Notes under the pieces: model-generated
Told to the model about the DNA's origin: nothing
Database searches by the model: none
Seen by the model: only the letters and a program-made list of their open reading frames with translations
Program-made: the position numbers and the translations under genes
NCBI RefSeq assembly: GCF_017084525.1
Contig: NZ_CP070950.1
Location: 3,224,001 to 3,288,000, forward strand
Length of the DNA: 64,000 bases
Source: Conexibacter sp. SYSU D00693
GTDB lineage: Bacteria; Actinomycetota; Thermoleophilia; Solirubrobacterales; Solirubrobacteraceae
Direction of reading: 5' to 3'
Shown: in pieces, positions 1 through 64,000 of the stretch
Position numbering within the stretch: position 1 is the stretch's first letter
How the letters are laid out: every line of letters starts with the position of its first letter

Positions 1-2340
1 CAGCAGCTCGTCCAGCGGCGAGGTCTGCAGGACCTCGCGCTGCGTGGCCGTCGCCGCCTGGAGGATCGCCGCGTTGATGCCCGGCAGGGCGTCGGCGACC
101 GACTGGCCGTCGGGACGCGCCATGAGCGCGCTGAGCTTGAGCAGCTCGAGGTAGCGGGTGACGCCGTGGGCGACGTCGAGGTCGGTGTCCAGGCGCAGCT
201 CGCCCAGGCGGGCACCGACCGAGCGCACCGAGCCGAGCAGCTCGTCGCGCAGCCGCCCGAAGGTCGCGTGCAGCGCCTCGTCGGGGCCGAAGAGCTCCTC
301 CTCGCGCGCCTCCCACGCCAGGCCGAGCGCCCCGCGCGCCTCCTCGCAGAACGGCGACGGCGGTTGGGGCGCGCCGCTGTCCGAGCGCTCGGCGTAGGTC
401 AGCGTCAACGTCCTGCGCGCGCGGGTCATCGCGACGTGCAGCAGCCGGCGCATGGCGGCGACGTGCGCGCCGTGCGTGCCCGCCTCGCGGGCCTCGGCGC
501 TCAGCAGCTCGTCGGGCACGGGCTCGACCAGCCGCCGCCGGGCCCCCGGCATCCGCGACGCCTGGAGGCCGAGGACGAAGACGTGGTCGAGCTCGCGGCC
601 CTTCGCCGCGCCCATCGACAGCACCTGGACCGCCTGCGCGCGCACGCCGTCCTCGGTGCCCTCCTCGTCCTCGTGCCCGCCGGCCTCGGCGACCGCGGCG
701 AGCCAGCGGCCCAGGTCGCGTGGCGTGGCCTGCGGGTCGCGCCGCGCGTAGCGCTCGGCCAGCTCGCCGAGCTTGGCCAGCGCGACGAGCCGCTCGACGA
801 CGTCGGCCTGGGCGGCGAACAGCTGGCGCCGGCGCAGCCCGAGGCGGTCGACGAGCCGGTGCACGAAGAGGTCGGGCCGCTCGGTGTCGAGGCCGGCCGC
901 GAAGGACCGGTGGAGCTTGAGGAAGCCGAGGATCCGCTCGCGCGCGGCGGGGTCGATCTGCGGCGACTCGGTCGCGGCCGCGAGGGCGCTGACCATGTCG
1001 AGCTTGCGCCGCCGCGCGATCTGCACGCAGCGCGCGATGTCCGCGGAGCGCAGCTCGACCGGGGGCCGTGCGAGGGCGCGGACCGCGGCGCCGGCGTCGT
1101 TGGGGTCGCCGAGGAGGCGCAGCCACGCCAGCACGTCGCGGACCTCGGCCTGGGCGAACAGCGCGGCCGCGCCGACGAGCCGGTGGGGCACCGCGCGCTC
1201 GTCGAGGGCGACCGCCACGGCACGCCCCTCGTGGCGGACGCTGCGCACGAGGACGCCGATGCGCGCCGGGTCGGCGCCGTCGCGCACGAGCCGCTCGACC
1301 TGCGCCGCCACGGCCTGCGCCTGCGCGCGCTCGTTCGCGCAGCGCCAGAACGCCACGGCGCTCGCGTCCTGCGGCGGACCTCCGCCGTCGACGGCGTCCG
1401 GGCCGGCGACGACCGTCGCCGCCGCCCGCGCTACCGCGGGCGGGCACCGCAGCGACCCCGGCAGCCGCAGCTCCTCCAACCCGCCGAAGCGGTCGGCCAG
1501 CGTGCGCAGGTTGGACCGCGGGGCCCCCTGGGGGCGCAGGACGGCCTGGTCGGGGTCGGCCGCGGCGAGGAGGTCGCCGTGCTCGGCGGCCAGCAGCGCG
1601 ACGACGCGGCACTGCGCCGGCGTGAGGTCCTGCAGCTCGTCGACCAGGACGTGGCGCCAGCGGGCCGCCACCCGCGCGCGCACGTGCGGGCGCCCGCGCA
1701 GGAGCGCCTCCGTGCGCAGCACGAGGTCGCCGAGGTCCAGCGCCCCAGCCTGGGCCAGCATCGCGTCGTGCGCGGCGTGCAGCGCCGCGAACTCGCGCTC
1801 GCGCACCGCCCGCGGGTCGTCGTCGGGCAGCGCCGCCGCCCAGCGTCCGACGTCGGCCGCGGTGATGCCCTCCTCCTTGAGCCGGTCGATCCGCGCGAGG
1901 ACGCCGCCGAGCATGGCCGCCGGCGAGCCGCGGAAGTCGTGCGCGCGCAGCGTCAGCTCGTCGAGGCGGTCGAGGAGCATCGCCAGGCGGTCGGCGTGCG
2001 TGGCCGTGACGGTGAACGGGTCCAGGCCCGCCTCGAGGGCCTCGTCGTGGAGGATCCGCGCGCAGGCGTCGTGCACCCCGAGCACCGGCAGCTCCTCGAA
2101 GGGCCGGTCGCCGAGCGCGAGCTCGACGTCGGTGCGCGTCGCGTCGGCCTGCGGACCGCCGAGGCAGACCAGGAGGACCGACTCGGGCGCGACCCCGCGC
2201 ACCTCGACCAGGTGGGCGAAGCGCGCGACCAGGGTCGCCGTCTTGCCCGAGCCGGCGGGACCGAGGAGGAGCAGCGGGCCGCCGCGGTGCTCCGCGGCAC
2301 GCGCCTGCTCGCGCGTGAGTCCGCGGGACGCATCGGGCAC
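1..2340 (-). CDS. UvrD/Rep-family ATP-dependent DNA helicase (C-terminus cut by window edge)
   Basis: Superfamily 1A helicase, expected to unwind DNA with ATP in repair or recombination. About 780 residues are visible. The N-terminus has a Walker A motif (GPAGSGKT, roughly residues 28-35), a DELQDLTPAQ Walker B/motif II, a motif III-like AAADPDQAV, and late helicase motifs including AMTRARRTL. The reading frame is still open at base 1, so the C-terminus is missing. The chosen start is GTG at 2340, because a TATCCT box lies 6 nt upstream and the divergent gene begins only 21 nt away. It could be a PcrA/UvrD paralogue; the exact subfamily is not assigned. Confidence 0.9.
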   Translation of the reverse strand, partial: MPDASRGLTREQARAAEHRGGPLLLLGPAGSGKTATLVARFAHLVEVRGVAPESVLLVCLGGPQADATRTDVELALGDRPFEELPVLGVHDACARILHDEALEAGLDPFTVTATHADRLAMLLDRLDELTLRAHDFRGSPAAMLGGVLARIDRLKEEGITAADVGRWAAALPDDDPRAVREREFAALHAAHDAMLAQAGALDLGDLVLRTEALLRGRPHVRARVAARWRHVLVDELQDLTPAQCRVVALLAAEHGDLLAAADPDQAVLRPQGAPRSNLRTLADRFGGLEELRLPGSLRCPPAVARAAATVVAGPDAVDGGGPPQDASAVAFWRCANERAQAQAVAAQVERLVRDGADPARIGVLVRSVRHEGRAVAVALDERAVPHRLVGAAALFAQAEVRDVLAWLRLLGDPNDAGAAVRALARPPVELRSADIARCVQIARRRKLDMVSALAAATESPQIDPAARERILGFLKLHRSFAAGLDTERPDLFVHRLVDRLGLRRRQLFAAQADVVERLVALAKLGELAERYARRDPQATPRDLGRWLAAVAEAGGHEDEEGTEDGVRAQAVQVLSMGAAKGRELDHVFVLGLQASRMPGARRRLVEPVPDELLSAEAREAGTHGAHVAAMRRLLHVAMTRARRTLTLTYAERSDSGAPQPPSPFCEEARGALGLAWEAREEELFGPDEALHATFGRLRDELLGSVRSVGARLGELRLDTDLDVAHGVTRYLELLKLSALMARPDGQSVADALPGINAAILQAATATQREVLQTSPLDELL

Positions 2341-2345
2341 CCGCC

Positions 2346-2352
2346 TAGGATA
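2346..2352. promoter_or_regulatory. Shared bidirectional -10 box, helicase / inositol-phosphatase promoters
   Basis: The heptamer TAGGATA reads TAGGAT on the plus strand, 9 nt before ATG 2361. It reads TATCCT on the minus strand, 6 nt before GTG 2340. Neither start has a Shine-Dalgarno sequence. One AT-rich patch therefore seems to serve two divergent leaderless promoters. Confidence 0.55.
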
Positions 2353-2360
2353 TGCCGCGC

Positions 2361-3203
2361 ATGGAGAGCGCTCATCCGGCCCTGGCCCACGACTGGCTCG
2401 CCGCCTGCCGGGCCGCGGGGGAGGGGCTCAAGGAGGTCATGCGCCAGCACCCGACCACGGGCGACCGGCTGGTCGAGACGGGCGAGACCGGCGGCGGGGG
2501 CGACCGGACCCTGGTCATCGACCAGCTCGCCGAGGACCACGTCTTCTCCGAGCTCGAGCGCCTCCACGACGCCGGGGCGCGCTTCACGGCGGTCAGCGAG
2601 GAGCGCGGCCGCGTGGACTTCGGCGACGACGGCGTGCTCGTGGTCGTCGACCCGATCGACGGCTCGATGAACGCCAAGCGCGGCCTGACCCACCACGCGC
2701 TGTCCATCGCCGTCGCGGACGGGCCGACGATGGCCGACGTCGCGTTCGCCTACGTCCTGGACCTCGGGCCGGAGGAGGAGTGGACCGCGCGGCGCGGCGC
2801 GGGGGCCTTCCTCGACGGCGTGCGCCTCCACCCGCCGCCCGAGCGCCGCAACGAGGAGGGCAAGCTCGAGCTGGTGGCCGTCGAGTCGGCCGACCCGCGC
2901 TGGCTGGCGCGCAGCTCCGAGGGGCTGCAGCAGGCGACGCACCGGCTGCGCGCGATCGGCGCCATGGCGATCTCGCTGTCGCAGGTCGCCGCCACCCGCG
3001 TCGACGGCATGTGCTCGCTGTGGCGCTGTCGCGCGGTCGACGTCGCCGCCGCGCAGCTCGTTGTCCGCGAGAGCGGCGGCTGCGTGCAGTTCGTCGGCGC
3101 GCCGTCCGCGCTCGACGCGCCGCTGGACCTCGAACCGCACTTCCCCGTCGTCGGCGCGCGGACGCCCGAGGCGCTCGAGCAGCTGGCCGCCGTGGTCGCG
3201 TGA
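2361..3203 (+). CDS. Inositol monophosphatase-family phosphatase
   Basis: Mg-dependent sugar/inositol phosphate phosphatase fold (FBPase/IMPase/CysQ superfamily), 280 residues. It shows the metal-binding EER near residue 80, DPIDGS at about residue 97 (usual form DPIDGT) and the late WRCRAVDVAAAQL segment carrying the third metal Asp. The substrate cannot be read from sequence; myo-inositol-1-phosphate, fructose-1,6-bisphosphate or PAP are all possible. An in-frame ATG at 2352 exists, but it lies next to the -10 box, so 2361 is preferred. The stop overlaps the next gene's GTG start (GTGA), so the two are probably co-translated. Confidence 0.85.
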   Translation: MESAHPALAHDWLAACRAAGEGLKEVMRQHPTTGDRLVETGETGGGGDRTLVIDQLAEDHVFSELERLHDAGARFTAVSEERGRVDFGDDGVLVVVDPIDGSMNAKRGLTHHALSIAVADGPTMADVAFAYVLDLGPEEEWTARRGAGAFLDGVRLHPPPERRNEEGKLELVAVESADPRWLARSSEGLQQATHRLRAIGAMAISLSQVAATRVDGMCSLWRCRAVDVAAAQLVVRESGGCVQFVGAPSALDAPLDLEPHFPVVGARTPEALEQLAAVVA

Positions 3204-4201
3204 TCGACTGGGGGCTCGCCCGCACCGTCGCCCTCACCGCCGCGGGCGGCGACGGCCTGCGCGAGCTGCCCCCGGTCGACCTCGTCGGCGTGGCCGACGA
3301 CGCACTGCCGCGCATCCGCGCCCGCGCGCGGCTCGAGGACGGCGACGTGCCGCCCTTCGAGTGGGTCGGTCGCGCCGCCTGGGTGGACGCGAACCTCGCG
3401 GCCATGGAGGCGGTCCTCGGGCCCGTGCTCGAGGCGGCGCCCCCGCCGCCGGCCGCGGTGCGCGCCGCCGCGGGCGTCGTCCTCGGCGCGGAGGTCGGCG
3501 CGCTGCTCGGCCTGCTCGGCCGCCGCGTCCTGGGCCAGTACGACCTGCGCCTGGACGCCGCGGACCTGACGCCGCCGCGGCTGCTGCTCGTCGGCCCCAA
3601 CCTCCTCGAGGCCGCCGACGGCCTGGAGGTCGATCGTGCCGCGCTGGTGCGCTGGGTCGCCGTCCACGAGCTCACGCACGCCGTGCAGTTCGGCGGCGCG
3701 CCGTGGCTGCGCGGCTGGCTGGCCGAGCGCGTCAGCTCGCTCGTCTCGACCGTCGAGCTCAAGCCCGACCCGCGGGCCCTGCTGCGCCTCGACGTCCTCG
3801 GCCTGGTCGAGCGCGTGCGCGAGCACGGACCGGCGGGGCTGCTGCTGGGGACGACGCGCGGCGCCGCGCTCGACGAGCTGCAGGCGGCGATGAGCCTCGT
3901 CGAGGGCCACGCCGAGTGGGTGATGGACACGGTGGGCGAGGAGCTGCTGGGTGACGTCGGCCCGCTGCGCGACGCCCTGGAGGAGCGCCGCGACGCGCGG
4001 CCGGTCCTGCTGCGCGTCCTCGACTCGCTGCTGGGCTTCGACCTCAAGCTGCGCCAGTACCGTCAGGGTCGCGCGTTCTGCGACGCGGTGGTCGAGCAGG
4101 CCGGCGAGGCCGCCCTCGCGACCGCGTGGAGCGGCCCCGAGGCCCTGCCGCGACCGGCCGAGCTGGCCGACGCGGGCGCCTGGCTCGCGCGCACCGCCTG
4201 A
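3200..4201 (+). CDS. Zinc-dependent metalloprotease-like protein (DUF2342 / F420-associated family)
   Basis: 333-residue protein with the zincin signature HELTH at residues 156-160 and a downstream EGHAEWVMD segment that probably supplies the third ligand. Sequence style and length match the actinobacterial family annotated as 'zinc-dependent metalloprotease' or 'coenzyme F420 biosynthesis associated' (DUF2342). No substrate is known for that family. The GTG start overlaps the TGA of the phosphatase gene, indicating translational coupling. No signal peptide is seen, so it is probably cytoplasmic. Confidence 0.8.
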   Translation: MIDWGLARTVALTAAGGDGLRELPPVDLVGVADDALPRIRARARLEDGDVPPFEWVGRAAWVDANLAAMEAVLGPVLEAAPPPPAAVRAAAGVVLGAEVGALLGLLGRRVLGQYDLRLDAADLTPPRLLLVGPNLLEAADGLEVDRAALVRWVAVHELTHAVQFGGAPWLRGWLAERVSSLVSTVELKPDPRALLRLDVLGLVERVREHGPAGLLLGTTRGAALDELQAAMSLVEGHAEWVMDTVGEELLGDVGPLRDALEERRDARPVLLRVLDSLLGFDLKLRQYRQGRAFCDAVVEQAGEAALATAWSGPEALPRPAELADAGAWLARTA

Positions 4202-4274
4202 GCCACGACGTCCCCGCTCCGGGGCCGGTTCGGCGCGGTCGTTCGCCCCCGATGTAACGGTCGCGGGCGGGCGG

Positions 4275-4302
4275 TTTACAAACATGTGTTCGCTGGTACG
4301 CT
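4275..4302 (+). promoter_or_regulatory. Sigma-70-type promoter of the histone-like gene
   Basis: TTTACA at 4275-4280 and TACGCT at 4297-4302 are separated by 16 nt. The expected transcript has a leader of about 50 nt with a purine-rich GAGGGG at 4340-4345 ahead of ATG 4358. This local stretch is AT-rich compared with its surroundings. Confidence 0.5.
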
Positions 4303-4357
4303 CCTAGTGGACTTAGACGTAACTTGCTTACAAGCGACCGAGGGGACCCCACCCACC

Positions 4358-5080
4358 ATGGCCGACACACCCGCCACCTCCACCACCACCGAGACCGTCG
4401 CCGACACGGCGAAGACCGCGGCGACGAAGACGCCGGCGACCAACCGCCGCAAGGCCGCGGCGACCAAGCGCTCGACGACCGCCAAGAAGGCGACCACGAC
4501 GCGCCGCACGGCCGCCGCGAAGTCGAACACGAAGACCGCCGCCAAGTCCGCCAAGCGCACGACGGCCCGCAAGACCGCCCCGGCTCGAGCGGAGGTCAAG
4601 ACGACCGCCGAGCAGGTCCAGGACGTCGCCACGACCGTCGTCCTCGTGCCGGTCGGCGCCGCCCTGATCGCCCGTGAGCGCGTCGAGGGCGCCGTCGCCG
4701 AGCTCCGCTCGTCCTTCGGCACCCGCGCCTCGGCCGAGAAGGAGATCCAGACCCAGCTGCGCCGCTTCGAGCGCCGCGGCACGACCGCGCGCAACCAGCT
4801 CGAGCGCGACGTCAAGCGCAACCGCACGAAGCTCGAGCGCGAGCTGCGCCAGCGCCGCACCCGCGTCGAGCGCACGATCAAGCAGAACCGCACGAAGGCC
4901 GAGCGCGAGCTCAAGGCGCTGCGCCGCGACGTCGAGAAGCAGGTCCGCGTGTACCGCAAGGACCTCGACGCCCGCGTCGACTTCGTGACCGCCCGCATCG
5001 AGAACCTCGCCCAGACCGGCCTGACCGCCGGCTCGGGCGTCGCGAAGCAGCTCTCCGAGCGCGTCGCGGCCCTCTCGTAG
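4358..5080 (+). CDS. Basic histone-H1-like protein with hendecad coiled coil
   Basis: 240 residues in three parts. Residues 1 to about 80 are a Lys/Ala/Thr tail with AAK/TTAKKA-type repeats, like histone H1 or the tails of actinobacterial HU/HupB. A short apolar stretch (VATTVVLVPVGAALIA) follows. Then comes a run of six consecutive 11-residue units, each beginning with Arg (e.g. RTKLERELRQR, RTRVERTIKQN, RTKAERELKAL). Eleven-residue periodicity is the signature of a hendecad coiled coil. The tail suggests DNA or polyanion binding and the coil suggests a rod. A nucleoid-structuring or envelope-tethering role is inference. It is a monocistronic gene followed by a strong hairpin. Confidence 0.7.
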   Translation: MADTPATSTTTETVADTAKTAATKTPATNRRKAAATKRSTTAKKATTTRRTAAAKSNTKTAAKSAKRTTARKTAPARAEVKTTAEQVQDVATTVVLVPVGAALIARERVEGAVAELRSSFGTRASAEKEIQTQLRRFERRGTTARNQLERDVKRNRTKLERELRQRRTRVERTIKQNRTKAERELKALRRDVEKQVRVYRKDLDARVDFVTARIENLAQTGLTAGSGVAKQLSERVAALS

Positions 5081-5107
5081 CGCCCGCTCCCACCCCATGC
5101 CGTGCGC

Positions 5108-5135
5108 GACGGCCCGCCTCCCTCGGCGGGCCGTC
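5108..5135 (+). terminator. Hairpin terminator after the histone-like gene
   Basis: Perfect 11-bp stem (5108-5118 with 5125-5135) around a 6-nt loop, 28 nt after the stop codon. There is no U-tract, as is usual in GC-rich actinobacteria. Confidence 0.75.
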
Positions 5136-5173
5136 GTCGTGCTCGGCCGATCCGTTGCCACAATGGAGGGCAC

Positions 5174-6316
5174 ATGCCCACCCGTGAGGAAGTCCTCGAG
5201 GCCCTGAAGGCCGTCATCGACCCCGAGCTGCGCCAGGACATCGTGACCCTGGGCATGGTCCGTTCGGTGGAGGTCGGCGCCGACCGCGTCGATGTCGTGG
5301 TGTCGCTCACCACGGCCGGCTGCCCCATCCGCAGCCACTTCCAGACGGCGGTCGTCAACGCCGTCAAGGGCCTGGGCGTCGCCCAGGTGGGCGTGAGCTT
5401 CGACGTCCTGGACGCGAGCGAGAAGCAGGCGCTGCAGCGCAAGCTCGGTCGCGGCCAGCTGCCCGAGGGCGCGCTGGCCCAGGTGCAGCACGTCGTCTGC
5501 GTCGGCTCGGGCAAGGGCGGCGTCGGCAAGTCGACCGTCACGGCCAACCTCGCCACCGCGCTCGCGGCCGAGGGCAAGAAGGTCGGCGTCCTGGACGCCG
5601 ACGTCTGGGGCTACTCGATCCCGCGGATGCTCGGCCTCGGCGGCCAGCGCCCGCCGGTGTCCTCGACGCGCAAGATCATCCCGCTCGAGGCCCACGGCGT
5701 GAAGGTCATGTCCATCGGCTTCTTCGTCGAGGAGGACGCGGCCGTCGTCTGGCGCGGCCCGATGCTCCACAAGGCGCTCACCCAGTTCCTCGAGGACGTC
5801 GACTGGGGCGAGCTCGACGTGCTCCTCGTCGACCTGCCGCCCGGCACCGGCGACGTGTCGATGACGCTGAGCCAGCTGCTGCCCGACGCGCGCTTCCTGC
5901 TCGTCACCACGCCGCAGCCGACCGCCCAGCGCGTCGCGCGCCGGGCCGCCGAGATGGCCCACAAGGTCTCGCTCGAGATCGCGGGCGTCGTCGAGAACAT
6001 GAGCGGCTTCGTCACCCCGTCGGGCGAGCGCTTCCAGATCTTCGGCGAGGGCGGCGGGCAGGAGCTCGCCGACGAGCTCGACGCCCCGCTGCTGGGCAAG
6101 GTCCCGCTGACCATGCCGCTGCGCGAGCAGGCCGACATCGGGACGCCGCTGACGATCCAGGACCCGGACGACCCCGCCGCCCAGGCGCTGCGCCACACGG
6201 CGCGCGGCCTGCTCGCGGCGCTGCCGTTCGACCTGCCGATCCTGGCGATCAGCCAGGTGGAGCCGGTCGCCGCAGGCCCTGCCCCCACGGGCATGAGCCT
6301 GCCGATGGCCGGCTAG
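5174..6316 (+). CDS. mrp: Mrp/ApbC-type iron-sulfur carrier P-loop ATPase
   Basis: 380 residues. The N-terminal 90 residues are a MIP18/DUF59 domain with the GCPI motif. Then follows a deviant Walker A (SGKGGVGKST, around residues 111-120), DADVWGYS, and DLPPGTGD. Family members hold and transfer Fe-S clusters to apo-proteins and hydrolyse ATP. Here the CxxC pair of some homologues is not evident in the C-terminal part. The start is ATG 5174, decided by GGAGGG 4-9 nt upstream. A single-gene unit; its convergent neighbours are an Fe-S ferredoxin and a carbonic anhydrase. Confidence 0.92.
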   Translation: MPTREEVLEALKAVIDPELRQDIVTLGMVRSVEVGADRVDVVVSLTTAGCPIRSHFQTAVVNAVKGLGVAQVGVSFDVLDASEKQALQRKLGRGQLPEGALAQVQHVVCVGSGKGGVGKSTVTANLATALAAEGKKVGVLDADVWGYSIPRMLGLGGQRPPVSSTRKIIPLEAHGVKVMSIGFFVEEDAAVVWRGPMLHKALTQFLEDVDWGELDVLLVDLPPGTGDVSMTLSQLLPDARFLLVTTPQPTAQRVARRAAEMAHKVSLEIAGVVENMSGFVTPSGERFQIFGEGGGQELADELDAPLLGKVPLTMPLREQADIGTPLTIQDPDDPAAQALRHTARGLLAALPFDLPILAISQVEPVAAGPAPTGMSLPMAG

Positions 6317-6341
6317 CGCGCCGGCCCGGCCGGACGAGGAG

Positions 6342-6848
6342 CTAGGCGGCGGGCTCGACCCGCCGCAGCTCCAGCGTGTCCACGTCGAAGATGTAGCCCG
6401 TGACCTTGTCCTTGTGCAGGAGGAACGGGCTGGCCTGGATGCGGTTCATGGAGTGCCGCACGTCGTCCTCGAGGTCGACGAAGGCCTCCACCGCCCAGGT
6501 GGGCTTGAAGCCCGTCTCCTGACGCAGCTCCTCGCGGAACGTGTCCTCGGAGAGCTTGAGCATCCCGCAGTCGGTGTGGTGCACGAGCACGATCTCCTCG
6601 GTCTTGAGGAGGCGCTGCGAGATGGCCAGCGAGCGGATCATGTCGTCGGTGACCACGCCGCCGGCGTTGCGCAGGACGTGCGCGTCGCCGGGGTTCAGGC
6701 CCAGGACCTTGAACACGTCCAGGCGCGAGTCCATGCACGCCACGACTGCCATGTGCAGCCGCGGCTCGATCGGGAGGTGCTGCCCCTGCTCGGAGATGGC
6801 TACTTCGCCTTGAAGTACTCGGCGTTGCGCGCCACGAAGCTCTGCCAC
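6342..6848 (-). CDS. Beta-class carbonic anhydrase (Rv1284-like)
   Basis: Zn enzyme interconverting CO2 and bicarbonate. It has the beta-class ligand and dyad set: CMDSR (Cys ligand, Asp-Arg dyad) and HHTDCGM (His and Cys ligands). Overall sequence closely resembles the short mycobacterial Rv1284 type. The start is uncertain. ATG 6752 would begin only six residues before the Cys ligand. The homologous N-terminus needs more, and the only upstream canonical codon nearby is GTG 6848, inside the ferredoxin gene, giving 168 residues. The gene is downstream of the ferredoxin in another frame and almost certainly co-transcribed with it. Confidence 0.85.
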   Translation of the reverse strand: MAELRGAQRRVLQGEVAISEQGQHLPIEPRLHMAVVACMDSRLDVFKVLGLNPGDAHVLRNAGGVVTDDMIRSLAISQRLLKTEEIVLVHHTDCGMLKLSEDTFREELRQETGFKPTWAVEAFVDLEDDVRHSMNRIQASPFLLHKDKVTGYIFDVDTLELRRVEPAA

Positions 6849-7063
6849 TCGTCCGGGACCTGGTCCTCGGCGAAGCACGCGTCCACGGGGCACGCCTCGA
6901 CGCACGCGTCGCAGTCGATGCACTCATCCGGGTCGATGTGGAGCATCTCGACCTGGTCGTAGTCCGGCTCGTCCGGGGTGGGGTGGATGCAGTCGACCGG
7001 GCAGACCTCGACGCACGAGTTGTCCTTGGTGCCGACGCAGGGCTCGGTGATGACGTAGGCCAT
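6800..7063 (-). CDS. fdxA: 7Fe (3Fe-4S/4Fe-4S) ferredoxin
   Basis: 87-residue electron carrier. Two cluster motifs are visible, CVEVCPVDCI preceded by an upstream Cys at residue 9, and CIDCDACVEACPVDAC. The spacing is that of the actinobacterial FdxA/FdxC 7Fe type. The C-terminal tail after the clusters is also family-typical. P450 systems and other oxidoreductases are plausible partners, but two P450 genes lie 5 kb away, not adjacent. A TAGGAT box sits 11 nt upstream of the ATG. Confidence 0.93.
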   Translation of the reverse strand: MAYVITEPCVGTKDNSCVEVCPVDCIHPTPDEPDYDQVEMLHIDPDECIDCDACVEACPVDACFAEDQVPDEWQSFVARNAEYFKAK

Positions 7064-7074
7064 GGGAGGTGGGG

Positions 7075-7080
7075 ATCCTA
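7075..7080 (-). promoter_or_regulatory. -10 box (TAGGAT) of the ferredoxin gene
   Basis: TAGGAT on the minus strand, 11 nt before ATG 7063, with no Shine-Dalgarno sequence between. Confidence 0.45.
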
Positions 7081-7112
7081 GTAGGCGGGGGCGGGGGAGC
7101 GGCCGGTCCGCG

Positions 7113-7118
7113 TAGGCT
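7113..7118 (+). promoter_or_regulatory. -10 box (TAGGCT), leaderless-type
   Basis: TAGGCT 8 nt before ATG 7127. There is no ribosome binding site between the box and the start. Confidence 0.5.
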
Positions 7119-7126
7119 GCCCGGCG

Positions 7127-8011
7127 ATGCTGCTCCTCACCGGCGCCACGGGCCTCGTCGGCTCGGCGCTCCTGAGCCGCCTCGTCGCTGCGGGGACCCC
7201 GGTGCGCTGCCTCGTCCGCGACCCCCGGCGCCTGGGGGCCGACCGGGTGCGCGTGCAGATCGCCCTCGGCGACCTCGCCGACCCGCCGTCCTTCCGCAAC
7301 GCGCTGCGCGGCGTCACGACCGTGGTGCACCTCGCGGCCGCCGCGCGCGACCAGCCGCGCGGGTCGATCGAGGAGCTCAACGGCATCGCGACCTGGCGGA
7401 TGGTCCAGGCCGCCGAGCGCGCCGGCGTGCAGCGCTTCGTGTTCCTCAGCGCGCTGGGCGCCAGCGCGCACAACCGCACCCGCTTCCACCGCGCCAAGGC
7501 GCTGGCGGAGGAGGCCGTCCGGTCGTCGTCGCTGCGCCACGACGTCCTCGCGCCGTCGGTCGTCTACACCCCCGGCGACCCGTACTCGACGCTCATCGGC
7601 CGCGTCGCGGCGGTCGCCCCGTTCGTGCCGATCAGCGGCAACGGCCGCGCGCGCTTCCAGCCCGTCTGGGCCGACGACGTCGCCGACTGCGTCCACGCCG
7701 TCCTGCGCGACGGCGACGGCGACGGCTCCCGCCGCCTCGAGCTCGCGGGTCCCGAGACGCTGAGCCACGCCGAGATCGTCCGGACGATCCTGCGCGGCGC
7801 CGGCCGCTCGCGCCCGCTCCTGCGCGTGCCGGTCCCGATCTCCTCCCGGGTGCTCCAGGCCGGCGAGGCGCTGCTGCGCTCGCGCGCGCTGGCCTCGTGG
7901 GACGAGGTCGAGCTGCTCGAGGTGTCGATGACGACGCCGACCGGGACCCGGGACGCCGAGGCGCTCGGGGTCCGGCCCCAGCGGATGGCGGCGGTGCTGG
8001 GGGTGGGGTGA
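7127..8011 (+). CDS. NAD(P)-binding protein, NDUFA9-like atypical SDR
   Basis: 294 residues with an N-terminal Rossmann nucleotide site (TGATGLVGSAL, residues 5-15). It follows the atypical SDR pattern of the complex I NDUFA9 / NmrA-like group: VVHLAAAARD, a FVFLSALGAS strand, then a proline-rich APSVVYTPGDP segment instead of a canonical YxxxK. The role is unknown; relatives act as NAD(P)H-binding accessory or epimerase-like proteins. The TGA stop lies inside a perfect 25-bp palindrome. Confidence 0.8.
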   Translation: MLLLTGATGLVGSALLSRLVAAGTPVRCLVRDPRRLGADRVRVQIALGDLADPPSFRNALRGVTTVVHLAAAARDQPRGSIEELNGIATWRMVQAAERAGVQRFVFLSALGASAHNRTRFHRAKALAEEAVRSSSLRHDVLAPSVVYTPGDPYSTLIGRVAAVAPFVPISGNGRARFQPVWADDVADCVHAVLRDGDGDGSRRLELAGPETLSHAEIVRTILRGAGRSRPLLRVPVPISSRVLQAGEALLRSRALASWDEVELLEVSMTTPTGTRDAEALGVRPQRMAAVLGVG

Positions 8012-8032
8012 AAGGTGCCAGGCACCTTTCAC
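8008..8032. repeat. Perfect 25-bp palindrome overlapping a stop codon
   Basis: Arm GTGAAAGGTGCC (8008-8019), central A, then its exact reverse complement (8021-8032). The TGA of the upstream gene is inside the left arm. The core GGTGCC-A-GGCACC looks like a dispersed REP-type palindrome. It could also act as a terminator for the gene it closes. Confidence 0.7.
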
Positions 8033-8413
8033 GGTCGGGTGTTCCGCTCGGACGCTCGTCGGGTCCGAAGCGGTCGCCGCTTCTTCACGCAAGGAGAGGG
8101 AGGCCTGAGCCGTCCGGCGGTCGGAGGGGCGGTTGTGGGGGCGCGGGCACACCGGCGCGGGCGGTCGGTCCGTGACCCTGTCGTTCCCCGCCCTATAGGG
8201 GGCTCAACTGCAGGGTGACGGGCAGTCAGCGCGGAGGCGTCCTGCGGCGGTGTGGTCCGGCCACACCTCGAACCCACAACAGCGCCGAACCTCGCCCAGG
8301 GCGGCCCCAGCTCCCCGACCGTCTCGCGAACCCGGCGCCGGCCGGCCGGTCTCCCTCCTCAGTGCGAGCCGCGACGGCCACGCATCACACGAACGCCCGA
8401 GCGGAACGCCACC
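8033..8413. other. Non-coding gap between convergent genes
   Basis: I see no convincing coding sequence or RNA gene here. Two structures stand out. One is a 42-bp interrupted dyad centred between 8195 and 8196 (ACCCTG at 8175-8180, CCCTATAGGG at 8191-8200, CAGGGT at 8211-8216, exactly symmetric). The other is a 7-bp hairpin GGTGTGG/CCACACC at 8249-8267. A gap this long is unusual in this tightly packed window. Confidence 0.4.
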
Positions 8414-8968
8414 CTAGATCGGCGCCGTCCGCGCCCCGATCGCGTAGCCGATGACGTTGATGAGCAGGTGCACGCCGCTCACCACCGCGAACGCCACCGC
8501 CAGGACCCACAGGGGCATGACGTAGACGGGGAGCAGCGCGACCCAGATCCCGAGCACGAGGTCGCCCTGGTCCAGCACGGTGAAGAACAGCCCGCGCGCG
8601 GAGCGCTGCTGAGTGCCGGGGGCGATGTCGAGCTGGCGCTTGGCGAACGAGTTCGGCAGCTCGCCGACGACGACGCCGAGGCCGACGAGCGTGCCGACGA
8701 GCGCGGGCCCGGCGTCCTGCAGGTCGTCCGGGAGCGCGTCCCACCACGCCGGCCACACCGCCTCGAGCAGCAGCGTCGCGCCGAGGCAGCCGAGGAGCAT
8801 GCACAGGGCGCCGCGCCAGGTCTTGTTGGCGCCGAAGAGGCGCCGGCCCCGCCAGGTCGCGCCCCCGTCGAGCGGTGCCTTCAGGGCCGTGAGGAGGTCG
8901 AAGCGCAGGACCGGGGCGTGGAGGATCGGCGCGCCGAGGACGACGAGCAGGACGAGGATGCCGTCCAC
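8414..8968 (-). CDS. CDP-archaeol synthase (CarS)-like integral membrane protein
   Basis: 184 residues with about five hydrophobic segments. Motifs match the CarS/DUF46 family: PLDGG, LFGANKTWRG near residue 35, then SFAKRQLDIAPG and LDQGDLVLG, resembling the KR-rich and DQxDF motifs of archaeal CarS. Archaeal CarS transfers CMP to an unsaturated archaetidic acid. In a bacterium the substrate is presumably another phosphatidic acid or a polyprenyl-type phosphate (inference). The GTG start lies 5 bases after the amidase stop, so it is probably in one operon with it. Confidence 0.65.
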   Translation of the reverse strand: MDGILVLLVVLGAPILHAPVLRFDLLTALKAPLDGGATWRGRRLFGANKTWRGALCMLLGCLGATLLLEAVWPAWWDALPDDLQDAGPALVGTLVGLGVVVGELPNSFAKRQLDIAPGTQQRSARGLFFTVLDQGDLVLGIWVALLPVYVMPLWVLAVAFAVVSGVHLLINVIGYAIGARTAPI

Positions 8969-8972
8969 GCGG

Positions 8973-10388
8973 CTACAGGGCGGGGCGGCGGTCGGCCCAG
9001 GGCTGGGCGGCCTCGAGCTGCGCCGCGAGCGCGAGGAGCGCGCCCTCCTGCGCCGGCTGGCCCGCGAGCTGGACGGCGAGGGGCAGGCCGTCGTGCTCGA
9101 ACAGCGGCACGGAGATCGCCGGCGAGCCGGTGACGTTGAAGATCGCCGTGTACGGGGTGAACCGCCCACCGCGGGCGAAGACGCCCATCGGGTCGGGGCC
9201 CTCGGGATCCAGGAGGCCGAGCTCGACCGGCGGCTCGGCGAGCGCCGGGGTGAGCAGGACGTCGAAGTCCGCCAGCCAGGTCAGGAACGCGCGCGCGAAG
9301 CCATGCAGCTGGTACTCGGCCCCCAGCGCGCTCGTCGCGTCGATCGACTTGCACAGCTGCCAGATCGCCCAGCTCATCGGCTCCATGTCCTCCTCGGCCG
9401 GCTCGCGGCCGGCGAGCATGGAGGCGAGGGCGATCTGGGTGCAGACCGCCGGGCCGAAGAGCGCCGTGAACTTGTGCAGGAGCCCGTCCTGGCGCCACGG
9501 CGGATCGGCCTCCACGACCTCGTGGCCCAGCGACTCGAGCAGCGCCGCGGCGTCGCGGACCGCCTGCTCCGAGGACGGGTGCACGGGCGTGTCGGGCAGC
9601 GGCGTGCGCGTCGAGACCGCGATGCGCAGCCGGCCGGGCTCGCGGGCCGCGGCGGTCGAGAAGGGCTCCGCCGGCGGCGGCGCCCACGCCATGTCGCCGA
9701 CCTCGTAGCCGGCGAGCAGGTCGAGGCAGAGCGCGGTCTCCGCGACGGTGCGCGTGAGCACGCCGTCCTGCACGAGGAACTGGTGGCCGACCTCCGGCGC
9801 CTGCGAGATCCGCCCGCGCTGGGGCTTGAGGCCCACGAGGCCGTTGCACGCCGCCGGGATGCGCGTCGAGCCGCCGCCGTCGTTGGCGTGGGCGAACGGG
9901 ACCATGCCCGCGGCCACCGCCGCGCCGGAGCCGCCGCTGGACCCGCCGGGGGTGCGCGAGAGGTCGTACGGGTTGTGGGTCTGGCCGAAGCGCCGCGTCT
10001 CCGTCGTCGGCGCGATGCCCCACTCGGGCAGCCGCGTGGTCCCGACGACGATGGCCCCCGCCTCCTTGAGCCGGCGCACGACGTTGTGGTCGTAGGGCGC
10101 CACGAAGTCGCCCATGAAGTCCGCGCAGAGGGTGAGCCGCTCGCCCGCCAGCGCGCGGTTGTTCTTGATCGCCACGGGGACGCCCGCCAGGGGGCGGGGG
10201 TCGCCCGGCTGGACCTCGTCGGCGGCGGCCAGCGCCTTGTCGCCGAGGACGTCGACGAACGCGCCGATCTGGCCGTCGACGGCCTCGATGCGATCCAGCG
10301 ACGCCTGCACGAGCTCGCGCGCGCGGACCTCCCCGCTGCGCACGAGCCGGGCGAGCTCGTCGACGGGCCGGGTGAGCAGCTCCTCCAC
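8973..10388 (-). CDS. Amidase signature-family hydrolase
   Basis: 471 residues. The Ser-cisSer-Lys machinery is visible: AIKNN (catalytic Lys), GGSSGGSGAA (cis-Ser) and GGGSTRIPA (nucleophile Ser). The usual start of the family aligns with GTG 10388. That codon has TAGGGT 7 nt upstream and no Shine-Dalgarno, so the long upstream in-frame extension is rejected. The substrate cannot be deduced. It lacks the extra features of GatA and no gatB/gatC is nearby, so a catabolic amidase is more likely than tRNA amidotransferase. Confidence 0.88.
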   Translation of the reverse strand: MEELLTRPVDELARLVRSGEVRARELVQASLDRIEAVDGQIGAFVDVLGDKALAAADEVQPGDPRPLAGVPVAIKNNRALAGERLTLCADFMGDFVAPYDHNVVRRLKEAGAIVVGTTRLPEWGIAPTTETRRFGQTHNPYDLSRTPGGSSGGSGAAVAAGMVPFAHANDGGGSTRIPAACNGLVGLKPQRGRISQAPEVGHQFLVQDGVLTRTVAETALCLDLLAGYEVGDMAWAPPPAEPFSTAAAREPGRLRIAVSTRTPLPDTPVHPSSEQAVRDAAALLESLGHEVVEADPPWRQDGLLHKFTALFGPAVCTQIALASMLAGREPAEEDMEPMSWAIWQLCKSIDATSALGAEYQLHGFARAFLTWLADFDVLLTPALAEPPVELGLLDPEGPDPMGVFARGGRFTPYTAIFNVTGSPAISVPLFEHDGLPLAVQLAGQPAQEGALLALAAQLEAAQPWADRRPAL

Positions 10389-10395
10389 AGCGGCG

Positions 10396-10401
10396 ACCCT
10401 A
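10396..10401 (-). promoter_or_regulatory. -10 box (TAGGGT) of the amidase gene
   Basis: TAGGGT on the minus strand, 7 nt before GTG 10388; leaderless arrangement. Confidence 0.5.
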
Positions 10402-10438
10402 CATCCGGCCAAGTGGGGTGCCTCGGTCCGGACCCGAA

Positions 10439-10444
10439 TAGAGT
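10439..10444 (+). promoter_or_regulatory. -10 box (TAGAGT) of the citrate synthase gene
   Basis: TAGAGT lies 38 nt before ATG 10483. Unlike most promoters here it leaves a short leader containing AGGAG at 10471-10475, 7 nt from the start. Confidence 0.45.
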
Positions 10445-10482
10445 CAGGGCGACCCCGCCCCGACTCACCCAGGAGCACGCAC

Positions 10483-11568
10483 ATGAGCGCCACCGCCGAG
10501 GTCCAGAGCGGCCTCGAGGGCGTCGTAGCCTTCGCCACGGAGATCGCCGAGCCCGACAAGGAGGGTGGCGCGCTGCGCTACCGCGGCGTCGACATCGAGG
10601 ACCTGGTCGGGAAGGTGCCCTACGAGAAGGTCTGGGGCCTCCTCGTGGACGGCAGCTTCGACCCGGGCCTGCCGCCCGCCGAGCCGCATCCGCTGACCGT
10701 CCGCTCCGGCGACCCGCGCGTCGACGTCCAGTCCGCGCTCGCCATGCTCGCCCCCGAGTGGGGCTTCGAGGCCCTCATCGACATCTCCGACGAGGCCGCC
10801 CGCGAGCAGCTCGCCCGCGCCTCCGTCATGGCCCTGAGCTTCGTCGCCCAGAGCGCCCGCGGCCTGGGCAAGCCGTGGGTGCCGCAGACCGAGGTCGACA
10901 AGGCCAGGACCATCGCGGAGCGCTTCCTCATCCGCTGGCGCGGCGAGGCCGACCCGGACCACGCCAAGGCCATCGACGCCTACTGGATCTCCGCCGCCGA
11001 GCACGGCATGAACGCCTCCACGTTCACGGCGCGCGTCGTGGCCTCCACCGGCGCCGACGTCGCTGCCGCGCTGTCGAGCGCGATCGGTGCGCTCAGCGGC
11101 CCGCTGCACGGCGGCGCGCCCTCGCGCGTGCTGAAGATGCTCGACGGCGTCGAGCAGACCGGCGACGCCGACAAGTGGGTCAAGGACGCCCTGGACCGCG
11201 GCGAGCGCCTCATGGGCTTCGGCCACCGCGTCTACCGCGCCGAGGACCCGCGGGCCCGCGTCCTGCGGCGCACCGCGCGCGAGATCGGCTCGAAGCGCTT
11301 CGAGGTCGCCGAGGCCCTCGAGCAGGCGGCGCTCGCCGAGCTCAAGGCCCGCAAGCCCGACCGCGTCCTCGCCACGAACGTCGAGTACTGGTCGGCCGTC
11401 GTGCTCGACACCGCCCAGGTGCCGGCCGACCTGTTCACCTCGATGTTCACCTGCGCGCGCGTCGCCGGCTGGAGCGCGCACATCCTCGAGCAGAAGCGCG
11501 AGGGCCGGCTCATCCGCCCGACGGCGAAGTACGTCGGGCCGGGTCCGCGCCCGATCGACGAGGTCTAG
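10483..11568 (+). CDS. citA: Citrate synthase, CitA (citrate synthase 2) type
   Basis: 361 residues. Condenses acetyl-CoA with oxaloacetate. Catalytic histidines are at about residues 209 (GPLHGGAPS) and 248 (MGFGHRVYR). The third catalytic position, usually Asp in NVDFYSG, is Glu here (TNVEYWSAVVLD). That change, and the start LEGVVAFATEIAEPDKEGGA, match my memory of mycobacterial CitA rather than the main GltA, so it is probably a family trait and not decay. The AGGAG site and ATG 10483 agree. Confidence 0.9.
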   Translation: MSATAEVQSGLEGVVAFATEIAEPDKEGGALRYRGVDIEDLVGKVPYEKVWGLLVDGSFDPGLPPAEPHPLTVRSGDPRVDVQSALAMLAPEWGFEALIDISDEAAREQLARASVMALSFVAQSARGLGKPWVPQTEVDKARTIAERFLIRWRGEADPDHAKAIDAYWISAAEHGMNASTFTARVVASTGADVAAALSSAIGALSGPLHGGAPSRVLKMLDGVEQTGDADKWVKDALDRGERLMGFGHRVYRAEDPRARVLRRTAREIGSKRFEVAEALEQAALAELKARKPDRVLATNVEYWSAVVLDTAQVPADLFTSMFTCARVAGWSAHILEQKREGRLIRPTAKYVGPGPRPIDEV

Positions 11569-11588
11569 CCGCCGCCCGTCCCGCCTGG

Positions 11589-11620
11589 CCGGCGCGCGCC
11601 CCGCAGCGGGCGCGCGCCGG
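11589..11620. terminator. Bidirectional GC-rich hairpin terminator
   Basis: 13-bp stem (11589-11601 with 11608-11620) and a 6-nt loop between the convergent citrate synthase and desaturase genes. An outer GTCCC/GGGAC pair extends it. Confidence 0.75.
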
Positions 11621-11632
11621 GGTGGGACGGCG

Positions 11633-12550
11633 CTAGTGCATCTCCCGCAGCCGCCGGTACTCCTCGACGGTGAGCGGGCGGCCACCCGCCGTGCTCAGCG
11701 ACGGGTCGTGCTCGAGGTAGCGGTCCTCCGCCTTGCGCCACACCGCGACGTAGCGGTGGAACGGGATGCGCGGGTGCAGGTGGTGGACCAGGTGGTAGTT
11801 CTGGTTGAGCAGCAGCGGGCTCAGCACCTTCTCGGCGCCGATCCGGTTGCGCGTCGCCTTGAACTTGTCCGTCGTCTGCGTGTGGTCCTCGAGGCCGTGG
11901 TGGGGCAGGTAGTCGAACGACCACGCCAGGAACGCCACCGCGAGGCGCATCGGCACGAGGTAGAGCACGACGAGCTCGAACGCGTTGCCGGTCGCGATGA
12001 GCGCCGCGGCCACCGCGCCGACGACCGCCCACGTCGCGAACAGCTCGAGGCGCTCGGCCTTCGGCCGCGAGCCCAGCTTGGGCAGGTAGAAGACCATGTA
12101 CCAGAGGTCGACGGTCAGCCACTTGAGCGGCAGCAGGGCCTTCGGGCCGCTGTGGGTCCAGTGGTCGGGGTCCCGGCCGTCGTCGTGGTTGGTGAAGCGG
12201 TGGTGCTGCATGTGGATGAAGCGCCACGTCCGGAAGCCGGCGTGGGCGGCGAACATCACCGTCGACAGGCGCCCGAGCCACGTCGTGACGTGCTCGTTGC
12301 TCGAGACGGAGTTGTGCGCGGCGTCGTGCGAGACCGTGAAGAGCACGAAGCACGCGACGGCGTTGAGCAGCATGCCGACCGGCCAGGGCAGCACGTCGCT
12401 GACCGTGAGCGCGGTCGAGGTCCAGAACAGGGCATGGCCGCCCAGGAAGAGCCCGAGCACCGGGAGCGCGATCGCGGGGATCGGCTCGGCGGGGTCGGGG
12501 ATGCGCCGGATCTGGTCGGCGGGGTGAGGTGCGAGGGTCTGGGTTGACAC
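11633..12550 (-). CDS. Membrane fatty acid desaturase
   Basis: 305 residues, diiron desaturase/hydroxylase superfamily. The three His boxes are clear: HDAAHN, HMQHHRFTNH and HLVHHLHPRIPFH. Hydrophobic helix pairs lie between boxes. The reaction would be O2-dependent lipid desaturation or hydroxylation with an electron donor. CrtW/CrtR-type carotenoid enzymes are a less likely alternative. The start is GTG 12550, with TACGCT 10 nt upstream. A 15-bp palindrome overlaps the start codon, implying repressor control. Divergent from the P450 pair. Confidence 0.85.
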   Translation of the reverse strand: MSTQTLAPHPADQIRRIPDPAEPIPAIALPVLGLFLGGHALFWTSTALTVSDVLPWPVGMLLNAVACFVLFTVSHDAAHNSVSSNEHVTTWLGRLSTVMFAAHAGFRTWRFIHMQHHRFTNHDDGRDPDHWTHSGPKALLPLKWLTVDLWYMVFYLPKLGSRPKAERLELFATWAVVGAVAAALIATGNAFELVVLYLVPMRLAVAFLAWSFDYLPHHGLEDHTQTTDKFKATRNRIGAEKVLSPLLLNQNYHLVHHLHPRIPFHRYVAVWRKAEDRYLEHDPSLSTAGGRPLTVEEYRRLREMH

Positions 12551-12558
12551 AGTGTCAA
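12544..12558. promoter_or_regulatory. TTGACAC-A-GTGTCAA palindrome (putative repressor operator)
   Basis: Perfect 7-bp arms around one base. It covers the desaturase GTG start and the transcription start expected from the TACGCT box. The size and symmetry fit a TetR- or MarR-type dimer. A MarR gene lies 3 kb away and a TetR gene 19 kb away; the partner is not known. Confidence 0.55.
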
Positions 12559-12560
12559 GA

Positions 12561-12566
12561 AGCGTA
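12561..12566 (-). promoter_or_regulatory. -10 box (TACGCT) of the desaturase gene
   Basis: TACGCT on the minus strand, 10 nt before GTG 12550. The operator-like palindrome lies between box and gene. Confidence 0.45.
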
Positions 12567-12608
12567 GCGCGCGAGTTCGCGCACTGCGACGATCGGCCCG
12601 ACGACCGG

Positions 12609-12614
12609 TAGCGT
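12609..12614 (+). promoter_or_regulatory. -10 box (TAGCGT) of the P450 operon
   Basis: TAGCGT 6 nt before ATG 12621; no ribosome binding site. Confidence 0.5.
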
Positions 12615-12620
12615 GCGGAC

Positions 12621-13934
12621 ATGGCGCCGCCGCCCGACCTGGTCGACCTCCCGCCCGGGCCCCGCAGCTCCCGGGCGCTGCAGACGCTCGCGTGGGCGAC
12701 GCGGCCGGTGCCGTTCCTCCTGCGCTGCCAGGAGCAGTTCGGCGACGCGTTCACGATCCGGATCGGGACCGAGCCGCCGTGGGCGGTGCTGGCCCACCCG
12801 GACATGGTGCGCGACGTCTTCACGGCCGACCCGGAGGTCGCGCGCGCGGGCGAGGCCAACGCGATCCTCGAGCCGGTGCTCGGCGCCCGGTCGGTCCTGC
12901 TGGTCGACGGTCGCGAGCACCTGCGCCAGCGCCGGCTGCTCCTGCCCCCGTTCCACGGCGAGGCCCTTGCGTCCTACCGGGCGACGATGCGCGAGGTGGC
13001 CGCCGCGGAGATCGCCTCCTGGCCGCGGGGTGCGCCGCTGCGCACCCAGCCGCGGATGGCGGCGCTGACGCTCGAGATCATCCTGCGCACGGTGTTCGGC
13101 GCGCGCGACGCGCAGTCGCTGGCGCGGCTGCGCACCGTCCTGCGCCGGATGCTCGAGGACGTCGCGACGCCCGCGAGCTTCCTGCTCGTCGCGCTGCTCG
13201 GCCCCAAGCGCGTGCGGTCGGTGCCGCGGCTGCGCAAGCTGCTCGAGGCCGTGGACCGCGAGGTCTTCGCGGCGATCGAGGCCCGCCGCGCGGCGCCCGA
13301 CCTCGACGAGCGCGACGACGTCCTGAGCCTCCTCCTGCGCGCCCGCGCCGAGGACGGCGACGACCTCACCGACCAGGAGCTGCGCGACGAGCTCGTCACG
13401 CTGCTCGTCGCCGGCCACGAGACGACGGCCACCGCGCTGTCCTGGGCACTCGAGCGGCTCGTCCGCGACCCGGCGCGCCTGGAGCGGCTGCGCGGGGAGG
13501 CCGCGGACGGCCACAGCGCCTACGCCCAGGCCGTCTGCCGTGAGGCGCTGCGCCTGCGGCCCGTGATCCCGGTCGTCGTCCGGCGCGTCCATGCGCCGCT
13601 GAGCGCCGGTGGCGTCGAGCTGCCCGAGGGCGCCACCGCGGTGCCGTGCATCCAGCTCGTGCACCGCCGGCCCGACGTCTACCCCGACCCGCACCGCTTC
13701 GTCCCCGAGCGCTTCCTCGACACCGCGCCCGGGACGTACACCTGGTTCCCGTTCGGCGGCGGGGTGCGGCGCTGCCTGGGCGCGTCGTTCGCGCTGATGG
13801 AGATGGAGGAGGTCCTGCTCGAGGTCGCCCGCAGTGCCGAGCTGCGCCCGGCACGCGACGACGACGGCGAGGGCGTCACCCGGCGGGCGATCACGCTCGC
13901 GCCCGCGCGGGGCGGCGAGGTCGTCGCGGCGTGA
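12621..13934 (+). CDS. Cytochrome P450 (first of a tandem pair)
   Basis: 437 residues, soluble bacterial-type heme monooxygenase. It has the I-helix AGHETTA, the K-helix EALRLRP (ExxR), PERF, and the heme loop FGGGVRRCLGA with the ligand Cys at residue 385. No reductase is fused. A 7Fe ferredoxin gene in this window (6800-7063) is a possible donor but is not linked. The GTGA overlap with the second P450 indicates a single operon. Substrate unknown; the divergent desaturase suggests lipid chemistry (inference). Confidence 0.93.
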   Translation: MAPPPDLVDLPPGPRSSRALQTLAWATRPVPFLLRCQEQFGDAFTIRIGTEPPWAVLAHPDMVRDVFTADPEVARAGEANAILEPVLGARSVLLVDGREHLRQRRLLLPPFHGEALASYRATMREVAAAEIASWPRGAPLRTQPRMAALTLEIILRTVFGARDAQSLARLRTVLRRMLEDVATPASFLLVALLGPKRVRSVPRLRKLLEAVDREVFAAIEARRAAPDLDERDDVLSLLLRARAEDGDDLTDQELRDELVTLLVAGHETTATALSWALERLVRDPARLERLRGEAADGHSAYAQAVCREALRLRPVIPVVVRRVHAPLSAGGVELPEGATAVPCIQLVHRRPDVYPDPHRFVPERFLDTAPGTYTWFPFGGGVRRCLGASFALMEMEEVLLEVARSAELRPARDDDGEGVTRRAITLAPARGGEVVAA

Positions 13935-15229
13935 GCGTGGCGGCGCTGCCGCCCGGCCCGCGGCTGCCGCGGGCGGTGCAGACGGTGGGTTGGGTCACGC
14001 GTCCGCTGGGCTGGCTCGAGCGCTGCCGTGACCGCTACGGCGACGCGTTCACGCTGCGGATGGCCAGCGAGCCGGCGGTCGTCCTGCTCAGCGACCCGGC
14101 CGCCGTCCGCGACGTCTTCACCGGCTCGCCCGACGTCTTCCGCGCCGGCGAGGGCAACGCGCTGCTCGAGCCGCTGGTCGGCCCCGGCTCGCTCCTGCTG
14201 CTCGACGGGCGCCGCCACCTCGCCGAGCGCCGGCTGCTGCTGCCGGCGTTCCACGGCGAGCGGCTGGCCGCCCAGCGCGCGCTCATGGCCCAGGTCGCGC
14301 GCGAGGAGATCGCCTCCTGGCCCGACGGCGAGCCGTTCGCCGCCCAGCCGCGGATGCAGGCGCTGACGCTCGAGATCATCCTGCGCGTCGTCCTCGGGGT
14401 CGCGCGCGACGACCCGCGGGCGGTCGCCCTGCGCGCGGCGCTGCGGCGCATGCTGGGCGCGATCATGGACCCGCGGCTGGTGATGCTCATCTTCCTGGCC
14501 GGGCCGCGCCGCGCCGACCGCCTCCCGCTGCTGCGCCGGATCCTCGTCCCGGTCGACCGCCTCCTGCACGAGCTCATCCGCGACCGGCGCGCCCAGGCCG
14601 GCGTCGAGCGCGACGAGGACGTGCTGGCGCTCCTGCTCTGCGCGCACCACGAGGACGGCCGGCCGATGACCGACGACGAGCTGCGCGACGAGCTCGTGAC
14701 GCTCCTGGTGGCCGGCCACGAGACGACCGCGACCGCCCTGTCGTGGGCGCTCGAGCGCCTCCTGCGCCACCCGGAGGCGCTCGGCCGGCTGCGCGACGGC
14801 GACGAGGCCTACGCCGACGCGGTGGTGAAGGAGACGCTGCGGCTGCGGTCGCCGATCACGATCGTCGCCCGCCGCCTGACCGAGGACGCCGACGTCGGCG
14901 GCCTGCGGCTGCCGGCGGGCTGCGTCGTGGCGCCGTGCGCGCACCTGGTGCACCGCCGGCCGGACCTCTACCCGGAACCGCTGGCGTTCCGGCCCGAACG
15001 CTTCCTCGACCGCCCGCCCGGCACGTACACGTGGATCCCGTTCGGCGGCGGGGTGCGCCGGTGCATCGGCGCGGCGTTCGCCGAGCAGGAGATGCGCGTG
15101 GTGCTGGGCGAGCTGGTGCGGGCGCGCGGCGGGCTGCGGGTCGACGGTCCGGCGCCGGAGCGCGTGGTGCGCCGGGCGATCGTGATGGCGCCCGAGCACG
15201 GCGGACGGCTCGTGGCGGGCCGTGCCTGA
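13931..15229 (+). CDS. Cytochrome P450 (second of a tandem pair)
   Basis: 432 residues, clearly paralogous to the preceding P450 along its whole length. Both share LPPGPR near the N-terminus, the TLEIILR block, DELRDELVTLLVAGHETTATALSWALERL, PGTYTW and FGGGVRRCIGA. The start is GTG 13931, overlapping the upstream TGA. The 18-nt-scale identity between copies suggests a local duplication. It diverges mostly in the C-terminus and in the region before the I-helix, where substrate specificity lies. Confidence 0.93.
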   Translation: MSVAALPPGPRLPRAVQTVGWVTRPLGWLERCRDRYGDAFTLRMASEPAVVLLSDPAAVRDVFTGSPDVFRAGEGNALLEPLVGPGSLLLLDGRRHLAERRLLLPAFHGERLAAQRALMAQVAREEIASWPDGEPFAAQPRMQALTLEIILRVVLGVARDDPRAVALRAALRRMLGAIMDPRLVMLIFLAGPRRADRLPLLRRILVPVDRLLHELIRDRRAQAGVERDEDVLALLLCAHHEDGRPMTDDELRDELVTLLVAGHETTATALSWALERLLRHPEALGRLRDGDEAYADAVVKETLRLRSPITIVARRLTEDADVGGLRLPAGCVVAPCAHLVHRRPDLYPEPLAFRPERFLDRPPGTYTWIPFGGGVRRCIGAAFAEQEMRVVLGELVRARGGLRVDGPAPERVVRRAIVMAPEHGGRLVAGRA

Positions 15230-15240
15230 GCCGGCGTGGG

Positions 15241-15678
15241 CTAGTGCTCGAGCGCGCGGCGCAGCAGGTCGCGCAGCTGCGCCTGCTCGTCCGGGCTGAG
15301 CGCCGCGATGCCGGCGGGCGGCGCGTCGAGGCGCTCGATGAGCCGCTGGCGCAGCTCGACGCCCTCGTCGGTGAGCAGCAGGTGCTTGACGCGGCGGTCG
15401 TGCTCGGCCGCGCGTCGCTCGACCAGGCCCCGGTGCTGGAGGCGGTCGACGATGCCGGTGACGTTGGACGCGTCGCACTTGAGCGACTGCGCCAGGCAGC
15501 TCATGGGCGAGGGCTCGTCGGGTTCGAGCGCGCGCAGCGCCCACAGCTGGGGCGGCGAGAGCTCGAACTCGGAGGCGATCGCGGCGAAGCGGTGCTTCTG
15601 GCCGTGGAAGAGGTCGCCGATGAGCCGCCACGCCTCGCTGGCTGGAGAGACCCCCGCTCGCGCGTCGAGCTCCGGCAT
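15241..15678 (-). CDS. MarR-family transcriptional regulator
   Basis: 145 residues. Winged helix in the centre (LSPPQLWALRAL, MSCLAQSLKCDASNVTGIVDRLQHRGLVER) followed by the basic wing (AEHDRRVKHLLLTDEG), all typical of MarR. It probably controls itself or neighbours (P450 pair, SDR, desaturase). A TATCCT box is 9 nt before ATG 15678. The divergent spacer to the SDR gene contains GCCGTCC-TC-GGACGGC (15707-15722) and GACAG-C-CTGTC (15736-15746), candidate operators. Confidence 0.88.
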   Translation of the reverse strand: MPELDARAGVSPASEAWRLIGDLFHGQKHRFAAIASEFELSPPQLWALRALEPDEPSPMSCLAQSLKCDASNVTGIVDRLQHRGLVERRAAEHDRRVKHLLLTDEGVELRQRLIERLDAPPAGIAALSPDEQAQLRDLLRRALEH

Positions 15679-15687
15679 GCCCGGCCC

Positions 15688-15693
15688 AGGATA
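15688..15693 (-). promoter_or_regulatory. -10 box (TATCCT) of the marR gene
   Basis: TATCCT on the minus strand, 9 nt before ATG 15678; leaderless arrangement. Confidence 0.5.
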
Positions 15694-15735
15694 CCCGGCA
15701 TCACGGGCCGTCCTCGGACGGCTCGGCAGATGCGT

Positions 15736-15746
15736 GACAGCCTGTC
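15736..15746. promoter_or_regulatory. GACAG-C-CTGTC palindrome before the SDR gene
   Basis: Perfect 11-bp dyad 6 nt before ATG 15753. Together with the 7-bp-armed inverted repeat at 15707-15722 it lies in the divergent spacer of the MarR gene, where autoregulatory sites are expected. It is short, so chance is possible. Confidence 0.3.
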
Positions 15747-15752
15747 GCGCCG

Positions 15753-16613
15753 ATGACGCGCCTCCTGGTCACCGGCGCCTCGGGCTTCCTCGGCGGCGAG
15801 GTGGCCGAGCGAGCGGTCCGCGCCGGCCGCACCGTCGCCGGCACGTGCCACACGACGTCCCCGGCGCGGGAGGTGTTCCTGCGCGGCGACGCGGTCGCGG
15901 TGCGCCTCGACGTGCGCGACGCCGAGGCGGTCGCGCGCGTCGTCGACGACGTCCGGCCCGACGCGGTCGTCCACTGCGCCTACGTCCAGGACGGGCCGGC
16001 GGCGGAGGCGACCATCGTCGAGGGCTCACGCCACGTCGCCGCGGCGGCGCGGGCGGTCGGCGCGCGGCTCGTGCACCTGTCGAGCGACGTCGTCTTCGCC
16101 GGCGACCTCGGCCGGCCGCTGCGCGAGGACGACCCGCCCGCGCCGGTCTTCCCGTACGGCGCGGCGAAGGCGCGCGCCGAGGAGGAGGTCGCGGCGGCCG
16201 ACCCGGGGGCGGTGCTCGTGCGCACGTCGCTGGTCTTCGGCGGGCCGGGCGCGGAGCGCTCGAAGCACGAGGCGCTGGCGATCGCCGTCGCGCGCGGGGA
16301 GCGGGAGATGGCGTTCTTCACCGACGAGGTCCGCTGCCCCGTGCAGGTCGGCGACCTCGCGGCGGCGGTCCTCGAGCTGGCGGCGCGGCCCGGCGTCGCC
16401 GGGCCCCTGCACGTGGCGGGCACCGAGGCGGTCGACCGCCTCACCTTCGCGAGGCTCGCCTGCGAGGCGGCGGGGGTCGACGCCTCCGGCCTGCGCGGCG
16501 CGCCGTCACCGCCGGGCCGGCCGCGCGACTGCGCGCTGGACGTCTCCCGGGCGCTGGCGCTGCTCGAGACGCCGCTGCGCGGGGTCTCGGAGGTCCTGCG
16601 CAGGACGTCGTGA
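15753..16613 (+). CDS. NAD-dependent epimerase/RmlD-like extended SDR
   Basis: 286 residues. Rossmann motif TGASGFLGGEV at residues 7-17; active-site pattern HLSSDVVF and YGAAKARAE (YxxxK), and a RmlD-type VRTSLVFG segment. It resembles dTDP-4-dehydrorhamnose reductases, but no sugar-nucleotide genes lie next to it; the rml cluster is 18 kb away. The reductase/epimerase substrate is unknown. Divergent from marR and possibly under its control. Confidence 0.8.
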   Translation: MTRLLVTGASGFLGGEVAERAVRAGRTVAGTCHTTSPAREVFLRGDAVAVRLDVRDAEAVARVVDDVRPDAVVHCAYVQDGPAAEATIVEGSRHVAAAARAVGARLVHLSSDVVFAGDLGRPLREDDPPAPVFPYGAAKARAEEEVAAADPGAVLVRTSLVFGGPGAERSKHEALAIAVARGEREMAFFTDEVRCPVQVGDLAAAVLELAARPGVAGPLHVAGTEAVDRLTFARLACEAAGVDASGLRGAPSPPGRPRDCALDVSRALALLETPLRGVSEVLRRTS

Positions 16614-16657
16614 CGGCAGGGTGTGGTCAGCCGCACAAGGCCCCGGCCGGGCACCGC

Positions 16658-16663
16658 TAGGGT
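16658..16663 (+). promoter_or_regulatory. -10-like TAGGGT upstream of a long stem-loop
   Basis: Matches the -10 form used by annotated genes in this window, but no clear protein-coding gene follows. A transcript from here would begin at about 16670 and consist mainly of the 16679-16760 stem-loop. A 35-codon GTG-initiated reading frame (16680-16787) also starts there. Confidence 0.3.
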
Positions 16664-16678
16664 CCCCGACCGGTTGGA

Positions 16679-16760
16679 CGTGACCCGCCGCCGCGACGCG
16701 ATCGGTGGCCGCCGCAAGCCCTGCGCGGAGGCGACCGATCGGCACGGTGGCGGGGTCACG
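16679..16760. other. Long imperfect stem-loop (terminator or small RNA candidate)
   Basis: Arms 16679-16713 and 16727-16760 are complementary over about 34 positions with four mismatches and two bulges. The loop is 13 nt. It sits between the convergent SDR and secreted-protein genes, so a bidirectional terminator is the conservative reading. The preceding TAGGGT box makes a small RNA possible. Confidence 0.5.
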
Positions 16761-16783
16761 GCCCGCCGTCCTGCTGCCGGGCC

Positions 16784-17485
16784 CTAGGGCCCGCCGGGCA
16801 GGCCGGGCGGAGGACCGCCCCACCCGTGGCCGGGACCGCCGCGGCCGCCACGGCCGAAGCGCGGCACGCGCCCGTCGGCGAGCCGGTCGATGGCCTCGTC
16901 GAGGCGGCGGACGATCCGGTCGCGCTGCGCGTCGGTGAGGTCGCCGTCCTTGACCGCCTGGTCGAGGCGGTCGGTGGCGCTCTCCTTGACCGCGGCCTTG
17001 ACCTCGTCGAGGTCCTTGCCCTGGGCCCTGGCGATCTGCGCCGGCGTCCTGCCGTCGGCCAGCTGCCGCTTGAGCTCGGCGGGGCTCAGGCCCAGCGCCT
17101 TGGCGGCGTCCTCGAACACCCCGCGGAAGGCGCCGAACGCCTTGCCGTGGGGGCCGAAGCCCGGGCCGCCGGGCCCGAAGGCGCGCCCGCCGCGAGGACC
17201 GCCGAGCACCAGCCCGCTGTCCTTGCGCTTGGCCTTGATGGCGTCGGCCTGCTCCTGCGTGAGCTTGCCGTCCTTGACCGCCTGGTCGATCTGGGCGTCC
17301 TGCGCCGCGCTGAGCGCGTTGCGCAGGTCCTCGGGGGCGACGTCGAGGCGCTTGGCGGCATCGCTGAGGACCGCGTCCTCGCGCTGCTTGGCCTCGTCCT
17401 TCGTCGTCGCCGCGATCGCGCCCGCGGACCCTGCGGCCACCGCGGCGACCGCGGCCGCGATGATGGCGATGCGTCGGGTTCTCAT
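16784..17485 (-). CDS. Secreted protein with two similar LTxxQxDxI modules
   Basis: 233 residues, not recognised as a named family. The N-terminus is a signal peptide (MRTRRIAIIAAAVAAVAAGSAGA-IAAT). Two related helical modules follow, one with IDQAVKDGKLTQEQADAIK, the other with LDQAVKDGDLTDAQRDRIV. They are separated by a Gly/Pro/Phe-rich spacer, with a second Gly-rich tail. The pattern recalls DUF2680/YckD-like secreted proteins. The start is ATG 17485, giving a proper signal peptide. Its stop sits in the perfect palindrome GGGCCCTAGGGCCC (16779-16792). Confidence 0.65.
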   Translation of the reverse strand: MRTRRIAIIAAAVAAVAAGSAGAIAATTKDEAKQREDAVLSDAAKRLDVAPEDLRNALSAAQDAQIDQAVKDGKLTQEQADAIKAKRKDSGLVLGGPRGGRAFGPGGPGFGPHGKAFGAFRGVFEDAAKALGLSPAELKRQLADGRTPAQIARAQGKDLDEVKAAVKESATDRLDQAVKDGDLTDAQRDRIVRRLDEAIDRLADGRVPRFGRGGRGGPGHGWGGPPPGLPGGP

Positions 17486-17539
17486 GGCGCCATGGTGCTG
17501 GCGCACCCTGAAGAGACGCTGAGCGTCGCCTGAGACTGC

Positions 17540-17568
17540 GAAGAAGGGGACAGTCCCCTCCTTCTCAC
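17540..17568. repeat. Dispersed palindrome, copy 1 (AGGGGAC-A-GTCCCCT core)
   Basis: AGGGGAC (17545-17551), A, GTCCCCT (17553-17559) with partial outer arms. The right half is the same as in copy 2, 110 nt away, apart from one base. It lies in the non-coding interval between the secreted-protein gene start and groEL. Confidence 0.65.
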
Positions 17569-17645
17569 ACGCGCCCGCACACCACGAAGTCCCTGCAGAT
17601 CGCCCTGTTCGAGCGCGCGGGGGCGGGCGGCGCCCGTGCGCGTGC

Positions 17646-17678
17646 GTGAGAAGAAGGGGACAGTCCCCTGCTTCTCAC
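17646..17678. repeat. Dispersed palindrome, copy 2 (33 bp)
   Basis: Left arm GTGAGAAG-A-AGGGGAC, central A at 17662, right arm GTCCCCT-G-CTTCTCAC. The arms are complementary except for the single A/G mismatch. Direct-repeat relative of copy 1. Confidence 0.7.
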
Positions 17679-17696
17679 GCACGCCCCGCAACGACA

Positions 17697-17722
17697 GAGG
17701 GCCCGGCAGATGCCGGGCCCTC
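17697..17722 (-). terminator. Terminator of the groESL operon
   Basis: Perfect 11-bp stem GAGGGCCCGGC/GCCGGGCCCTC with a 4-nt loop, 28 nt after the groEL stop. Confidence 0.85.
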
Positions 17723-17749
17723 CGAGGTCCTACGCGCGTGAGCGCGTGG

Positions 17750-19722
<1,973 letters not shown>

Positions 19723-19760
19723 CTGTGACCTCCGTTGAGGTGACTCGCGGTTCGTCGTTG

Positions 19761-19787
19761 CTGGCACTCTGGGGTGGCGAGTGCCAA
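19761..19787. promoter_or_regulatory. CIRCE element 1 (HrcA operator)
   Basis: On the minus strand TTGGCACTC-N9-GAGTGCCAG, matching the CIRCE consensus TTAGCACTC-N9-GAGTGCTAA. It lies just downstream of the groE -10 box, covering the expected start of transcription. Confidence 0.92.
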
Positions 19788-19796
19788 CCTGGCGCG

Positions 19797-19824
19797 AGCA
19801 TACCAAGAGCGACCCCGTGGTCAA
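19797..19824 (-). promoter_or_regulatory. groESL housekeeping promoter
   Basis: Minus strand TTGACC (-35, 19819-19824) and TATGCT (-10, 19797-19802), 16-nt spacer. It is bracketed on both sides by CIRCE elements. Confidence 0.8.
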
Positions 19825-19831
19825 GGGCCGA

Positions 19832-19858
19832 TTGGCACTCGTTCACAGCGAGTGCCAG
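19832..19858. promoter_or_regulatory. CIRCE element 2 (HrcA operator)
   Basis: TTGGCACTC (19832-19840), 9-nt spacer, GAGTGCCAG (19850-19858). It lies immediately upstream of the -35 hexamer. Two sites of identical arms suggest cooperative or looped HrcA repression. Confidence 0.92.
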
Positions 19859-19896
19859 CAGAGTTCGGCGCCGAAGCGCCGCCCTGCCGCGCGGGG

Positions 19897-20295
19897 CTAG
19901 TTCTGCGCGCCGCCGATGCCCAGGCGGGCATCGGTGAACGCGGGCGGGTTCACGATGATCTGCGAGAAGCGCACGACCGTGACGATGTCGTCCATCGTCA
20001 CCTTCTTGCCGTAGATCTGCTCGAGGAAGTGGATCATCTCCTCGTGCCGGCGGAACTCGGGGTTGTCGTGCTCGATGTCGCGCGGCGTGAGGTCCCGGAC
20101 GCGCTTGACCTCGACCTGGTCGATGACCGCGTCGAAGATCTTCTCGCGCGGCGAGTGCTGGTACCCGATGGTCACCATCACCGCCTGGTTCTTCTTGTAC
20201 TTGTGCGACTTGTCGCCCAGGCGGATCGTGGCCGTCTTGCGCCCCCGCTTGAGCTGGTCGGCGAAGATGGTCGAGTAGAAGTTCAGGACCTGCAT
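19897..20295 (-). CDS. ASCH-like domain protein
   Basis: 132 residues. It begins MQVLNFYSTIFADQLKRGRKTATIRLGDKS, a GxKTATIRLGD-type core I associate with ASCH/PUA-like folds that bind RNA or nucleotides. The C-terminal half (DIVTVVRFSQI) is also family-like. Codon and base use is slightly less GC-rich (several AAG, TTC runs) than neighbours. Last gene of a Crp-NUDIX-ASCH operon, 13 nt after the NUDIX stop. Its function is unknown; grouping with NUDIX hints at nucleotide housekeeping (inference). Confidence 0.7.
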   Translation of the reverse strand: MQVLNFYSTIFADQLKRGRKTATIRLGDKSHKYKKNQAVMVTIGYQHSPREKIFDAVIDQVEVKRVRDLTPRDIEHDNPEFRRHEEMIHFLEQIYGKKVTMDDIVTVVRFSQIIVNPPAFTDARLGIGGAQN

Positions 20296-20308
20296 CCGAC
20301 GACGGAGC

Positions 20309-20734
20309 CTACCCGTCGTCCGTCAGCTGCGACAGGGCCCGGGTCACCATCTCGCGCTCGCCGTCGTAGGTCAGCTGCTGCGCCGCGTCGGCCAGCGCCA
20401 TCCACCGCGCCACCTCGACCTCGTGGTCGTGGTCGTCGGGGCTGCCGCCCGTGTGCTCGAGCAGGAAGAAGTCCACGCGCTTGGCGATCCGCCGGCCGCC
20501 GCGCTGGTAGTGGTAGCGGACCTCGCCCAGACGGCCCAGCACCCGCGCGTCGACGCCCGCCTCCTCGCGCACCTCGCGCAAGGCGGCCTCCTGCGAGCTC
20601 TCCCCCTTCTCGGGGTGGCCCTTGGGCAGCGCGAGGACCTTCGAGCCGTCCGCGGCGCGGCGCGTCGGCACGATCACGACGCACTCGAGGCCACGGACCA
20701 CCACGCCTCCTGCGCTGACCTCCTCGCCCGCCAT
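20309..20734 (-). CDS. NUDIX hydrolase
   Basis: 141 residues. The complete Nudix box GHPEKGESSQEAALREVREEAGV (shown here as Gx5Ex7REVxEEAGV, about residues 39-61) coordinates Mg. Proteins of this length with an AGGVV start and basic YHYQRGGRRI loop hydrolyse dinucleoside polyphosphates or oxidised nucleotides (MutT/Ap4A-like). Substrate not resolved. It lies 3 nt after the Crp-like gene, hence is co-transcribed. Confidence 0.88.
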   Translation of the reverse strand: MAGEEVSAGGVVVRGLECVVIVPTRRAADGSKVLALPKGHPEKGESSQEAALREVREEAGVDARVLGRLGEVRYHYQRGGRRIAKRVDFFLLEHTGGSPDDHDHEVEVARWMALADAAQQLTYDGEREMVTRALSQLTDDG

Positions 20735-20737
20735 CGC

Positions 20738-21433
20738 TCAGTACACGTAGCGCTGCAGCGCGTCCGGGTCGTGGACGGTGATGCGGCCGCGGCCCTGGGT
20801 GACCACGCCGGCGCGCTCGAGGACCGCGAGGAAGCGGCTGGCCGACTCGCGGGAGGACCCGGCGAGCTGCGCGACGTCGGCCTGGGTGATCGTGACGAGG
20901 ACGTCGCGCTCGGCCGCGCCCTCGGCCTGGGCCTGGCCGACGAGCTGGCCGAGCACGCCCGCCACGCGCGACTGCACGGTCTGGAAGGACTGGCGCGCCA
21001 GGCGCTCGTTGGCCTCGCGCAGGCGCCGGCCGAGCGAGATGACGAGCTTCACGGCGATGTCGGGGTGCTCGCGCAGCAGCCGCCGCATGTCCGACCCGAG
21101 GATGGCGACCGCCTCGACGTCGTCGAGCGTCTCGACGGTGGCCGACCGCCGCTCGTCGTCGAACATCGCCAGCTCGCCGAAGATGTCGCCCGGGCCGAAG
21201 TGCGCCAGCGCGATCGTCCGGCCGTCGGCGTGCTCGCGGATCGCGCGGGCGTGGCCGGTGCGCACGACGTAGCAGGTGTCGGACTCGTCGCCCTCGCGGA
21301 AGATGACCTGGCCGCCGCCGAAGCGCCGCGGGACGGCGACCTCCGCCACCCGCGCGAGGTCGGGCGGGTGCAGCGTCTCGAAGACGGGGACCTGGGCGAG
21401 CAGGCCGACGGCAGTGGCGGCGTCCGTCCCCAC
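20738..21433 (-). CDS. Crp/Fnr-family transcriptional regulator
   Basis: 231 residues. N-terminal cyclic-nucleotide-binding barrel (FREGDESDTCYVVRTGHARA, GPGDIFGELAMFDDERRSATV), long dimer helix, and C-terminal HTH (ITQADVAQLAGSSRESASRFLAVLERAGVV). The FGEL...RSAT phosphate cassette is similar to cAMP-binding members, so cAMP is a plausible effector. No cluster-binding Cys set is seen, arguing against an Fnr role. First gene of the Crp-NUDIX-ASCH operon; the start GTG 21433 has a TAGTCC/TAGGGC AT patch just upstream. Confidence 0.9.
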   Translation of the reverse strand: MGTDAATAVGLLAQVPVFETLHPPDLARVAEVAVPRRFGGGQVIFREGDESDTCYVVRTGHARAIREHADGRTIALAHFGPGDIFGELAMFDDERRSATVETLDDVEAVAILGSDMRRLLREHPDIAVKLVISLGRRLREANERLARQSFQTVQSRVAGVLGQLVGQAQAEGAAERDVLVTITQADVAQLAGSSRESASRFLAVLERAGVVTQGRGRITVHDPDALQRYVY

Positions 21434-21479
21434 GGCCCTAGGACTACCAGACCCGGAGGAGGGGACGGACGCCCTGCCG

Positions 21480-22709
21480 TCAGCCTTCGAGCACCGCCTC
21501 GCGGCGCCGGCGCAGGCCCAGCCGTGCCAGGGCGGCCAGCGCCGCCACCGGCAGGAGCGCCGCGAGCCCGACGACGAGCGCCCCCGCGATGACCTGCAGG
21601 ACGCTCCAGGCGTCGCGCAGGGCGTCGCCCGGCGTCCAGGCGCCGCCCTCGTCCTCGTCGCCGGCGGCGTCCGCGCGCGCGGCGCGGACGGTCACCGAGA
21701 CGGTCGCGAGCTGGGCCCGGCGGTCGACGCGGGTGAGCGCCGCCTCGCGCTGGGCGATCGACCGGCGGTTGTCGGCGATCCGGGCGCGCAGCGCGGCGAT
21801 CTCGCGGGCGCTGTCGGCGCGACCCAGGGCCCGCAGGAGCGCACGACGCTCGGCCCGCGCGTCGTTGAGCTGGCCCGCCGCCGAGTCGCGCTGGCCCGTG
21901 ATGTCCTCGGAGGCCTGGCGCAGGGCGGCGACGTTGCCCAGGGCCGAGAGCCGCCGCAGGGCGTCCTGCAGGCGCCGGGAGGGCACGCGCAGGGTGTAGG
22001 TCGCCGTCCCGCCGCGGTCCGTGACCGCGACGTCGGAGTCCTGCACGTAGCCGCCGAGGGCCTGCGTCGTGCGCACGACGCCGTCGCCCGTGCGCTGGAC
22101 GTCCTTGCGCGCGACGCGGAGCTCGAGCTCGGCGGAGCGCTCGACCGAGCGCGAGCCGCCCGGCCGCGACGGCGCCGGGGCGACGGGCGGGACGGGCGCG
22201 TAGGCCCGGCCCGTCGAGCTCGGCGCGACGTCGGACTGCACCGTCGGCGGCGGGACGGCCTCGAGGGTGGCCGACGGCTCGGCGCCACCGTCGCCACCGT
22301 CGGCGCTGGCGGCACCGGCCGCGTCGCGGGCGGCCTCCGGCGCCGCCGCCGTCGAGGACTGCGAGACCGCGGACGTCGGGCGCTCACCGTCGTCGCTGCC
22401 GCCGAGCACGACGACGAGCGCGACGAGGCCGGCCAGCAGCGCGCCCGCGGGCGCCAGGCGCCACGTCAGGCCGCGGCGGCGCGCGGGGCGGTCGGCCACG
22501 GACGGCGCGGCGCTCGGTGCCGGCGCGAAGCCCTCGGCCACGCGACCGTCGAGGCGGGCGGCCCAGGCGGGGTCGGCCTGCGGCGCGGCGGCGCGCACGT
22601 CGGCGACGAGCTGGAGGAGCTCGGGCTCGGCCGCCGGGTCGCCGGCCACGGCGCGATCGAGCTCCTCGAGCTCGCGCAGGACGTCGGGGGGCAGGGGACG
22701 GCTACGCAT
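21480..22709 (-). CDS. DUF4349-type membrane protein, probable anti-sigma factor
   Basis: 409 residues. The cytoplasmic N-terminus (about 80 residues, LRELEELDRAVAGDP) is followed by one membrane helix (APAGALLAGLVALVVVLGG), a Pro/Ala/Gly-rich linker, then an extracytoplasmic DUF4349-like coiled-coil domain (RSAELELRV, ALGGYVQDSDV, LRVPSRRLQDAL, TGQRDSAAGQL). A C-terminal helix (ALVVGLAALLPVAALAAL) is also hydrophobic. Overlap by 8 nt with the sigma gene implies coupled synthesis and an anti-sigma role (inference from context). The exposed DUF4349 part would be the stress sensor. Confidence 0.75.
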   Translation of the reverse strand: MRSRPLPPDVLRELEELDRAVAGDPAAEPELLQLVADVRAAAPQADPAWAARLDGRVAEGFAPAPSAAPSVADRPARRRGLTWRLAPAGALLAGLVALVVVLGGSDDGERPTSAVSQSSTAAAPEAARDAAGAASADGGDGGAEPSATLEAVPPPTVQSDVAPSSTGRAYAPVPPVAPAPSRPGGSRSVERSAELELRVARKDVQRTGDGVVRTTQALGGYVQDSDVAVTDRGGTATYTLRVPSRRLQDALRRLSALGNVAALRQASEDITGQRDSAAGQLNDARAERRALLRALGRADSAREIAALRARIADNRRSIAQREAALTRVDRRAQLATVSVTVRAARADAAGDEDEGGAWTPGDALRDAWSVLQVIAGALVVGLAALLPVAALAALARLGLRRRREAVLEG

Positions 22710-23235
22710 GGCAGAGCTCCCGGAGGCGGACGACGGCGCGGTGGACGCGCATGGCGGCGGCGCGCTCGGAGACCCCGAGGACGCGCCCGATCTCGGCGAC
22801 GGTCAGCCCCGCGTGGAAGCGCAGGGCGACGAGCTCGCGCTCACGGGGCGACAGGCCCTCGAGCGCGGCGCGGACGACGGCACGGCGCGCGGCCTCCGCC
22901 TCGTCCTCGGCGGGGTCGGGGTCCCAGGCCCCGGCATCCGGTGGCTCGGCCACCAGGGCCGCGCCGCGCTTGCGGCGGCGCAGCTCGTCGAGCGCGGCGT
23001 TGCGCGCGATCCCGAAGAGCCAGGCGCGCTGGCTGCCGCGCCGGCCGTCGAAGGAGGTCCTGCGCCGCCAGGCCCGCTCGAAGGCCGCCGCGGTGACATC
23101 CTCCGCGACGGCTCGGTCCCGCACGAGCGCCATGACGTAGGCGAAGACGTCGGACGCCGTCGTGCGGTAGAGCGCATCGAACGCGAGGACCGGCTGTTCG
23201 GGACGGGGAAGCGCCATGTCGAGGGCACTGCTCAT
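22702..23235 (-). CDS. ECF-type RNA polymerase sigma factor
   Basis: 177 residues. Region 2 (FAYVMALVRDRAVAEDVTAAAFERAW) and region 4 (LEGLSPRERELVALRFHAGLTVAEIGRVLGVSERAAAMRVHRAV) are clear, joined by a short acidic linker. The start is ambiguous: ATG 23235 or ATG 23217; the first is used here. Its stop overlaps the DUF4349 gene start. The divergent secreted-protein gene starts within 20 nt, so both share a minimal promoter region, a frequent layout for a sigma and its target. Confidence 0.9.
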   Translation of the reverse strand: MSSALDMALPRPEQPVLAFDALYRTTASDVFAYVMALVRDRAVAEDVTAAAFERAWRRRTSFDGRRGSQRAWLFGIARNAALDELRRRKRGAALVAEPPDAGAWDPDPAEDEAEAARRAVVRAALEGLSPRERELVALRFHAGLTVAEIGRVLGVSERAAAMRVHRAVVRLRELCHA

Positions 23236-23785
23236 GCCAGCACTACGACGGACCTGCCGGACCATCACACCGGTCCTGGCCGCGGCCTGCGCGATCGCGG
23301 CCGCCGGTGCCGTCCCATCCGCCGCCCGGCCCGCCCAGGAGGCCGAGTCGCCGCCGTCGATCTACCAGTCCAAGCGGCTGTGGGCGACGGTCAACGTGTG
23401 CGACACCACCGCCCATCCGAACGCCGTGGGGATCCGCGCGTCGATGCCCGGCTCGGGCTTCGCGAGCGAGCGCATGTACGTGCGCTTCCAGGTCCAGTAC
23501 CTCAGCGCGACGGACGGCGCCTGGCACAACATCGGCTCGAGCGGGGACTCGGGCTGGGTCAAGCTCGGCTCCGCGCGCTACAGGGCCCGCCAGGCGGGGC
23601 GGACCTTCACGCTGAAGGCGCCCGAGTCCGGCTCGGCCTACCGGGTGCGCGGCGCGGTGACGTTCGAGTGGCGCCGTGGCGGCGACGTCGTGCGGCGCGC
23701 GCGCAAGCGCACCGAGTCGGGTCACGCGCCGACGCGCGGGGCCGACCCCAAGCGCTTCAGCGCCGCGTCCTGCGTCATCGCCTAG
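23234..23785 (+). CDS. Secreted protein of unknown function
   Basis: 183 residues from ATG 23234 (an in-frame ATG at 23216 also exists). Signal peptide of the Sec type (RRTCRTITPVLAAACAIAAAGAVPSAA). The mature part is predicted mostly beta: alternating polar/apolar strands, YVRFQVQYL, FTLKAPESGSAYRVRGAVTFEW. It has two Cys (VCDTT near residue 55 and SCVIA at the end), likely a disulfide. I recognise no family. Divergent from the ECF sigma gene; a target of that sigma is plausible. Its TAG overlaps the stop of the convergent GDPD gene (CTAG). Confidence 0.6.
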   Translation: MPALRRTCRTITPVLAAACAIAAAGAVPSAARPAQEAESPPSIYQSKRLWATVNVCDTTAHPNAVGIRASMPGSGFASERMYVRFQVQYLSATDGAWHNIGSSGDSGWVKLGSARYRARQAGRTFTLKAPESGSAYRVRGAVTFEWRRGGDVVRRARKRTESGHAPTRGADPKRFSAASCVIA

Positions 23786-24522
23786 CGGGGGCCGAAGAGC
23801 GACGGGTCGTTCGTGATGACGCCCGTCACCCCGAGCGCCTCGAGCTCGGCGATGCGCGCGGCGTCGTCGACCGTCCAGACGTAGAGCTCGCCGCCGGCGT
23901 CGGCCACCGCCGCCGCCATGCGCGGCGTCACCACCGACCAGTGCGCCATCACCGCGTCGACGGCGCCCGCGCGGATCGCGGCGGCCACACGTCGCGGCAG
24001 GTGGCGGCGCAGGACGGCCACGCCGGCGACGGCCAGCGCCTTCGTCGCCGGGTGCGCGAGGTAGTCGCGGCGGACCTTGGGGACCGACCAGCCGAGGCGC
24101 AGCGCCGGGTCGAGCTCGCGGAGCCTGCGCAGCGACGCGAGCTCCATCGTCGAGACGAGCGCGCGGTCGGTGAGCCCGCGCTGGGCCAGCGCGTGGACGA
24201 CGCGGTCCTCGTAGCCCGGGAGCTTGAGGTCGACGTCGAGCTCGATGGCGCCCCACGTCTCCCGCGCCACGTGGTCCAGGCCCTCCTCGAGCGTCAGGAC
24301 CTCGCCGCGGCGGCGCTCGAGGTCGACGTAGTCGTGGGCCAGCAGCAGCCGGCCCGTGCCGTCGGTGCGCTCGGGCAGGACGTCGAACTCGACCATGTCG
24401 ACGTCGTGCTCGAGCGCGGCGTCGAAGCTCGCCAGCGTGTTGCCGGGGACGAGGTGGTCGGCGCCCTTGTGGCCGACGCGCCGCAGGGCACGCGGCAGCG
24501 CCCGCTCGTCCGCGCCGCTCAC
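23782..24522 (-). CDS. Glycerophosphodiester phosphodiesterase
   Basis: 246 residues, TIM-barrel GDPD family. It has the N-terminal GHKGADHLVPGNT (HKG in place of the common HRG), EFDV, LLAHDYVDL (His-Asp), and VWTVDD near the end, with the metal-binding Glu/Asp. Hydrolyses glycerophosphodiesters to glycerol-3-phosphate and an alcohol. No signal peptide, so probably cytoplasmic. The GTG start overlaps the Nei2 stop (GTGA). Its function near a DNA glycosylase looks accidental. Confidence 0.85.
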   Translation of the reverse strand: MSGADERALPRALRRVGHKGADHLVPGNTLASFDAALEHDVDMVEFDVLPERTDGTGRLLLAHDYVDLERRRGEVLTLEEGLDHVARETWGAIELDVDLKLPGYEDRVVHALAQRGLTDRALVSTMELASLRRLRELDPALRLGWSVPKVRRDYLAHPATKALAVAGVAVLRRHLPRRVAAAIRAGAVDAVMAHWSVVTPRMAAAVADAGGELYVWTVDDAARIAELEALGVTGVITNDPSLFGPR

Positions 24523-25295
24523 CGCTGGCACCCAGGACACCAGTAGACGGGCCGGTTGTCCTCCCAGAGCGTGCCGCCCTTGACCAGCGTCGCGCAGCGC
24601 GGACAGGGCTTGCCGGCGCGGCCGTAGACGGCCTTGGGGCGGCGCATGGGGCTGATGCGGGCGCACTCCTGCATCGCCGGGCGCACGGAGCGCACGAGCT
24701 CGAGCGCGTCGTCGTCGCCGACCTGCCCCGTCGGGCGGTGCGGGTCGATGCCGACCATGTGGCACGCCTCCGCGCGCCAGACCGTCCCCATGCCCGCGAC
24801 GGTGCGCTGGTCGAGCAGGGCGTCGCCGATCGGGCGCGTCGGGTCGTCCTCGCGCAGGCGGCGCAGGAAGACGCGCTCGTCGTAGTCCTCGCGGATCGGG
24901 TCCGGGCCGAGCGCGGCGAGGCGCTGGTCGAAGCGCGTGCGCGACTCGGTGAGGAGCTCGAGCACCGGGCCGTCGAACTGGACGACGCTGTGGCCGGCGC
25001 GCTCCATCACCAGCCACGCCCGCCGCGGCGCGCGCTTCCAGCGCTGACCGGGACGGTGCACACCCCACGACCCGGTCATCCGCAGGTGCGAGTGGATCGT
25101 GAGGTCGCCCTCGAAGCGCAGGAAGAGGTGCTTGCCGTGCGCGTCGACCGAGCGGATGGCGCGGCCCTTGAGCCGTTCGGGCCAGCGGTCGTGCGTGAAG
25201 CGCGGGTGGGGCGTGCGCAGGTCGTCGGGGACGAAGCCCTCGAGCACCGGCCGCATCCGGTTGCCCGCGTAGTGGATCGTGTCGCCCTCGGGCAC
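24519..25295 (-). CDS. nei2: DNA glycosylase/AP lyase, Nei2 (endonuclease VIII-like)
   Basis: 258 residues, Fpg/Nei family. Begins PEGDT, with the catalytic Pro and Glu, and GDT marks the Nei rather than Fpg branch. It has GKHLFLRF, HSHLRMTGSW, an H2TH region (DQRTVAGMGTVWRAEAC) and a C-terminal zinc finger (CPRCATLVKGGTLWEDNRPVYWCPGC). Removes oxidised pyrimidines. The start is GTG 25295, because PEGDT must follow the initiator. TACCCT lies 10 nt upstream. It heads a two-gene unit with GDPD. Confidence 0.93.
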   Translation of the reverse strand: MPEGDTIHYAGNRMRPVLEGFVPDDLRTPHPRFTHDRWPERLKGRAIRSVDAHGKHLFLRFEGDLTIHSHLRMTGSWGVHRPGQRWKRAPRRAWLVMERAGHSVVQFDGPVLELLTESRTRFDQRLAALGPDPIREDYDERVFLRRLREDDPTRPIGDALLDQRTVAGMGTVWRAEACHMVGIDPHRPTGQVGDDDALELVRSVRPAMQECARISPMRRPKAVYGRAGKPCPRCATLVKGGTLWEDNRPVYWCPGCQR

Positions 25296-25305
25296 GGTCG
25301 TGGCG

Positions 25306-25311
25306 AGGGTA
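25306..25311 (-). promoter_or_regulatory. -10 box (TACCCT) of the nei2 gene
   Basis: TACCCT on the minus strand, 10 nt before GTG 25295; no Shine-Dalgarno. Confidence 0.5.
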
Positions 25312-25350
25312 GCCGCGGGCCTGGCGCGCCGGAGCGCCGGGCCGGAGAAC

Positions 25351-25382
25351 GACGACGGCCCCGCCGAGGCGGGGCCGTCGTC
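25351..25382 (-). terminator. Terminator of the small-peptide operon
   Basis: 15-nt arms (25351-25365 and 25368-25382) are perfect complements (GACGACGGCCCCGCC and its complement). It begins 25 nt past the last peptide stop and separates the operon from nei2. Confidence 0.85.
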
Positions 25383-25406
25383 CGACGTCGTGGTGCTCGG
25401 CCTGCC

Positions 25407-25568
25407 CTACGGCAGGAGGCCGATGCTCAGGTCGATGACGCTGCCACCGGGACCGACCTGGACCTGCACGGTCTTGCCCGCGCCGTCCTCGGTGCCGATG
25501 ATGCCGCTCGCCTGCGTGAGCTTCGCGAGGTCACCCAGGTCGGTGACCGTCGGAGTCGTGTAGTCCAT
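25407..25568 (-). CDS. Lasso-leader-like RiPP precursor peptide B
   Basis: 53 residues. Leader MDYTTPTVTDLGDLAKLTQ has the lasso/RRE recognition pattern Y3-x2-P6-x-V8-x2-L11-G12, followed by L-T18-x before the predicted cleavage. If cleaved after Gln19, the core is 34 residues starting Ala20, with Glu27 and Asp28 at positions 8 and 9, the ring-closing positions of lasso peptides. Ala at core position 1 would be unusual. It shares GxxGxEDGxGKT and the C-terminal SIGxLP with its neighbour. AGGGGGA lies 5-6 nt before ATG. No cyclase or protease gene is nearby, so its processing is unproven. Confidence 0.65.
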   Translation of the reverse strand: MDYTTPTVTDLGDLAKLTQASGIIGTEDGAGKTVQVQVGPGGSVIDLSIGLLP

Positions 25569-25604
25569 GGAAGTCCCCCTGGTCGTCCGTGGTTCGTGTG
25601 CAGC

Positions 25605-25757
25605 CTACGGCAGGATGCCGATGCTGATGCCGATCAGCTCGTCGACGACCGCGGTGATGGTCTTGCCGCTGCCGTCCTCGAAGCCGAGCGAGCCGGCGCC
25701 CTGCGTCAGCTCCGCGAGCGTGCCGAGGTCCTTGACCTCAGGAGTCTCGTAGTCCAT
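25605..25757 (-). CDS. Lasso-leader-like RiPP precursor peptide A
   Basis: 50 residues. Leader MDYETPEVKDLGTLAELTQ is identical to peptide B at 14 of the first 20 positions. If cleaved after Gln19 the core starts at Gly20 and is 31 residues, with Glu27 and Asp28 at positions 8 and 9; Gly first plus acid at 8/9 is the class I-II lasso arrangement. The core ends SIGILP, similar to B's SIGLLP. Strong GGGGGAA before ATG 25757. It lies 26 nt after the small secreted protein and 36 nt before peptide B. Could be an unmodified leader-peptide-like protein; orphan in this window. Confidence 0.7.
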   Translation of the reverse strand: MDYETPEVKDLGTLAELTQGAGSLGFEDGSGKTITAVVDELIGISIGILP

Positions 25758-25783
25758 TCCAGTTCCCCCTTGTCCCCGTTGTC

Positions 25784-26065
25784 CTAGCTGAAGCAGATGC
25801 CGAGCAGCGCGTAGCGCACGCGGACGATCGGCGACAGGTTGATCGTCGTCTTGCAGGGCGGCGACGGCTGCGTCGTCCCCGCGTTGTTGCAGAGGTCGAT
25901 GCTCGCCTGGAGGAGCGGCGGCAGGTTCACCGGCACGGTGCTGCTCCCGCCGAGCAGGGCCTCGCACGTGTCGCCCAGGCCGGTCTGCGCCGACGCGGTG
26001 CCCGGTGCGGCCAGTGCCAGCGCGGCGATGCCGCCCGTGAGCACTGCAAGTCCTCTCTTGCGCAC
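25784..26065 (-). CDS. Small secreted four-cysteine protein, first gene of the peptide operon
   Basis: 93 residues, unknown family. Sec-type signal peptide MRKRGLAVLTGGIAALALAAPGTASA with cleavage before QTGLGD. The 67-residue mature part has four Cys (DTC, DLC, PPC, GIC), enough for two disulfides, and a polar Thr/Pro loop. The start is GTG 26065, decided by AAGGGGGA ahead of it. Same style of ribosome site as both downstream peptides. It could be a cognate binding, export or immunity factor for the peptides; only gene order supports this. Confidence 0.65.
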   Translation of the reverse strand: MRKRGLAVLTGGIAALALAAPGTASAQTGLGDTCEALLGGSSTVPVNLPPLLQASIDLCNNAGTTQPSPPCKTTINLSPIVRVRYALLGICFS

Positions 26066-26123
26066 TGCCCGTCCCCCTTGAGTCCTGAGCCTCCGTCCCG
26101 TTCGGAAGCTCGTTCGCGGCGGA

Positions 26124-26151
26124 ACCTTAGCTCAAGCGCCCCGGATTCCGG
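26124..26151 (-). promoter_or_regulatory. Putative promoter of the peptide operon with CCGGA-T-TCCGG palindrome
   Basis: Minus strand TAAGGT (26124-26129) as -10. A perfect 11-bp palindrome CCGGA-T-TCCGG (26141-26151) lies where a -35 would be. Reading GGAAT in the palindrome, an ECF-type -35 is also possible. Leader of about 50 nt to GTG 26065 with AAGGGGGA. Confidence 0.4.
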
Positions 26152-26245
26152 TAGGTGTGCTGCCGTTCGTCGTGCCGATGGTGCCGTTCACCGCGTCCCG
26201 ATGGAGGGGTTCGGCGCGCCGGCCGATGTGGCGGCGCGCCGCGGC

Positions 26246-29200
26246 TCAGGCGGAGAGGGTGAGCTTCCGGGGTCCGGCACGGAACCCCAGCTCGACGAGC
26301 GGCGCCTCCCACGGCGACCCGACGACCTCCTCGCCGTCGACGCGCTCGAGCGCGAGGCGCCGGCGGCGGTCGGCGGTCACCCAGGTGGCGAGCGCCTCGA
26401 GCGCCGCGCGCACCCGCGGATCGTCCTCCTCGACGAGCACCTGCAGCGCCCGGCCGCCGCGCTCGACGTAGAGCACGGGCTCCGCGCCGGCGAGGACGAC
26501 GTGCGCGCCCGCGGCGCGCGCCGGGGTGCGACGCCCGGAGGCGCCCGCGCGCGGCTCGGGCCACTTCAGCGCGGCGCCGTAGGGCTGGGCGGGGTCCGTG
26601 GCGGCCAGGACGACGGGCGCCGCCTCCTCGGCCGCCGGGCCCGCGCCCGCGCGCAGCCGCTCGACCGCGCCGGGCAGCGCGAACTGCGCGCCGCCGAGGC
26701 CCTCGACGAAGTACCCGCGGCGACAGACGCCGAGCGTCTCGAGGTCGCTCAGCGCGTCGTAGAGGCCCGAGAAGCCGCCGGGCACCCCCTCGGCCAGCAC
26801 CTGCTCGCGGGTGACGATGCCGTAGCGCTCGAGCAGGAGCTCCGCCGTGGTGCGCCGCCGTGCCCGCGGGTCGGTCTCGCCGCCGGCGAACAGGCCGCCG
26901 GTGAGCGACCAGCGCCCCTGGACCTGCGGCTGGGCGCCGCCGCCGCGGCGGGCGCCGAAGCGGGTGCCGCCGGCGCGGCCGGCCCGGCGCTGGACGGCGG
27001 CGCGCTGCGCGCGGGCCAGCGTGAGCCGCGGCGCGCGCAGGGGCGCGAAGGCGTCGTTGGTGGCCTCCCCGGCCCAGACCAGGTCCCAGAGCGCGTCGCC
27101 CAGGGCCTCGGGGTCGTGGGGCAGCTCGGCCAGGAGGTCGGTGAAGAAGCACGGCGCGAGGCGCAGGCGCTCGCGGACGGCCTCGACGACCTCGCCGTCG
27201 GGCACCTCGCCCTTCGCCGGCGGCGGGCCGATCGCGGCCGCGTCGTCGCGCAGGTACAGCGCCACCCGGCCGCTGTTGCGCCCCAGGGCACCCGCGCCGA
27301 CCCAGACGACCTCGCCCGAGGCGCACAGCTGGTCCATCCACGTCTGGGAGTACGCGCCACAGCGGCGCGGCAGCACGTCGCGCTCCCAGGCGTCGGCGGG
27401 CAGGGCCAGCCCCTGCAGCGGCACGAGGACCTCGCGCAGGCGGTCGATCCCGGCACCGGCCGCCGGGTGGCGGTCCACGCCCTGCCAGCTGGGCAGGAAG
27501 GCCGCGAGCGCCCGCTGGTCGGTTGCCTCGACCTCCTTGCGCAGCGCCGCGAGCGACGCGCGGCGGATGCGCCGCAGCACGTCGGGGTCGCACCACTCGC
27601 GTTCGGTCCCGCCCGGGCGCAGCTCGCCCCGGACCAGCTCGCCGGCCGCCTCGAGCGCCTCGAGCGCCGGCAGGAGGTCCATCCCGTAGCGGTCGCGGAC
27701 CTCCCGCGTGGTGAAGGGCCCGTGCGTGCGGGCGTAGCGCGAGGCGATCTGGCGCAGCGGGTCGGCGACCTCCTCGAGGAACGCCTGCGGCAGGCCGCCC
27801 GGCGGCACGGCGCCGAACGCGTCGCGGTAGAGGCCGGCGTCGTCCGCCGCGATCCACCGCGGCTCCCCGCCGACGCGCAGGACGACGGCGCGCCGCTCGG
27901 CCTCGAGCTCGGCGAGCATCGGCTCGGGGTCGACGCCGGCCAGCGTGCGGTCGCGGACCTCGTCGAGCGACAGGTCGCCCAGCCGGCGCAGCACGTCGGC
28001 CAGGCCGTCGCGGTTGGCCGCGCGCAGCCGGTCGGAGCGATGCTGGAGGTCGGCCTCGACCTGCTCGAGCGCCGCGGCGTCGATGAGGTCGCGCAGCTCC
28101 TCCTGGCCCAGGAGCTCGCGCAGCAGCTCGCGGTCCAGCGAGAGGGCGGCCGCCCGCCGCTCGGCGTTCGGCGTGTCGCCCTCGTACATGTACGTGGCGA
28201 CGTAGTCGAAGAGCAGGGAGGAGGCGAACGGCGAGGCGGTCTTCGTCTCGACCTCCACGACGTCGACCTCGCGGCGGTGGACCTGCGTGAGGAGGTCCTG
28301 CAGGCCGGGGACGTCGAGGACGTCGCGCAGGCACTCGCGGTAGGTCTCGAGGACGATGGGGAAGTCGCCGTAGCGCTTGGCGACCTCGAGCAGCGACTGG
28401 GACTTGAGGCGCTGCTGCCACAGCGGCGTGCGCTTGCCGGGGTACGCGCGCGGGATGAGCAGCGACCGGCCGGCGTTCTCGCGGAAGCGCGCGCCGAAGA
28501 GGGCGCTGGCGCCCAGCTCCCCGACCACGAGGTCCTCGAGCTCGTCGGGCTCGAGCAGGACGAGGTCCGCCGTCGGCGGTTCGTCGGTGTCGGGGAGGTG
28601 GACGATGATGCCGTCGTCGGACCAGATCGCGTCGCTCTCGAGGCCGAGCTCGTCGCGCAGGCGCGCGCTGAGCGCCAGGCCCCACGCGGCGTGCACGCGG
28701 CCGCCGTACGGGCTCAGGACGCACAGCCGCCAGTCGCCGATCTCGTCGCGGAAGCGCTCGACGACGAGCGTCGTGTCCGACGGGACGACGCGCGTGGCCT
28801 CCTGCTGCTCGCGCAGGTACGCGAGGAGGTTGCGCGCGGCGAGCGGGTCGAGGTCGTAGCCGTCGCGCAGCGTCTCCTCGGACTGGTCGACCGCCCAGCG
28901 CGAGAACGCGCCGATCTCCTTGCCGAGCTCCTTGGGCCGCCCGACGCTGTCCCCGCGCCAGAACGGCACGGCGCCCGGCGCACCGGGCGCGGGCGTGACG
29001 ACGACGCGGTCCCGGCCGATCTCCTCGATCCGCCACGCCGACGCGCCCAGCAGGAAGGTCTGGCCGGCCCGCGCCTCGTAGACCATCTCCTCGTCGAGCT
29101 CGCCGACGCGCCGGCCGTCGGGCAGCACGACGGAGAACAGGCCGCGGTCGGGGATCGTCCCCGCGTTGGTGATGGCCAGCCGGCCCGCGCCCTTGCGCGC

Positions 29201-30697
29201 GCGGATCGACCCCGCGACGCGGTCCCAGACGATGCGCGGGCGCAGCTCGGCGAACTCCTGGGACGGGTAGCGCCCGTCGAGCATGTCCAGGACGTTCTCG
29301 AGCAGCTCGCGCGGCAGCTCGCTGTAGGAGTAGGTGCGGGTGACGAGCGCGAAGAGCTCGTCGACCGAGACGCCGGTGTCCTCGCCCGCCGCCGCGGCGA
29401 TCGCGACGACCTGCTGGGCCAGGACGTCGAGGGCGTTGCGCGGCACGACCGTCGGCTCGATGCGCGCCTCGCGCATGAGCTTCGTGACGACGGTGCACTC
29501 GAGCAGGTCGGCGCGGAACTTCGGGAAGATCCGCCCCTTGCTCGTGTCGCCCACGGCGTGGCCGGCGCGCCCGATGCGCTGCAGGCCGCGGGAGACGGAC
29601 TTCGGCGACTCGACCTGGAGGACCAGGTCGACGGCGCCCATGTCGATGCCGAGCTCCAGCGAGCTCGTGGCGACGAGGCACGGCAGCCGCCCCGCCTTGA
29701 GCTCCTCCTCGATGACCAGGCGCTCCTCGCGCGCCAGTGAGCCGTGGTGGGCCCGGGCGATCTCCTTGGGCTCCTGGCCCTCGGCCTCCGCCTCGGCGGC
29801 GGCCAGCTCGTTGAGGCGCAGCGCGAGGCGCTCGGCCCCGCGGCGGGCGTTGACGAAGACGATCGTCGAGCGGTGCTCGCGGACCAGCTCGAGGATCTTC
29901 GGGTACATCGCCGGCCAGATCGACTTGCGGGTCGCCTCCCCGCCGGCGAGGGGGTCCAGGGGATCCAGGTCGCCCGTCGACTGCTCGGGCTCGACCATCG
30001 ACTCCACGGGGACCTGGATCTGGACGTCGAGCGGCTTGCGCACGCCGGCGTCGACGATCCGGCACTGGCGGCGCGGGCCGACGAGGAACCGCCCGACCTC
30101 CTCCAGCGGGTTCTGCGTCGCCGACAGGCCGATGCGCTGATGCTCGCCCGCGAGGGCGGCGAGGCGCTCGAGCGTCAGGGCCATGTGCGCGCCGCGCTTC
30201 GTGCCGGCGACGGCGTGGATCTCGTCGACGATCACCGCCTCGACGTCGGTGAGCATCTCGCGCGCGCCGCTCGTGAGGATGAGGTACAGCGACTCCGGCG
30301 TCGTGATCAGGACGTCGGGCGGCTGGCGGCGCATCTGCGCGCGCTCCTTCTGCGGCGTGTCGCCCGTGCGCAGCGCGACGCGGACGTCGGCGCCGATGCC
30401 GGCGAGGGGCGCCCGCAGGTTGCGCTCGACGTCGTAGGAGAGCGCCTTGAGCGGCGACACGTAGACCAGCCGCGTGCGGCGCTCGGCCTCGACGCCGTCC
30501 CCGCCCGCCCCAGCGGCGATGCGGTCCAGCGCCCACAGGAACGCCGCCAGGGTCTTGCCGCTGCCGGTCGGCGCGGAGATCAGGACGTGGTCGCCCGACG
30601 CGATGGCCGGCCACGCCTGCTCCTGCACGGCGGTCGGGCCTTCGAAGGCACGCTCGAACCAGGCGCGGGTGGCTGGGGTGAAGGCCTCGAGGGACAC
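26246..30697 (-). CDS. lhr: Lhr, long-form ATP-dependent helicase
   Basis: 1483 residues, superfamily 2 DNA/RNA helicase with large C-terminal domain. Walker A APTGSGKTLAAF (about residues 45-56), DEIHAV (motif II), SATQNP (motif III), and motif V-VI region (ATSSLELGIDMG, LQRIGRAGH). Size of the full Lhr-Core plus CTD form found in actinobacteria. Mycobacterial Lhr unwinds RNA:DNA hybrids and is linked to repair. The start is GTG 30697, with TACCCT 9 nt upstream. It lies 88 nt downstream of the UdgB gene on the same strand but has its own promoter. A hairpin-rich 95-nt tail precedes the peptide operon. Confidence 0.95.
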   Translation of the reverse strand: MSLEAFTPATRAWFERAFEGPTAVQEQAWPAIASGDHVLISAPTGSGKTLAAFLWALDRIAAGAGGDGVEAERRTRLVYVSPLKALSYDVERNLRAPLAGIGADVRVALRTGDTPQKERAQMRRQPPDVLITTPESLYLILTSGAREMLTDVEAVIVDEIHAVAGTKRGAHMALTLERLAALAGEHQRIGLSATQNPLEEVGRFLVGPRRQCRIVDAGVRKPLDVQIQVPVESMVEPEQSTGDLDPLDPLAGGEATRKSIWPAMYPKILELVREHRSTIVFVNARRGAERLALRLNELAAAEAEAEGQEPKEIARAHHGSLAREERLVIEEELKAGRLPCLVATSSLELGIDMGAVDLVLQVESPKSVSRGLQRIGRAGHAVGDTSKGRIFPKFRADLLECTVVTKLMREARIEPTVVPRNALDVLAQQVVAIAAAAGEDTGVSVDELFALVTRTYSYSELPRELLENVLDMLDGRYPSQEFAELRPRIVWDRVAGSIRARKGAGRLAITNAGTIPDRGLFSVVLPDGRRVGELDEEMVYEARAGQTFLLGASAWRIEEIGRDRVVVTPAPGAPGAVPFWRGDSVGRPKELGKEIGAFSRWAVDQSEETLRDGYDLDPLAARNLLAYLREQQEATRVVPSDTTLVVERFRDEIGDWRLCVLSPYGGRVHAAWGLALSARLRDELGLESDAIWSDDGIIVHLPDTDEPPTADLVLLEPDELEDLVVGELGASALFGARFRENAGRSLLIPRAYPGKRTPLWQQRLKSQSLLEVAKRYGDFPIVLETYRECLRDVLDVPGLQDLLTQVHRREVDVVEVETKTASPFASSLLFDYVATYMYEGDTPNAERRAAALSLDRELLRELLGQEELRDLIDAAALEQVEADLQHRSDRLRAANRDGLADVLRRLGDLSLDEVRDRTLAGVDPEPMLAELEAERRAVVLRVGGEPRWIAADDAGLYRDAFGAVPPGGLPQAFLEEVADPLRQIASRYARTHGPFTTREVRDRYGMDLLPALEALEAAGELVRGELRPGGTEREWCDPDVLRRIRRASLAALRKEVEATDQRALAAFLPSWQGVDRHPAAGAGIDRLREVLVPLQGLALPADAWERDVLPRRCGAYSQTWMDQLCASGEVVWVGAGALGRNSGRVALYLRDDAAAIGPPPAKGEVPDGEVVEAVRERLRLAPCFFTDLLAELPHDPEALGDALWDLVWAGEATNDAFAPLRAPRLTLARAQRAAVQRRAGRAGGTRFGARRGGGAQPQVQGRWSLTGGLFAGGETDPRARRRTTAELLLERYGIVTREQVLAEGVPGGFSGLYDALSDLETLGVCRRGYFVEGLGGAQFALPGAVERLRAGAGPAAEEAAPVVLAATDPAQPYGAALKWPEPRAGASGRRTPARAAGAHVVLAGAEPVLYVERGGRALQVLVEEDDPRVRAALEALATWVTADRRRRLALERVDGEEVVGSPWEAPLVELGFRAGPRKLTLSA

Positions 30698-30706
30698 GAC
30701 GCACCC

Positions 30707-30712
30707 AGGGTA
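30707..30712 (-). promoter_or_regulatory. -10 box (TACCCT) of the lhr gene
   Basis: TACCCT on the minus strand, 9 nt before GTG 30697; leaderless arrangement. Confidence 0.5.
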
Positions 30713-30785
30713 CGGCCCGGCCTCGCGCCCGGACCGTCGACGCGTCCGATTCGTGCACGAGCCGCGTGCTCGGTGACGAAGCGCG

Positions 30786-31442
30786 TCAGACCTGCGCGAT
30801 CTCGCGCGCCCGCAGGAGGACGTCGTCGAGCATCTGCGGCGTCAGCCGGCCCGTGAAGGTGTTCTGCTGGGACGGGTGGAAGGTGCCCAGCAGCGGCCAC
30901 GGCTCGAGCCGCGCCAGCGCGCCGTGGCCGAACTTCGGGCGCGGCGTGAGCGGCGGGTGGCCGAGCGCGACGCGCAGGCGCAGCGCGGCGTCCCACGCGA
31001 AGGCGCCGAGGCAGACGACGACGCGGACGTCCTCCATGTGCGCGAGCTCGTGCGCCGTCCACGGCAGGCAGGTGTCGCGCTCGACGGGCAGCGGCTTGTT
31101 GGCGGGCGGCGCGCAGCGCACGGCCGCGGTGATCCAGACGCTGTTGAGCGCCACCGGGTCGGTGCGCTCGCGGTTGCGCGCGTAGGCGCTCAGGCCCGTG
31201 CGGTGCAGCGCCTCGAAGAGGAAGTCGCCGGAGCGGTCGCCGCAGAACACGCGACCCGTCCGGTTCGCGCCGTGGGCGGCAGGTGCCAGGCCGAGCAGGA
31301 CGATCCGCGCCTCCGGGTCGCCGAGCGACGGGATGGGCCGTCCCCAGTAGTGCTCGTCGGCGAAGGCGGCGCGGCGCTTGGCGGCGACCTCCTCGCGCCA
31401 GGCCACCAGGCGGGGACAGCGCCGGCACGACGTGACCGTCAC
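30786..31442 (-). CDS. udgB: Family 5 uracil-DNA glycosylase (UdgB)
   Basis: 218 residues. Signature motifs GLAPAAHGANRTGR (motif A of family 5, with Ala in place of catalytic Asn/Asp) and GTFHPSQQN (motif B). N-terminal Cys pair CRRC and further Cys (CGD, CAPP) fit the Fe-S cluster of families 4/5. Removes uracil and hypoxanthine from DNA. The GTG start overlaps the TGA of the TetR gene, so it depends on that gene's transcript. A third base-excision or repair gene in this window along with nei2 and lhr. Confidence 0.92.
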   Translation of the reverse strand: MTVTSCRRCPRLVAWREEVAAKRRAAFADEHYWGRPIPSLGDPEARIVLLGLAPAAHGANRTGRVFCGDRSGDFLFEALHRTGLSAYARNRERTDPVALNSVWITAAVRCAPPANKPLPVERDTCLPWTAHELAHMEDVRVVVCLGAFAWDAALRLRVALGHPPLTPRPKFGHGALARLEPWPLLGTFHPSQQNTFTGRLTPQMLDDVLLRAREIAQV

Positions 31443-32074
31443 CGGGCGCCGTGCTCGAGGACCCCGAAGAAGAGGCGCTCGATGGCGGGCACGAGCTCGA
31501 GCGGGTCCTCGGGCTGGCCCGTGCGCAGGTGGCGTCCCAGGATCTCGGCGACCGCGCCGACGCAGAGGAACGCGTCGTCGCGCGAGACGTAGCGCGGCGC
31601 GCCGTACGCGGGCGCCGCCTCGTGGTTGTCGCGGTAGACCGCGTCGGTGATGAGGTCGAGCATCGCGTCGCGGCGCTCGGCGGCGCTCGGGCCGGCGCCG
31701 ATGATGTCGACGAGGATCGCGCGCGCCGCGTTGGGCTCGTCGGAGATCGCCTCGATGAACGAGCGCACACGGGTGCGCAGGCGCTCGCGGTAGTTCGGGA
31801 ACTCGCCGTCGACGGACGCGGCCAGCCGCTCGAGCAGCCGCTGCGCGACGTCGTCGAACAGGCCGAGCATGCACTCCTCCTTGTTGGAGAAGTGCTCGTA
31901 GAACGTGGCCTTCGACATGCCCGCCTCGCGGGCGATGGCCTCCGCGCTGGCCTCGGCGTAGCCGCTGCGCGCGAAGACGTCGGCGGCCGCGCGCAGCAGC
32001 CGCTCGCGCTGGACGGCCTGGCGGACCTCCAGCGGCGGGGCGTGGCGACCACGGGGCACGGGCGTCGCGCTCAT
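31439..32074 (-). CDS. TetR-family transcriptional regulator
   Basis: 211 residues. Canonical TetR HTH (LLRAAADVFARSGYAEASAEAIAREAGMSKATFYEHFSNKEECML, residues about 26-70), then a helical ligand domain. Ligand unknown. It starts the tetR-udgB unit. Its -10 (TACGAT) is separated by 2 bp from the -10 of the divergent lipoprotein gene, so binding in that spacer would control both. A self-repressing switch is the simplest inference. Confidence 0.9.
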   Translation of the reverse strand: MSATPVPRGRHAPPLEVRQAVQRERLLRAAADVFARSGYAEASAEAIAREAGMSKATFYEHFSNKEECMLGLFDDVAQRLLERLAASVDGEFPNYRERLRTRVRSFIEAISDEPNAARAILVDIIGAGPSAAERRDAMLDLITDAVYRDNHEAAPAYGAPRYVSRDDAFLCVGAVAEILGRHLRTGQPEDPLELVPAIERLFFGVLEHGAR

Positions 32075-32082
32075 CTGCCCAC

Positions 32083-32096
32083 ATCGTAGGTAGGCT
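32083..32096. promoter_or_regulatory. Back-to-back -10 boxes for tetR and lipoprotein gene
   Basis: Minus strand TACGAT (32083-32088) is 8 nt before ATG 32074. Plus strand TAGGCT (32091-32096) is 7 nt before ATG 32104. Both predicted transcripts are leaderless. Each -35 would fall inside the other gene, so the two promoters should exclude each other. Confidence 0.5.
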
Positions 32097-32103
32097 GGCG
32101 GCG

Positions 32104-32532
32104 ATGCTCGCCCGTCGCGCCTGCACCGCTGCGCTGGCCGTCGCCGCGGCGGCCGGCCTCGGCGCCTGCACCTCGTCCCAGTCCAACGACTCCGCCGAGG
32201 ACTTCCAGGGCGAGCAGCGGCGCGTCGCGCAGGTCGTCGAGGACCTCGAGGAGAAGGGCGGCACGCGCGACGGCGGCGAGATCTGCCAGGACCTCCTCGC
32301 CGACGGCCTGCGCCAGAGCATCCAGCGCGCCTCGGGCGAGGCGTGCGAGTCGGCCCTCGAGGACGCGCTGAAGGACGTCGACACGTTCGACCTCGACGTC
32401 GAGCGCGTGCAGGTCTCGGGCAACCGCGCGACCGTGACGGTCAAGGGCGAGGGCGGCGGCAGCGACCGCACGGACACCCTGACGCTCGAGCGCGGGCGCC
32501 AGGGCTGGCGCATCACCGGCCTGGGCCAGTAG
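32104..32532 (+). CDS. Small lipoprotein of unknown function
   Basis: 142 residues. Lipobox LGAC with Cys22 ends a Sec signal (LARRACTAALAVAAAAG). Mature part is acidic, with one Cys pair (ICQD, ACES), a predicted alpha/beta fold, and VSGNRATVTVKGEGGGSDRTDTLTLERGRQGWRITGL near the end. That final strand-rich motif (write-up of the GWRI type) is seen in DUF4878-like lipoproteins. Divergent from tetR with abutting promoters, so TetR may control it. Confidence 0.7.
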   Translation: MLARRACTAALAVAAAAGLGACTSSQSNDSAEDFQGEQRRVAQVVEDLEEKGGTRDGGEICQDLLADGLRQSIQRASGEACESALEDALKDVDTFDLDVERVQVSGNRATVTVKGEGGGSDRTDTLTLERGRQGWRITGLGQ

Positions 32533-32540
32533 GGACCCGG

Positions 32541-32559
32541 CGCACCGCAGGCCGGTGCG
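32541..32559 (+). terminator. Weak hairpin after the lipoprotein gene
   Basis: CGCACCG (32541-32547), 5-nt loop, CGGTGCG (32553-32559), just ahead of the next promoter box. Short, so only tentative. Confidence 0.4.
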
Positions 32560-32563
32560 TCGG

Positions 32564-32569
32564 TAGCGT
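32564..32569 (+). promoter_or_regulatory. -10 box (TAGCGT) of the calcium-repeat protein gene
   Basis: TAGCGT 8 nt before ATG 32578; no Shine-Dalgarno. Confidence 0.5.
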
Positions 32570-32577
32570 CGCGCCGC

Positions 32578-33918
32578 ATGCGGCTGCCCGTGCGCGCGTG
32601 CGCCACCGTGGGCGTGGTCCTCGGGCTCGGCGCCGCGCCGGCCTGGGCCCTCGTGAGCGCGGGCACCGCCGGCCCGGACCGGCTCGTCGGCTCCGACGGC
32701 CAGGACGTCCTCGCGGGCGGCTTCGCGCGCGACACGCTCGTCGGTCGCGGCGGCGACGACGAGCTCTACGGCGACTCCGCGGACGACCGCGTCGACGGCG
32801 GGAGCGGCGACGACCGGATCAACGGCGGGACCGGCGACGACCGCATCGACGGCGGGGTGGGCGACGACCGGGTGGACGGCGGCGACGGCGACGACGTCGT
32901 CCGCGCCGGCCCGGGCAACGACTACGTGGTGGAGGACGGCCTGGGCGACGACCGCCTCGTCGAGGGCGGGCCGGGCGACGACTACGTCGACGGCGGTCGC
33001 GGCAACGACCGCCTGCTGCTCGGCGGCGAGGGCGACGACGTGCTGCGGGGCGGGTCCGGGCGCGACACGCTGTTCGGCGGACCGGGCAGCGACCGGCTCG
33101 ACGGCGGCACCGGCCCGGACGTCGTCGACGCGGGTGAGGGTGACGACCTGGTCGTGAGCGGCGGATCGGCGGACGCCGTCGACGCGGGCCCCGGCAACGA
33201 CCGCGTCCTCGCGCCGGGCGCCCGCTCGGTGGACTGCGGCGGGGGCGACGACGTCCTGGTGCTCGCCCGGGCGTCGACGGCGCCCGTCACGGGCTGCGAG
33301 CGCGTCGAGCGCCCCGAGGCCGTCGACCTGGACGACGACCCGCTCGACGCGACCGAGCATCCCGGGTTCCTGACGGGCGGCCCCAACGCCGCCGGCCAGG
33401 GCACCCTCGGCGCCGCGGTCCTGCACACCATGCGCGGCACCGCCGGCCCCGACCGCCTCACGGGCCTCGACGCCCCGACCGCCGAGGACCCGGACGCCGA
33501 CCTCATCCTCGCCGGCGCCGGCAACGACGTCCTCGTCGGCCTGCGCGGCAACGACCACCTCGAGGGCGAGTCCGGCAGCGACCTGCTCCTCGGCGGCGAG
33601 GGCGACGACCAGCTCTTCGGCCGCACCGGCGACGACCGCCTCGACGGCGGCCCGGGCCGCGACACCCTCGAGGGCGGCCGCGGCCATGACCTGCTCCGCG
33701 GCCGCGCCGGCGCCGACCGCCTCAACGGGGGCACCGACCCCGACCAGGTCTTCGGCGGCAGCGGTGACGACGTCGTGGTCGCGATGGGCGGCGGCGAGGA
33801 CTTCGTGGACTGCGGCCCGGGGCGCGACAAGGCCTACGTCGACGCCGGCGACAGCGTGCGGGGGTGCGAGGTCGTCGCGCGGGCGCGGCGGACGGTGCTG
33901 CGGGCGGCGGCGGACTAG
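32578..33918 (+). CDS. Secreted calcium-binding (RTX/hemolysin-type) repeat protein
   Basis: 446 residues. Signal peptide (MRLPVRACATVGVVLGLGAAPAWA) followed almost immediately by two arrays of GGxGDDxUx/GGPGxDxLx nonapeptides (about residues 35-215 and 280-425), separated by a Cys/Glu-rich linker. Such repeats coil into calcium-binding beta rolls. A Sec signal and no T1SS genes nearby indicate export by the general secretory route, unlike classical RTX toxins. No catalytic domain, so probably a surface or matrix protein. Its TAG overlaps the ancestral stop of an AbiEi-like remnant (CTAG). Confidence 0.8.
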   Translation: MRLPVRACATVGVVLGLGAAPAWALVSAGTAGPDRLVGSDGQDVLAGGFARDTLVGRGGDDELYGDSADDRVDGGSGDDRINGGTGDDRIDGGVGDDRVDGGDGDDVVRAGPGNDYVVEDGLGDDRLVEGGPGDDYVDGGRGNDRLLLGGEGDDVLRGGSGRDTLFGGPGSDRLDGGTGPDVVDAGEGDDLVVSGGSADAVDAGPGNDRVLAPGARSVDCGGGDDVLVLARASTAPVTGCERVERPEAVDLDDDPLDATEHPGFLTGGPNAAGQGTLGAAVLHTMRGTAGPDRLTGLDAPTAEDPDADLILAGAGNDVLVGLRGNDHLEGESGSDLLLGGEGDDQLFGRTGDDRLDGGPGRDTLEGGRGHDLLRGRAGADRLNGGTDPDQVFGGSGDDVVVAMGGGEDFVDCGPGRDKAYVDAGDSVRGCEVVARARRTVLRAAAD

Positions 33919-34102
33919 TGCAGCGCGGCAGCCGACACGTGGCTGAGCACGCCGCCCGTGCGAAGGTCGCCGCCAGCCATCGTGCCTGAGGGCTCAGGCT
34001 GGCGGCGAGGGAGGACACCCCGTCATGGACGCGGTGCAGCCAGCCGTTGCGCACCGCGGTGCGGATCCGCGCCCGGGTCCGAACCTCGAAGCCGCCCCGC
34101 GA
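33915..34102 (-). pseudogene. Frameshifted remnant of an AbiEi-like (type IV TA antitoxin) / DUF559 protein N-terminus
   Basis: Minus-strand translation reads RTRARIRTAVRNGWLHRVHDGV then SLSPQARWLAATFAR. A shift of reading frame near 33960 then gives GGVLSHVSAAALH and TAG. I recognise the order (basic HTH, xRVRxGxLHRVHxGVY, LSxxARWLAAxLA, GAVLSHxSAAALW) from AbiEi-like proteins, which often carry a DUF559 nuclease domain. The VYAVG segment is eroded to VSSLAAS, the N-terminal HTH is shortened and everything after ALH is gone. Hence a relic, not a working gene. Confidence 0.6.
33967..34008. terminator. 12-bp hairpin between convergent genes
   Basis: Perfect 12-nt arms TCGCCGCCAGCC (33967-33978) and complement (33997-34008), with an 18-nt loop that can form an alternative CCTGAG/CTCAGG hairpin. 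Located in the pseudogene relic between the repeat protein and rmlB; a likely bidirectional terminator. Confidence 0.5.
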
Positions 34103-34182
34103 ACCCGGCGAGGGCCCGGCCCTTCCCCTCCTTCCGTGCGGACCAGCGCGCGGTTCGCAGCACGCCGAACGCGCGGAGGACC

Positions 34183-35172
34183 TCAGCCCAGCGCCCGCCC
34201 GTAGTGGCGCTCGTAGTACTCCCGGTACTCGCCCGAGCGGATGGGCTCCCACCACCACGCGTTCTCGCGGTACCAGGAGACCGTGCGCTCGAGGCCCTCG
34301 TCGAAGCGGACCTGGGCCTCCCAGCCGAGGGCCCGGATCTTCTCGGAGCCCAGGGAGTAGCGGCGGTCGTGGCCGGGGCGGTCCGTGACCCACGTGATGA
34401 GGGACTCGTCGGCGCCGGTGTGGCGCAGGATGGCGTGGACGACGTCGATGTTCTGGGCCTCGTCCGGTCCGCCGACGTTGTAGACCTCGCCGGGGGCGCC
34501 ATGCGCGAGGGCGTGGGAGATGCCGCGGGCGAAGTCCTCGACGAAGAGCCAGTTGCGGACGTTCCTGCCGTCGCCGTACACGGGGAGCGGGTCGCCGTGC
34601 AGGGCGTTGAGGACCATCAGCGGGATGAGCTTCTCGGGGTACTGGTACGGGCCGTAGTTGTTGGACCCGCGGCAGATGACGGTCTCGAGGTCGTACGTGT
34701 GGGTGTACGAGCTGACGAGGAGGTCGCCGCCGGCCTTGGAGGCGCTGTAGGGCGACGAGGGCTCGAGCGGGCTGGCCTCGGTGAACGACCCCTCGTCGAT
34801 GGAGCCGTAGACCTCGTCGGTGGAGATCTGCACGTAGCGGCCGACGCCGAGCTCGCGGGCGGCCTCCAGGAGGGTCAGCGTGCCGGTGACGTTCGTCTCC
34901 ACGAAGGCGTGCGGGCCGGAGATCGAGCGGTCGACGTGGGTCTCGGCGGCGAAGTTCACGACGGCGTCGACGCCCGCCATCGCGGTGCGGACCGCGTCGG
35001 CGTCCTCGATCGCGCCGGCGTCGAGGCGGACGCCGAGGTCCTTGAGGTTCTCCGGTCGGCCCGCGTAGGTCAGCTTGTCGAGCACCACGACCTCGTCGCC
35101 GTGGTCGCGCACGCGGTGGCGCACGAAGTTCGAGCCGATGAACCCGGCGCCGCCGCAGACGAGCAGCTTCAT
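34183..35172 (-). CDS. rmlB: dTDP-glucose 4,6-dehydratase
   Basis: 329 residues, extended SDR. Rossmann GGAGFIGSNFVRH, the NFAAETHVDRSI segment, TDEVYGSI, and YSASKAGGD (catalytic Tyr/Lys), RGSNNYGPYQYPEKLIP. Converts dTDP-glucose to dTDP-4-keto-6-deoxyglucose, second step of dTDP-L-rhamnose synthesis. The start overlaps the rmlD stop (ATGA). Last gene of the PPOX-rmlA-rmlD-rmlB unit. Confidence 0.95.
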   Translation of the reverse strand: MKLLVCGGAGFIGSNFVRHRVRDHGDEVVVLDKLTYAGRPENLKDLGVRLDAGAIEDADAVRTAMAGVDAVVNFAAETHVDRSISGPHAFVETNVTGTLTLLEAARELGVGRYVQISTDEVYGSIDEGSFTEASPLEPSSPYSASKAGGDLLVSSYTHTYDLETVICRGSNNYGPYQYPEKLIPLMVLNALHGDPLPVYGDGRNVRNWLFVEDFARGISHALAHGAPGEVYNVGGPDEAQNIDVVHAILRHTGADESLITWVTDRPGHDRRYSLGSEKIRALGWEAQVRFDEGLERTVSWYRENAWWWEPIRSGEYREYYERHYGRALG

Positions 35173-36023
35173 CCGTCGATCCTCTCACGCAGGAACGCCG
35201 CGACGCCCTCCTCCCAGGCCGGCAGCCGGGGGGTCTCGGGGCGCTCCGTGGCCATCACCGACCAGGCCGGACGCGGGGCCGGACGGGCGAACGCCGCGGC
35301 GGTGGTCTCCTCGACGCGGCAGTCGACGCCGGCGAGGCGGAAGAGCTCGACCGTCAGCTCGTGCCACGAGCACCGGCCGGCGCCCGCGGTGTGGAAGACG
35401 CCGGTGGCGTCGACCTCGACGAGGTCCAGCAGCGCCGGCGACAGGTGGCCGGTCCAGGTCGGGCAGCCGACCTGGTCCGTGACGACCTGCACGGCGTCGC
35501 GCTCGGCGCCGAGGCGGAGCATCGTGTCGCAGAAGCTCTTGCCGCCGGCGCCGAAGAGCCAGGCGGTGCGGGCGACGGCGTGGTCGGGCTGCTCGTCGGC
35601 CAGCGCGACCTCCCCCGCGAGCTTCGTCCGGCCGTAGGCGCCGAGCGGTGCGGTCGGGTCCGACTCGACCCACGGGCTGTCCTTCTCGCCGCCGAAGACG
35701 TAGTCCGTCGAGACCGCGACGACCCGCGCCCCGACCGCCGCAGCCGCCCGGCCGACGAAGCGCGACGCGTCCTCGTTGACCCGCCGGGCGTCCTCCTCGC
35801 GCTCCTCGGCGGCGTCGACGTCGGTCCAGGCCGCGCAGTGCACGACGGCCCGCGGCTGGACCTCCGCGAGCAGGGACGTGGCAGCCGCCTCGTCGGTGAG
35901 GTCGGCCTCCGCCACGTCGACCCCGACGACGCCGAAGCCCCGCGCCCGCGCGTCGGCGACGACGCGGTGGCCGAGCATCCCGGCGGCGCCCGTCACCAGA
36001 AGTCGGCCGCGGCCACCGCTCAC
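35169..36023 (-). CDS. rmlD: dTDP-4-dehydrorhamnose reductase
   Basis: 284 residues. Rossmann TGAAGMLGHRV, CAAWTDVDAAE, STDYVFGG, and YGRTKLAGE (YxxxK). Last step of dTDP-rhamnose synthesis, NAD(P)H-dependent. The GTG start overlaps rmlA's TGA, and its TGA overlaps the rmlB ATG. No rmlC (3,5-epimerase) is found in this window; it must be elsewhere or be substituted. Confidence 0.9.
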   Translation of the reverse strand: MSGGRGRLLVTGAAGMLGHRVVADARARGFGVVGVDVAEADLTDEAAATSLLAEVQPRAVVHCAAWTDVDAAEEREEDARRVNEDASRFVGRAAAAVGARVVAVSTDYVFGGEKDSPWVESDPTAPLGAYGRTKLAGEVALADEQPDHAVARTAWLFGAGGKSFCDTMLRLGAERDAVQVVTDQVGCPTWTGHLSPALLDLVEVDATGVFHTAGAGRCSWHELTVELFRLAGVDCRVEETTAAAFARPAPRPAWSVMATERPETPRLPAWEEGVAAFLRERIDG

Positions 36024-37084
36024 AGGATCCCGATCTCGCTGTTGTCGCCCACCATGAACCGGTAGGCCCGCGGCTGCGCGGCGCCCCGGCCGATGCGCAC
36101 GTTGCGGCCGAGCAGCGAGCTCTCCATGCGCCCGTCCAGCCCGCGCACCGACGAGCCGAGCAGGAGGATCGAGTGCTCCACCTCCGCGCGCTCCACGACG
36201 CAGCCCTCGCCCACGGCGGTGTAGGGCCCGATGTACGCGTCGGTGAGCTGCGCGCCCGCGCCGATGACCGCCGGCCCGCGGACCGTGCAGCGCTCCAGGC
36301 GCGCGCCCGGCTCGACGACGACCCGCCCCTCGACCTGGGAGTCGACGAGCTCGCCCTCCACCCGCGTCTCGATCGTGTCGAGCACGAGCCGGTTGGCCTC
36401 GAGCATGTCCTCGAGCCGGCCGGTGTCCTTCCACCAGCCGCGCACGACATGGGGCTCGACGCGCCGGCCCGTGTCGACGAGGTGCTGGATCGCGTCGGTG
36501 ATCTCGAGCTCGCCGCGCGCGCTGGGCTCGATCGCCCGCGCCGCGTCGTGGATGAGCGGGCTGAAGAGGTAGACGCCGACCAGCGCGAGGTCGGTCCTGG
36601 GCTCCGGCGGCTTCTCCTGCAGCCGGACGACGCGGCCGTCCTCGAGCTCGGCGACGCCGAAGTGCTGCGGGTCGGGCACCGGGGTCAGCAGGATCGACGC
36701 GTCGGGCCGGCGCTCCTCGAACTCGCGGACGAGCTCGTCGATGCCGCCCTGCAGCAGGTTGTCGCCGAGGTACATGACGAACGCGTCGTCGCCGAGGAAC
36801 GGCTCGGCGGTGAGCACCGCATGGGCCAGGCCCAGCGGCGCGTCCTGCTCGATGTAGGTGATGCGCACCCCGAACTGCGCGCCGTCACCCACGGCCTCGC
36901 GGATCTCGCCGCCGGTCTCCGGGGCGATGATGATCCCGACCTCCTCGATGCCCGCCCGCGCCATCGCGTCGATGCCGAAGAAGAGGACGGGGCGGTTGGC
37001 CACCGGCACGAGCTGCTTGGCGCTCGTGTAGGTGATCGGGCGCAGGCGGGTGCCCTTGCCGCCCGACAGGATGAGGCCCTTCAT
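36020..37084 (-). CDS. rmlA: Glucose-1-phosphate thymidylyltransferase, long form
   Basis: 354 residues. Nucleotidyltransferase core: GLILSGGKGTRLRPITYTSAKQLVPVANRP at the N-terminus, GDNLLQGGI, EKPPEPRTDLALVGVY and WWKDTGRLEDMLEANR. The C-terminal 110 residues form a left-handed beta-helix-type tail (hexapeptide-like VEGRVVVEPGARLERCTV, VIGAGAQLTDAYIGP), the 'long' RmlA. Makes dTDP-glucose from dTTP and glucose-1-phosphate. It starts 3 nt after the PPOX stop. Confidence 0.95.
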   Translation of the reverse strand: MKGLILSGGKGTRLRPITYTSAKQLVPVANRPVLFFGIDAMARAGIEEVGIIIAPETGGEIREAVGDGAQFGVRITYIEQDAPLGLAHAVLTAEPFLGDDAFVMYLGDNLLQGGIDELVREFEERRPDASILLTPVPDPQHFGVAELEDGRVVRLQEKPPEPRTDLALVGVYLFSPLIHDAARAIEPSARGELEITDAIQHLVDTGRRVEPHVVRGWWKDTGRLEDMLEANRLVLDTIETRVEGELVDSQVEGRVVVEPGARLERCTVRGPAVIGAGAQLTDAYIGPYTAVGEGCVVERAEVEHSILLLGSSVRGLDGRMESSLLGRNVRIGRGAAQPRAYRFMVGDNSEIGIL

Positions 37085-37087
37085 GGC

Positions 37088-37555
37088 CTAGTAGACCCCG
37101 CCGAGCTTGCGGTGGTCCCACGTCGCGCGCCTGCGCTCGACGAACTCCATGGCGACGCGCTTGGGCGCCTGGGCCTCGACCATCTGCTGGACCTCCGGCG
37201 CGAGGTCCGCCGCGCCGGTGTAGCGCTTGAAGACGTCGACCCCCACGCCCAGGACGGTGTCGAGGTCGCGGTGCACGACGACCTCGCACTCCAGCATGAC
37301 CCCGCGCAGCTGGTCGTAGCGATCTCGTCCCGCCTCGACCTGCAGCGTCGCGCGGGCGTCGCGCTCGAGGTTGCGGACCTTCTGGCTCTTGGCGAAGGTC
37401 CACGCCCAGATCGTCCCGCCGCGCACGACGAACCAGAGCGGCATGAGGTGCGGCCACCCCCGCGGGCCGTAGGTCGCGCACGTGACGATGCGCTCCTCGT
37501 CCAGGAAGGCGAGGACCTCGCCTTCGTCCATCTCGATCTGGTCGCGGCGGCTCAT
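37088..37555 (-). CDS. PPOX/split-barrel flavin- or F420-binding protein
   Basis: 155 residues from ATG 37555 (an in-frame GTG at 37576 is possible). PPOX fold: VLAFLDEERIVTCATYGPRGWPHLMPLWFVV at the N-terminus, TFAKSQKVRNLERDARATLQVEAG in the middle. Similar proteins bind FMN or F420 and reduce small substrates; the cofactor is not evident. It is the first gene of the rml unit, which may only be read-through. Confidence 0.8.
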   Translation of the reverse strand: MSRRDQIEMDEGEVLAFLDEERIVTCATYGPRGWPHLMPLWFVVRGGTIWAWTFAKSQKVRNLERDARATLQVEAGRDRYDQLRGVMLECEVVVHRDLDTVLGVGVDVFKRYTGAADLAPEVQQMVEAQAPKRVAMEFVERRRATWDHRKLGGVY

Positions 37556-37582
37556 GGGCGGCGCGAAGGCTTCCACAGACGA

Positions 37583-37610
37583 CGAACGGGCGCCCGTGGG
37601 CGCCCGTTCG
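37583..37610 (-). terminator. Terminator after the secreted repeat protein
   Basis: 13-nt perfect arms CGAACGGGCGCCC and complement, separated by 2 nt; located 27 nt after the stop at 37637 and before the PPOX gene. Confidence 0.8.
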
Positions 37611-37636
37611 CGTGTCGGTGGGTGTCGCGCGTGCCG

Positions 37637-39040
37637 CTAGCGGCGCGGGCGGTCCCCGAACTGGTAGCGGACCTCGCAGTCGCTGCGGATGGTGCGCTTC
37701 TCCTCGTTGTTGAAGCGGACCTTGTCCCGGCCGGAGCCGCAGACGACGCGGGCCTTGCGGCCGGCGGTCGAGACGTTGATCACGTCGGCGCCGCTGCCCG
37801 AGTTGACCCGGTCAGCGCCGTAGCCGCCGTTGATCGAGTCGTTGCCCGTGCCGCCGCTCAGCGTGTCGTTGTCCGACCCGCCGTTGAGCGCGTCGTTGCC
37901 CGAGGTGCCGAACAGGCGGTCGCTGCCGTCGGCGCCCGAGAGCACGTCACGGCCCGAGCCGCCGTCCTCGCAGTCGTTGCCACGGCCGCCGGAGAGGCGG
38001 TCGTTGCCCTTCAGACCGAGGATGCGGTCGGCGTTGTTCGTGCCGGTGATCTTGTCGTTGCCGTTCGTCCCGAGCACCACGTAGTCGGGGCCGGGGCCCT
38101 TCACGCAGTGGCTGTTCGGGTACAGCTTGCGGGCCTGGCTCAGCGAGACGACGCGGCCGCCGCTCGGACCCTGGTAGGGCTTGCCGATGACGATGTCCGC
38201 GCCGTTGGTGCCGGCGCCGCGGATGATGCAGACGCCGCGCTCGGCGTCGAGCTCAGAGCCGGGCGGGCAGGGACGGATGTCCGTGCCGGTGTCCGAGCCC
38301 TCGACCGGCCGCACACAGCTGCCGGCGGTCGCCGTGACCTTGGACTCAGCGACCGAGAGGTCGACGAGACCCTGCTGGCGGGCGACGTCGCGGAACACCT
38401 TCACGCGCAGCGCGCGCACGATGAGCGAGCCGCCCTGGCGCTCGATCTCGTTCGGCGTGATCTCGACGACCGGGCCCAGCGGCGCGAGCGCCGTCGTCAG
38501 GGCCTCGATCAGGCGGTCGAGCGAGACCTCCTGGCCGCCGAGCGTGATGCCCGTCAGCTGGCTGGTGCCCTGGAGGTCGGGCTGCCCGTTGACGCACGAG
38601 GCCGTGGCGCTGGAGCGCGCGGCCCCGACGCCGATGAGGATCGTCCCGCTGCCCAGCGGCAGGCGGAGGTCCTCGACGGTCGCGCTCGCGGTGATCTTCT
38701 GGTCCACCGGCAGGGCGATCTCCGGCTCGACGCGCGTCACGGCGCTCGCGGAGCGGGCGCTCAGGACGTCGGTGGAGATGCCCAGCTGCGTGGCCGTGCT
38801 GGTCGCGCCCTGGTCGGCGTTCGCGCAGAGCGCGAAGTCGGGGCTGCGGCCGCCGCCCGTGTTCGGATTGCCGTTGGCGACGAGCGGCTCGACGCGGTCG
38901 TTGCCGGCCACCGAGGCCCAGACCGCGCTCGCGCGGCAGTTGAACGGCGTCGGCGCCTGCTGGGCCGATGCGGGAGCCGCCGTGATGGCGGTTCCGAGAA
39001 GCGCTGCGATCACCGGGATCGCGCGCATGTGACGTCTCAA
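37637..39040 (-). CDS. Large secreted protein with calcium-binding repeats
   Basis: 467 residues. Signal peptide (RAIPVIAALLGTAITAAPASAQQ). The first 250 mature residues are a beta-rich domain of unknown type with several Cys. A Cys loop (CPPGSELDAERGVCIIRG) leads to a C-terminal array of GGxGNDxLxG nonapeptides (about residues 330-440). The start is TTG 39040, because GGAGGG (39050-39055) is 9 nt away, while ATG 39028 is 21 nt away. Another Sec-exported repeat protein like that at 32578. Likely a surface protein. Confidence 0.75.
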   Translation of the reverse strand: MRRHMRAIPVIAALLGTAITAAPASAQQAPTPFNCRASAVWASVAGNDRVEPLVANGNPNTGGGRSPDFALCANADQGATSTATQLGISTDVLSARSASAVTRVEPEIALPVDQKITASATVEDLRLPLGSGTILIGVGAARSSATASCVNGQPDLQGTSQLTGITLGGQEVSLDRLIEALTTALAPLGPVVEITPNEIERQGGSLIVRALRVKVFRDVARQQGLVDLSVAESKVTATAGSCVRPVEGSDTGTDIRPCPPGSELDAERGVCIIRGAGTNGADIVIGKPYQGPSGGRVVSLSQARKLYPNSHCVKGPGPDYVVLGTNGNDKITGTNNADRILGLKGNDRLSGGRGNDCEDGGSGRDVLSGADGSDRLFGTSGNDALNGGSDNDTLSGGTGNDSINGGYGADRVNSGSGADVINVSTAGRKARVVCGSGRDKVRFNNEEKRTIRSDCEVRYQFGDRPRR

Positions 39041-39175
39041 GGTCTTGTGCCCTCCGTGTGTGGTCTTGTCGACTGGCCACGCCCCACCGGACTCCACGCC
39101 GCGCTCCTGCGACGGCTACCCCTGTCGTCCGGCGGGCCGCCCTCGGGCAAGCCCGAGTCGGCCGGTTGTGGAGCC

Positions 39176-39203
39176 AGTATCACGCGTGTCCCCGCGCTGA
39201 CAA
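39176..39203 (-). promoter_or_regulatory. Sigma-70-type promoter of the secreted repeat protein
   Basis: Minus strand TTGTCA (39198-39203) and GATACT (39176-39181), 16-nt spacer. The leader is about 130 nt and contains hairpin CTCGGGC-AA-GCCCGAG at 39142-39157. I see no riboswitch or other element in it. Confidence 0.5.
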
Positions 39204-39300
39204 AGCATGAAACAGGACGGCCGCCAAGCGGTTGGCCTGCGGACGCTCATCGACCAGATTCTGGCTGAACGGTGGTTGCAGCACGATGACCGGCGGTCGG

Positions 39301-41364
39301 TCAGCCCCCGACGGGGGCGGCTCGCAACCCGGACACCGCCCGCCGGACCGCCTCGCGGGCGTCGGCGGGCTCCACGACCGCGGCGTCCCCGGCCTCCTCG
39401 AGCACCCGGCGCACGAGCCAGTCGGTGCCCGCGAACGGCACCTCGACGACCACGGACCCGTCGGCGAGCTCCTCGGCCACGGCCTGCTCCTCGCGCGCCC
39501 ACCGCGCCCGCTCGGGGGAGAACCAGACCCGCGCGGTGCGCGACGCCGGCACCGCGCCGGTGCGCGGCCAGCCCTCGACGTCGGCGGCCGGGTCGACCTC
39601 CGGGCGCCGCGTGAAGCGCTCCTCGAGCGCCTCGGCGGTCTTGATGCGGTCCAGGCGGAAGTGGCGGACGCCGTCGCGGGCCGGGTCGAACGACGCGACG
39701 TACCAGCCCTCCTGGCCGTTGACGAGCGCGTAGGGCTCGACGACGCGCTCGGAGAACTCGTCCTCGTTGGCCTTGTAGTACTCGAGCTTGAGCAGCCGCT
39801 CGTCGGCGATGGCCGACGACACCACGCGCGCGACCTCGGCGTCGTCGCCGCCGCGGGTCGCCACCTGCAGGCCCTGCTCCATCGGGTCGGCGCCGAGCGC
39901 CGCGACGATCTTCTCGCGCGCGGAGGTCAGCGCCCCCGCCGGAAGGTGGTCGCCGATGAGGTCGATGGCCGCGACGAGCGCCTTGCCCTCCACGGGCAGC
40001 AGCCGCGCCGGTCGTGCGAAGTTGTCGGAGTACGGCTCGGGGTCGACCTCGATCGTCCCGTCCTCGTGCACCTCGGCGTACAGGACGTAGGAGCCGCCGC
40101 CGAAGTTCACGACGTTCAGGACGTTGACGTCCTCGCGCAGCTCCGCCTCGGAGACCTGGAGGCGGTCCAGGACGTCGGCCAGCTCGAGGCGGCGGCCCGC
40201 GCGCCCCGCGTCGATGAGGATCGACGCCAGCGTGACCAGGCGCGCGAAGCGCTCGGGGCGGATCGCGGCCTCCCGCTTGCCGTCGCCCGCGCCGTCGGCC
40301 TCGCGCGGCGCCGGGCCCGTGCCGACGACCGGCGCGAGCTCGAGCTCGCCCTCGTGGCGCGACGCGAGCAGCTCGACGCGGTCGCGCACCGCGGTGACGA
40401 GCTCGGGCGGCCCGAGGACCTCGGCGTGCTCGCCCAGGCGCAGCACCCAGGCGACGAGCAGGCGCGGCACGGCGTACTCGGTGTGGAGGACCACGTCGCC
40501 CGTGCCGTCCTCGGCGGGACGGACCTCGCCGAAGCGGCCGAAGTGGCGCTCGACCTGCCAGGCGATGCGCTCGGAGACGCGGATCTCCGCCGTCGCGATC
40601 GGGTCGCCGAACTGCCAGTCGGCGCGGTTGGCGTACGCGCGGGGGTCGAAGTCGGCCGGGCGCTTGAAGTCGTGCTCGGCCTTCGTCGCGTAGGCGACCT
40701 TGCCGCGCATCCGCGACAGGCGGAAGACCCGGAGCGCGTCGCGCTCGTGCGAGCGGCCCAGGAGGTAGAACTGCCCGCCCTGGAAGAGCAGGTGGTACGG
40801 GTCCACCTTGCGGGCGCCCACCTCGTCGCGCTCCATCGTGTGGTACTCGAAGGTGATCGTCTTCTGGCGGAAGATCGCCGTCTCGACCTTCGCCAGGCGC
40901 TGGGAGAGCTCGTGGCCGCCGGCCGACGCGGTGACGCCGAGCGCCACCGACCCCTGGCCCGGCGCGCGCAGCGGGCTCGGCCGGCCCCAGGAGATCTGCT
41001 GCAGCGCGAGGCGCAGCGGCTCGGCGTAGGCGAACTCGCCGTCGAGGAGCGTGAGCGCGAACTGCAGCGACGCGAGCTCCTGGTCGGTGAACGCGATGGG
41101 TGGGAGGTGGAAGTCCTCGTGGCGCAGGGAGTAGTTCTCCTGCTCGGCCACGCCCTCGGCTGGACGGTCGACCGTCAGCTGGATGCCCAGGTCGGCCAGC
41201 TCGGCCCGGTCGGCGTAGAACCGGCGGGCGAACGCGTCCTCGTTCATCCCGCTGTAGCCCTCCACGTCGCGGCGGATCTCCAGGGCCGTGACCGGCCGGC
41301 GCTCGGCCATCAGGTAGGAGATCAGCGACAGCTGCCGGATGAGCTTCTCGGTGTCCTTCGCCAT
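39301..41364 (-). CDS. pafBC: PafBC-type double WYL regulator of the DNA damage response
   Basis: 687 residues. Two tandem halves, each an HTH plus WYL region. First half has EKLIRQLSLISYLM, EIRRDVEGYSGMNEDAFARRFYADRAEL and a WYL-type ligand domain; second half has RFARLVTLASIL, DVLDRLQVSEAELREDVNVLNVV and a WYL-type RHFRLDRI. Mycobacteria have separate PafB and PafC; the natural fusion occurs in some actinobacteria. Activates LexA/RecA-independent repair genes. TATGGT is 9 nt before ATG 41364. Divergent from the LuxR-type regulator. Confidence 0.85.
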   Translation of the reverse strand: MAKDTEKLIRQLSLISYLMAERRPVTALEIRRDVEGYSGMNEDAFARRFYADRAELADLGIQLTVDRPAEGVAEQENYSLRHEDFHLPPIAFTDQELASLQFALTLLDGEFAYAEPLRLALQQISWGRPSPLRAPGQGSVALGVTASAGGHELSQRLAKVETAIFRQKTITFEYHTMERDEVGARKVDPYHLLFQGGQFYLLGRSHERDALRVFRLSRMRGKVAYATKAEHDFKRPADFDPRAYANRADWQFGDPIATAEIRVSERIAWQVERHFGRFGEVRPAEDGTGDVVLHTEYAVPRLLVAWVLRLGEHAEVLGPPELVTAVRDRVELLASRHEGELELAPVVGTGPAPREADGAGDGKREAAIRPERFARLVTLASILIDAGRAGRRLELADVLDRLQVSEAELREDVNVLNVVNFGGGSYVLYAEVHEDGTIEVDPEPYSDNFARPARLLPVEGKALVAAIDLIGDHLPAGALTSAREKIVAALGADPMEQGLQVATRGGDDAEVARVVSSAIADERLLKLEYYKANEDEFSERVVEPYALVNGQEGWYVASFDPARDGVRHFRLDRIKTAEALEERFTRRPEVDPAADVEGWPRTGAVPASRTARVWFSPERARWAREEQAVAEELADGSVVVEVPFAGTDWLVRRVLEEAGDAAVVEPADAREAVRRAVSGLRAAPVGG

Positions 41365-41373
41365 CGTCGGTCC

Positions 41374-41379
41374 ACCATA
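41374..41379 (-). promoter_or_regulatory. -10 box (TATGGT) of pafBC
   Basis: TATGGT on the minus strand, 9 nt before ATG 41364; leaderless arrangement. Confidence 0.5.
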
Positions 41380-41454
41380 GGGCGCGTCAGACCGTCAGGC
41401 AGGACGCGTTGCAGGGATGCGCCGCTCTTTGCGGCCTTCCGTGGCTCGGCCGGG

Positions 41455-41460
41455 TAGCGT
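41455..41460 (+). promoter_or_regulatory. -10 box (TAGCGT) of the LuxR-type regulator
   Basis: TAGCGT 9 nt before GTG 41470; leaderless arrangement. Confidence 0.5.
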
Positions 41461-41469
41461 GGGCGCACT

Positions 41470-42114
41470 GTGACCCGGATCGTCATCGTCGACGACCACG
41501 AGGCCCTGCGCGAGGGCCTCGCCCACATCCTGCGCGGGGCGGGGGTGGAGGTCGTCGCCACGGCCGGCAACGCCGCCTCCGGGGTGGACCTCGTGGACGT
41601 CTTCCAGCCCGAGGTCGCGATCGTCGACATCCGCCTGCCCGACGGCAACGGCATCGAGCTGACGCGCGAGCTCCTCGAGCGCCGGCCGGAGCTCGGGGTG
41701 ATCCTCTACACGGGCGACGCGGACGCCGAGCTGCTCTACGACGGCCTGGACTCGGGCGCTCGCGGCTACGCGCTGAAGGCCGGCTCGACCGAGGAGCTGC
41801 TCTCGGCGATCGAGCGCGTCGCCTCCGGCGGCTCGTACGTCGACCCGCGCCTGGACCGCATCCTGCTGTCCCCGCGCGCGACGGCCCACGTGCCCCAGCT
41901 CTCGCCGCGCGAGCGCGAGATCATGAACCTCATGGCCGAGGGGCTGACCGCCGAGGCGATCGCCCAGCAGATCACCGTCTCGGTCGAGACCGTCCGCACC
42001 CACGTGCGCAACGTCATCCGCAAGCTGCAGGCCCGCAACCGCGTCCACGCCATCGCCATCGCCCTCGAGCGCGGCGAGATCGCCCTGGACCCCGACGGCA
42101 GCCTCGACGGGTGA
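41470..42114 (+). CDS. NarL/LuxR-type response regulator
   Basis: 214 residues. Receiver domain (IVDDHEALREG acidic pocket, IVDIRLPDG with phospho-Asp near residue 55, YTGDADAELLYDG, ALKAG Lys) followed by LuxR HTH (LSPREREIMNLMAEGLTAEAIAQQITVSVETVRTHVRNVIRKLQ). Start GTG 41470 with a TAGCGT box 9 nt upstream. Co-translated (GTGA) with the DHp-only protein, which is the obvious phosphate partner, but that partner lacks an ATP-binding domain. Confidence 0.92.
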   Translation: MTRIVIVDDHEALREGLAHILRGAGVEVVATAGNAASGVDLVDVFQPEVAIVDIRLPDGNGIELTRELLERRPELGVILYTGDADAELLYDGLDSGARGYALKAGSTEELLSAIERVASGGSYVDPRLDRILLSPRATAHVPQLSPREREIMNLMAEGLTAEAIAQQITVSVETVRTHVRNVIRKLQARNRVHAIAIALERGEIALDPDGSLDG

Positions 42115-42353
42115 CCGAGCGGTCCTGGCCGCAGGACCCCGCCGAGCGGCTCGTCGAGCTCGTCCACGACCTCCGCACGCCGCTCACCGTCGTGACGGGC
42201 TTCGCCGACCTCCTGGCCGAGCGCGGCGACGCCCTGCCGGCCGAGCAGCGCGCCGACTTCCTCGCGCGCCTGCGCGAGTCCGCGCACGAGCTGCGCGAGA
42301 TCCTCGACTCCGAGCGCGCCGACCGCCGCGACGCCGACGGGCGCCCGGCCTAG
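42111..42353 (+). CDS. DHp-only (HisKA) protein, no ATPase domain
   Basis: 80 residues. The H-box LVELVHDLRTPLTVVTGFADLLAERG is a HisKA phosphoacceptor helix with His19, and the second helix follows (LPAEQRADFLARLRESAHELREIL). The protein ends there with an acidic tail; no N, G1 or G2 boxes of HATPase_c exist downstream. No membrane helix. It could be a phosphotransfer protein or a decoy binding the response regulator, or a residue of a degraded kinase. Its TAG overlaps the convergent HD gene's stop (CTAG 42350-42353). Confidence 0.7.
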   Translation: MTERSWPQDPAERLVELVHDLRTPLTVVTGFADLLAERGDALPAEQRADFLARLRESAHELREILDSERADRRDADGRPA

Positions 42354-43093
42354 GCGGCGCGCGCCGGCCGCTGCGGGCCGCCGTCCGGCCGCCCGCCGAA
42401 GTACGCGCCCGCGCCGATCACGCGGTCGAACGCCGACCAGGCGGCGCCCGGCTCGAGCTCGCGCTCCAGGCGGTCGAAGGAGCCGAGCCGCCCGCCGAGG
42501 TTGTCGCAGAAGTGCACGAGCGTCGCCTCGCGCGTGCAGGGGACCACCGGCGAGCCGTGCTCGAGCGAGCCGTGGTGGCTGAGGATGATGTGCAGGACCG
42601 CCTGCGCGGTCGCCGGGGGGAACGCCGGCCCGCGCCGGTCGAGCTCCTCGATCGTGCGACGCACGAGGTAGTAGCCCAGCGGGATCTCGCCCTGCAGGCG
42701 CCCGGCGTCCGTGAGGTCGAACGGGCTCTCGCACGTGTAGGCCTCGAGCTTGCCGATGTCGTGCAGGAGCGCGCCGGTCACGGCCACGTCGCGGTCGATG
42801 CCCGGGAACGTCGCGCTGATCGCGCTCACCGCCTGCGCCACGCTCAGGCAGTGCTCGAGCAGGCCGTGGGCGTAGGCCTGGTGGAAGTGCTTGGCGGCGG
42901 GGGCGCGACGCCAGCGCTCCCACGTCGGTGCGCCCTCGCCCAGCAGCGCGTCGAGCAGCGCGCGCAGGTGCGGGTCCTGCACCGTGGCGACGAGCTCGCG
43001 CAGGTCGGCCTCCATCGCGGCGGCCGGGCGCGGCGGGCCGGCGGGCGCGGGTGCGTCCCCCTCCTGCACGTGCTCGGACCTGGTGACCGACAT
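42350..43093 (-). CDS. HD-domain phosphohydrolase / YhaM-like protein
   Basis: 247 residues. HD metal-binding set: AYAHGLLEHCLSV, ALLHDIGK (His-Asp), LSHHGSLEHG, and a later DNLGGRLGS. The order resembles the HD nuclease part of YhaM 3'-5' exoribonucleases, but the N-terminal OB fold is missing. Phosphohydrolase or nuclease activity is inferred; the substrate is unknown. The start is ATG 43093. N-terminal 27 residues are a Pro/Ala-rich low-complexity tail. Confidence 0.8.
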   Translation of the reverse strand: MSVTRSEHVQEGDAPAPAGPPRPAAAMEADLRELVATVQDPHLRALLDALLGEGAPTWERWRRAPAAKHFHQAYAHGLLEHCLSVAQAVSAISATFPGIDRDVAVTGALLHDIGKLEAYTCESPFDLTDAGRLQGEIPLGYYLVRRTIEELDRRGPAFPPATAQAVLHIILSHHGSLEHGSPVVPCTREATLVHFCDNLGGRLGSFDRLERELEPGAAWSAFDRVIGAGAYFGGRPDGGPQRPARAA

Positions 43094-43156
43094 GGCGCCA
43101 CGGTGACAGCGCGACCGGACGGCTCGGGCCCCCGGCGAGCGGGCGCTGACGGACGG

Positions 43157-44623
43157 TCAGCGCTGGGCGGCGCGGCGCGCGGCGGCGATCCAGGCGAGGC
43201 CGACGAGGGCCTTGCGCGCGGCGGCGCGCTGCTCGGGCGTCGCGGTGGCGGAGGGGCCCGCGGCCGTACCCTCGCCGGGCGCCGGCGCGGCCGGCTGGTC
43301 GGGCGTGGCCTCGGGCCGGTCGATGGTCCCCTCGGCCGCGCCCTCCGCGTCGTCGTCCGCCGGCGGCTCGGGCGTCGTCGCCGCGGGCGGCTCGGGCGTC
43401 GTCTCGGGCTCGGGCCGCTCCTCGGCGGGCGGCGCGGGCTGCTCGTCGGCGGGCCGGCCGGCCTGCGCGGGCGGGCCGGCCTGCTCCCCGGCGGCCGGCG
43501 GCTCGGTGGGCGCTGCGTCGCCGGTCGCGGGCGCGCCCTCGGGCGGCGGCAGCTGGTCCACCGCGCCGGTGTCGACGTCGACGACGACCGGCACGAGCTC
43601 CTCGCCGCCGGCGTTCCCGCGCGGCACGTCGACGGTCTGCTCGGGCGGCGTGCCCTGCTCCTCCTCGCCGACCGGGACGCGGACCTCGACGGGCGCGCCG
43701 GCGGTCGAGCCTGCGGGCGGCGCGTCGGTGCGGGCCGGGACGCCGGTGGAGGGGTGGTCGAGCGGGACGACGACGTCGAGGCGGTTCGAGGCGACGTCGG
43801 AGGCCGGCGCGGTCTCGCTCATGGCGGCGGCGTCGGAGAGCGCGTCGACGAAGGACACGAGGACGCGGAGGTTGGGCTGCGAGGCGCGCAGGTCGTCGCC
43901 CGCGTGGACGAGGTCGACCGCGACGCGCATCGCCGTGCCCGCGGGGACCTCGGGCACGTCGAGGCGGACCTCGACGGCCTCGGGCAGGACGGGCGCGGGC
44001 GCCGGGGCGCCGCCGGCGCTCGCCGGGTCGGCGGTGCGGGCCTCGTGGACGGCGTAGCGCAGGCGCAGCTGGCCGCGGCCGCCGGCGGTGGCGGCCGGCG
44101 TGAGGGACAGGTCCTGCAGCTCGAGGCTGACGCGGCGTGCGGCCGCAGTGGCGGGCTGGCCGGTCGGGCTGTCGCCGGCGCCCGTGCGCGGGCCGCCGGG
44201 CGTGAAGGTGGACTCGCCCGGCAGCGGCGCCAGGGCGGGCTGCAGACCCTCGGTCGTGACGCGGCCGACGACCTGCACCGAGCGCGGCGCCGGGGTGCCG
44301 TCGCCGCGACCGGCGGAGCCGGTCGTGTCGCCCTGGGCCTCGTCGCGCTCGGCGGCGCGGTCGCCGCCGCCGCTCGGCGGGGTCGGCGCACCCGTGGCGC
44401 TGCCGCCGCCCGGGACGAAGACGGTGCCGCCGGTGCGGCCCTCGCGCCGCGGGTCCTCGGGGAGCAGGATGGCGGGACCGGTGGCGACGACGGGTCCGCC
44501 GCGCGTACCGGGGTCGACCTGGAGCAGGCCGGGGCCCAGGAGCACGGTCCCCGCGAGCACGACGCTCACGCCCGAGCCGGCGGCGAGGGTCGCAAGGAGC
44601 TCCCGAGGGGGGCGAACGGCCAT
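43157..44623 (-). CDS. Pro/Ala/Glu-rich membrane-anchored protein of unknown function
   Basis: 488 residues, no recognised family. An N-terminal membrane helix (LLATLAAGSGVSVVLAGTVLLGPG) is followed by a long extracytoplasmic Gly/Pro/Ala region. A folded beta-type segment lies in the middle (RVSLELQDLSLTPAA, VEVRLDVPEVPAGTAMRVAVDLV). Then a long PAEERPEPETTPEPPA-type acidic/proline spacer, and a short hydrophobic C-terminus (ALVGLAWIAAARR). Composition suggests a surface or cell-wall-spanning protein. The start is ATG 44623; no clear promoter was seen. Confidence 0.6.
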   Translation of the reverse strand: MAVRPPRELLATLAAGSGVSVVLAGTVLLGPGLLQVDPGTRGGPVVATGPAILLPEDPRREGRTGGTVFVPGGGSATGAPTPPSGGGDRAAERDEAQGDTTGSAGRGDGTPAPRSVQVVGRVTTEGLQPALAPLPGESTFTPGGPRTGAGDSPTGQPATAAARRVSLELQDLSLTPAATAGGRGQLRLRYAVHEARTADPASAGGAPAPAPVLPEAVEVRLDVPEVPAGTAMRVAVDLVHAGDDLRASQPNLRVLVSFVDALSDAAAMSETAPASDVASNRLDVVVPLDHPSTGVPARTDAPPAGSTAGAPVEVRVPVGEEEQGTPPEQTVDVPRGNAGGEELVPVVVDVDTGAVDQLPPPEGAPATGDAAPTEPPAAGEQAGPPAQAGRPADEQPAPPAEERPEPETTPEPPAATTPEPPADDDAEGAAEGTIDRPEATPDQPAAPAPGEGTAAGPSATATPEQRAAARKALVGLAWIAAARRAAQR

Positions 44624-44743
44624 GCTCGACCATCGGCCGTTGGAGCTGGACCTTGAGCGCGGATCGCTGGACGACTGACCGATCAGACACCTCCGGCCCG
44701 GAACTTCCGGGGATCTCGACCTCTCCGTTGCACAGTCCGACAC

Positions 44744-44758
44744 GATTGTGGAACAATC
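44744..44758. promoter_or_regulatory. GATTGT-GGA-ACAATC palindrome, probable GntR operator
   Basis: Perfect 15-bp dyad containing TTGTGGAACAA, which fits the GntR/FadR-type TNGTNNNACNA consensus. It is 9 nt before the EamA transporter start and overlaps a -10-like CAATCT. A GntR gene is the second gene of this operon, so autoregulation is expected. Confidence 0.65.
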
Positions 44759-44767
44759 TGCTCCGGC

Positions 44768-45661
44768 ATGGGCCGCCCGCACCTCCTCGTCCTCCTCGCC
44801 GCGGTCTGCTTCGGGACCACCGGCACCGCCCAGGCGCTCGGCCCTGACGCATCCCCGCTGACCGTCGGCGCGGCGCGCATCGCCGTGGGGGCCGTGCTCC
44901 TACTCGCCGTGGCCCGGGTCGTGCGGGCGAGGCGGCCCCCCGTGGGCTGGGCGCTCGCCGTCACCGCCCTCGGCGTCGCGGGCTACCAGCTCTGCTTCTT
45001 CGCGGCGGTCAAGGACACCGGCGTGGCCGTCGGCACCGTCGCCGCCCTCGGCTCGGCGCCCGCGATCGCCGGCGCGCTGGCGTGGCTGCTCGACCGCCGG
45101 CCGCCCGGCCGCGCGTGGGCCGGGGCGACGGCGCTCGCCGCCGCCGGGGTCGCCGCGCTCGCCCTGGGCGGCGCCGACGCCGAGGTCTCCGCGCCCGGCG
45201 TCCTGCTCGCCGTCGGTGCCGGTGCCTCCTACGCGGTCTTCACGGTCGGGTCGAAGCGGCTGCTGGACGGCGGCGGCGCGACCGAGGCGGTCATGGCCTG
45301 GGCGTTCGGCCTCGGCGCGGTGCTGCTCCTCCCGGTGCTCGTCCTCGGCGACCTCGGGTGGGCCGGCTCGGCGGACGGCGCCGCCATGGCGCTGTGGCTC
45401 GGCGCGGTGCCGACCGCGCTGGCCTACCTGCTGTTCGCCCGGGGCCTGCGCGAGCTGCGCGCCGGCGAGGCGGCGACGCTCACGCTCGCCGAGCCGGTGA
45501 CCGCCACGCTGCTGGGCGCGACGGTCCTCGACGAGCGTCCCGGCGCCCTGGCCGTCGCCGGCATCGTCCTGGTGCTCGCCGGCCTGGCGGTGCTCGCCCG
45601 TGGCGAGCCGCGCGACCGCCGCGCCGACGTCCCCGCGGCCGAGGGACCGCTGCCGGCATGA
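44768..45661 (+). CDS. EamA/DMT-family transporter
   Basis: 297 residues, ten hydrophobic segments in two EamA repeats (residues about 5-140 and 150-285). Motifs ALGSAPAIAGALAWLLDRRPP and TLAEPVTATLLGATVLDERP are typical. Likely an exporter of small metabolites or amino acids. The ATG of the GntR gene overlaps its stop (ATGA), so the exporter and its regulator are one operon. Confidence 0.9.
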   Translation: MGRPHLLVLLAAVCFGTTGTAQALGPDASPLTVGAARIAVGAVLLLAVARVVRARRPPVGWALAVTALGVAGYQLCFFAAVKDTGVAVGTVAALGSAPAIAGALAWLLDRRPPGRAWAGATALAAAGVAALALGGADAEVSAPGVLLAVGAGASYAVFTVGSKRLLDGGGATEAVMAWAFGLGAVLLLPVLVLGDLGWAGSADGAAMALWLGAVPTALAYLLFARGLRELRAGEAATLTLAEPVTATLLGATVLDERPGALAVAGIVLVLAGLAVLARGEPRDRRADVPAAEGPLPA

Positions 45662-46299
45662 GCCCTGCGCGCGCCGCCACCTCCGTGGTCGACGTCGTGG
45701 CCGCTGCGCTGCGCGAGCGCATCCTCGACGGCGACCTCCCGCCCGGCGAGCGGCTCGTCGAGGGGGCGCTGGCCGCCGACCACGACGTCGCGCGCCACAC
45801 CGTCCGCGCGGCGCTGCGGGTCCTGGCCGCCGAGCGCCTCGTGGTCGTCGAGCCCCATCGCGGCGCCCGCGTCGCCGCGCTCGAGGCCGGCGACGTGACC
45901 GCGCTGTACGAGCTGCGCACCGCCCTCGAGGTCGAGGCGGCGCACCTCGCACTCAGCCGCCACGAGGGCCGGCTGCCCCCGGCCGTCCACGAGGCGGCGG
46001 CGAGCCTCGCCGCCCGCTGCCGGGTGGGGGACCCGCGGTGGGTGCGCGTCTCCGAGGCCCACACGGACCTGCACGCGGCGATCGTCCGCGCCTCCGGCGC
46101 GCGGCGGATCATCGAGGCCCACGGCGCGCTGGCGCAGGAGACGCGGCTGTTCCTCCTGCGCATCCGACCCCACCTCGGCTACGCGCGGCTCGCGAGCGAG
46201 CACGAGGAGCTCGTCGCCGACCTCGAGCGCGTCGGCCCGCGCGCGCTGCGGGCGCACCTGCGCGCCAGCGCGGCGGTCCTGGTCGACCAGCTCGCGTAG
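45658..46299 (+). CDS. GntR-family (FCD/VanR-like) regulator
   Basis: 213 residues. N-terminal winged helix (ALRERILDGDLPPGERLVEGALAADHDVARHTVRAALRVLAAERLVVV) and all-helical FCD C-terminal domain with metal-binding residues (RTALEVEAAHLALSRH, AHTDLHAAIVRASG, SEHEELVADL). Acts as a ligand-responsive repressor, most likely of the eamA-gntR operon through the GATTGT-GGA-ACAATC dyad. Effector unknown. Confidence 0.9.
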   Translation: MSPARAATSVVDVVAAALRERILDGDLPPGERLVEGALAADHDVARHTVRAALRVLAAERLVVVEPHRGARVAALEAGDVTALYELRTALEVEAAHLALSRHEGRLPPAVHEAAASLAARCRVGDPRWVRVSEAHTDLHAAIVRASGARRIIEAHGALAQETRLFLLRIRPHLGYARLASEHEELVADLERVGPRALRAHLRASAAVLVDQLA

Positions 46300-46330
46300 C
46301 GCGCCGGACGCGCGGGCAGCCTGCCCCCTC

Positions 46331-47827
46331 GTGAGCGACGCCCCCGCCCCCGGACCCGGCTCTGCCGGCACGCCTGACCCCGACCGCTGGTGGACGCTCG
46401 GGGCGGTCTGCACCGGCATCTTCATGCTGCTGCTCGACATCACGATCGTGAACGTCGCGCTGCCCGACATCGCGCGCGACCTCGGGTCGTCGTTCAACGA
46501 CCTGCAGTGGGTCGTCGACGCCTACGCGCTGACGCTCGCGGCGTTCCTGCTCACGAGCGGCTCGCTGGCCGACCTCTTCGGGCGGCGGCGGGTGTTCGTC
46601 GCGGGCCTCGGGACCTTCGTCGTCGCGTCGGTGCTCTGCGGGCTGGCCCACACGCCGCTGCTGCTCGACCTCGCTCGCGGGCTGCAGGGCGTCGGCGGCG
46701 CGGCGATATTCGCGTGCTCGCTCGCGCTGATCGCGGGCGCCTTCCAGGGCCGCGAGCGCGGGACGGCCTTCGGCGTCTTCGGCGCGGTCACCGGCGCGTC
46801 GGTCGCCATCGGGCCGCTCGTCGGCGGTGCGCTCGTGGAGGGCGTCGGGTGGGAGGCGATCTTCTTCGTCAACGTCCCGATCGGCGCGGCCGCGATCGCC
46901 ATCACCCTGCGCAAGGTCCGCGAGTCGTCCGACCCGGGCGCCGCGCGCCTGGACCTCCCGGGCGTCGCCCTGTTCTCGCTCGCGCTCTTCGGGGCGGTCT
47001 TCGGGCTGGTGCGCGGCAACTCGGAGGGATGGTCCAGCCTCCCGATCGTCGGCGCGCTGGGCGGCGGCGCGCTGCTGCTCGTCCTCTTCGTCGTCCTCCA
47101 GGTCCGGCGCGGCGAGCACGCGATGCTCGACCTGTCGCTGTTCCGCAAGCCGGCGTTCATCGGCGTGTCCGTCGCGGCCTTCGCGATCAGCGCGTCGATG
47201 TTCTCGCTGTTCCTCTACCTGACGCTCTACGTCCAGAACACGCTCGGCCACTCGCCGCTGGAGTCCGGCCTGCGGTTCCTCCCGATCACGCTCGTCTCGT
47301 TCGTCGTCGCCCCCATCACGGGACGGCTGACCCAGCGGGTGCCGACGCGCTACCTGCTCGGCCTCGGCCTGACGCTCATCGGGGTCGGCCAGCTGCTGTT
47401 CCGCGCCGTCGACGCCTCGAGCGACTGGACGGCGCTCCTGCCCGGGTTCCTCGTGGCGGGCGCCGGCATCGGGATGACCAACCCGGCCATCGCGTCGACC
47501 GCGATCGCGGTGGTCGAGCCGCGGCGCGCCGGGATGGCCAGCGGCATCAACAACACGTTCCGCCAGGTCGGCATCGCCACGGGCATCGCCGCGCTGGGGG
47601 CGCTGTTCGAGCACCTGCTCAGCGGCGAGGTCCGCGGCGTCCCGGCCCAGGCGCTGGCGACCGGCGCGCCGTCGGTCGTGCCGCCCGCGGCGCGCGAGCA
47701 GTTCGTCGCGGCGTTCACCCACGGCCTCGACGAGCTGTTCCTCGTCGCGGCGGTCGTCTCGTTCGCGGGGGCGCTGCTGGCGCTCGTCCTCACCCGCCCG
47801 CGCGACCTGCAGATGGCCGGCCACTGA
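46331..47827 (+). CDS. MFS multidrug exporter, DHA2 (EmrB/QacA) family
   Basis: 498 residues, about 14 hydrophobic segments. Motif D1 LDITIVNVALPDIARDL at residues 36-52, motif A GSLADLFGRRRVFVAG, motif C-like GPLVGGALVEGVGWEAIFFVNVPIG. Proton-driven export of drugs or lipids. The start is GTG 46331. It lies just after the GntR gene with a 31-nt gap and may be in the same transcript. Confidence 0.92.
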   Translation: MSDAPAPGPGSAGTPDPDRWWTLGAVCTGIFMLLLDITIVNVALPDIARDLGSSFNDLQWVVDAYALTLAAFLLTSGSLADLFGRRRVFVAGLGTFVVASVLCGLAHTPLLLDLARGLQGVGGAAIFACSLALIAGAFQGRERGTAFGVFGAVTGASVAIGPLVGGALVEGVGWEAIFFVNVPIGAAAIAITLRKVRESSDPGAARLDLPGVALFSLALFGAVFGLVRGNSEGWSSLPIVGALGGGALLLVLFVVLQVRRGEHAMLDLSLFRKPAFIGVSVAAFAISASMFSLFLYLTLYVQNTLGHSPLESGLRFLPITLVSFVVAPITGRLTQRVPTRYLLGLGLTLIGVGQLLFRAVDASSDWTALLPGFLVAGAGIGMTNPAIASTAIAVVEPRRAGMASGINNTFRQVGIATGIAALGALFEHLLSGEVRGVPAQALATGAPSVVPPAAREQFVAAFTHGLDELFLVAAVVSFAGALLALVLTRPRDLQMAGH

Positions 47828-47863
47828 GGCTGCGCCGCCCCCGCCGGTGGTACACCGTCGTCC

Positions 47864-48733
47864 ATGCAGCCGCTCGTGGAGCACCGCCTCGAGCTCGGGG
47901 GCTTCGGGACGCGGGCCCTGGAGCTCGAGGGCGACGGCCCGCCCGTGCTCCTGCTCCACGGCTTCGCGGACAGCGCGGACACGTGGCGCCAGGTGCTCGA
48001 CCGCCTTGCGCGGCGCAACCGCCGAGCGCTCGCTGTCGACCTGCCGGGGTTCGCGAAGGCCGACCGCCTCGACCGCGACGCGCCGGTCCTCGACCAGCTG
48101 CGGACCTTCGCCCACGCGGCGGTGGAGCACCTCGCCGCCGAGCAGGGCGGACCCGTCGTCGTCATGGGCAACTCGCTGGGCGGCTGCACCGCGCTGCGCG
48201 TCGCCGAGGACCCGGCGCTGCCGGTGCTGGCCGTCGTGCCGGTCGCGCCCGCGGGCTTCGACATGCCGCGGTGGTTCTCGATCATCGAGCGCGACCCGTT
48301 CGTGCGCACGCTCCTCGCGTCCCCGCTGCCGCTGCCCGGACCGCTCATGCGCGTCTTCGTCGGCGAGGCCTACCGCCAGCTCGCGTTCGCCCGGCCGCGG
48401 GCGGTGGCCGCGGAGCTCGTCAACGCCTTCACCGAGCACCACCTCGACCGCCGCGCGGTGCGGCGCTACCTCGACAACGGCCGGCGGATGCTGCCCGAGC
48501 TGTCGGGCTGCTTCGCGCTCGAGCGCGTCACCTGCCCCGTCATGCTCGTGTGGGGCGACCGCGACCGGATGGTCACCCACCGCGGCTCGCGCTGGGTGCT
48601 CGAGGCGCTGCCTGCGACGCGCTTCGAGCTCTACGAGGGCGTCGGCCACTGCCCCCAGGTCGAGGTGCCCGACCGCCTCGTCGAGGACCTCGAGTCCTTC
48701 CTCCTGGCACCAGCGCCTGCGGTCGCGGGCTAG
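47864..48733 (+). CDS. Alpha/beta hydrolase
   Basis: 289 residues. Oxyanion LLHGFADSADTW, nucleophile elbow GNSLGG (Ser near residue 107), Asp in WGDRDRM and His in GVGHCPQVE. Full catalytic triad in correct order; substrate unknown (esterase, epoxide or lipid hydrolase). It precedes the PHA-synthase-like gene by 38 nt in the same direction. A TAGCCT box overlapping its stop codon may be the promoter of the next gene. Confidence 0.87.
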   Translation: MQPLVEHRLELGGFGTRALELEGDGPPVLLLHGFADSADTWRQVLDRLARRNRRALAVDLPGFAKADRLDRDAPVLDQLRTFAHAAVEHLAAEQGGPVVVMGNSLGGCTALRVAEDPALPVLAVVPVAPAGFDMPRWFSIIERDPFVRTLLASPLPLPGPLMRVFVGEAYRQLAFARPRAVAAELVNAFTEHHLDRRAVRRYLDNGRRMLPELSGCFALERVTCPVMLVWGDRDRMVTHRGSRWVLEALPATRFELYEGVGHCPQVEVPDRLVEDLESFLLAPAPAVAG

Positions 48734-48736
48734 CCT
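48731..48736 (+). promoter_or_regulatory. -10 box (TAGCCT) overlapping a stop codon
   Basis: TAGCCT begins with the TAG stop of the hydrolase gene. It would give a leader of about 29 nt for the gene at 48772. Weaker than the leaderless cases because of its distance from the start. Confidence 0.3.
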
Positions 48737-48771
48737 TCCTGCCGTGCGCCCGCGTGCGCGCGTGACGACCG

Positions 48772-49872
48772 ATGCTCCAGTCCCTGCTCCCCAGCCCCGA
48801 GAAGCTCTCCGACGCCGCGGCCAACGCCTTCGACAAGGTGTTCCGCGGGGGCGTCGCCGACCTGCGCCGCACCCCGGCGCGGATCATCGACGAGGCGCCC
48901 AAGCGCACGATCTACCGCTACCTCGCGCGCGAGGACCGCGAGCGCGCGCTCCCCGTCCTGCTCGTCCCGCCGCTCGCGGCGCCGACGATCTGCTTCGACC
49001 TGCGGCGCGGCTGCTCGATGGCCGAGCACCTGCTGTCCCTCGGCCACCCGACCTACCTGCTCGAGTACGGGTCGATCGCGTTCTCCGACCGCGAGCTCGG
49101 GCTCGAGCACTGGGTCGAGGACGTCATCCCGACGGCGATCGAGCGGGTCTCCGAGGACGCGGGCGGCAAGCCGGTGCAGCTCGTCGGCTGGTGCCTGGGC
49201 GGGATCATGTCCCTGCTGGCGCTCGCCGCCCGCCCGGACCTCCCGGTGAACTCGGTGGCGACGGTGGCCAGCCCGTTCGACTTCACCGGCGTGCGGCTCC
49301 TGGCGCCGATCCGCGGCGCGGCGTCGATCACGAACGGGATGCTGCTGACGGGCGTGTACCGGGCGCTGGGCGGAGCGCCCGCGCCCTTGGTGCGCCGCGC
49401 CTTCCAGCTCACGTCGATCGACAAGCACCTGATGAAGCCGTGGGCGATCCTCACGCACCTCGACGACCGCGACTTCCTCGCGCACGTCGAGGCGGTCGAC
49501 CACTTCATGGCCCACATGCACGCCTACCCCGGGCGCACGATGGGCCAGCTCTACCACCAGTTCTTCCGCGTCAACGAGCTCGCCGGCGGCGCCCTGCGCC
49601 TCGGCGACCACACCATCGACCTCGCCGAGGTCCAGGTGCCCGTGCTCTCGGTGGCCGGGACGACGGACGTCCTGGCGCCGCGCCCGGCGGTCCACGCGGT
49701 GCGCGACCTGCTCACGGGCGCGCCCGAGGTGCGCCTGGAGACCGCGCCGGGCGGGCACCTCGGCGTGCTGACCGGCCGCAACGCGGCCCGCACGACGTGG
49801 CGGGCGATCGACGACTTCTTCGCGGCCCACGAGCCCAAGCGCGAGCAGCGCCACCTGCGCGTCGTCGCCTAG
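48772..49872 (+). CDS. PHA-synthase-like (PhaC class III-type) acyltransferase
   Basis: 366 residues. It has a lipase-like box with Cys nucleophile (VGWCLGGIMS, Cys near residue 141), Asp in AGTTDVLAPRP and His in GGHLGVLTG, the triad order of PhaC. Length fits the shorter class III/IV PhaC subunits. No phaE or phaR partner is found here, so activity on hydroxyacyl-CoA is inference. An alpha/beta-hydrolase neighbour could act on polyesters or lipids. Confidence 0.75.
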   Translation: MLQSLLPSPEKLSDAAANAFDKVFRGGVADLRRTPARIIDEAPKRTIYRYLAREDRERALPVLLVPPLAAPTICFDLRRGCSMAEHLLSLGHPTYLLEYGSIAFSDRELGLEHWVEDVIPTAIERVSEDAGGKPVQLVGWCLGGIMSLLALAARPDLPVNSVATVASPFDFTGVRLLAPIRGAASITNGMLLTGVYRALGGAPAPLVRRAFQLTSIDKHLMKPWAILTHLDDRDFLAHVEAVDHFMAHMHAYPGRTMGQLYHQFFRVNELAGGALRLGDHTIDLAEVQVPVLSVAGTTDVLAPRPAVHAVRDLLTGAPEVRLETAPGGHLGVLTGRNAARTTWRAIDDFFAAHEPKREQRHLRVVA

Positions 49873-49914
49873 CAACGGGGCTTGCAGGGGGTCTGGGCGG
49901 CGGCGGGGCGGCGC

Positions 49915-49920
49915 TACCCT
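49915..49920 (+). promoter_or_regulatory. -10 box (TACCCT) of the L,D-transpeptidase gene
   Basis: TACCCT 9 nt before ATG 49930; no Shine-Dalgarno. Confidence 0.5.
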
Positions 49921-49929
49921 GGCGCGCGC

Positions 49930-50910
49930 ATGGCTCGCCGCACCGTCCTGCTGCTGTCCACCGTCGCCGCAGGGCTGAGCCTCGCGGGGCCCGCGCACGG
50001 CGCCGCCGACCCGACGAACGTCCCGGCCGGCGTGAGCGCCGGCGGCGTCGACCTGTCGGGCCTCACGCTGCCCCAGGCCGAGCAGAAGCTCGCCACCGCC
50101 CTGGCGATGCGCTTCGAGCGGCCGGTGGTCCTCGGCGTCGCCGGACGGCTGTTCAAGCTCGCGCCCGCTGACGCGCGGTTCTCCTTCGACGCGCTGACGA
50201 CGGCGAAGCGCGCACTGCGGGCCACGAAGCCCGGCGAGGTGCCGCTGAAGGTCTCGCACTCGAAGGTCGCCGTGCGCGAGTGGGTGGCCGGCGTCGAGTC
50301 GAAGGTCGACAAGCCGGCGCGCAACGCGACCCTGCGGATCACGCTGCGCAAGATGGTCGTCCGCCGCGCCAAGCACGGCCGCACGATCCCGCAGCGCGCG
50401 ACGGCCGACGCGATCTCGAAGCTCCTCGACGACCAGAGCGCGCCGCGCTCGCTGCGCCAGAAGCTCGTGAAGGTCAGCCCCGCCGTGAGCGTCGCCGACC
50501 TGCGCCGCCAGAAGGGCACGGTCATCACGATCGACAAGGCGAACTTCAAGCTGCGCCTGTTCAAGCGCCTCAAGTTCTCCAAGAGCTACGGCGTCGCGAC
50601 GGGCCAGCCCGCCTACCCCACGCCCAGCGGGCTCTTCTCGATCACCAACAAGCAGGTCAACCCCGTCTGGTCGGTCCCGAACTCGCCATGGGCCGGCGAG
50701 CTGCAGGGCACGACGGTCGCCGGCGGCAGCGCCGCCAACCCGCTCAAGGCGCGCTGGATGGGGATCGTCAACGGCGTCGGCATCCACGGCACCGGCGAGG
50801 AGGGCTCGATCGGCTCGCGAGCCTCCCACGGCTGCCTGCGCATGCGCGTCGCCGACGTCATCGACCTGTACCCGCGCGTCCCGGTCGGGACGCCGGTCCT
50901 GATCCGCTAG
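49930..50910 (+). CDS. L,D-transpeptidase (YkuD) with N-terminal PG-binding domain
   Basis: 326 residues. Signal peptide (RRTVLLLSTVAAGLSLAGPAHGA), then a domain with GVSAGGVDLSGLTLPQAEQKL similar to peptidoglycan-binding VanW/PG-binding-4 modules, and C-terminal YkuD domain. Active-site pattern HGTGEEGSIGSRASHGCLRM, catalytic Cys at residue 302. Cross-links peptidoglycan 3-3 on the outer membrane face of the cytoplasmic membrane. The start is ATG 49930 by the TACCCT rule; an upstream ATG-less extension is not needed. Its stop overlaps that of the convergent gene (CTAG). Confidence 0.9.
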   Translation: MARRTVLLLSTVAAGLSLAGPAHGAADPTNVPAGVSAGGVDLSGLTLPQAEQKLATALAMRFERPVVLGVAGRLFKLAPADARFSFDALTTAKRALRATKPGEVPLKVSHSKVAVREWVAGVESKVDKPARNATLRITLRKMVVRRAKHGRTIPQRATADAISKLLDDQSAPRSLRQKLVKVSPAVSVADLRRQKGTVITIDKANFKLRLFKRLKFSKSYGVATGQPAYPTPSGLFSITNKQVNPVWSVPNSPWAGELQGTTVAGGSAANPLKARWMGIVNGVGIHGTGEEGSIGSRASHGCLRMRVADVIDLYPRVPVGTPVLIR

Positions 50911-51212
50911 CCGGGGCCGCGCGCCCCGGGGCGCGCGTGCGGGTCGGCGCCGCGCTCGCGCCGCGGCGCCTCGTCCGGCCAGTGGCCGAACTTGTCGAAG
51001 TACGCGCGGGCCTCGTCCTCGGCCGAGCGCTCGTCGTCGCCCGACACGCCGAGGCGGTGCAGCCAGTTGAGCAGCCAGACGCTCAGGCCGGCGCCGATGA
51101 CGCCGGCACCGCCCTCGAGCGCCGTGTCGCTGAAGCCGCCGGCGACCATGGCGATGACGCCGGCGGCCACGATGAGGGCCGGGAGCCAGGTGCGGGTGAA
51201 GCGCAGAAGCAC
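50907..51212 (-). CDS. Small two-helix membrane protein
   Basis: 101 residues, unknown function. Two hydrophobic segments (WLPALIVAAGVIAMVAGGF, AGVIGAGLSVWLLNWLHRLG), then a polar tail SAEDEARAYFDKFGHWPDE that recalls short membrane proteins annotated only as hypothetical. The start is GTG 51212, with TAGCCT 9 nt upstream, overlapping the copA stop. A perfect 18-bp palindrome (50919-50936) near its 3' end may be a terminator for the opposite gene. Confidence 0.7.
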   Translation of the reverse strand: MLLRFTRTWLPALIVAAGVIAMVAGGFSDTALEGGAGVIGAGLSVWLLNWLHRLGVSGDDERSAEDEARAYFDKFGHWPDEAPRRERGADPHARPGARGPG

Positions 51213-51221
51213 GCGTTCGCG

Positions 51222-51227
51222 AGGCTA
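51222..51227 (-). promoter_or_regulatory. -10 box (TAGCCT) of the small membrane protein
   Basis: TAGCCT on the minus strand, 9 nt before GTG 51212; coincides with the copA stop codon. Confidence 0.45.
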
Positions 51228-53486
51228 CCCGGGCACCGCCGCGCGACCCGCCGACGCGTCGCGCTCGAGCGCGAAGGCCCGCAGGCGCAGCGAGTTCGTC
51301 ACGACGAGCAGCGAGCTGGCGGCCATCGCGGCGCCGGCGAGCAGGGGGTTGAGCAGTCCCGCCGCGGCCACGGGGATGAGCGCGACGTTGTAGCCGAACG
51401 CCCACACGAGGTTGGCCTTGATGACCTTCAGGGTGCGGCGTGCGAGGCGGATCGCGTCGGCGGCGCCGCGCAGGTCGCCGGAGACGAGGGTGAGGTCGGA
51501 GGCCTCGATGGCGACGTCCGTGCCCGTCCCGATGGCCAGGCCGAGGTCGGCCTGCGCGAGCGCCGGCGCGTCGTTCACGCCGTCGCCCACCATCGCCACG
51601 ACGCGCCCGGCGCCCTGGAGCTCGCGGACCTTCGCCGCCTTGTCGGCGGGCAGCACCTCGGCGACGACCTCGTCGATGCCGACGGCGGCGGCGACGGCCT
51701 CGGCCGTCGCGCGGTTGTCGCCCGTGAGCAGGACCGGGCGCAGGCCGAGCTCGCGCAGCCGCCGGACGGCCTCGGCGGCGCCCGCCTTCGGCGTGTCGGC
51801 GACGGTCAGCACGCCGCGGGCGTCCCCGTCCCAGGCGACGGCGACGGCGGTGCGGCCCTGCGCCTCGGCGGCGGTGCGGGCGTCCTCGAGCGCCGGCGGC
51901 AACGTCACGCTCCACTGCGCGAGGAGCGCGGGGCGGCCGACGAGCACGCCGTGGCCCTCGACCGTCCCCTCGACGCCGAGGCCCTCGCGGTTGAGGAAGC
52001 CCTCGGGCGCCGGCAGGACGCCGGCGCGCTCCTGGGCGGCCGCCGCGATCGCCCGGGCGACCGGGTGCTCCGAGGCGTCCTCCAGCGCGCCGGCCAGGCG
52101 CAGGAGCTCGTCCGGGTCGGTCCCGCCGGCGGGGACGACGTCGACGAGCGCCATGCGACCGGTCGTCACGGTGCCGGTCTTGTCGAGCACGACGGTGTCG
52201 ACCTGGCGCGTGGCCTCGAGGACCTCCGGGCCCTTGATGAGCAGCCCGAGCTGTGCGCCGCGCCCGGTGCCGACGAGCAGCGCGGTGGGCGTGGCGAGGC
52301 CCAGCGCGCACGGGCAGGCGATGACGAGCACGGCGACCGCGGCGGTGACCGCGTACGTCGCGCCCTCGCCGGCACCGAGCCAGAAGCCGAGCGTCGCGAC
52401 GGCGAGGACGAGCACGACGGGCACGAAGACGCCCGAGACGCGGTCGGCCAGGCGCTGGACCGGCGCCTTGCCGGTCTGCGCGTCGGTGACCAGGCGGGCG
52501 ATCTGGGCGAGCGCGGTGTCGGCGCCGACCTGCGTCGCGCGGACGACGAGGCGGCCGCCGACGTTGATCGTCGCGCCGACGACCGGGTCGCCGAGGCCCT
52601 TCTCGACGGGGACCGACTCGCCGGTGAGCAGCGACTGGTCCACGGCCGACGCGCCCTCCTCGACGACGCCGTCGGTCGCCACCTTCTCGCCGGGGCGCAC
52701 GACGAAGCGCATCCCCGCGGCGAGCTGGTCGACCGGGACGCGACGCTCCACGCCGGCGTCGTCGAGGACGGCGACGTCCTTGGCGCCGAGCTCGAGCAGC
52801 GCCTCGAGCGCCGCGCCGGCGCGGCGCTTGGCGCGCGCCTCGAAGAAGCGCCCGGCCAGCAGGAACGTCGTCACGACGGCGGCGACCTCGAACCAGACGT
52901 GGTCGAGCGCGGCCTCGCGCTCGGGCCACAGGTCGAAGCCCATCTCCATGCCGAGCTCGCCGGCGTCGCCGAAGAGCAGCGCGACGACCGACCACGTGTA
53001 GGCGGCCAGCGTGCCGAGGCTGACGAGCGTGTCCATCGTCGCCGTGGCGTGGCGGAGGTTCTGCAGCGCGGCGCGGTGGAACGGCCAGGCGGCCCACAGG
53101 ACCACGGGCGTCGCGAGGTTCCACGCGACCCACTGCCAGCCGCGGAACTGCAGCGCCGGGACCATCGAGACCAGCAGGAGGGGGACCGAGAGCGCGGCGG
53201 CGACGACGAGGCGGTCGCGCAGGGCACGGGTGCCGTCGTCGGCGGCGACCTCGCGGCCCGCGGCGTCGCCGGCCTGGGAGGGCAGCGTCGCGTCGTAGCC
53301 CGCGGCACGGACGCTCGCGAGCAGGTCGTCGGGGGAGACCCGCGCGTCGTCGAACGTCACCGCCGCCTTCTCGGTGGCGTAGTTCACCGTCGCCTCGACG
53401 CCCTCGAGCTTGTTGAGCTTGCGCTCGATGCGGTTGGCGCAGGAGGCGCAGGTCATCCCGGTGATCGGCAGCTCGAGCGTGCTCAT
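51225..53486 (-). CDS. copA: Copper-exporting P1B-type ATPase
   Basis: 753 residues. One N-terminal HMA (GMTCASC, Cys13/Cys16), eight membrane helices, TGES, ACPCALG (CPC metal site in TM6), DKTGTVT (phospho-Asp), HP in SEHPVARA, and [10 protein letters not shown]. Exports Cu(I) from the cytoplasm. The ATG overlaps the upstream stop (ATGA). Third gene of copZ - His-rich protein - copA, expected to be derepressed by copper via CsoR. Confidence 0.95.
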
Positions 53487-54367
53487 CGCGCGACCTCCTG
53501 GGTGAACGCGGCGGTGTGGACGCGACCGTCGAGGCGGAACTGCACGTAGTGGCGGAACGTGCCGGCGGAGGGCAGGTCGACGCCGAACGCGAGCTCGTCC
53601 TGCTCGGGGTGGGTGTGCAGGTAGGCCAGGTCCGCGGCGCGCAGGGAGACCAGATGGCCCTTCGCGCCGAGGTAGGGCTGCAGCCGGTCGGTGACGTCCC
53701 GGCCGTCGCGGCGCACGGTGAACGCGAACGCGTCGTCGCGGGGGTGCAGCTCGACCTCGAGGGCCCCGTCGCTGCGGGCCGTCGTCGCCGGGGCGGGGAG
53801 CGCGACGGGCGTGAAGGCGCCGGCGACCTGGAGGTCGGTGCCCAGCGTGCGCTGCGTGCCGCCGGTCGAGAAGTCGGCCAGGACGCGGTAGGTGCCGGCC
53901 TCGGAGAGGTCCACGCGGGTGACCCACGTCCCGTCGTCCCGCAGGCGCGGGTGGAGGTGCGCGAAGGAGGCGAGGTCGCGGCGCACGACGATGAGGTGCA
54001 GGTCGCGCTCGTGGAGGGTGTCGAAGTCGCGCAGCGGGGTGCCGTCGGCGCGCAGGACGCGGAAGCGCAGGGTCGCGCCGGCGCTGGGACGGTCCAGCGT
54101 CCCGGTGGCGAGGACGAGGCGCAGACCGTCCTGCTCGGCGGCGAGCCCGGGGACGGCGGCGTCGGTGGTGGCCTCGGCGTGGCCCGCGTCGTCGCCGTGG
54201 GCGGCGGAGGGCTCGTCGCCGTGGCCACCTTCGGCCTGGGCGTGCGCGGGCGGCGCGTCGGCCCCGACGGGCTCGGGGTCGGCGGCACTGCCCACCGCGA
54301 GCGCGAGGGCGAAGGCCGCGGCGAGGACGAGGGCGAAGCCGCCCAGGCGCGCGGCGACGGAGCTCAT
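53483..54367 (-). CDS. Membrane-anchored His-rich protein of the copper operon
   Basis: 294 residues. N-terminal signal/anchor ([19 protein letters not shown]) followed by a His/Asp/Glu-rich stretch ([22 protein letters not shown]) and two beta-sandwich-like domains. Strands carry further His ([39 protein letters not shown]). The repeated RDLHLIV/AHLHP then AYLHTHP pattern is striking. Exported copper-binding protein or periplasmic scavenger is the likely role. It overlaps copZ and copA by ATGA. I know no assigned function. Confidence 0.65.
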
Positions 54368-54567
54368 CCGACGACCTCGTAGCCTGCCTCGTCGACGGCT
54401 GCGCGCACCGCGTCGTCGGCGAAGCCCTCTCCGCGCACCAGGACCTTGCCGGAGGGCAGGTCGACGTCGACCGTGGAGACCCCCGCGACGTCCCCGACCT
54501 CCTCGCTCACGGAAGCGACGCAGTGCTCGCAGGTCATGCCCTGGACGGTGTAGGTGCGCTCGGTCAT
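54364..54567 (-). CDS. copZ: Copper chaperone, single HMA domain
   Basis: 67 residues. GMTCEHC (Cys13, Cys16) with the ferredoxin-like fold pattern ([37 protein letters not shown]). Hands Cu(I) to CopA. First gene of the operon. TACAGT 6 nt upstream of ATG 54567 and the CsoR operator just beyond. Confidence 0.92.
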
Positions 54568-54573
54568 GGCGCC

Positions 54574-54579
54574 ACTGTA
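54574..54579 (-). promoter_or_regulatory. -10 box (TACAGT) of the copper operon
   Basis: TACAGT on the minus strand, 6 nt before ATG 54567, adjacent to the CsoR operator. Confidence 0.5.
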
Positions 54580-54583
54580 GCAC

Positions 54584-54598
54584 TACCCCGGGGGGGTA
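54584..54598. promoter_or_regulatory. CsoR operator (TACCCC-GGGGGGGTA)
   Basis: TACCCC followed by a G-tract and GGGTA is the classic CsoR-type pseudo-palindrome. Located in the 58-bp divergent spacer, it covers the region upstream of the copZ -10 and the csoR promoter, so one site could repress both. Confidence 0.85.
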
Positions 54599-54612
54599 TG
54601 CAGCGAACCCGC

Positions 54613-54618
54613 TATCCT
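54613..54618 (+). promoter_or_regulatory. -10 box (TATCCT) of csoR
   Basis: TATCCT 7 nt before ATG 54626; leaderless arrangement. Confidence 0.55.
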
Positions 54619-54625
54619 GTGCTCC

Positions 54626-54910
54626 ATGGCCGAGACGACCACGCGGGGCTACACGGCGACGAAGGACCAGCTGGGCAAGCGCCTGCGACGCATCGAGGGC
54701 CAGGTCCGCGGCGTCCAGCAGATGGTCGAGGACGACCGCTACTGCATCGACGTCATCACGCAGATCAGCGCCATCCAGGCCGCCCTGGACAAGGTCGCCC
54801 TCGGCCTCCTCGACGACCACGTCGGCCACTGCATGGCCCACGCCGACGGCGAGGACCGCGCCGTCAAGCAGCAGGAGCTCATGGCCGCCGTCGGGCGGCT
54901 GATGCGCTGA
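54626..54910 (+). CDS. csoR: Copper-sensing repressor CsoR
   Basis: 94 residues, four-helix DUF156 family. Copper ligands Cys40, His65 and Cys69 (YCIDV, DDHVGHC) are all present, plus RLRRIEGQVRGVQQMVEDDRYC. Represses the divergent copper operon and itself until Cu(I) binds. This ligand set separates it from the RcnR/FrmR and CstR branches. Confidence 0.95.
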   Translation: MAETTTRGYTATKDQLGKRLRRIEGQVRGVQQMVEDDRYCIDVITQISAIQAALDKVALGLLDDHVGHCMAHADGEDRAVKQQELMAAVGRLMR

Positions 54911-54918
54911 GGCGTCGG

Positions 54919-54987
54919 CGGGCGCGCCGCTCGCTGCGGCCTGACCCTGCTCTCGGGGTGCACGGAGCGCGCCCGACGACAGGGTCA
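54919..54987. other. Interleaved inverted repeats (pseudoknot-like)
   Basis: Arm a CGGGCGCGC (54919-54927) pairs with 54967-54975; arm b TGACCCTG (54942-54949) pairs with 54980-54987. The order a-b-a'-b' is that of an H-type pseudoknot. Lies after csoR. May be a terminator or a structured RNA; no family recognised. Confidence 0.3.
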
Positions 54988-55049
54988 CGCCGAGGACCAC
55001 CGCCAGCCCTCTCAGAACCCCCTCACACGCGCCGTGCACAGTCCCCGCC

Positions 55050-55976
55050 ATGCCGCGCACCCCTCGCCCGCTGACCTCCGCCCTCGCCGCCGCGCTGGCC
55101 GCCGGCGCGGTCGTGGCCGTCACGGCCGTGGCCGACCCGAGCGCCGACCGCCCGAAGCGGGCGACCCCCAGCGCCGGGTGGCGGGCCGCGCCGCCGCCGA
55201 CGCGCCTGGAGGCGATCAACGACGCGGTCGCCGCGCGCGACGAGCTCGAGGCGGCGGTCGCCAAGGAGCTCTCGAAGACGCCGGAGCAGGTGCGCGCCGC
55301 GGCGCGGACGGTCGTCGTCCGGCGCCTGGACGAGCAGGTCACCGCCAAGCGGCTGACCGCCGAGCAGCGCGACGCCCTCGTGGCGTGCTTCGACGACCCG
55401 GTCGGGTGCAAGCGCGACGCGCTGCCCGTCCCGCGCGACGGCGACCTGCCGCCCGGGCTCGTGCGGCCCGGCCTCGCGGGACAGCTCATCGCGCCGCCGG
55501 TCGCGGTCGCCCCGCGGCCCCTCACCGCGGCACAGCGCCGGGCGCTGGCCCGCCGCCGTGCCGCCCTGCGCAAGCGCCGCGGCAGCACACGCCCGGCGCG
55601 GCCCGTCCCGGCGCCCCCGCCTGCGCCGATCCTGCGCCCCGCGTACCCCGCGATCCCGCTCTGGGCCGACCCCGAGCTGGCCAAGGCCCTCGGCGTGAAG
55701 CGCCAGACGCTGGCCAAGGCGCTGGTCGAGGCCGGGCCGGCCGGCCGCCGGGCGGTCGGCGACCCCGACGGCGTCCCGCTCGGGCTCGTCGGCCTGCCGA
55801 CGTCGCTGGTGGTCTCCGCGGCGCCCGCGCCCGCGGTGGTCGTGCCCTCCGCGCCGGCGCCCAGCAGGCCGCCCGTGATGCCCAGGGCGCCCCGCGCGGT
55901 GCCGGCCACCCCGGCCCCTGCGCCGCCGACCACGCCGTCCACCACCCCGGCCGTCCCGGCGCCCGCGTCGCCGTGA
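55050..55976 (+). CDS. Secreted Pro/Ala-rich protein of unknown function
   Basis: 308 residues. Signal peptide or anchor (RPLTSALAAALAAGAVVAVTAVADP). A helical segment with LEAAVAKELSKTPEQVRAAARTVVVRRLDEQVTAKRLTAEQRDALVACF is similar in style to the LTxEQxDA modules of the secreted protein at 16784. Then Pro/Arg-rich linkers and a helical LAKALGVKRQTLAKALVEAGP. The tail is Ala/Pro/Thr low complexity. Two Cys (ACF, GCKR) may pair. Lies 16 nt before the OmpR-type regulator gene and may be its target or just co-transcribed. Confidence 0.55.
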   Translation: MPRTPRPLTSALAAALAAGAVVAVTAVADPSADRPKRATPSAGWRAAPPPTRLEAINDAVAARDELEAAVAKELSKTPEQVRAAARTVVVRRLDEQVTAKRLTAEQRDALVACFDDPVGCKRDALPVPRDGDLPPGLVRPGLAGQLIAPPVAVAPRPLTAAQRRALARRRAALRKRRGSTRPARPVPAPPPAPILRPAYPAIPLWADPELAKALGVKRQTLAKALVEAGPAGRRAVGDPDGVPLGLVGLPTSLVVSAAPAPAVVVPSAPAPSRPPVMPRAPRAVPATPAPAPPTTPSTTPAVPAPASP

Positions 55977-55992
55977 CCCGCGAGGATCCGCG

Positions 55993-56697
55993 GTGGTGAG
56001 CGCCGCCCCGCCGCAGGTCCTCGTCGTCGACGACGACGCCGGCATCCGCGCCGTGCTGGAACGCGGCCTGGGCCTCGAGGGCTTCGCCGTCGCCGCGGTC
56101 GCCGACGGGACCTCGGCGCTCGAGGCCTTCGCCGAGGGCGCGCCGGACGCCGTCGTCCTGGACGTCGGCCTGCCCGACATCAACGGTCGGGCGGTCTGCG
56201 CCCGGCTGCGGGCGCGCGGCATCGCCACTCCGATCCTCGTCCTCTCGGCGCGCGACCAGGTCGACGACCGCATCGCCGGCCTCGAGGCGGGCGCCGACGA
56301 CTACCTCGTCAAGCCCTTCGTCCTGGAGGAGCTGGCCGCGCGGCTGCGGGCGCTGCTGCGCCGGGGCACCGGCGCCGCGCCCGCGACCCCGGCGCCGGAG
56401 GTCGTGCGCGCCGGCGAGCTCGTCGTCGACCTCGCCGCCCACGTCGCGACCTGGGAGGGCGCCGACCTCGGTCTGACCCGGCGCGAGCTCGAGCTGCTCG
56501 AGGCGCTGGCGCGCAACGCCGGGATCGTGCTCGAGCGCCGGCGGCTGCTGGAGCTCGTCTGGGGCTACGACTTCGAGACGGACACGAACGTGGTCGACGT
56601 CTTCGTCTCCTACGTGCGGCGCAAGCTCGACCGCATCGGCGCGCCCGCGCTCATCCACACCGTCCGCGGCGTCGGCTTCGTCCTGCGCGTCCCGTGA
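55993..56697 (+). CDS. OmpR/PhoB-type response regulator
   Basis: 234 residues. Receiver domain: VVDDDAG, VLDVGLPDI (phospho-Asp near residue 56), LSARDQ and LVKPF; C-terminal winged helix (LTRRELELLEALARNAGIVLERRRLLELVWGYDF, VDVFVSYVRRKLDRIG, IHTVRGVGFVLR). The start is GTG 55993, from GAGGA 6 nt upstream. Partner is the co-translated kinase (GTGA overlap). Confidence 0.95.
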   Translation: MVSAAPPQVLVVDDDAGIRAVLERGLGLEGFAVAAVADGTSALEAFAEGAPDAVVLDVGLPDINGRAVCARLRARGIATPILVLSARDQVDDRIAGLEAGADDYLVKPFVLEELAARLRALLRRGTGAAPATPAPEVVRAGELVVDLAAHVATWEGADLGLTRRELELLEALARNAGIVLERRRLLELVWGYDFETDTNVVDVFVSYVRRKLDRIGAPALIHTVRGVGFVLRVP

Positions 56698-58085
56698 GGC
56701 GCCTGCGCGGAGCCTCGCTGGTCGACCGCGTCGCGCTCGGTGCGGCGCTGACCGTCGCCGTCGCGCTCGTGCTGGCGGGCGCGGCGGTGCTCGTCGCCAG
56801 CGGCCGGGCCGACCGCCGGGCGCTGGACCGCGAGCTGCGCGCCGTCACCGAGAGCCTGCGCGAGCCGGCGCGCGAGGCGCTGGGGCTCTCGAGCGACGGC
56901 CTCGCGACCGGCGCCGTCGTCGGCCTGCGCGCGCAGGGGGCGCCGCCGCCGCTGCTGGACCCCGGCGAGGGCCGCTTCGCCCGCGCGATCGGCCCCGAGG
57001 GCACCGCGGTCGTCGCGGGCGCCGGGATCCCCGAGGGCTTCCCGGACCCGGACCGCACCGGCCTGCGCACCGTCGAGGCGGCGGGCGAGCGCTGGCGCTC
57101 GCACGTCCTGCGCCTCGGCACCGGCGGGACGCGGCTCGAGGTCGCCACGCCGCTCACCCCGCTGGAGGCGCGCGGCGACCGCCTGCTGCGCATCGTCGGC
57201 GGCACGTTCCTCGCCGCGCTCGCGGCGGTCGGCCTCGTCGTGCGCTTCCTCTCCGGCGTGGCGCTGCGCCCGCTGCAGCGCCTGCGCGAGGCGGCGGCGC
57301 GCGTGCGCCAGACCGGGGACCTCGGCGTGCGCGTCGGCGGCGCCGGCGGGCCCGAGGAGGTCACCGCGCTGGGCGCCGAGCTCGACGGCATGCTCGGCCG
57401 CCTCGAGGAGACGACGGCCGCGCGCGAGGCGGCGCTCGCCAGCGCGCGGCGCTTCGCCGCCGACGCCGGTCACGAGCTGCGCACCCCGCTCGCGAGCCTC
57501 GCGGCGAACGTCGCGCTCGCGCGGGACGAGCGCTCCCCCGCACCCGAGCGCGCCGCCGCGCTGGAGGCCGCGGGCGCGGAGGCCGACCGCCTCGGGCGGC
57601 TCGTCGACGGCCTCCAGGCCCTGGCGCGCGGCGAGGCCGGCCCGCCCGGCTCGGGCGCCGTCGACCTGGGGGACGTCGCCGACGTGGCGGTCGCCGCGGT
57701 CCGCCGGCGCCACCCGGACCTCGCCGTCGAGCTCGACGCCCCCGCGACGGGCCCCGTCGTCCCGCACGGCGACGCCGACGGCCTGCGCCGGGTCCTCGAC
57801 AACCTCCTCGAGAACGCCGCGGTCCATGGCGCCACGCGCGTCGCCGTGGGCGTCGACGCCCGCGGCGTGGTCGTCGACGACGACGGTCCCGGCGTGGCGA
57901 CCGAGGAGCGCGAGCGCGTCCTGGGCCGCTTCGAGCGCGGCGCCGGCGCCACCGGTGCGGGCACCGGCCTGGGCCTGGCGATCGTCGCCGCCGAGGCCGA
58001 GCGCCACGGCGGGACCGTCGCGCTCGAGGACGCGCCGCTCGGCGGGCTGCGCGTGCGCGTGGGCCTGCCGGCTCAGGCGGCGTGA
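56694..58085 (+). CDS. Sensor histidine kinase
   Basis: 463 residues. N-terminal TM (VALGAALTVAVALVLAGAAVLVAS), about 130-residue extracytoplasmic sensor, second TM (GGTFLAALAAVGLVVRFL), HAMP, H-box DAGHELRTPLASLAANVAL (phospho-His), N-box DNLLENAAVH, G-boxes DDDGPGV and GTGLGLAIV. Autophosphorylates and transfers to the upstream regulator. Signal unknown. Its 3' end overlaps the convergent cupin gene by 13 nt. Confidence 0.95.
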   Translation: MRRLRGASLVDRVALGAALTVAVALVLAGAAVLVASGRADRRALDRELRAVTESLREPAREALGLSSDGLATGAVVGLRAQGAPPPLLDPGEGRFARAIGPEGTAVVAGAGIPEGFPDPDRTGLRTVEAAGERWRSHVLRLGTGGTRLEVATPLTPLEARGDRLLRIVGGTFLAALAAVGLVVRFLSGVALRPLQRLREAAARVRQTGDLGVRVGGAGGPEEVTALGAELDGMLGRLEETTAAREAALASARRFAADAGHELRTPLASLAANVALARDERSPAPERAAALEAAGAEADRLGRLVDGLQALARGEAGPPGSGAVDLGDVADVAVAAVRRRHPDLAVELDAPATGPVVPHGDADGLRRVLDNLLENAAVHGATRVAVGVDARGVVVDDDGPGVATEERERVLGRFERGAGATGAGTGLGLAIVAAEAERHGGTVALEDAPLGGLRVRVGLPAQAA

Positions 58086-58570
58086 CCGCGCAGGCGCCCG
58101 GCCAACGCCAGGCCCTTCAGCGCGGCGCCGACCACCGGCGCCGGCCCCGCGGCCACCCGGAAGACGTCGGAGAACTCCTCGAGCAGGACGGCCATGTGCA
58201 GCGGCCCCGGCATGCCGTTGCCCGCGACGCGGCCGTCGCGCTGGAGCGCGTCGAGCGTCGCGTACCACTCCTGCGTGCGCCCGGGGGGTCGCGTCTCCCA
58301 GCGCACGCGCGCGCCGCTGGTGCTCCACATGGCGTGGACCGTGCCGCGCGGCACCTCGAGCGTGTCGCCGGGGCGCAGCGTGCGCTCCTGGCCCTCGACC
58401 TTGACCTGCAGCTCGCCCTCGAGCACCGCGAAGTGCTCGTCCTGGGACGGGTGCAGGTGCGGGGGCGGCGGCTTGCCCGGACCGTAGGTCGCCTCGACGA
58501 CTAGCGCGTCGTCGCCGGACTCGAGCACGGTGACGGACTCGTGCGGCGTGAGCTCGTAGGTGGTCGCCAT
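58073..58570 (-). CDS. Cupin-domain protein
   Basis: 165 residues. Small beta-barrel with metal-binding His motif HLHPSQDEHFAVLEGELQVKV and second cupin motif PRGTVHAMWS; the tail is alpha-helical (HMAVLLEEFSDVFRVAAGPAPVVG). Could be a dioxygenase, isomerase or binding protein; the ligand cannot be predicted. ATG 58570. An inverted repeat (CCGATGGTCGC, 58574-58584, and 58599-58609) lies 3-40 nt upstream and may be an operator. Confidence 0.8.
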   Translation of the reverse strand: MATTYELTPHESVTVLESGDDALVVEATYGPGKPPPPHLHPSQDEHFAVLEGELQVKVEGQERTLRPGDTLEVPRGTVHAMWSTSGARVRWETRPPGRTQEWYATLDALQRDGRVAGNGMPGPLHMAVLLEEFSDVFRVAAGPAPVVGAALKGLALAGRLRGHAA

Positions 58571-58573
58571 GGG

Positions 58574-58609
58574 CCGATGGTCGCCGCGCGCGCGGGCAGC
58601 GACCATCGG
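58574..58609. promoter_or_regulatory. 11-bp inverted repeat upstream of the cupin gene
   Basis: CCGATGGTCGC (58574-58584) and its reverse complement (58599-58609), 14-nt spacer. It lies between the cupin start and the GHR stop, so could be an operator or terminator. Confidence 0.35.
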
Positions 58610-58616
58610 GCCAGCA

Positions 58617-59537
58617 CTACACCGTCCGGGGGCCCAGCCGGTCCCGGTCGTGGGGCGCGTCGAGGTCGAGCACCGGGCCCTTCGGGACGATCTGCGTCGG
58701 GTTGATCGACGTGTGCGTCACGTAGTAATGGCGCTTGATGTGGTCGAAGTCCGTCGTCGACCCGAAGCCGGGGTGCTGGAAGAGGTCGCGCAGGTACGGG
58801 CCGAGGTTCGGGAAGTCGGTGATCCGCCGCGCGTTGCACTTGAAGTGGCCGAAGTACACGGCGTCGAAGCGCACGAGCGTCGTGTACAGCCGCACGTCGG
58901 CCTCGGTGAGCCGGCCGCCGACGAGGTAGCGCGAGTCGGCGAGCCGCGCGTCGAGCGCGTCGAGCTCGGCGAACAGCGGGTCGAACGCCTCCTCGTAGGC
59001 CTCCTGCGTCGACGCGAAGCCGCACTTGTACACGCCGTTGTTGACCCGGTCGTAGACGCGGTCCTCGACCTCCTCGACCTCCTCGCGCAGGTCGTCGGGG
59101 AGGAGGTCGGGTCCCTCGTCGCTCCACGCGTTGAGCATCCGCAGGACCTCGGCGCTCTCGTTGTTGACGACCCGGCCCTCCTCGGTGTCCCACAGCACCG
59201 GCACGGTCACCCGCGCGTCGAACGACGGGTCCGTCGCCGTGTAGGCCTCCGAGAGCAACGACCAGCCGTGCAGCGGGTCGGGCGCGTCCTCGCTGAAGCG
59301 CCAGCCGCGCTCGTCGCGGATCGGGTCGACCGTCGTCATCGCCAGCACGTCGCCCAGCCCCTTGAGCTCGCGGACGATCATCGTCCGGTGCGCCCACGGG
59401 CACGCCTTGCACACGTAGAGGTGGTAGCGACCGGGCGCGGGGCGGTCCCACACCTGGTCGCGGAACGCGCTCTCCTGGCGGACGAACCGCCCCTCGTCGT
59501 CCGACTCCCTGGGAAACGCCGCTGCGGCCTTGCTCAT
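58617..59537 (-). CDS. Xi-class glutathione S-transferase / glutathionyl-hydroquinone reductase
   Basis: 306 residues. N-terminal thioredoxin-like domain with HLYVCKACPWAHRTMIV (catalytic Cys near residue 46) and the C-terminal helical domain with NNGVYKCGFA and YLVGGRLTEADVRLYTTLVRFD. It matches the GHR/YqjG pattern, which reduces thiol-conjugated hydroquinones. If mycothiol is the organism's thiol, a mycothiol-specific version is possible (inference). Divergent from the acyl-CoA dehydrogenase gene. Confidence 0.88.
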   Translation of the reverse strand: MSKAAAAFPRESDDEGRFVRQESAFRDQVWDRPAPGRYHLYVCKACPWAHRTMIVRELKGLGDVLAMTTVDPIRDERGWRFSEDAPDPLHGWSLLSEAYTATDPSFDARVTVPVLWDTEEGRVVNNESAEVLRMLNAWSDEGPDLLPDDLREEVEEVEDRVYDRVNNGVYKCGFASTQEAYEEAFDPLFAELDALDARLADSRYLVGGRLTEADVRLYTTLVRFDAVYFGHFKCNARRITDFPNLGPYLRDLFQHPGFGSTTDFDHIKRHYYVTHTSINPTQIVPKGPVLDLDAPHDRDRLGPRTV

Positions 59538-59556
59538 GCTGGCAGTGTTCCCCACC

Positions 59557-60705
59557 GTGGACCTGACCTTCTCCGAGACCGAGACGGCGTTCCGCGACGA
59601 ACTTCGCGCGTGGCTCGCTGCCAACGACCCCGGCGCCGAGCCGCAGGGCGACGAGGACGAGCAGTACGCGTGGCGGCGCGACTGGCAGCGCCGGCTGCAC
59701 GAGGGTGGCTGGGCCGGGGTGCACTGGCCGACGGAGTACGGCGGCCGGGGCGCGACGCTCACCCAGACGGCGATCTTCTTCGAGGAGCTCGGCCGGGCGC
59801 GCGCGCCGCTGCCCGCCAACGTCCTGGGCCTGCTGCTCGGCGGGCCGACGCTCATGGTCTGGGGGACCGACGAGCAGAAGGACCGCCACCTCGCGCCGAT
59901 CCTCAGCGCGGAGGAGATCTGGTGCCAGGGCTTCAGCGAGCCCGACGCCGGCTCGGACCTCGCGGCGCTGAAGACCCGCGCGGTCAAGGACGGCGACAGC
60001 TGGGTGGTCACGGGCCAGAAGGTGTGGACCTCGGGCGCCCAGTACGCGAAGTGGTGCATGCTCGTGGCGCGCACCGACACGGAGGCCGCCAAGCACAAGG
60101 GCCTCACGTACTTCCTGATGGACATGGAGCAGGACGCGGTCCAGGTCCGGCCCCTGCGCCAGATCACCGGGGAGGCGGAGTTCAACGAGCTCTTCATCGA
60201 GGAGGCGCGGATCCCCGACGCCAACGTCGTCGGCGGCGTGGGCAACGGCTGGAAGGTCGCGCTCACCACGCTGATGAACGAGCGCGCCGGCCTCGCGTTC
60301 TTCCTCCAGGTCCGCCTGCGCCAGCTGCTGGACGACCTCCTCGCGGAGGCCGGGCGCCGCGGCGCGCTCGAGGACGCGGTCGTGGCCGACCGGCTCGCCG
60401 CCCTGCACATCCGCTGCGAGACGCTGCGGCTCATGGCGTGGAAGGGCCTGAGCGCGATCGAGCGCTACGGCCAGCCCGGGCCCGAGGGGTCGCTGACCAA
60501 GTGGCTGTGGTCGGAGACCAACCAGCAGCTCGTCGCCCTCGCCGCCGACGTCCTCGGCGCCGACGCCCACACCGCCGGGTCCCCCTGGGCCTACGAGCTG
60601 CTGCGCGCCCGCGGCAACTCGATCGAGGGCGGCACCACGGAGATCCTCAAGAACATCGTCGCCGAGCGCGTGCTCGGCCTGCCGCGGCTGCAAACCGCCG
60701 CCTAG
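59557..60705 (+). CDS. Acyl-CoA dehydrogenase (large partner of a pair)
   Basis: 382 residues from GTG 59557 (VDLTFSETETAFRDELRAWL is the usual N-terminus; ATG 59530 is an alternative). FAD/CoA pattern: GFSEPDAGSDLAALKTRA, KVWTSGAQYA, then NSIEGGTTEILKNIVAERVLG at the C-terminus, with a Glu where catalytic Glu is expected. Oxidises acyl-CoA with electrons passed to ETF. Next gene follows by 10 nt. Confidence 0.9.
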   Translation: MDLTFSETETAFRDELRAWLAANDPGAEPQGDEDEQYAWRRDWQRRLHEGGWAGVHWPTEYGGRGATLTQTAIFFEELGRARAPLPANVLGLLLGGPTLMVWGTDEQKDRHLAPILSAEEIWCQGFSEPDAGSDLAALKTRAVKDGDSWVVTGQKVWTSGAQYAKWCMLVARTDTEAAKHKGLTYFLMDMEQDAVQVRPLRQITGEAEFNELFIEEARIPDANVVGGVGNGWKVALTTLMNERAGLAFFLQVRLRQLLDDLLAEAGRRGALEDAVVADRLAALHIRCETLRLMAWKGLSAIERYGQPGPEGSLTKWLWSETNQQLVALAADVLGADAHTAGSPWAYELLRARGNSIEGGTTEILKNIVAERVLGLPRLQTAA

Positions 60706-60715
60706 GAGCCACGCC

Positions 60716-61717
60716 ATGGACTTCGACCTCACCGACGACCAGCGCGAGATCCAGCGCACGGCGCGCGACCTGCTCGCGGGCCGCGCGACGCCCGAGGCGG
60801 TGCGCCGCCACGCCGAGGCGCGCAGCTACGACGACGGCCTCTGGCGGGAGCTGTGCGAGCTGGGCTGGCCCGGCATCGCCGTCGCCGAGGAGCACGGCGG
60901 GCAGGGCCTCGGCCTGGTGGAGCTCTGCGTCCTGGCCGAGGAGCTCGGACGCGTCACCGCACCGGTGCCGTTCCTGGGCAGCGTCACCGCGGCGCTGCTC
61001 ATCCAGGCCGGGGGCAGCGAGGACCTCAAGCGCCGCTGGCTGCCGGGACTCGCCTCCGGCGAGCTGCGGGGCGCCGCGGGCCGTCCCGGGGCGCTGGTCC
61101 CGGACGCCGACGGCGCCGACGTCCTGGTGCTCGTCGACCGCGGCGGCGTGCGGGTGCTCGCCAAGGAGGACTGCGACGTGCGGCCGGTCGACGCGATCGA
61201 CCCGACGCGCCGCCACGCCGTCCTCGCGACCCGGCCGCCGCGCGGCCATCGCATCGGCATCGGCGGCGTGTTCGCCGGCCAGGTGGTGGTCGCCGCCGAG
61301 CTCGTCGGCGTGGCCGACCGCGCGCTGGCGATGACGCTCGACTACGTCAAGGACCGCAAGCAGTTCGGGACGCCGGTCGGCGCGTTCCAGGCCGTCCAGC
61401 ACAAGGTCGCGCAGATGCTGCTGGACACCGAGCGCGCGCGGACGACGACGGCCTTCGCCGCGTGGGCGGCCGACGCCGGCGACGAGCGGCTGCCCGAGGC
61501 CGCGGCGATGGCCGCGAGCTCGGCCGCCGACGGCGCGCTCGCCGTGTGCGACAGCGCGGTCCAGGCCCACGGCGGCATCGGCTTCACCTGGGAGGCCGAC
61601 GTGCACTGGCTGCTCAAGCGCGCGCACCTCGACAGCGCGCTGCTCGAGGGCGGCAAGGCCCACCGGGCGGCGCTGGCACGCCTGTTGACACGACGTCAGA
61701 CCGCGGTGGCCGCGTAG
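60716..61717 (+). CDS. Acyl-CoA dehydrogenase (short partner of a pair)
   Basis: 333 residues. N-terminus typical (DFDLTDDQREIQRTARDLLAG) and the DYVKDRKQFGTPVGAFQAVQHKVAQML block is present. The C-terminal GGT-T/S-EI segment, which contacts FAD and often carries the catalytic Glu, is missing; the protein ends LLEGGKAHRAALARLLTRR. Short dehydrogenase subunits of this kind pair with a full partner in alpha2beta2 enzymes of actinobacterial sterol or side-chain catabolism. GGAG 8 nt before ATG 60716. Such an assembly with the upstream gene is inferred. Confidence 0.85.
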   Translation: MDFDLTDDQREIQRTARDLLAGRATPEAVRRHAEARSYDDGLWRELCELGWPGIAVAEEHGGQGLGLVELCVLAEELGRVTAPVPFLGSVTAALLIQAGGSEDLKRRWLPGLASGELRGAAGRPGALVPDADGADVLVLVDRGGVRVLAKEDCDVRPVDAIDPTRRHAVLATRPPRGHRIGIGGVFAGQVVVAAELVGVADRALAMTLDYVKDRKQFGTPVGAFQAVQHKVAQMLLDTERARTTTAFAAWAADAGDERLPEAAAMAASSAADGALAVCDSAVQAHGGIGFTWEADVHWLLKRAHLDSALLEGGKAHRAALARLLTRRQTAVAA

Positions 61718-61720
61718 GGT
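61715..61720 (+). promoter_or_regulatory. -10 box (TAGGGT) of the third acyl-CoA dehydrogenase gene
   Basis: TAGGGT, 10 nt before ATG 61731, overlapping the end of the preceding gene. A TTGACA (61685-61690) lies too far away (24-nt spacer) to be a normal -35. Confidence 0.45.
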
Positions 61721-61730
61721 CTGCGGCGCC

Positions 61731-62879
<1,149 letters not shown>

Positions 62880-62904
62880 CGCTCCACGGAGGAGGATGAG
62901 CCGC

Positions 62905-64000
62905 ATGTCCGCTGCGGCGAGGGGAGCCCATGAGCCACTGCGGGTCGCCCGCGAGGTCGCCGAGGAGCTCATCCCGGCCCTCGGCGAGGTGTCGGGCGCG
63001 ATGGCGCGCGAGATGCGCGACGCCATCCCGGAGCTGCCCGAGGCCCTGTGGCCGGACATCGTGCGCACCTGCGACGCCCATGTCCGGCGCGTGGCGCTGC
63101 TGCTCGAGGACGGGCGCGACCCGTCTGACGCGCGGGCGCCCGAGGAGGCGCTCGCGTTCTCGCGCGAGGCCGTGCGCCAGGGCGTGGCGCTCGAGGCGGT
63201 GCTGCGCAAGTACCGCGTCGGCCACGCGGTCTTCTCGCGCGAGCTCCTCGCGCTCCTGCACGAGCGCCTCAGCCACGAGCCCGACGAGCTGGCCAGCGCC
63301 GTGGTGACCGTCTCGGACTGGACGTTCGCCTACGTCGACGCCGTGCTGCCCGAGGTCATCGAGGCCTTCCAGGCCGAGCGGGAGTCCTGGGTGCGCTCGG
63401 CGTCGGCGGTGCGCGTCGAGGAGGTCCATCGCATCCTCGACGGCCGCACGACCGACGGCGAGCAGGCGTCGCGCCGGCTGGGCTACGAGCTCGACCAGCA
63501 GCACCTCGCCCTGGTCTGCTGGGACGTGCGCGGGCGCTTCGAGGACGGCGTCGTCGGCGCGCTCGAGCACCTCGCGCGCGACGTCGCCAAGGCCGCGGGC
63601 GGCACCCGCGTGCTCGCCGTCCCGCTGGGAGGCACGCTCGTCGCGGCCTGGGCGGGCGTGCGCGGCGGCGAGCCGGACGTCGACGCGGTCTCCGCGGCCT
63701 TCGCCGCCTACGGCCCGGGCGCCGGCGTCGGCCTCGCGGTGGGCGACCCGCACCACGGCGTCGAGGGCTTCCGGCGCTCGCACGAGGAGGCGCTCCAGGC
63801 CCAGCACGTCGCCCTGCTCACCCACCGCTCCACCTCGGCGCCGGTCCGCTACGCCGACACCGCGCTGACCTCGCTGCTCACCGCCGACCTGCGCCACGCC
63901 CGCCGCTTCGTCGAGCGCGAGCTCGGCGTCCTCGGCGGCGACGAGGACGCGATGCGCCGGCTCACCGCCACGCTGCGCGTCTTCTTCGAGGAGGGCTCCT
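62905..64000 (+). CDS. PucR/CdaR-type regulator (C-terminus cut by window edge)
   Basis: 365 residues visible. A helical N-terminal domain (EVAEELIPALGEVSGAMAREMRD, LSHEPDELASAVVTVSDWTFAYVDAVLPEV) precedes a GGDEF-like middle domain (QHLALVCWDVRG, GGTRVLAVPLGGTLVAAWAG, GVGLAVGDPHHGVEGFRRSHEEAL), followed by the start of the C-terminal region (FVERELGVLGG, LTATLRVFFEEG). The PucR HTH would lie beyond the window. GGAGGAGG at 62888-62895 is 9 nt from ATG 62905 but touches ATG 62896, so 62905 is chosen. It may regulate fatty acyl catabolism genes next door (inference). Confidence 0.85.
   Translation, partial: MSAAARGAHEPLRVAREVAEELIPALGEVSGAMAREMRDAIPELPEALWPDIVRTCDAHVRRVALLLEDGRDPSDARAPEEALAFSREAVRQGVALEAVLRKYRVGHAVFSRELLALLHERLSHEPDELASAVVTVSDWTFAYVDAVLPEVIEAFQAERESWVRSASAVRVEEVHRILDGRTTDGEQASRRLGYELDQQHLALVCWDVRGRFEDGVVGALEHLARDVAKAAGGTRVLAVPLGGTLVAAWAGVRGGEPDVDAVSAAFAAYGPGAGVGLAVGDPHHGVEGFRRSHEEALQAQHVALLTHRSTSAPVRYADTALTSLLTADLRHARRFVERELGVLGGDEDAMRRLTATLRVFFEEGS

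What the first reader, a model, noticed from the sequence alone, without database searches (positions are those of the whole stretch)
4358..5080. Histone-H1-like tail fused to a six-unit hendecad coiled coil
The N-terminal 80 residues are Lys/Thr/Ala-rich like H1 or HupB tails, but the body is not HU. It has six 11-residue units starting with Arg (RTKLERELRQR, RTRVERTIKQN, RTKAERELKAL and relatives). The 11-mer period gives a nearly straight rod. A short apolar segment between suggests partial membrane association. Such a basic rod could bridge DNA and another structure.
Basis: partly seen in the sequence, partly recalled or inferred. Interest (0 to 1): 0.5.

Follow-up and report, generated by a model that had tools for sequence, protein, structure and literature searches.

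The report
SOS-linked DNA-tether rod protein
A whole order of soil bacteria carries an unstudied protein with a DNA-sticky tail, a greasy patch and a straight rod, with a DNA-damage switch next to its gene, so it may tie the chromosome to fat droplets or other surfaces when DNA is damaged.

Summary
ORF 4358-5080 (+) encodes 240 residues: a disordered T/A/K/R-rich tail, a short apolar helix around PVGAAL, and one long helix of 11-residue repeats. Hendecad periodicity is strong (lag-11 z 7.4) and conserved: in 27 of 27 family members (window included) hydrophobicity peaks at 97-100.5 degrees (ideal 98.2; heptads 102.9).

The gene is close to universal in its order (Solirubrobacterales, inferred; profile in 170 of 201 genomes), in conserved gene order; no curated family reaches its cut-off. 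Its core is distantly related to one branch of PF05597-type phasins (pairwise hhalign 78.9%; 0 of 310 controls as high; other branches failed). Tail, apolar helix and coiled coil are the plan of PhaF and MLDS/TadA/HBHA, with the tail at the other end.

New here: a LexA (SOS)-type box in the promoter (57 of 82 upstreams; shuffles at most 1). In this genome such boxes also precede lexA and four genes read as dnaE2, recN, dinB and imuB-like.

Best reading: an SOS-controlled, nucleoid-binding, phasin-like tether, probably to neutral-lipid droplets. LexA control is well supported but untested; the droplet step is inferred.

The parts
4358..5080 (+). gene X: 240-aa basic-tailed, phasin-like hendecad protein
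   Evidence: homologues
4358..4603 (+). disordered T/A/K/R-rich N-terminal tail (residues 1-82; net charge +15 over residues 1-76)
   Evidence: charge; mean pLDDT 45-54 per 10-residue block up to residue 80
4604..4714 (+). apolar helix (residues 83-119), with the family motif AERAVLxPVGAALxARD
   Evidence: helix; G100 of PVG invariant in 27 of 27 rows
4733..4996 (+). hendecad rod, eight in-phase 11-mers (residues 126-213); family consensus [VLA]-E-R-E-[VL]-[RK]-[RKQ]-x-R-T-R
   Evidence: one continuous helix 123-239 in the model
4766..4798 (+). first core hendecad FERRGTTARNQ; E138, R140 and G141 invariant in 27 of 27 rows
4275..4280 (+). putative -35 TTTACA
   Evidence: aligned upstreams; not called by the consensus scan
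4279..4292 (+). LexA/SOS-type box CAAACATGTGTTCG (one mismatch to CGAAC-N4-GTTCG)
4297..4302 (+). putative -10 TACGCT (TATAGT or TACACT in several relatives)
   Evidence: not called by the consensus scan
4313..4322 (+). second conserved upstream element TTAGACGTAA (TTAGNNSTAA), role unknown
3197..4198 (+). syntenic upstream neighbour: PF10103 zincin-like protein (coenzyme F420-associated DUF2342 type)
5174..6313 (+). syntenic downstream neighbour: Mrp/ApbC-type iron-sulfur carrier ATPase

Best explanation
Gene X is a LexA-controlled (DNA-damage-inducible) tether. LexA, bound between the promoter hexamers, holds X low; after DNA damage X is made. The disordered Lys/Arg/Thr/Ala tail binds DNA without sequence preference. 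The long helix of charged 11-mers oligomerises as a straight hendecad coiled coil and sets a spacing. The apolar PVGAAL helix, related to the phasin core, inserts shallowly into a hydrophobic surface, most likely the monolayer of triacylglycerol or wax-ester droplets made by the WS/DGAT enzymes that nearly every genome of the order has. The result would be a nucleoid tied to droplets, and probably compacted, during genotoxic stress, as MLDS does in Rhodococcus. Shown by sequence: tail, apolar helix, hendecad rod, order-wide conservation, LexA-type box, distant relation to one branch of phasins. Inferred: DNA binding, oligomerisation, droplet binding, actual LexA control and the physiological role.
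For: Periodicity at 11/3 residues per turn in 27 of 27 members. Net charge +14 to +44 in 26 of the 27 aligned members, L029 being 0. AlphaFold: disordered tail, helix 83-119, helix 123-239 (core alone). Core against 13 actinobacterial phasins: hhalign 78.9%, score 36.1 over 74 columns; controls 0 of 310, maximum 30.1. Before those 13 were chosen, the A2 profile had itself found a phasin (E 5.2e-5 in its genome) that is over Pfam's PF05597 cut-off. LexA-type box NRAACRNRYGTTCG in 57 of 82 distinct upstreams (shuffle mean 0.025, maximum 1); RAAC-N4-GTTCG in 47 of 61 named X upstreams against 0 of 45 Mrp upstreams, or 52 of 63 within 700 nt of the core against 1 of 58 in a downstream control span. 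In the same genome perfect CGAAC-N4-GTTCG lies before lexA, a dnaE2-type polymerase, a RecN-like gene and two impB/mucB-family polymerases, with 22 sites of CRAACN4GTTCG against 0 for the reversed pattern. WS/DGAT over cut-off in 192 of 201 order genomes and matched in 0 of the 116 sampled class genomes outside the order, where the X profile also finds nothing. MLDS: Lys-rich tail binds DNA, knock-out is UV-sensitive, 'apolipoprotein motif' (passages of PMC5504291); X's best Pfam similarity is also Apolipoprotein, far below cut-off, 6 of 27 members at E <= 0.1.
Against: No curated family reaches its cut-off for the window protein. The phasin link is remote and holds for one subgroup that I picked by eye; two other groups gave 0.3% and 1.5%, all 29 phasins together 19.1%, and the shuffle controls do not correct for that choice. 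WS/DGAT and X are each confined to one order in the class sample, so they may reflect shared ancestry. Within the order the link breaks: G081 has no X at the syntenic site but has WS/DGAT; G164 has a tailed X but no WS/DGAT match; G130, G133, G145 and G159 have WS/DGAT but an X of total charge +11, -5, -4 and -5. The window's own genome has a full PHA synthase match, so PHA granules are not excluded there. The window box has CAAAC, not CGAAC, as do 48 of 63 boxes; 25 of 82 upstreams lack the pattern; no box lies in the 1.5 kb downstream of the zincin gene in G118, G139 or G164. recA was not recognised among the 21 other sites of the genome (not searched for separately). The promoter scan calls no promoter. 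Synteny is with housekeeping genes, not lipid genes.
Confidence: 0.4

Rival explanations
1. A purely nucleoid-associated protein. X is an SOS-induced H1-like architectural protein: the tail coats DNA and the hendecad rod cross-links DNA segments, compacting or protecting the chromosome, with no lipid surface; the apolar helix only extends the oligomer.
For: Basic tail and positively charged rod, LexA-type box of the kind found beside repair genes, and no lipid genes among the neighbours scanned.
Against: Besides FERRG the most conserved part is the apolar PVGAAL helix, which a pure DNA protein does not obviously need, and it lies in the stretch related to phasins. Four genomes keep the box but have a weakly basic or acidic X.
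Confidence: 0.27
2. A constitutive storage-granule protein (phasin), on lipid droplets or PHA granules, whose operator belongs to a different repressor that happens to read a similar palindrome; no SOS role.
For: Phasin-like core; the dominant half-site is CAAAC rather than CGAAC; a second unknown conserved element follows the promoter; the window genome has a PHA synthase match.
Against: The R-N-R-Y spacer and GTTCG half-site match the published Gram-positive LexA consensus (passages of PMC2248561), and a TCGAACGTGTGTTT box at Streptomyces lexA, with the same kind of imperfect half-site, is marked as experimentally validated (passages of PMC9380542). PhaC matches at E <= 1e-40 occur in only 21 of 201 genomes.
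Confidence: 0.15
3. An SOS envelope or division checkpoint: the apolar helix anchors X to the membrane and the charged rod blocks division or ties the nucleoid to the membrane.
For: Borderline membrane segment (window protein 1.79); LexA-type box. That other SOS regulons include small membrane division inhibitors is recalled.
Against: Only 6 of 27 members reach 1.6 in a 19-residue window; no envelope or division gene among the neighbours scanned.
Confidence: 0.1

Closest known systems
PF05597 phasins (actinobacterial members such as L161, L165, L169)
   Same: Apolar helix with a GIGA motif, then a helical segment with RG(T/Q)EAR; several collected members carry a Lys/Ala tail.
   Different: That tail is C-terminal and X's is N-terminal; X has a long hendecad rod and does not reach Pfam's cut-off; 0 of 30 collected upstreams had a LexA-type box (one of the 30, L163, is a wrong frame).
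PhaF of Pseudomonas putida
   Same: Granule-binding amphipathic helix, coiled-coil oligomerisation, H1-like DNA-binding tail (passages of PMC5658603).
   Different: Reverse domain order, leucine zipper instead of hendecads, tied to PHA; 180 of 201 order genomes lack a PhaC_N match at E <= 1e-40, though the window's own genome has one.
MLDS / TadA / HBHA lipid-droplet proteins
   Same: HBHA: short hydrophobic segment, coiled coil with apolipoprotein similarity, Lys-rich tail; MLDS: Lys-rich DNA-binding tail, protects against UV (passages of PMC5504291 and PMC6176652).
   Different: Tail C-terminal; MLDS is regulated by MLDSR, and the word LexA does not occur in that paper; sequence homology to X not tested here.
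AlgP of Pseudomonas aeruginosa
   Same: Helical domain plus H1-like tail that spaces a storage granule, perhaps by tethering it to the chromosome (passages of PMC9239181).
   Different: Polyphosphate granules, C-terminal KPAA tail, no hendecad rod mentioned in the passages read.

Membership tests
PF05597 phasin | score over Pfam's curated cut-off | tested here: not met
   no PF05597 match listed at E <= 1 for the window protein; related NCBIfam PHA_granule_1 in 2 of 27 members, best E 0.0073
PF05597 phasin | profile-level similarity of the core | tested here: inconclusive
   78.9% with one subgroup picked by eye, 0 of 310 controls as high, but 0.3%, 1.5% and 19.1% with other groupings
PF05597 phasin | co-occurrence with PHA synthase | tested here: not met
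   PhaC_N at E <= 1e-40 in 21, over cut-off in 29, of 201 genomes; X profile in 170 of 201; the window genome does have PhaC
MLDS/TadA/HBHA | apolar segment + coiled coil + basic tail, tail C-terminal | tested here: not met
   all three parts present but tail is N-terminal
MLDS/TadA/HBHA | sequence homology to the named proteins | not tested
   no sequence of them was fetched
MLDS/TadA/HBHA | localisation on lipid droplets | not testable with these tools
   -
Histone H1 / HU / HupB | globular H1 or HU domain | tested here: not met
   no such family in Pfam or NCBIfam scans of the window protein
Hendecad coiled coil | 11-residue periodicity, 3.67 residues per turn, conserved register | tested here: met
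   lag-11 z 7.37; mean peak 98.5 degrees; 27 of 27 within 97-100.5
Hendecad coiled coil | oligomerisation through the repeats | not testable with these tools
   -
LexA regulon | CGAACRNRYGTTYC-type box at the promoter | tested here: met
   57 of 82 upstreams with NRAACRNRYGTTCG; half-site in the window is CAAAC
LexA regulon | LexA binding and induction by DNA damage | not testable with these tools
   -

The most novel reading that the evidence does not exclude
A whole bacterial order has an SOS-response arm not known elsewhere: DNA damage induces a reversed-architecture phasin that ties the chromosome to neutral-lipid droplets, making storage organelles part of the DNA-damage response.
Probability: 0.3. 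Interest if true: 0.82.

Novelty: new variant of a known kind. Interest (0 to 1): 0.6.

Why it matters
Granule-to-nucleoid tethers are known singly (PhaF, MLDS, AlgP) and have been studied mainly in storage and starvation. A near-universal, syntenic, LexA-boxed version would link DNA damage directly to storage droplets across an order and offers a gene, a promoter and a box to test. It also gives a strongly hendecad bacterial rod whose units vary in number between species.

Tried and rejected
Homologues outside the order in the single-protein search (L027, L028, L030) were read and rejected: the frames are unrelated or chance, composition-driven matches. Of the five weak phylum hits, L066, L067, L069 and L070 read as unrelated coiled-coil or other proteins and only L068, a phasin, was kept. 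A single-protein scan of genome contigs and one of viral contigs found no relative; PHROGs, the PDB by sequence, Foldseek on the core model and Rfam on the locus gave nothing useful (Foldseek best E 5.8). One weak NCBIfam hit to the Rv3852 family (1 of 27 members, E 0.0056) was not followed. mistakenly read minus-strand loci on the plus strand; corrected.

A PHA-granule role was dropped as the main idea because strong PHA synthase matches are rare in the order, although the window genome has one. The idea that losing WS/DGAT goes with losing the basic tail looked good in one genus (G118, G139, G277: no WS/DGAT match, short X; charge 0 and +1 in the two measured, G139 and G277) but failed in G130, G133, G145, G159 and G164, so it is not used as support. 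The spacing between PVG and FERRG (32, 35, 36, 40, 41, 43, 47, 52) resembles helical turns but was not tested.

Literature searches that found nothing on point: 'LexA SOS phasin' (19 papers, 12 listed; they look incidental, none opened), 'Solirubrobacterales histone coiled-coil' (0), 'hendecad lipid droplet' (2, unrelated by title), 'phasin Thermoleophilia' (6) and 'Solirubrobacter lipid droplet' (2), which share one paper that was opened for passages. Absence from print beyond these searches is not claimed.

Full report
What is there. The ORF at 4358-5080 (+) encodes 240 residues. AlphaFold on the family alignment gives a disordered tail (mean pLDDT 45-54 per 10-residue block up to residue 80), a helix at 83-119 and one long helix at 123-239 (core alone mean pLDDT 86.6). 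The tail of 76 residues has net charge +15 and the core +15.

The repeats. Reading 11 by 11 from the FERRG motif gives units of the form apolar-E-R-x-apolar-K-x-x-R-x-K, residues 126-213. Lag 11 and lag 22 stand out (z 7.37 and 6.30) while lag 7 does not (z -0.03). Across 27 family members, window included, the hydrophobicity spectrum (80-125 degrees) peaks at 98.5 degrees against 98.2 for an ideal hendecad; each single member peaks between 97 and 100.5 degrees. Contiguous units from the FERRG unit onward number 1 to 9 under a strict rule. The pooled consensus is [VLA]-E-R-E-[VL]-[RK]-[RKQ]-x-R-T-R. I infer a coiled coil; oligomer state was not tested.

The family. A single-protein search of 149 genomes of the class gave 30 with a match; three outside the order were chance matches on reading. 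A 27-row core profile (A2) finds X in 170 of 201 genomes of the order, 104 of 112 high-quality ones, 46 of 51 genera; at least one of these, G136, is probably chance (two stops inside, not at the usual site). In the class sample it is found in 30 of 149, all 30 among the 33 order genomes. In the phylum sample it is found in 13 of 296: eight in the order and five weak ones. The 63 named records are mostly Solirubrobacterales, Solirubrobacteraceae or Thermoleophilaceae, with Patulibacter and Paraconexibacter, some labelled only Actinobacteria, Actinomycetota or Bacterium, and one labelled Chlamydiae. In 15 genomes with missing or weak matches, or without WS/DGAT, the upstream zincin gene was located in 13. 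There G130, G133, G145 and G159 hold a diverged X; G139 and G277 a short one, and G118 one further downstream whose start is unclear; G164 an X with a run of N; in G081 Mrp follows directly; in G200, G221, G136 and G281 no X-like frame was seen in the next 1.5 kb.

Gene order. In 64 loci (63 named plus the window) the Mrp/ApbC gene was found in 60, always on the same strand and downstream, and the zincin or inositol-phosphatase genes upstream in 47. These are housekeeping neighbours, so synteny shows vertical inheritance rather than function.

Relation to phasins. No curated family reaches its cut-off for the window protein. Over the 27 members, at E <= 0.1, Pfam Apolipoprotein appears in 6 and NCBIfam PHA_granule_1 in 2, all weak. 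The A2 profile matched a protein in another family of the phylum (E 5.2e-5) that scores above the PF05597 phasin cut-off (37.4 against 28.8). I therefore collected 30 PF05597 hits from the phylum (one, L163, dropped as a wrong frame before aligning). hhalign of A2 with 13 picked by eye as nearest gave 78.9%, E 1.6e-5, score 36.1 over 74 columns; with two other groups of eight (one member, L160, shared with the 13) 0.3% and 1.5%; with all 29 together 19.1%. Controls with A2 columns shuffled (150), reversed and rotated (60) or shuffled in blocks of 11 (100) never reached 36.1; the highest was 30.1, and the plain reversal scored 15.7. These controls do not correct for the choice of the 13. I read this as a remote relation to one branch of phasins. 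Several of the collected phasins have a Lys/Ala tail at the C-terminus, so X looks like the same plan with the tail at the other end. The window genome also has a separate phasin-like protein with a C-terminal tail (L193:1322-1996, PF05597 22.7 bits, below cut-off).

What surface? PHA synthase (PhaC_N) matches at E <= 1e-40 occur in 21 of 201 order genomes, 29 over cut-off, the window's own genome among them. WS/DGAT, the triacylglycerol/wax-ester synthase, is over cut-off in 192 of 201, and in the class sample in 31 of 149, all 31 among the 33 order genomes. Lipid droplets are therefore the likelier surface for the family as a whole. But both traits mark one clade, and the within-order exceptions (G081, G130, G133, G145, G159, G164) show no tight coupling.

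The promoter. Aligning upstream regions shows a pattern close to TTTACA-AACRTGTGTTCG-GTGG-TAYACT before many X genes; the consensus promoter scan does not call it in the window. NRAACRNRYGTTCG is in 57 of 82 distinct upstreams; shuffles average 0.025, maximum 1. Among named loci RAAC-N4-GTTCG is in the 200 nt before X in 47 of 61, before Mrp in 0 of 45, and a looser pattern before other phasins in 0 of 30, the wrong frame L163 counted in. Some starts were placed by rule; within 700 nt of the core match the box is found in 52 of 63, against 1 of 58 in a control span downstream. In the window genome CRAACN4GTTCG occurs at 22 sites, the X box among them, against 0 for the reversed pattern. Of the 21 other sites, five lie before or at the start of lexA (PF01726), a dnaE2-type polymerase (PF07733 with PHP), two impB/mucB-family polymerases (PF00817) and a RecN-like protein, and one lies 74 nt before a dnaB-type helicase gene (the names RecN, dinB, imuB and dnaE2 rest on Pfam plus my reading). 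I did not assign the rest, and recA was not recognised among them. Published consensus: CGAACRnRYGTTYC for Gram-positives (passages of PMC2248561) and tCGAAC-N4-GNNCGa in Streptomyces, with an imperfect box TCGAACGTGTGTTT at lexA marked as validated (passages of PMC9380542). The window copy, CAAACATGTGTTCG, has the same kind of one-base departure in one half-site; so do 48 of 63 boxes. Read on its own in the window it is not significant (6 matches with up to one mismatch, 3.1 expected). Its weight comes from conservation. The four diverged X genes keep the box (G130, G133, G145, G159), and G118, G139 and G164 show none.

Mechanism. MLDS binds DNA through Lys-rich PAKKA motifs, brings DNA to droplets, and its loss makes cells UV-sensitive (passages of PMC5504291). 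PhaF joins PHA granules and nucleoid (passages of PMC5658603), and AlgP spaces polyphosphate granules (passages of PMC9239181). X has the three corresponding parts plus a LexA-type operator. The best-supported account is an SOS-induced nucleoid tether with a phasin-like hydrophobic foot; the foot's target is the least certain step. Confidence 0.4 for the whole chain; taken alone, I judge LexA control at about 0.7 and DNA binding by the tail at about 0.75 (judgement).

Noticed in passing
window 4313-4322 and upstream of X in relatives: A second conserved element TTAGNNSTAA (for example CTTAGAACTAATAAGCTTAG in L009) starts 30-41 nt after the start of the LexA-type box in the 24 upstreams that hold both; TTAGNNCTAA exact in 24 of 82 upstreams, shuffle mean 0.115. 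Binding protein unknown.
   Followed up: partly
L193:1322-1996 (own genome near 4162221): Separate phasin-like protein with a C-terminal AKP-rich tail, the PhaF orientation, next to an epimerase-like frame.
   Followed up: partly
L072: A second X-like copy in genome G041 lies beside an HU gene and has a GAACACATGTTC box 55 nt upstream.
   Followed up: partly
L173 (genome G281): The box CAAACGTGTGTTCG remains after the zincin gene although no X-like frame was seen there.
   Followed up: no
L215:1413-1811: The dinB-like frame behind a perfect LexA-type box is only 132 codons long in the window genome; residues 11-56 match PF00817.
   Followed up: no
L111: A record titled Chlamydiae bacterium (BOG_genome_mining.142) carries an X locus with the usual neighbours; probably a mislabelled or mixed bin.
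   Followed up: no
L213:215-1348 (-): A perfect LexA-type box overlaps the start of an open frame with no Pfam match at E <= 0.001.
   Followed up: no

Follow-up and report, generated by a model that had tools for sequence, protein, structure and literature searches.

Lasso peptides are knotted bacterial natural products, and the genes for their production are usually, though not by definition, clustered. Among the described systems, those of paeninodin (Paenibacillus) and bsf (Bradymonas sediminis) combine split B1 and B2 proteins, a cyclase and an HprK-like kinase with a leader register of Tyr at -17, Pro at -14, one residue each at -12 and -2, and an acidic residue at core position 8 (PMC10368454, PMC8498205). 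In the case of BsfA, the register was established by experiment (Tyr-17, Pro-14, Leu-12, residue -2 and a ring to Asp8), and its core Ser3 is phosphorylated by the HprK-like kinase (PMC10368454); in paeninodin it is the C-terminal Ser that is phosphorylated by such a kinase (PMC8498205). Lasso RREs outside the paeninodins bind Tyr-x-x-Pro leaders, and most lasso RREs hold the leader Tyr by a hydrogen bond, the actinobacterial FusB1 being of relaxed specificity (PMC13381572). Unlinked genes are known for RiPPs: in the heterocycloanthracins (PMC4603692) and in lanthipeptides with hidden proteases (PMC8960859) a precursor or protease is encoded apart from the modifying enzymes. The putative system analyzed here has split B1 and B2 proteins, a lasso-cyclase-like protein, HprK-like kinases and the leader register of the paeninodin and bsf clusters, but differs from them in having two kinases, Thr at -2 and long cores, and in that the precursors, B2 and the remaining genes lie in three separate loci. 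It also differs from the heterocycloanthracins and lanthipeptides, both in chemistry and in that precursor, protease and cyclase are all encoded apart from each other.

The window, a stretch of 64,000 nucleotides, corresponds to positions 3,224,001-3,288,000 of a single contig of 4.43 Mb. On its minus strand, the gene of a small four-Cys protein is followed by those of two short peptides, A and B, and then by a hairpin, and this cassette is located between a gene of the Fpg/Nei family of DNA glycosylases and lhr (Table 1). This is the arrangement that a sequence-only reading had described, with Nei2 and Lhr as flanking genes; the domain matches agree with it, the former gene being Nei2-like (150.5 bits with the NF040775 Nei2 model, below its cut-off of 400 bits). 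The three genes, separated by gaps of 26 and 36 bases, all show positive coding scores and a near-identical Shine-Dalgarno sequence 5-6 bases upstream of the start. They apparently form one operon that starts with the four-Cys gene. The operon was also said to end in a strong terminator. There is indeed a hairpin with a stem of 14 bp and a loop of 4 bases, and a 97-nt stretch folds at -61.8 kcal/mol (z = -2.76); however, it lacks a U-run and was not called in our terminator scan.

Table 1. Features of the cassette and of the distant enzyme loci. Positions are those of the window, except where the contig (C1) is given.
Feature	Position	Strand	Description
Flanking Fpg/Nei family DNA glycosylase (Nei2-like), outside the system	24519..25295	-	PF06831, PF01149
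Hairpin 3' of peptide B	25351..25382	-	14 bp, GC-rich; possible terminator without U-run
Lasso precursor peptide B (putative)	25407..25568	-	53 aa; leader MDYTTPTVTDLGDLAKLTQ; predicted core ASGIIGTEDGAGKTVQVQVGPGGSVIDLSIGLLP
Peptide B Shine-Dalgarno	25574-25580		AGGGGGA
Lasso precursor peptide A (putative)	25605..25757	-	50 aa; leader MDYETPEVKDLGTLAELTQ; predicted core GAGSLGFEDGSGKTITAVVDELIGISIGILP
Peptide A Shine-Dalgarno	25764-25771		AAGGGGGA
Small putatively exported four-Cys protein	25784..26065	-	93 aa, GTG start
Four-Cys protein Shine-Dalgarno	26072-26079		AAGGGGGA
Flanking Lhr helicase, outside the system	26246..30697	-	DEAD_assoc, WH_Lhr domains
B2 transglutaminase-like protease	C1:80016-80474 (L021:10016-10474)		NF033537 58.3 bits (cut-off 33); PF13471 61.6 bits
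AsnB-like cyclase	C1:3948498-3950405	-	PF00733 (Asn_synthase) 123 bits; SGGLDSS motif
Free-standing RRE (B1)	C1:3951333-3951653	-	PF05402 60.2 bits (cut-off 23.4)

The first line of evidence concerns the peptides themselves. The sequence-only reading had assigned a lasso leader pattern to both and proposed a search with lasso leader models. Such a search with NCBIfam NF033521 (lasso_leader_L3, curated cut-off 19) gave 25.5 bits for peptide A and 22.8 bits for peptide B, and these are the only matches above the cut-off in the whole genome. Weaker matches (17.7 bits or less) were dismissed; they are located inside longer open frames, and the best of them lies in a gene that by eye is PspA-like. 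When the register is set by predicted cleavage one residue past the penultimate Thr, so that Thr18 becomes position -2, both peptides have Tyr at -17, Pro at -14, Val at -12 and Thr at -2, and their cores, starting with GAGSLGFED and ASGIIGTED, have Glu8 and Asp9, as had been noted before. Both thus conform to what we required of a lasso precursor, namely Thr (rarely Ile or Val) at -2 and Asp or Glu at core positions 7-9. The predicted ring would extend from Gly1 (peptide A, core of 31 aa) or Ala1 (peptide B, core of 34 aa) to Glu8 or Asp9. Pairwise comparison likewise agrees with the earlier observation that the peptides share 14 of their 20 N-terminal residues and a SIG[I/L]LP motif; overall they are 58% identical. 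The substitutions between them are spread evenly over the codon positions (16, 15 and 16), which alone is no proof of purifying selection.

It could be argued that the resemblance to a leader is fortuitous and that the peptides are unrelated small proteins, for instance partners of the four-Cys protein. The fact that the core is not conserved in the family outside this genome would fit this. However, two matches exceed a curated cut-off in exact register, and the strict register pattern combined with an acidic residue at core positions 7-9 was not found once in 1.92 Mb of order-1 Markov sequence. Furthermore, none of the 14 control genomes was matched in the family leader search at E<=0.01. 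Judged on the sequences, the leader match of the two peptides exceeds chance, and since a matching set of RRE, B2 and cyclase is present in the same genome, we regard a fortuitous resemblance as extremely improbable. Within the window the strict pattern has one additional match (41470-42114), which we attribute to chance; it sits in what by eye is a LuxR-type regulator. A search of the genome contigs with peptide A gave no relative, and this result was set aside.

The second line of evidence is the presence of a set of lasso-type enzymes on the same contig. The sequence-only reading had proposed to look for an RRE, a protease and a cyclase elsewhere in the genome, and stated that absence of all of these, together with detection of only full-length unmodified peptide, would speak against it; an RRE, a B2 protease and a lasso-cyclase-like protein are all present. 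The lasso parts of the genome lie in three loci, at 0.08, 3.25 and 3.95 Mb, instead of in one cluster. The locus at 3.947-3.953 Mb (L022) contains a minus-strand series of KinB, RRE, KinA and AsnB-like cyclase genes, which appear to form one operon, and a convergent pair of genes for an ABC ATPase and an ABC-2 permease. The RRE is the only PqqD-type RRE (PF05402) above the cut-off in the genome, and its closest solved structures are the lasso RREs TbiB1 (E 3.7e-9) and TfuB1 (E 2.4e-4). It is homologous to these actinobacterial proteins over its length; in contrast to theirs, its gene and that of its presumed substrate are about 0.7 Mb apart. By analogy, the binding of Tyr by lasso RREs agrees with the Tyr-type leaders of peptides A and B. 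KinA and KinB are HprK-like kinases by weak scores, below the curated cut-offs; the GGK[ST] and DD motifs are present, KinA lacking some of the Gly residues. The lasso-cyclase-like protein has its nearest relatives among the cyclases of lasso clusters and is the only close match of its kind in the genome; the next one, at 3.337 Mb, is 36% identical over about 270 residues. A search of the contigs with a cyclase alignment was set aside; among the matches listed were generic asparagine-synthase-like proteins. The only B2 protein (PF13471) above the cut-off in the genome, in which Cys90 and His130 are conserved, is encoded at 80 kb. Its gene begins 16 bases downstream of a gene for a polyamine aminopropyltransferase (L021:8428-9999) and lies in the same array, the speE array, which was not found in the other six members of the genus. 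A loose scan for leaders in 20 kb around each of the two enzyme loci revealed no leader-like peptide within about 10 kb of the enzymes.

Because this machinery exists elsewhere on the same contig, there is good support for the idea of an orphan RiPP cassette whose products are processed in trans. The other option offered by the sequence-only reading, a new family of peptides that merely borrows a lasso-like leader, becomes less likely, because the acidic residue occupies precisely core position 8/9 and no part of the machinery is missing.

The third line of evidence comes from a sample of 146 genomes of the family, 19 of which have a leader above the cut-off and 25 a B2 match. Seven other genomes (G094, G017, G007, G085, G088, G132 and G133) encode a related cyclase at E < 1e-40, and in all seven the cyclase, B2 and leader peptide genes are within about 5 kb, the leader being located just beyond the cyclase. 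In the six of them whose surroundings we read (all but G132), the ABC pair, an RRE and one or more kinases are part of the cluster as well. These compact clusters indicate that, within this sample, the dispersed layout is peculiar to the window genome. The clusters of G017 (C22), G007 (C326) and G094 (C238), for instance, resemble the present system in gene content: besides the ABC pair they encode a cyclase, an RRE, B2 and a leader peptide, along with one or two HprK-like kinases, and their cyclase, RRE and B2 proteins are about 38-56% identical to ours; in contrast, each is one cluster with a single precursor just past the cyclase, whereas our locus at 3.95 Mb is without precursor or B2, and two precursors are found elsewhere. 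With the pairs of the clustered relatives, our exporter pair shares about 42-52% identity. For each of B2, RRE, KinA and cyclase, the top ranks are taken by the same six distinct relatives (G132, a near-copy of G133, was left out of the ranking). That they also head the B2 list ties the B2 gene at 80 kb to the locus at 3.95 Mb. In two relatives Phe replaces Tyr in the leader peptide, one of which scores 18.3, just below the cut-off. The NF033521 cut-off is therefore not fully sensitive; our search of the window genome itself ran to E 10, at which a leader of 18.3-bit strength would have appeared.

Other arrangements were seen in the family. The intact G017 cluster includes a very short precursor of 37 aa with acidic residues at core positions 7 and 8 (L081:12637-12750) and two kinases. 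A genus relative has a different type of lasso cluster (L074, G006:C1:678001-698000, about 8857-11680), with an RRE-like protein, B2, an Asn-synthase-like protein and a leader peptide, all of weak similarity to the parts described here. Finally, three tandem short leader-like peptides that end in or near TLQTGIP(GG) are encoded at 10276-10771 of L079 (G126:C1:754001-774000), next to B2, RRE-like and HprK-like genes; their post-leader part is far below the usual length of a lasso core.

Conservation of the three-gene order in relatives had been suggested as a check. In four genus relatives the place upstream of nei2 that the cassette takes here is occupied by one to three other genes (by eye an FAD-linked oxidase, an FAD-dependent oxidoreductase and a glycerol-kinase-like gene), and neither a leader peptide nor a four-Cys protein is found beside nei2. 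The variable surroundings of the pathway parts are compatible with breakup and relocation of a cluster, or with separate gain. On the one hand, the pathway may have decayed, the cluster having broken up and its parts persisting although no lasso peptide is made any longer. The distribution over three loci, unlike in the seven relatives, the position of B2 in an unrelated gene array and the occurrence of this cluster type in just one other member of the genus (G007) would all fit such a history. On the other hand, every part is an intact open frame of coding-like composition; the ATP motif of the cyclase, Cys90 and His130 of B2 and the kinase motifs are retained; and the precursors form a duplicated pair in which the leader register and the ring acids are preserved, with a separate Shine-Dalgarno sequence for each gene. 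We therefore consider decay unlikely.

These data are best read as a lasso pathway with kinases, the cluster of which is divided among three loci, and it is likely that peptides A and B are the precursors of two related lasso peptides whose maturation occurs in trans, through enzymes from the two other sites. For processing, phosphorylation, lasso topology and every biochemical step, we infer the following route. The free-standing RRE would bind the Tyr-x-x-Pro-x-Val leader, and the precursor may be phosphorylated by either of the HprK-like kinases or by both, with the Ser in the SIG[I/L]LP tail as a candidate site. B2 would then cleave after Thr(-2)-Gln(-1), upon which the AsnB-like cyclase would activate Glu8 or Asp9 and join it to the new amine of Gly1 or Ala1, giving a macrolactam of 8 or 9 residues with a long threaded tail. 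The product would be moved out by the adjacent ABC-2 type exporter.

Several features count against a split lasso pathway. First, B2 could belong to the polyamine aminopropyltransferase array. Second, the RRE and the cyclase score below the cut-offs of narrow lasso-specific models (57.2 bits versus 70 on the NCBI lasso PqqD models, and 117 versus 525 on NF033535), as do those of the intact G017 cluster. Third, the group with the clustered relatives is supported at 98/96 in the RRE tree and weakly, at 28/78, in the cyclase tree, and it is unresolved in the B2 tree. Lastly, the leaders of A and B end in TQ and read DLG, whereas the clustered group has TA and DYG, and the two cores are long. It is also conceivable that the product is a linear or otherwise modified RiPP, with RRE and kinases acting on the leaders, and cyclase and B2 serving something else. 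Linear polyphosphorylated peptides, which share RRE and HprK kinase with the paeninodin-type lasso clusters, are known in Bacillota (PMC13381572); there are two kinases here, and the cyclase family has non-lasso members. However, the cyclase shares an apparent operon with the RRE and the kinases, there is no other candidate substrate, and in all eight precursors of the group the predicted cut one residue past the penultimate Thr puts Asp or Glu at core position 8 or 9. A linear or otherwise modified product of this kind thus seems very unlikely to us.

In the small putatively exported protein, the four Cys residues follow a signal-like N-terminus, assigned by eye. The protein has no Pfam or NCBIfam match above cut-off and no clear homologue in the family, the marginal matches (E > 0.002) in 5 of the 145 other genomes probably being due to chance, and its AlphaFold model (pLDDT 48) is uninformative. 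It may serve as an accessory or in immunity, or have nothing to do with the pathway. We see about even chances for the fuller scheme of a functional three-locus pathway, in which a small secreted four-Cys protein is expressed along with the two precursors as their partner, and a single set of enzymes acts on precursors encoded far away.

Taken singly, the precursors, the RRE, B2 and the cyclase are all of known kinds; it is the dispersed layout that is unusual, and in the limited, open-access literature that we consulted we came across no previous description of a lasso pathway spread over three sites. Mining of genomes by cluster seeks lasso precursor, protease and cyclase side by side, and a dispersed system would be missed or filed as incomplete. 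If the pathway is functional, lasso maturation can work with unlinked genes, a lineage with HprK-kinase lasso clusters would make two long-core products, and the system would be a natural test case for the extent to which recognition of the leader by the RRE is enough to define a pathway. If the three-locus pathway is true, production would depend on the co-regulation of unlinked loci.
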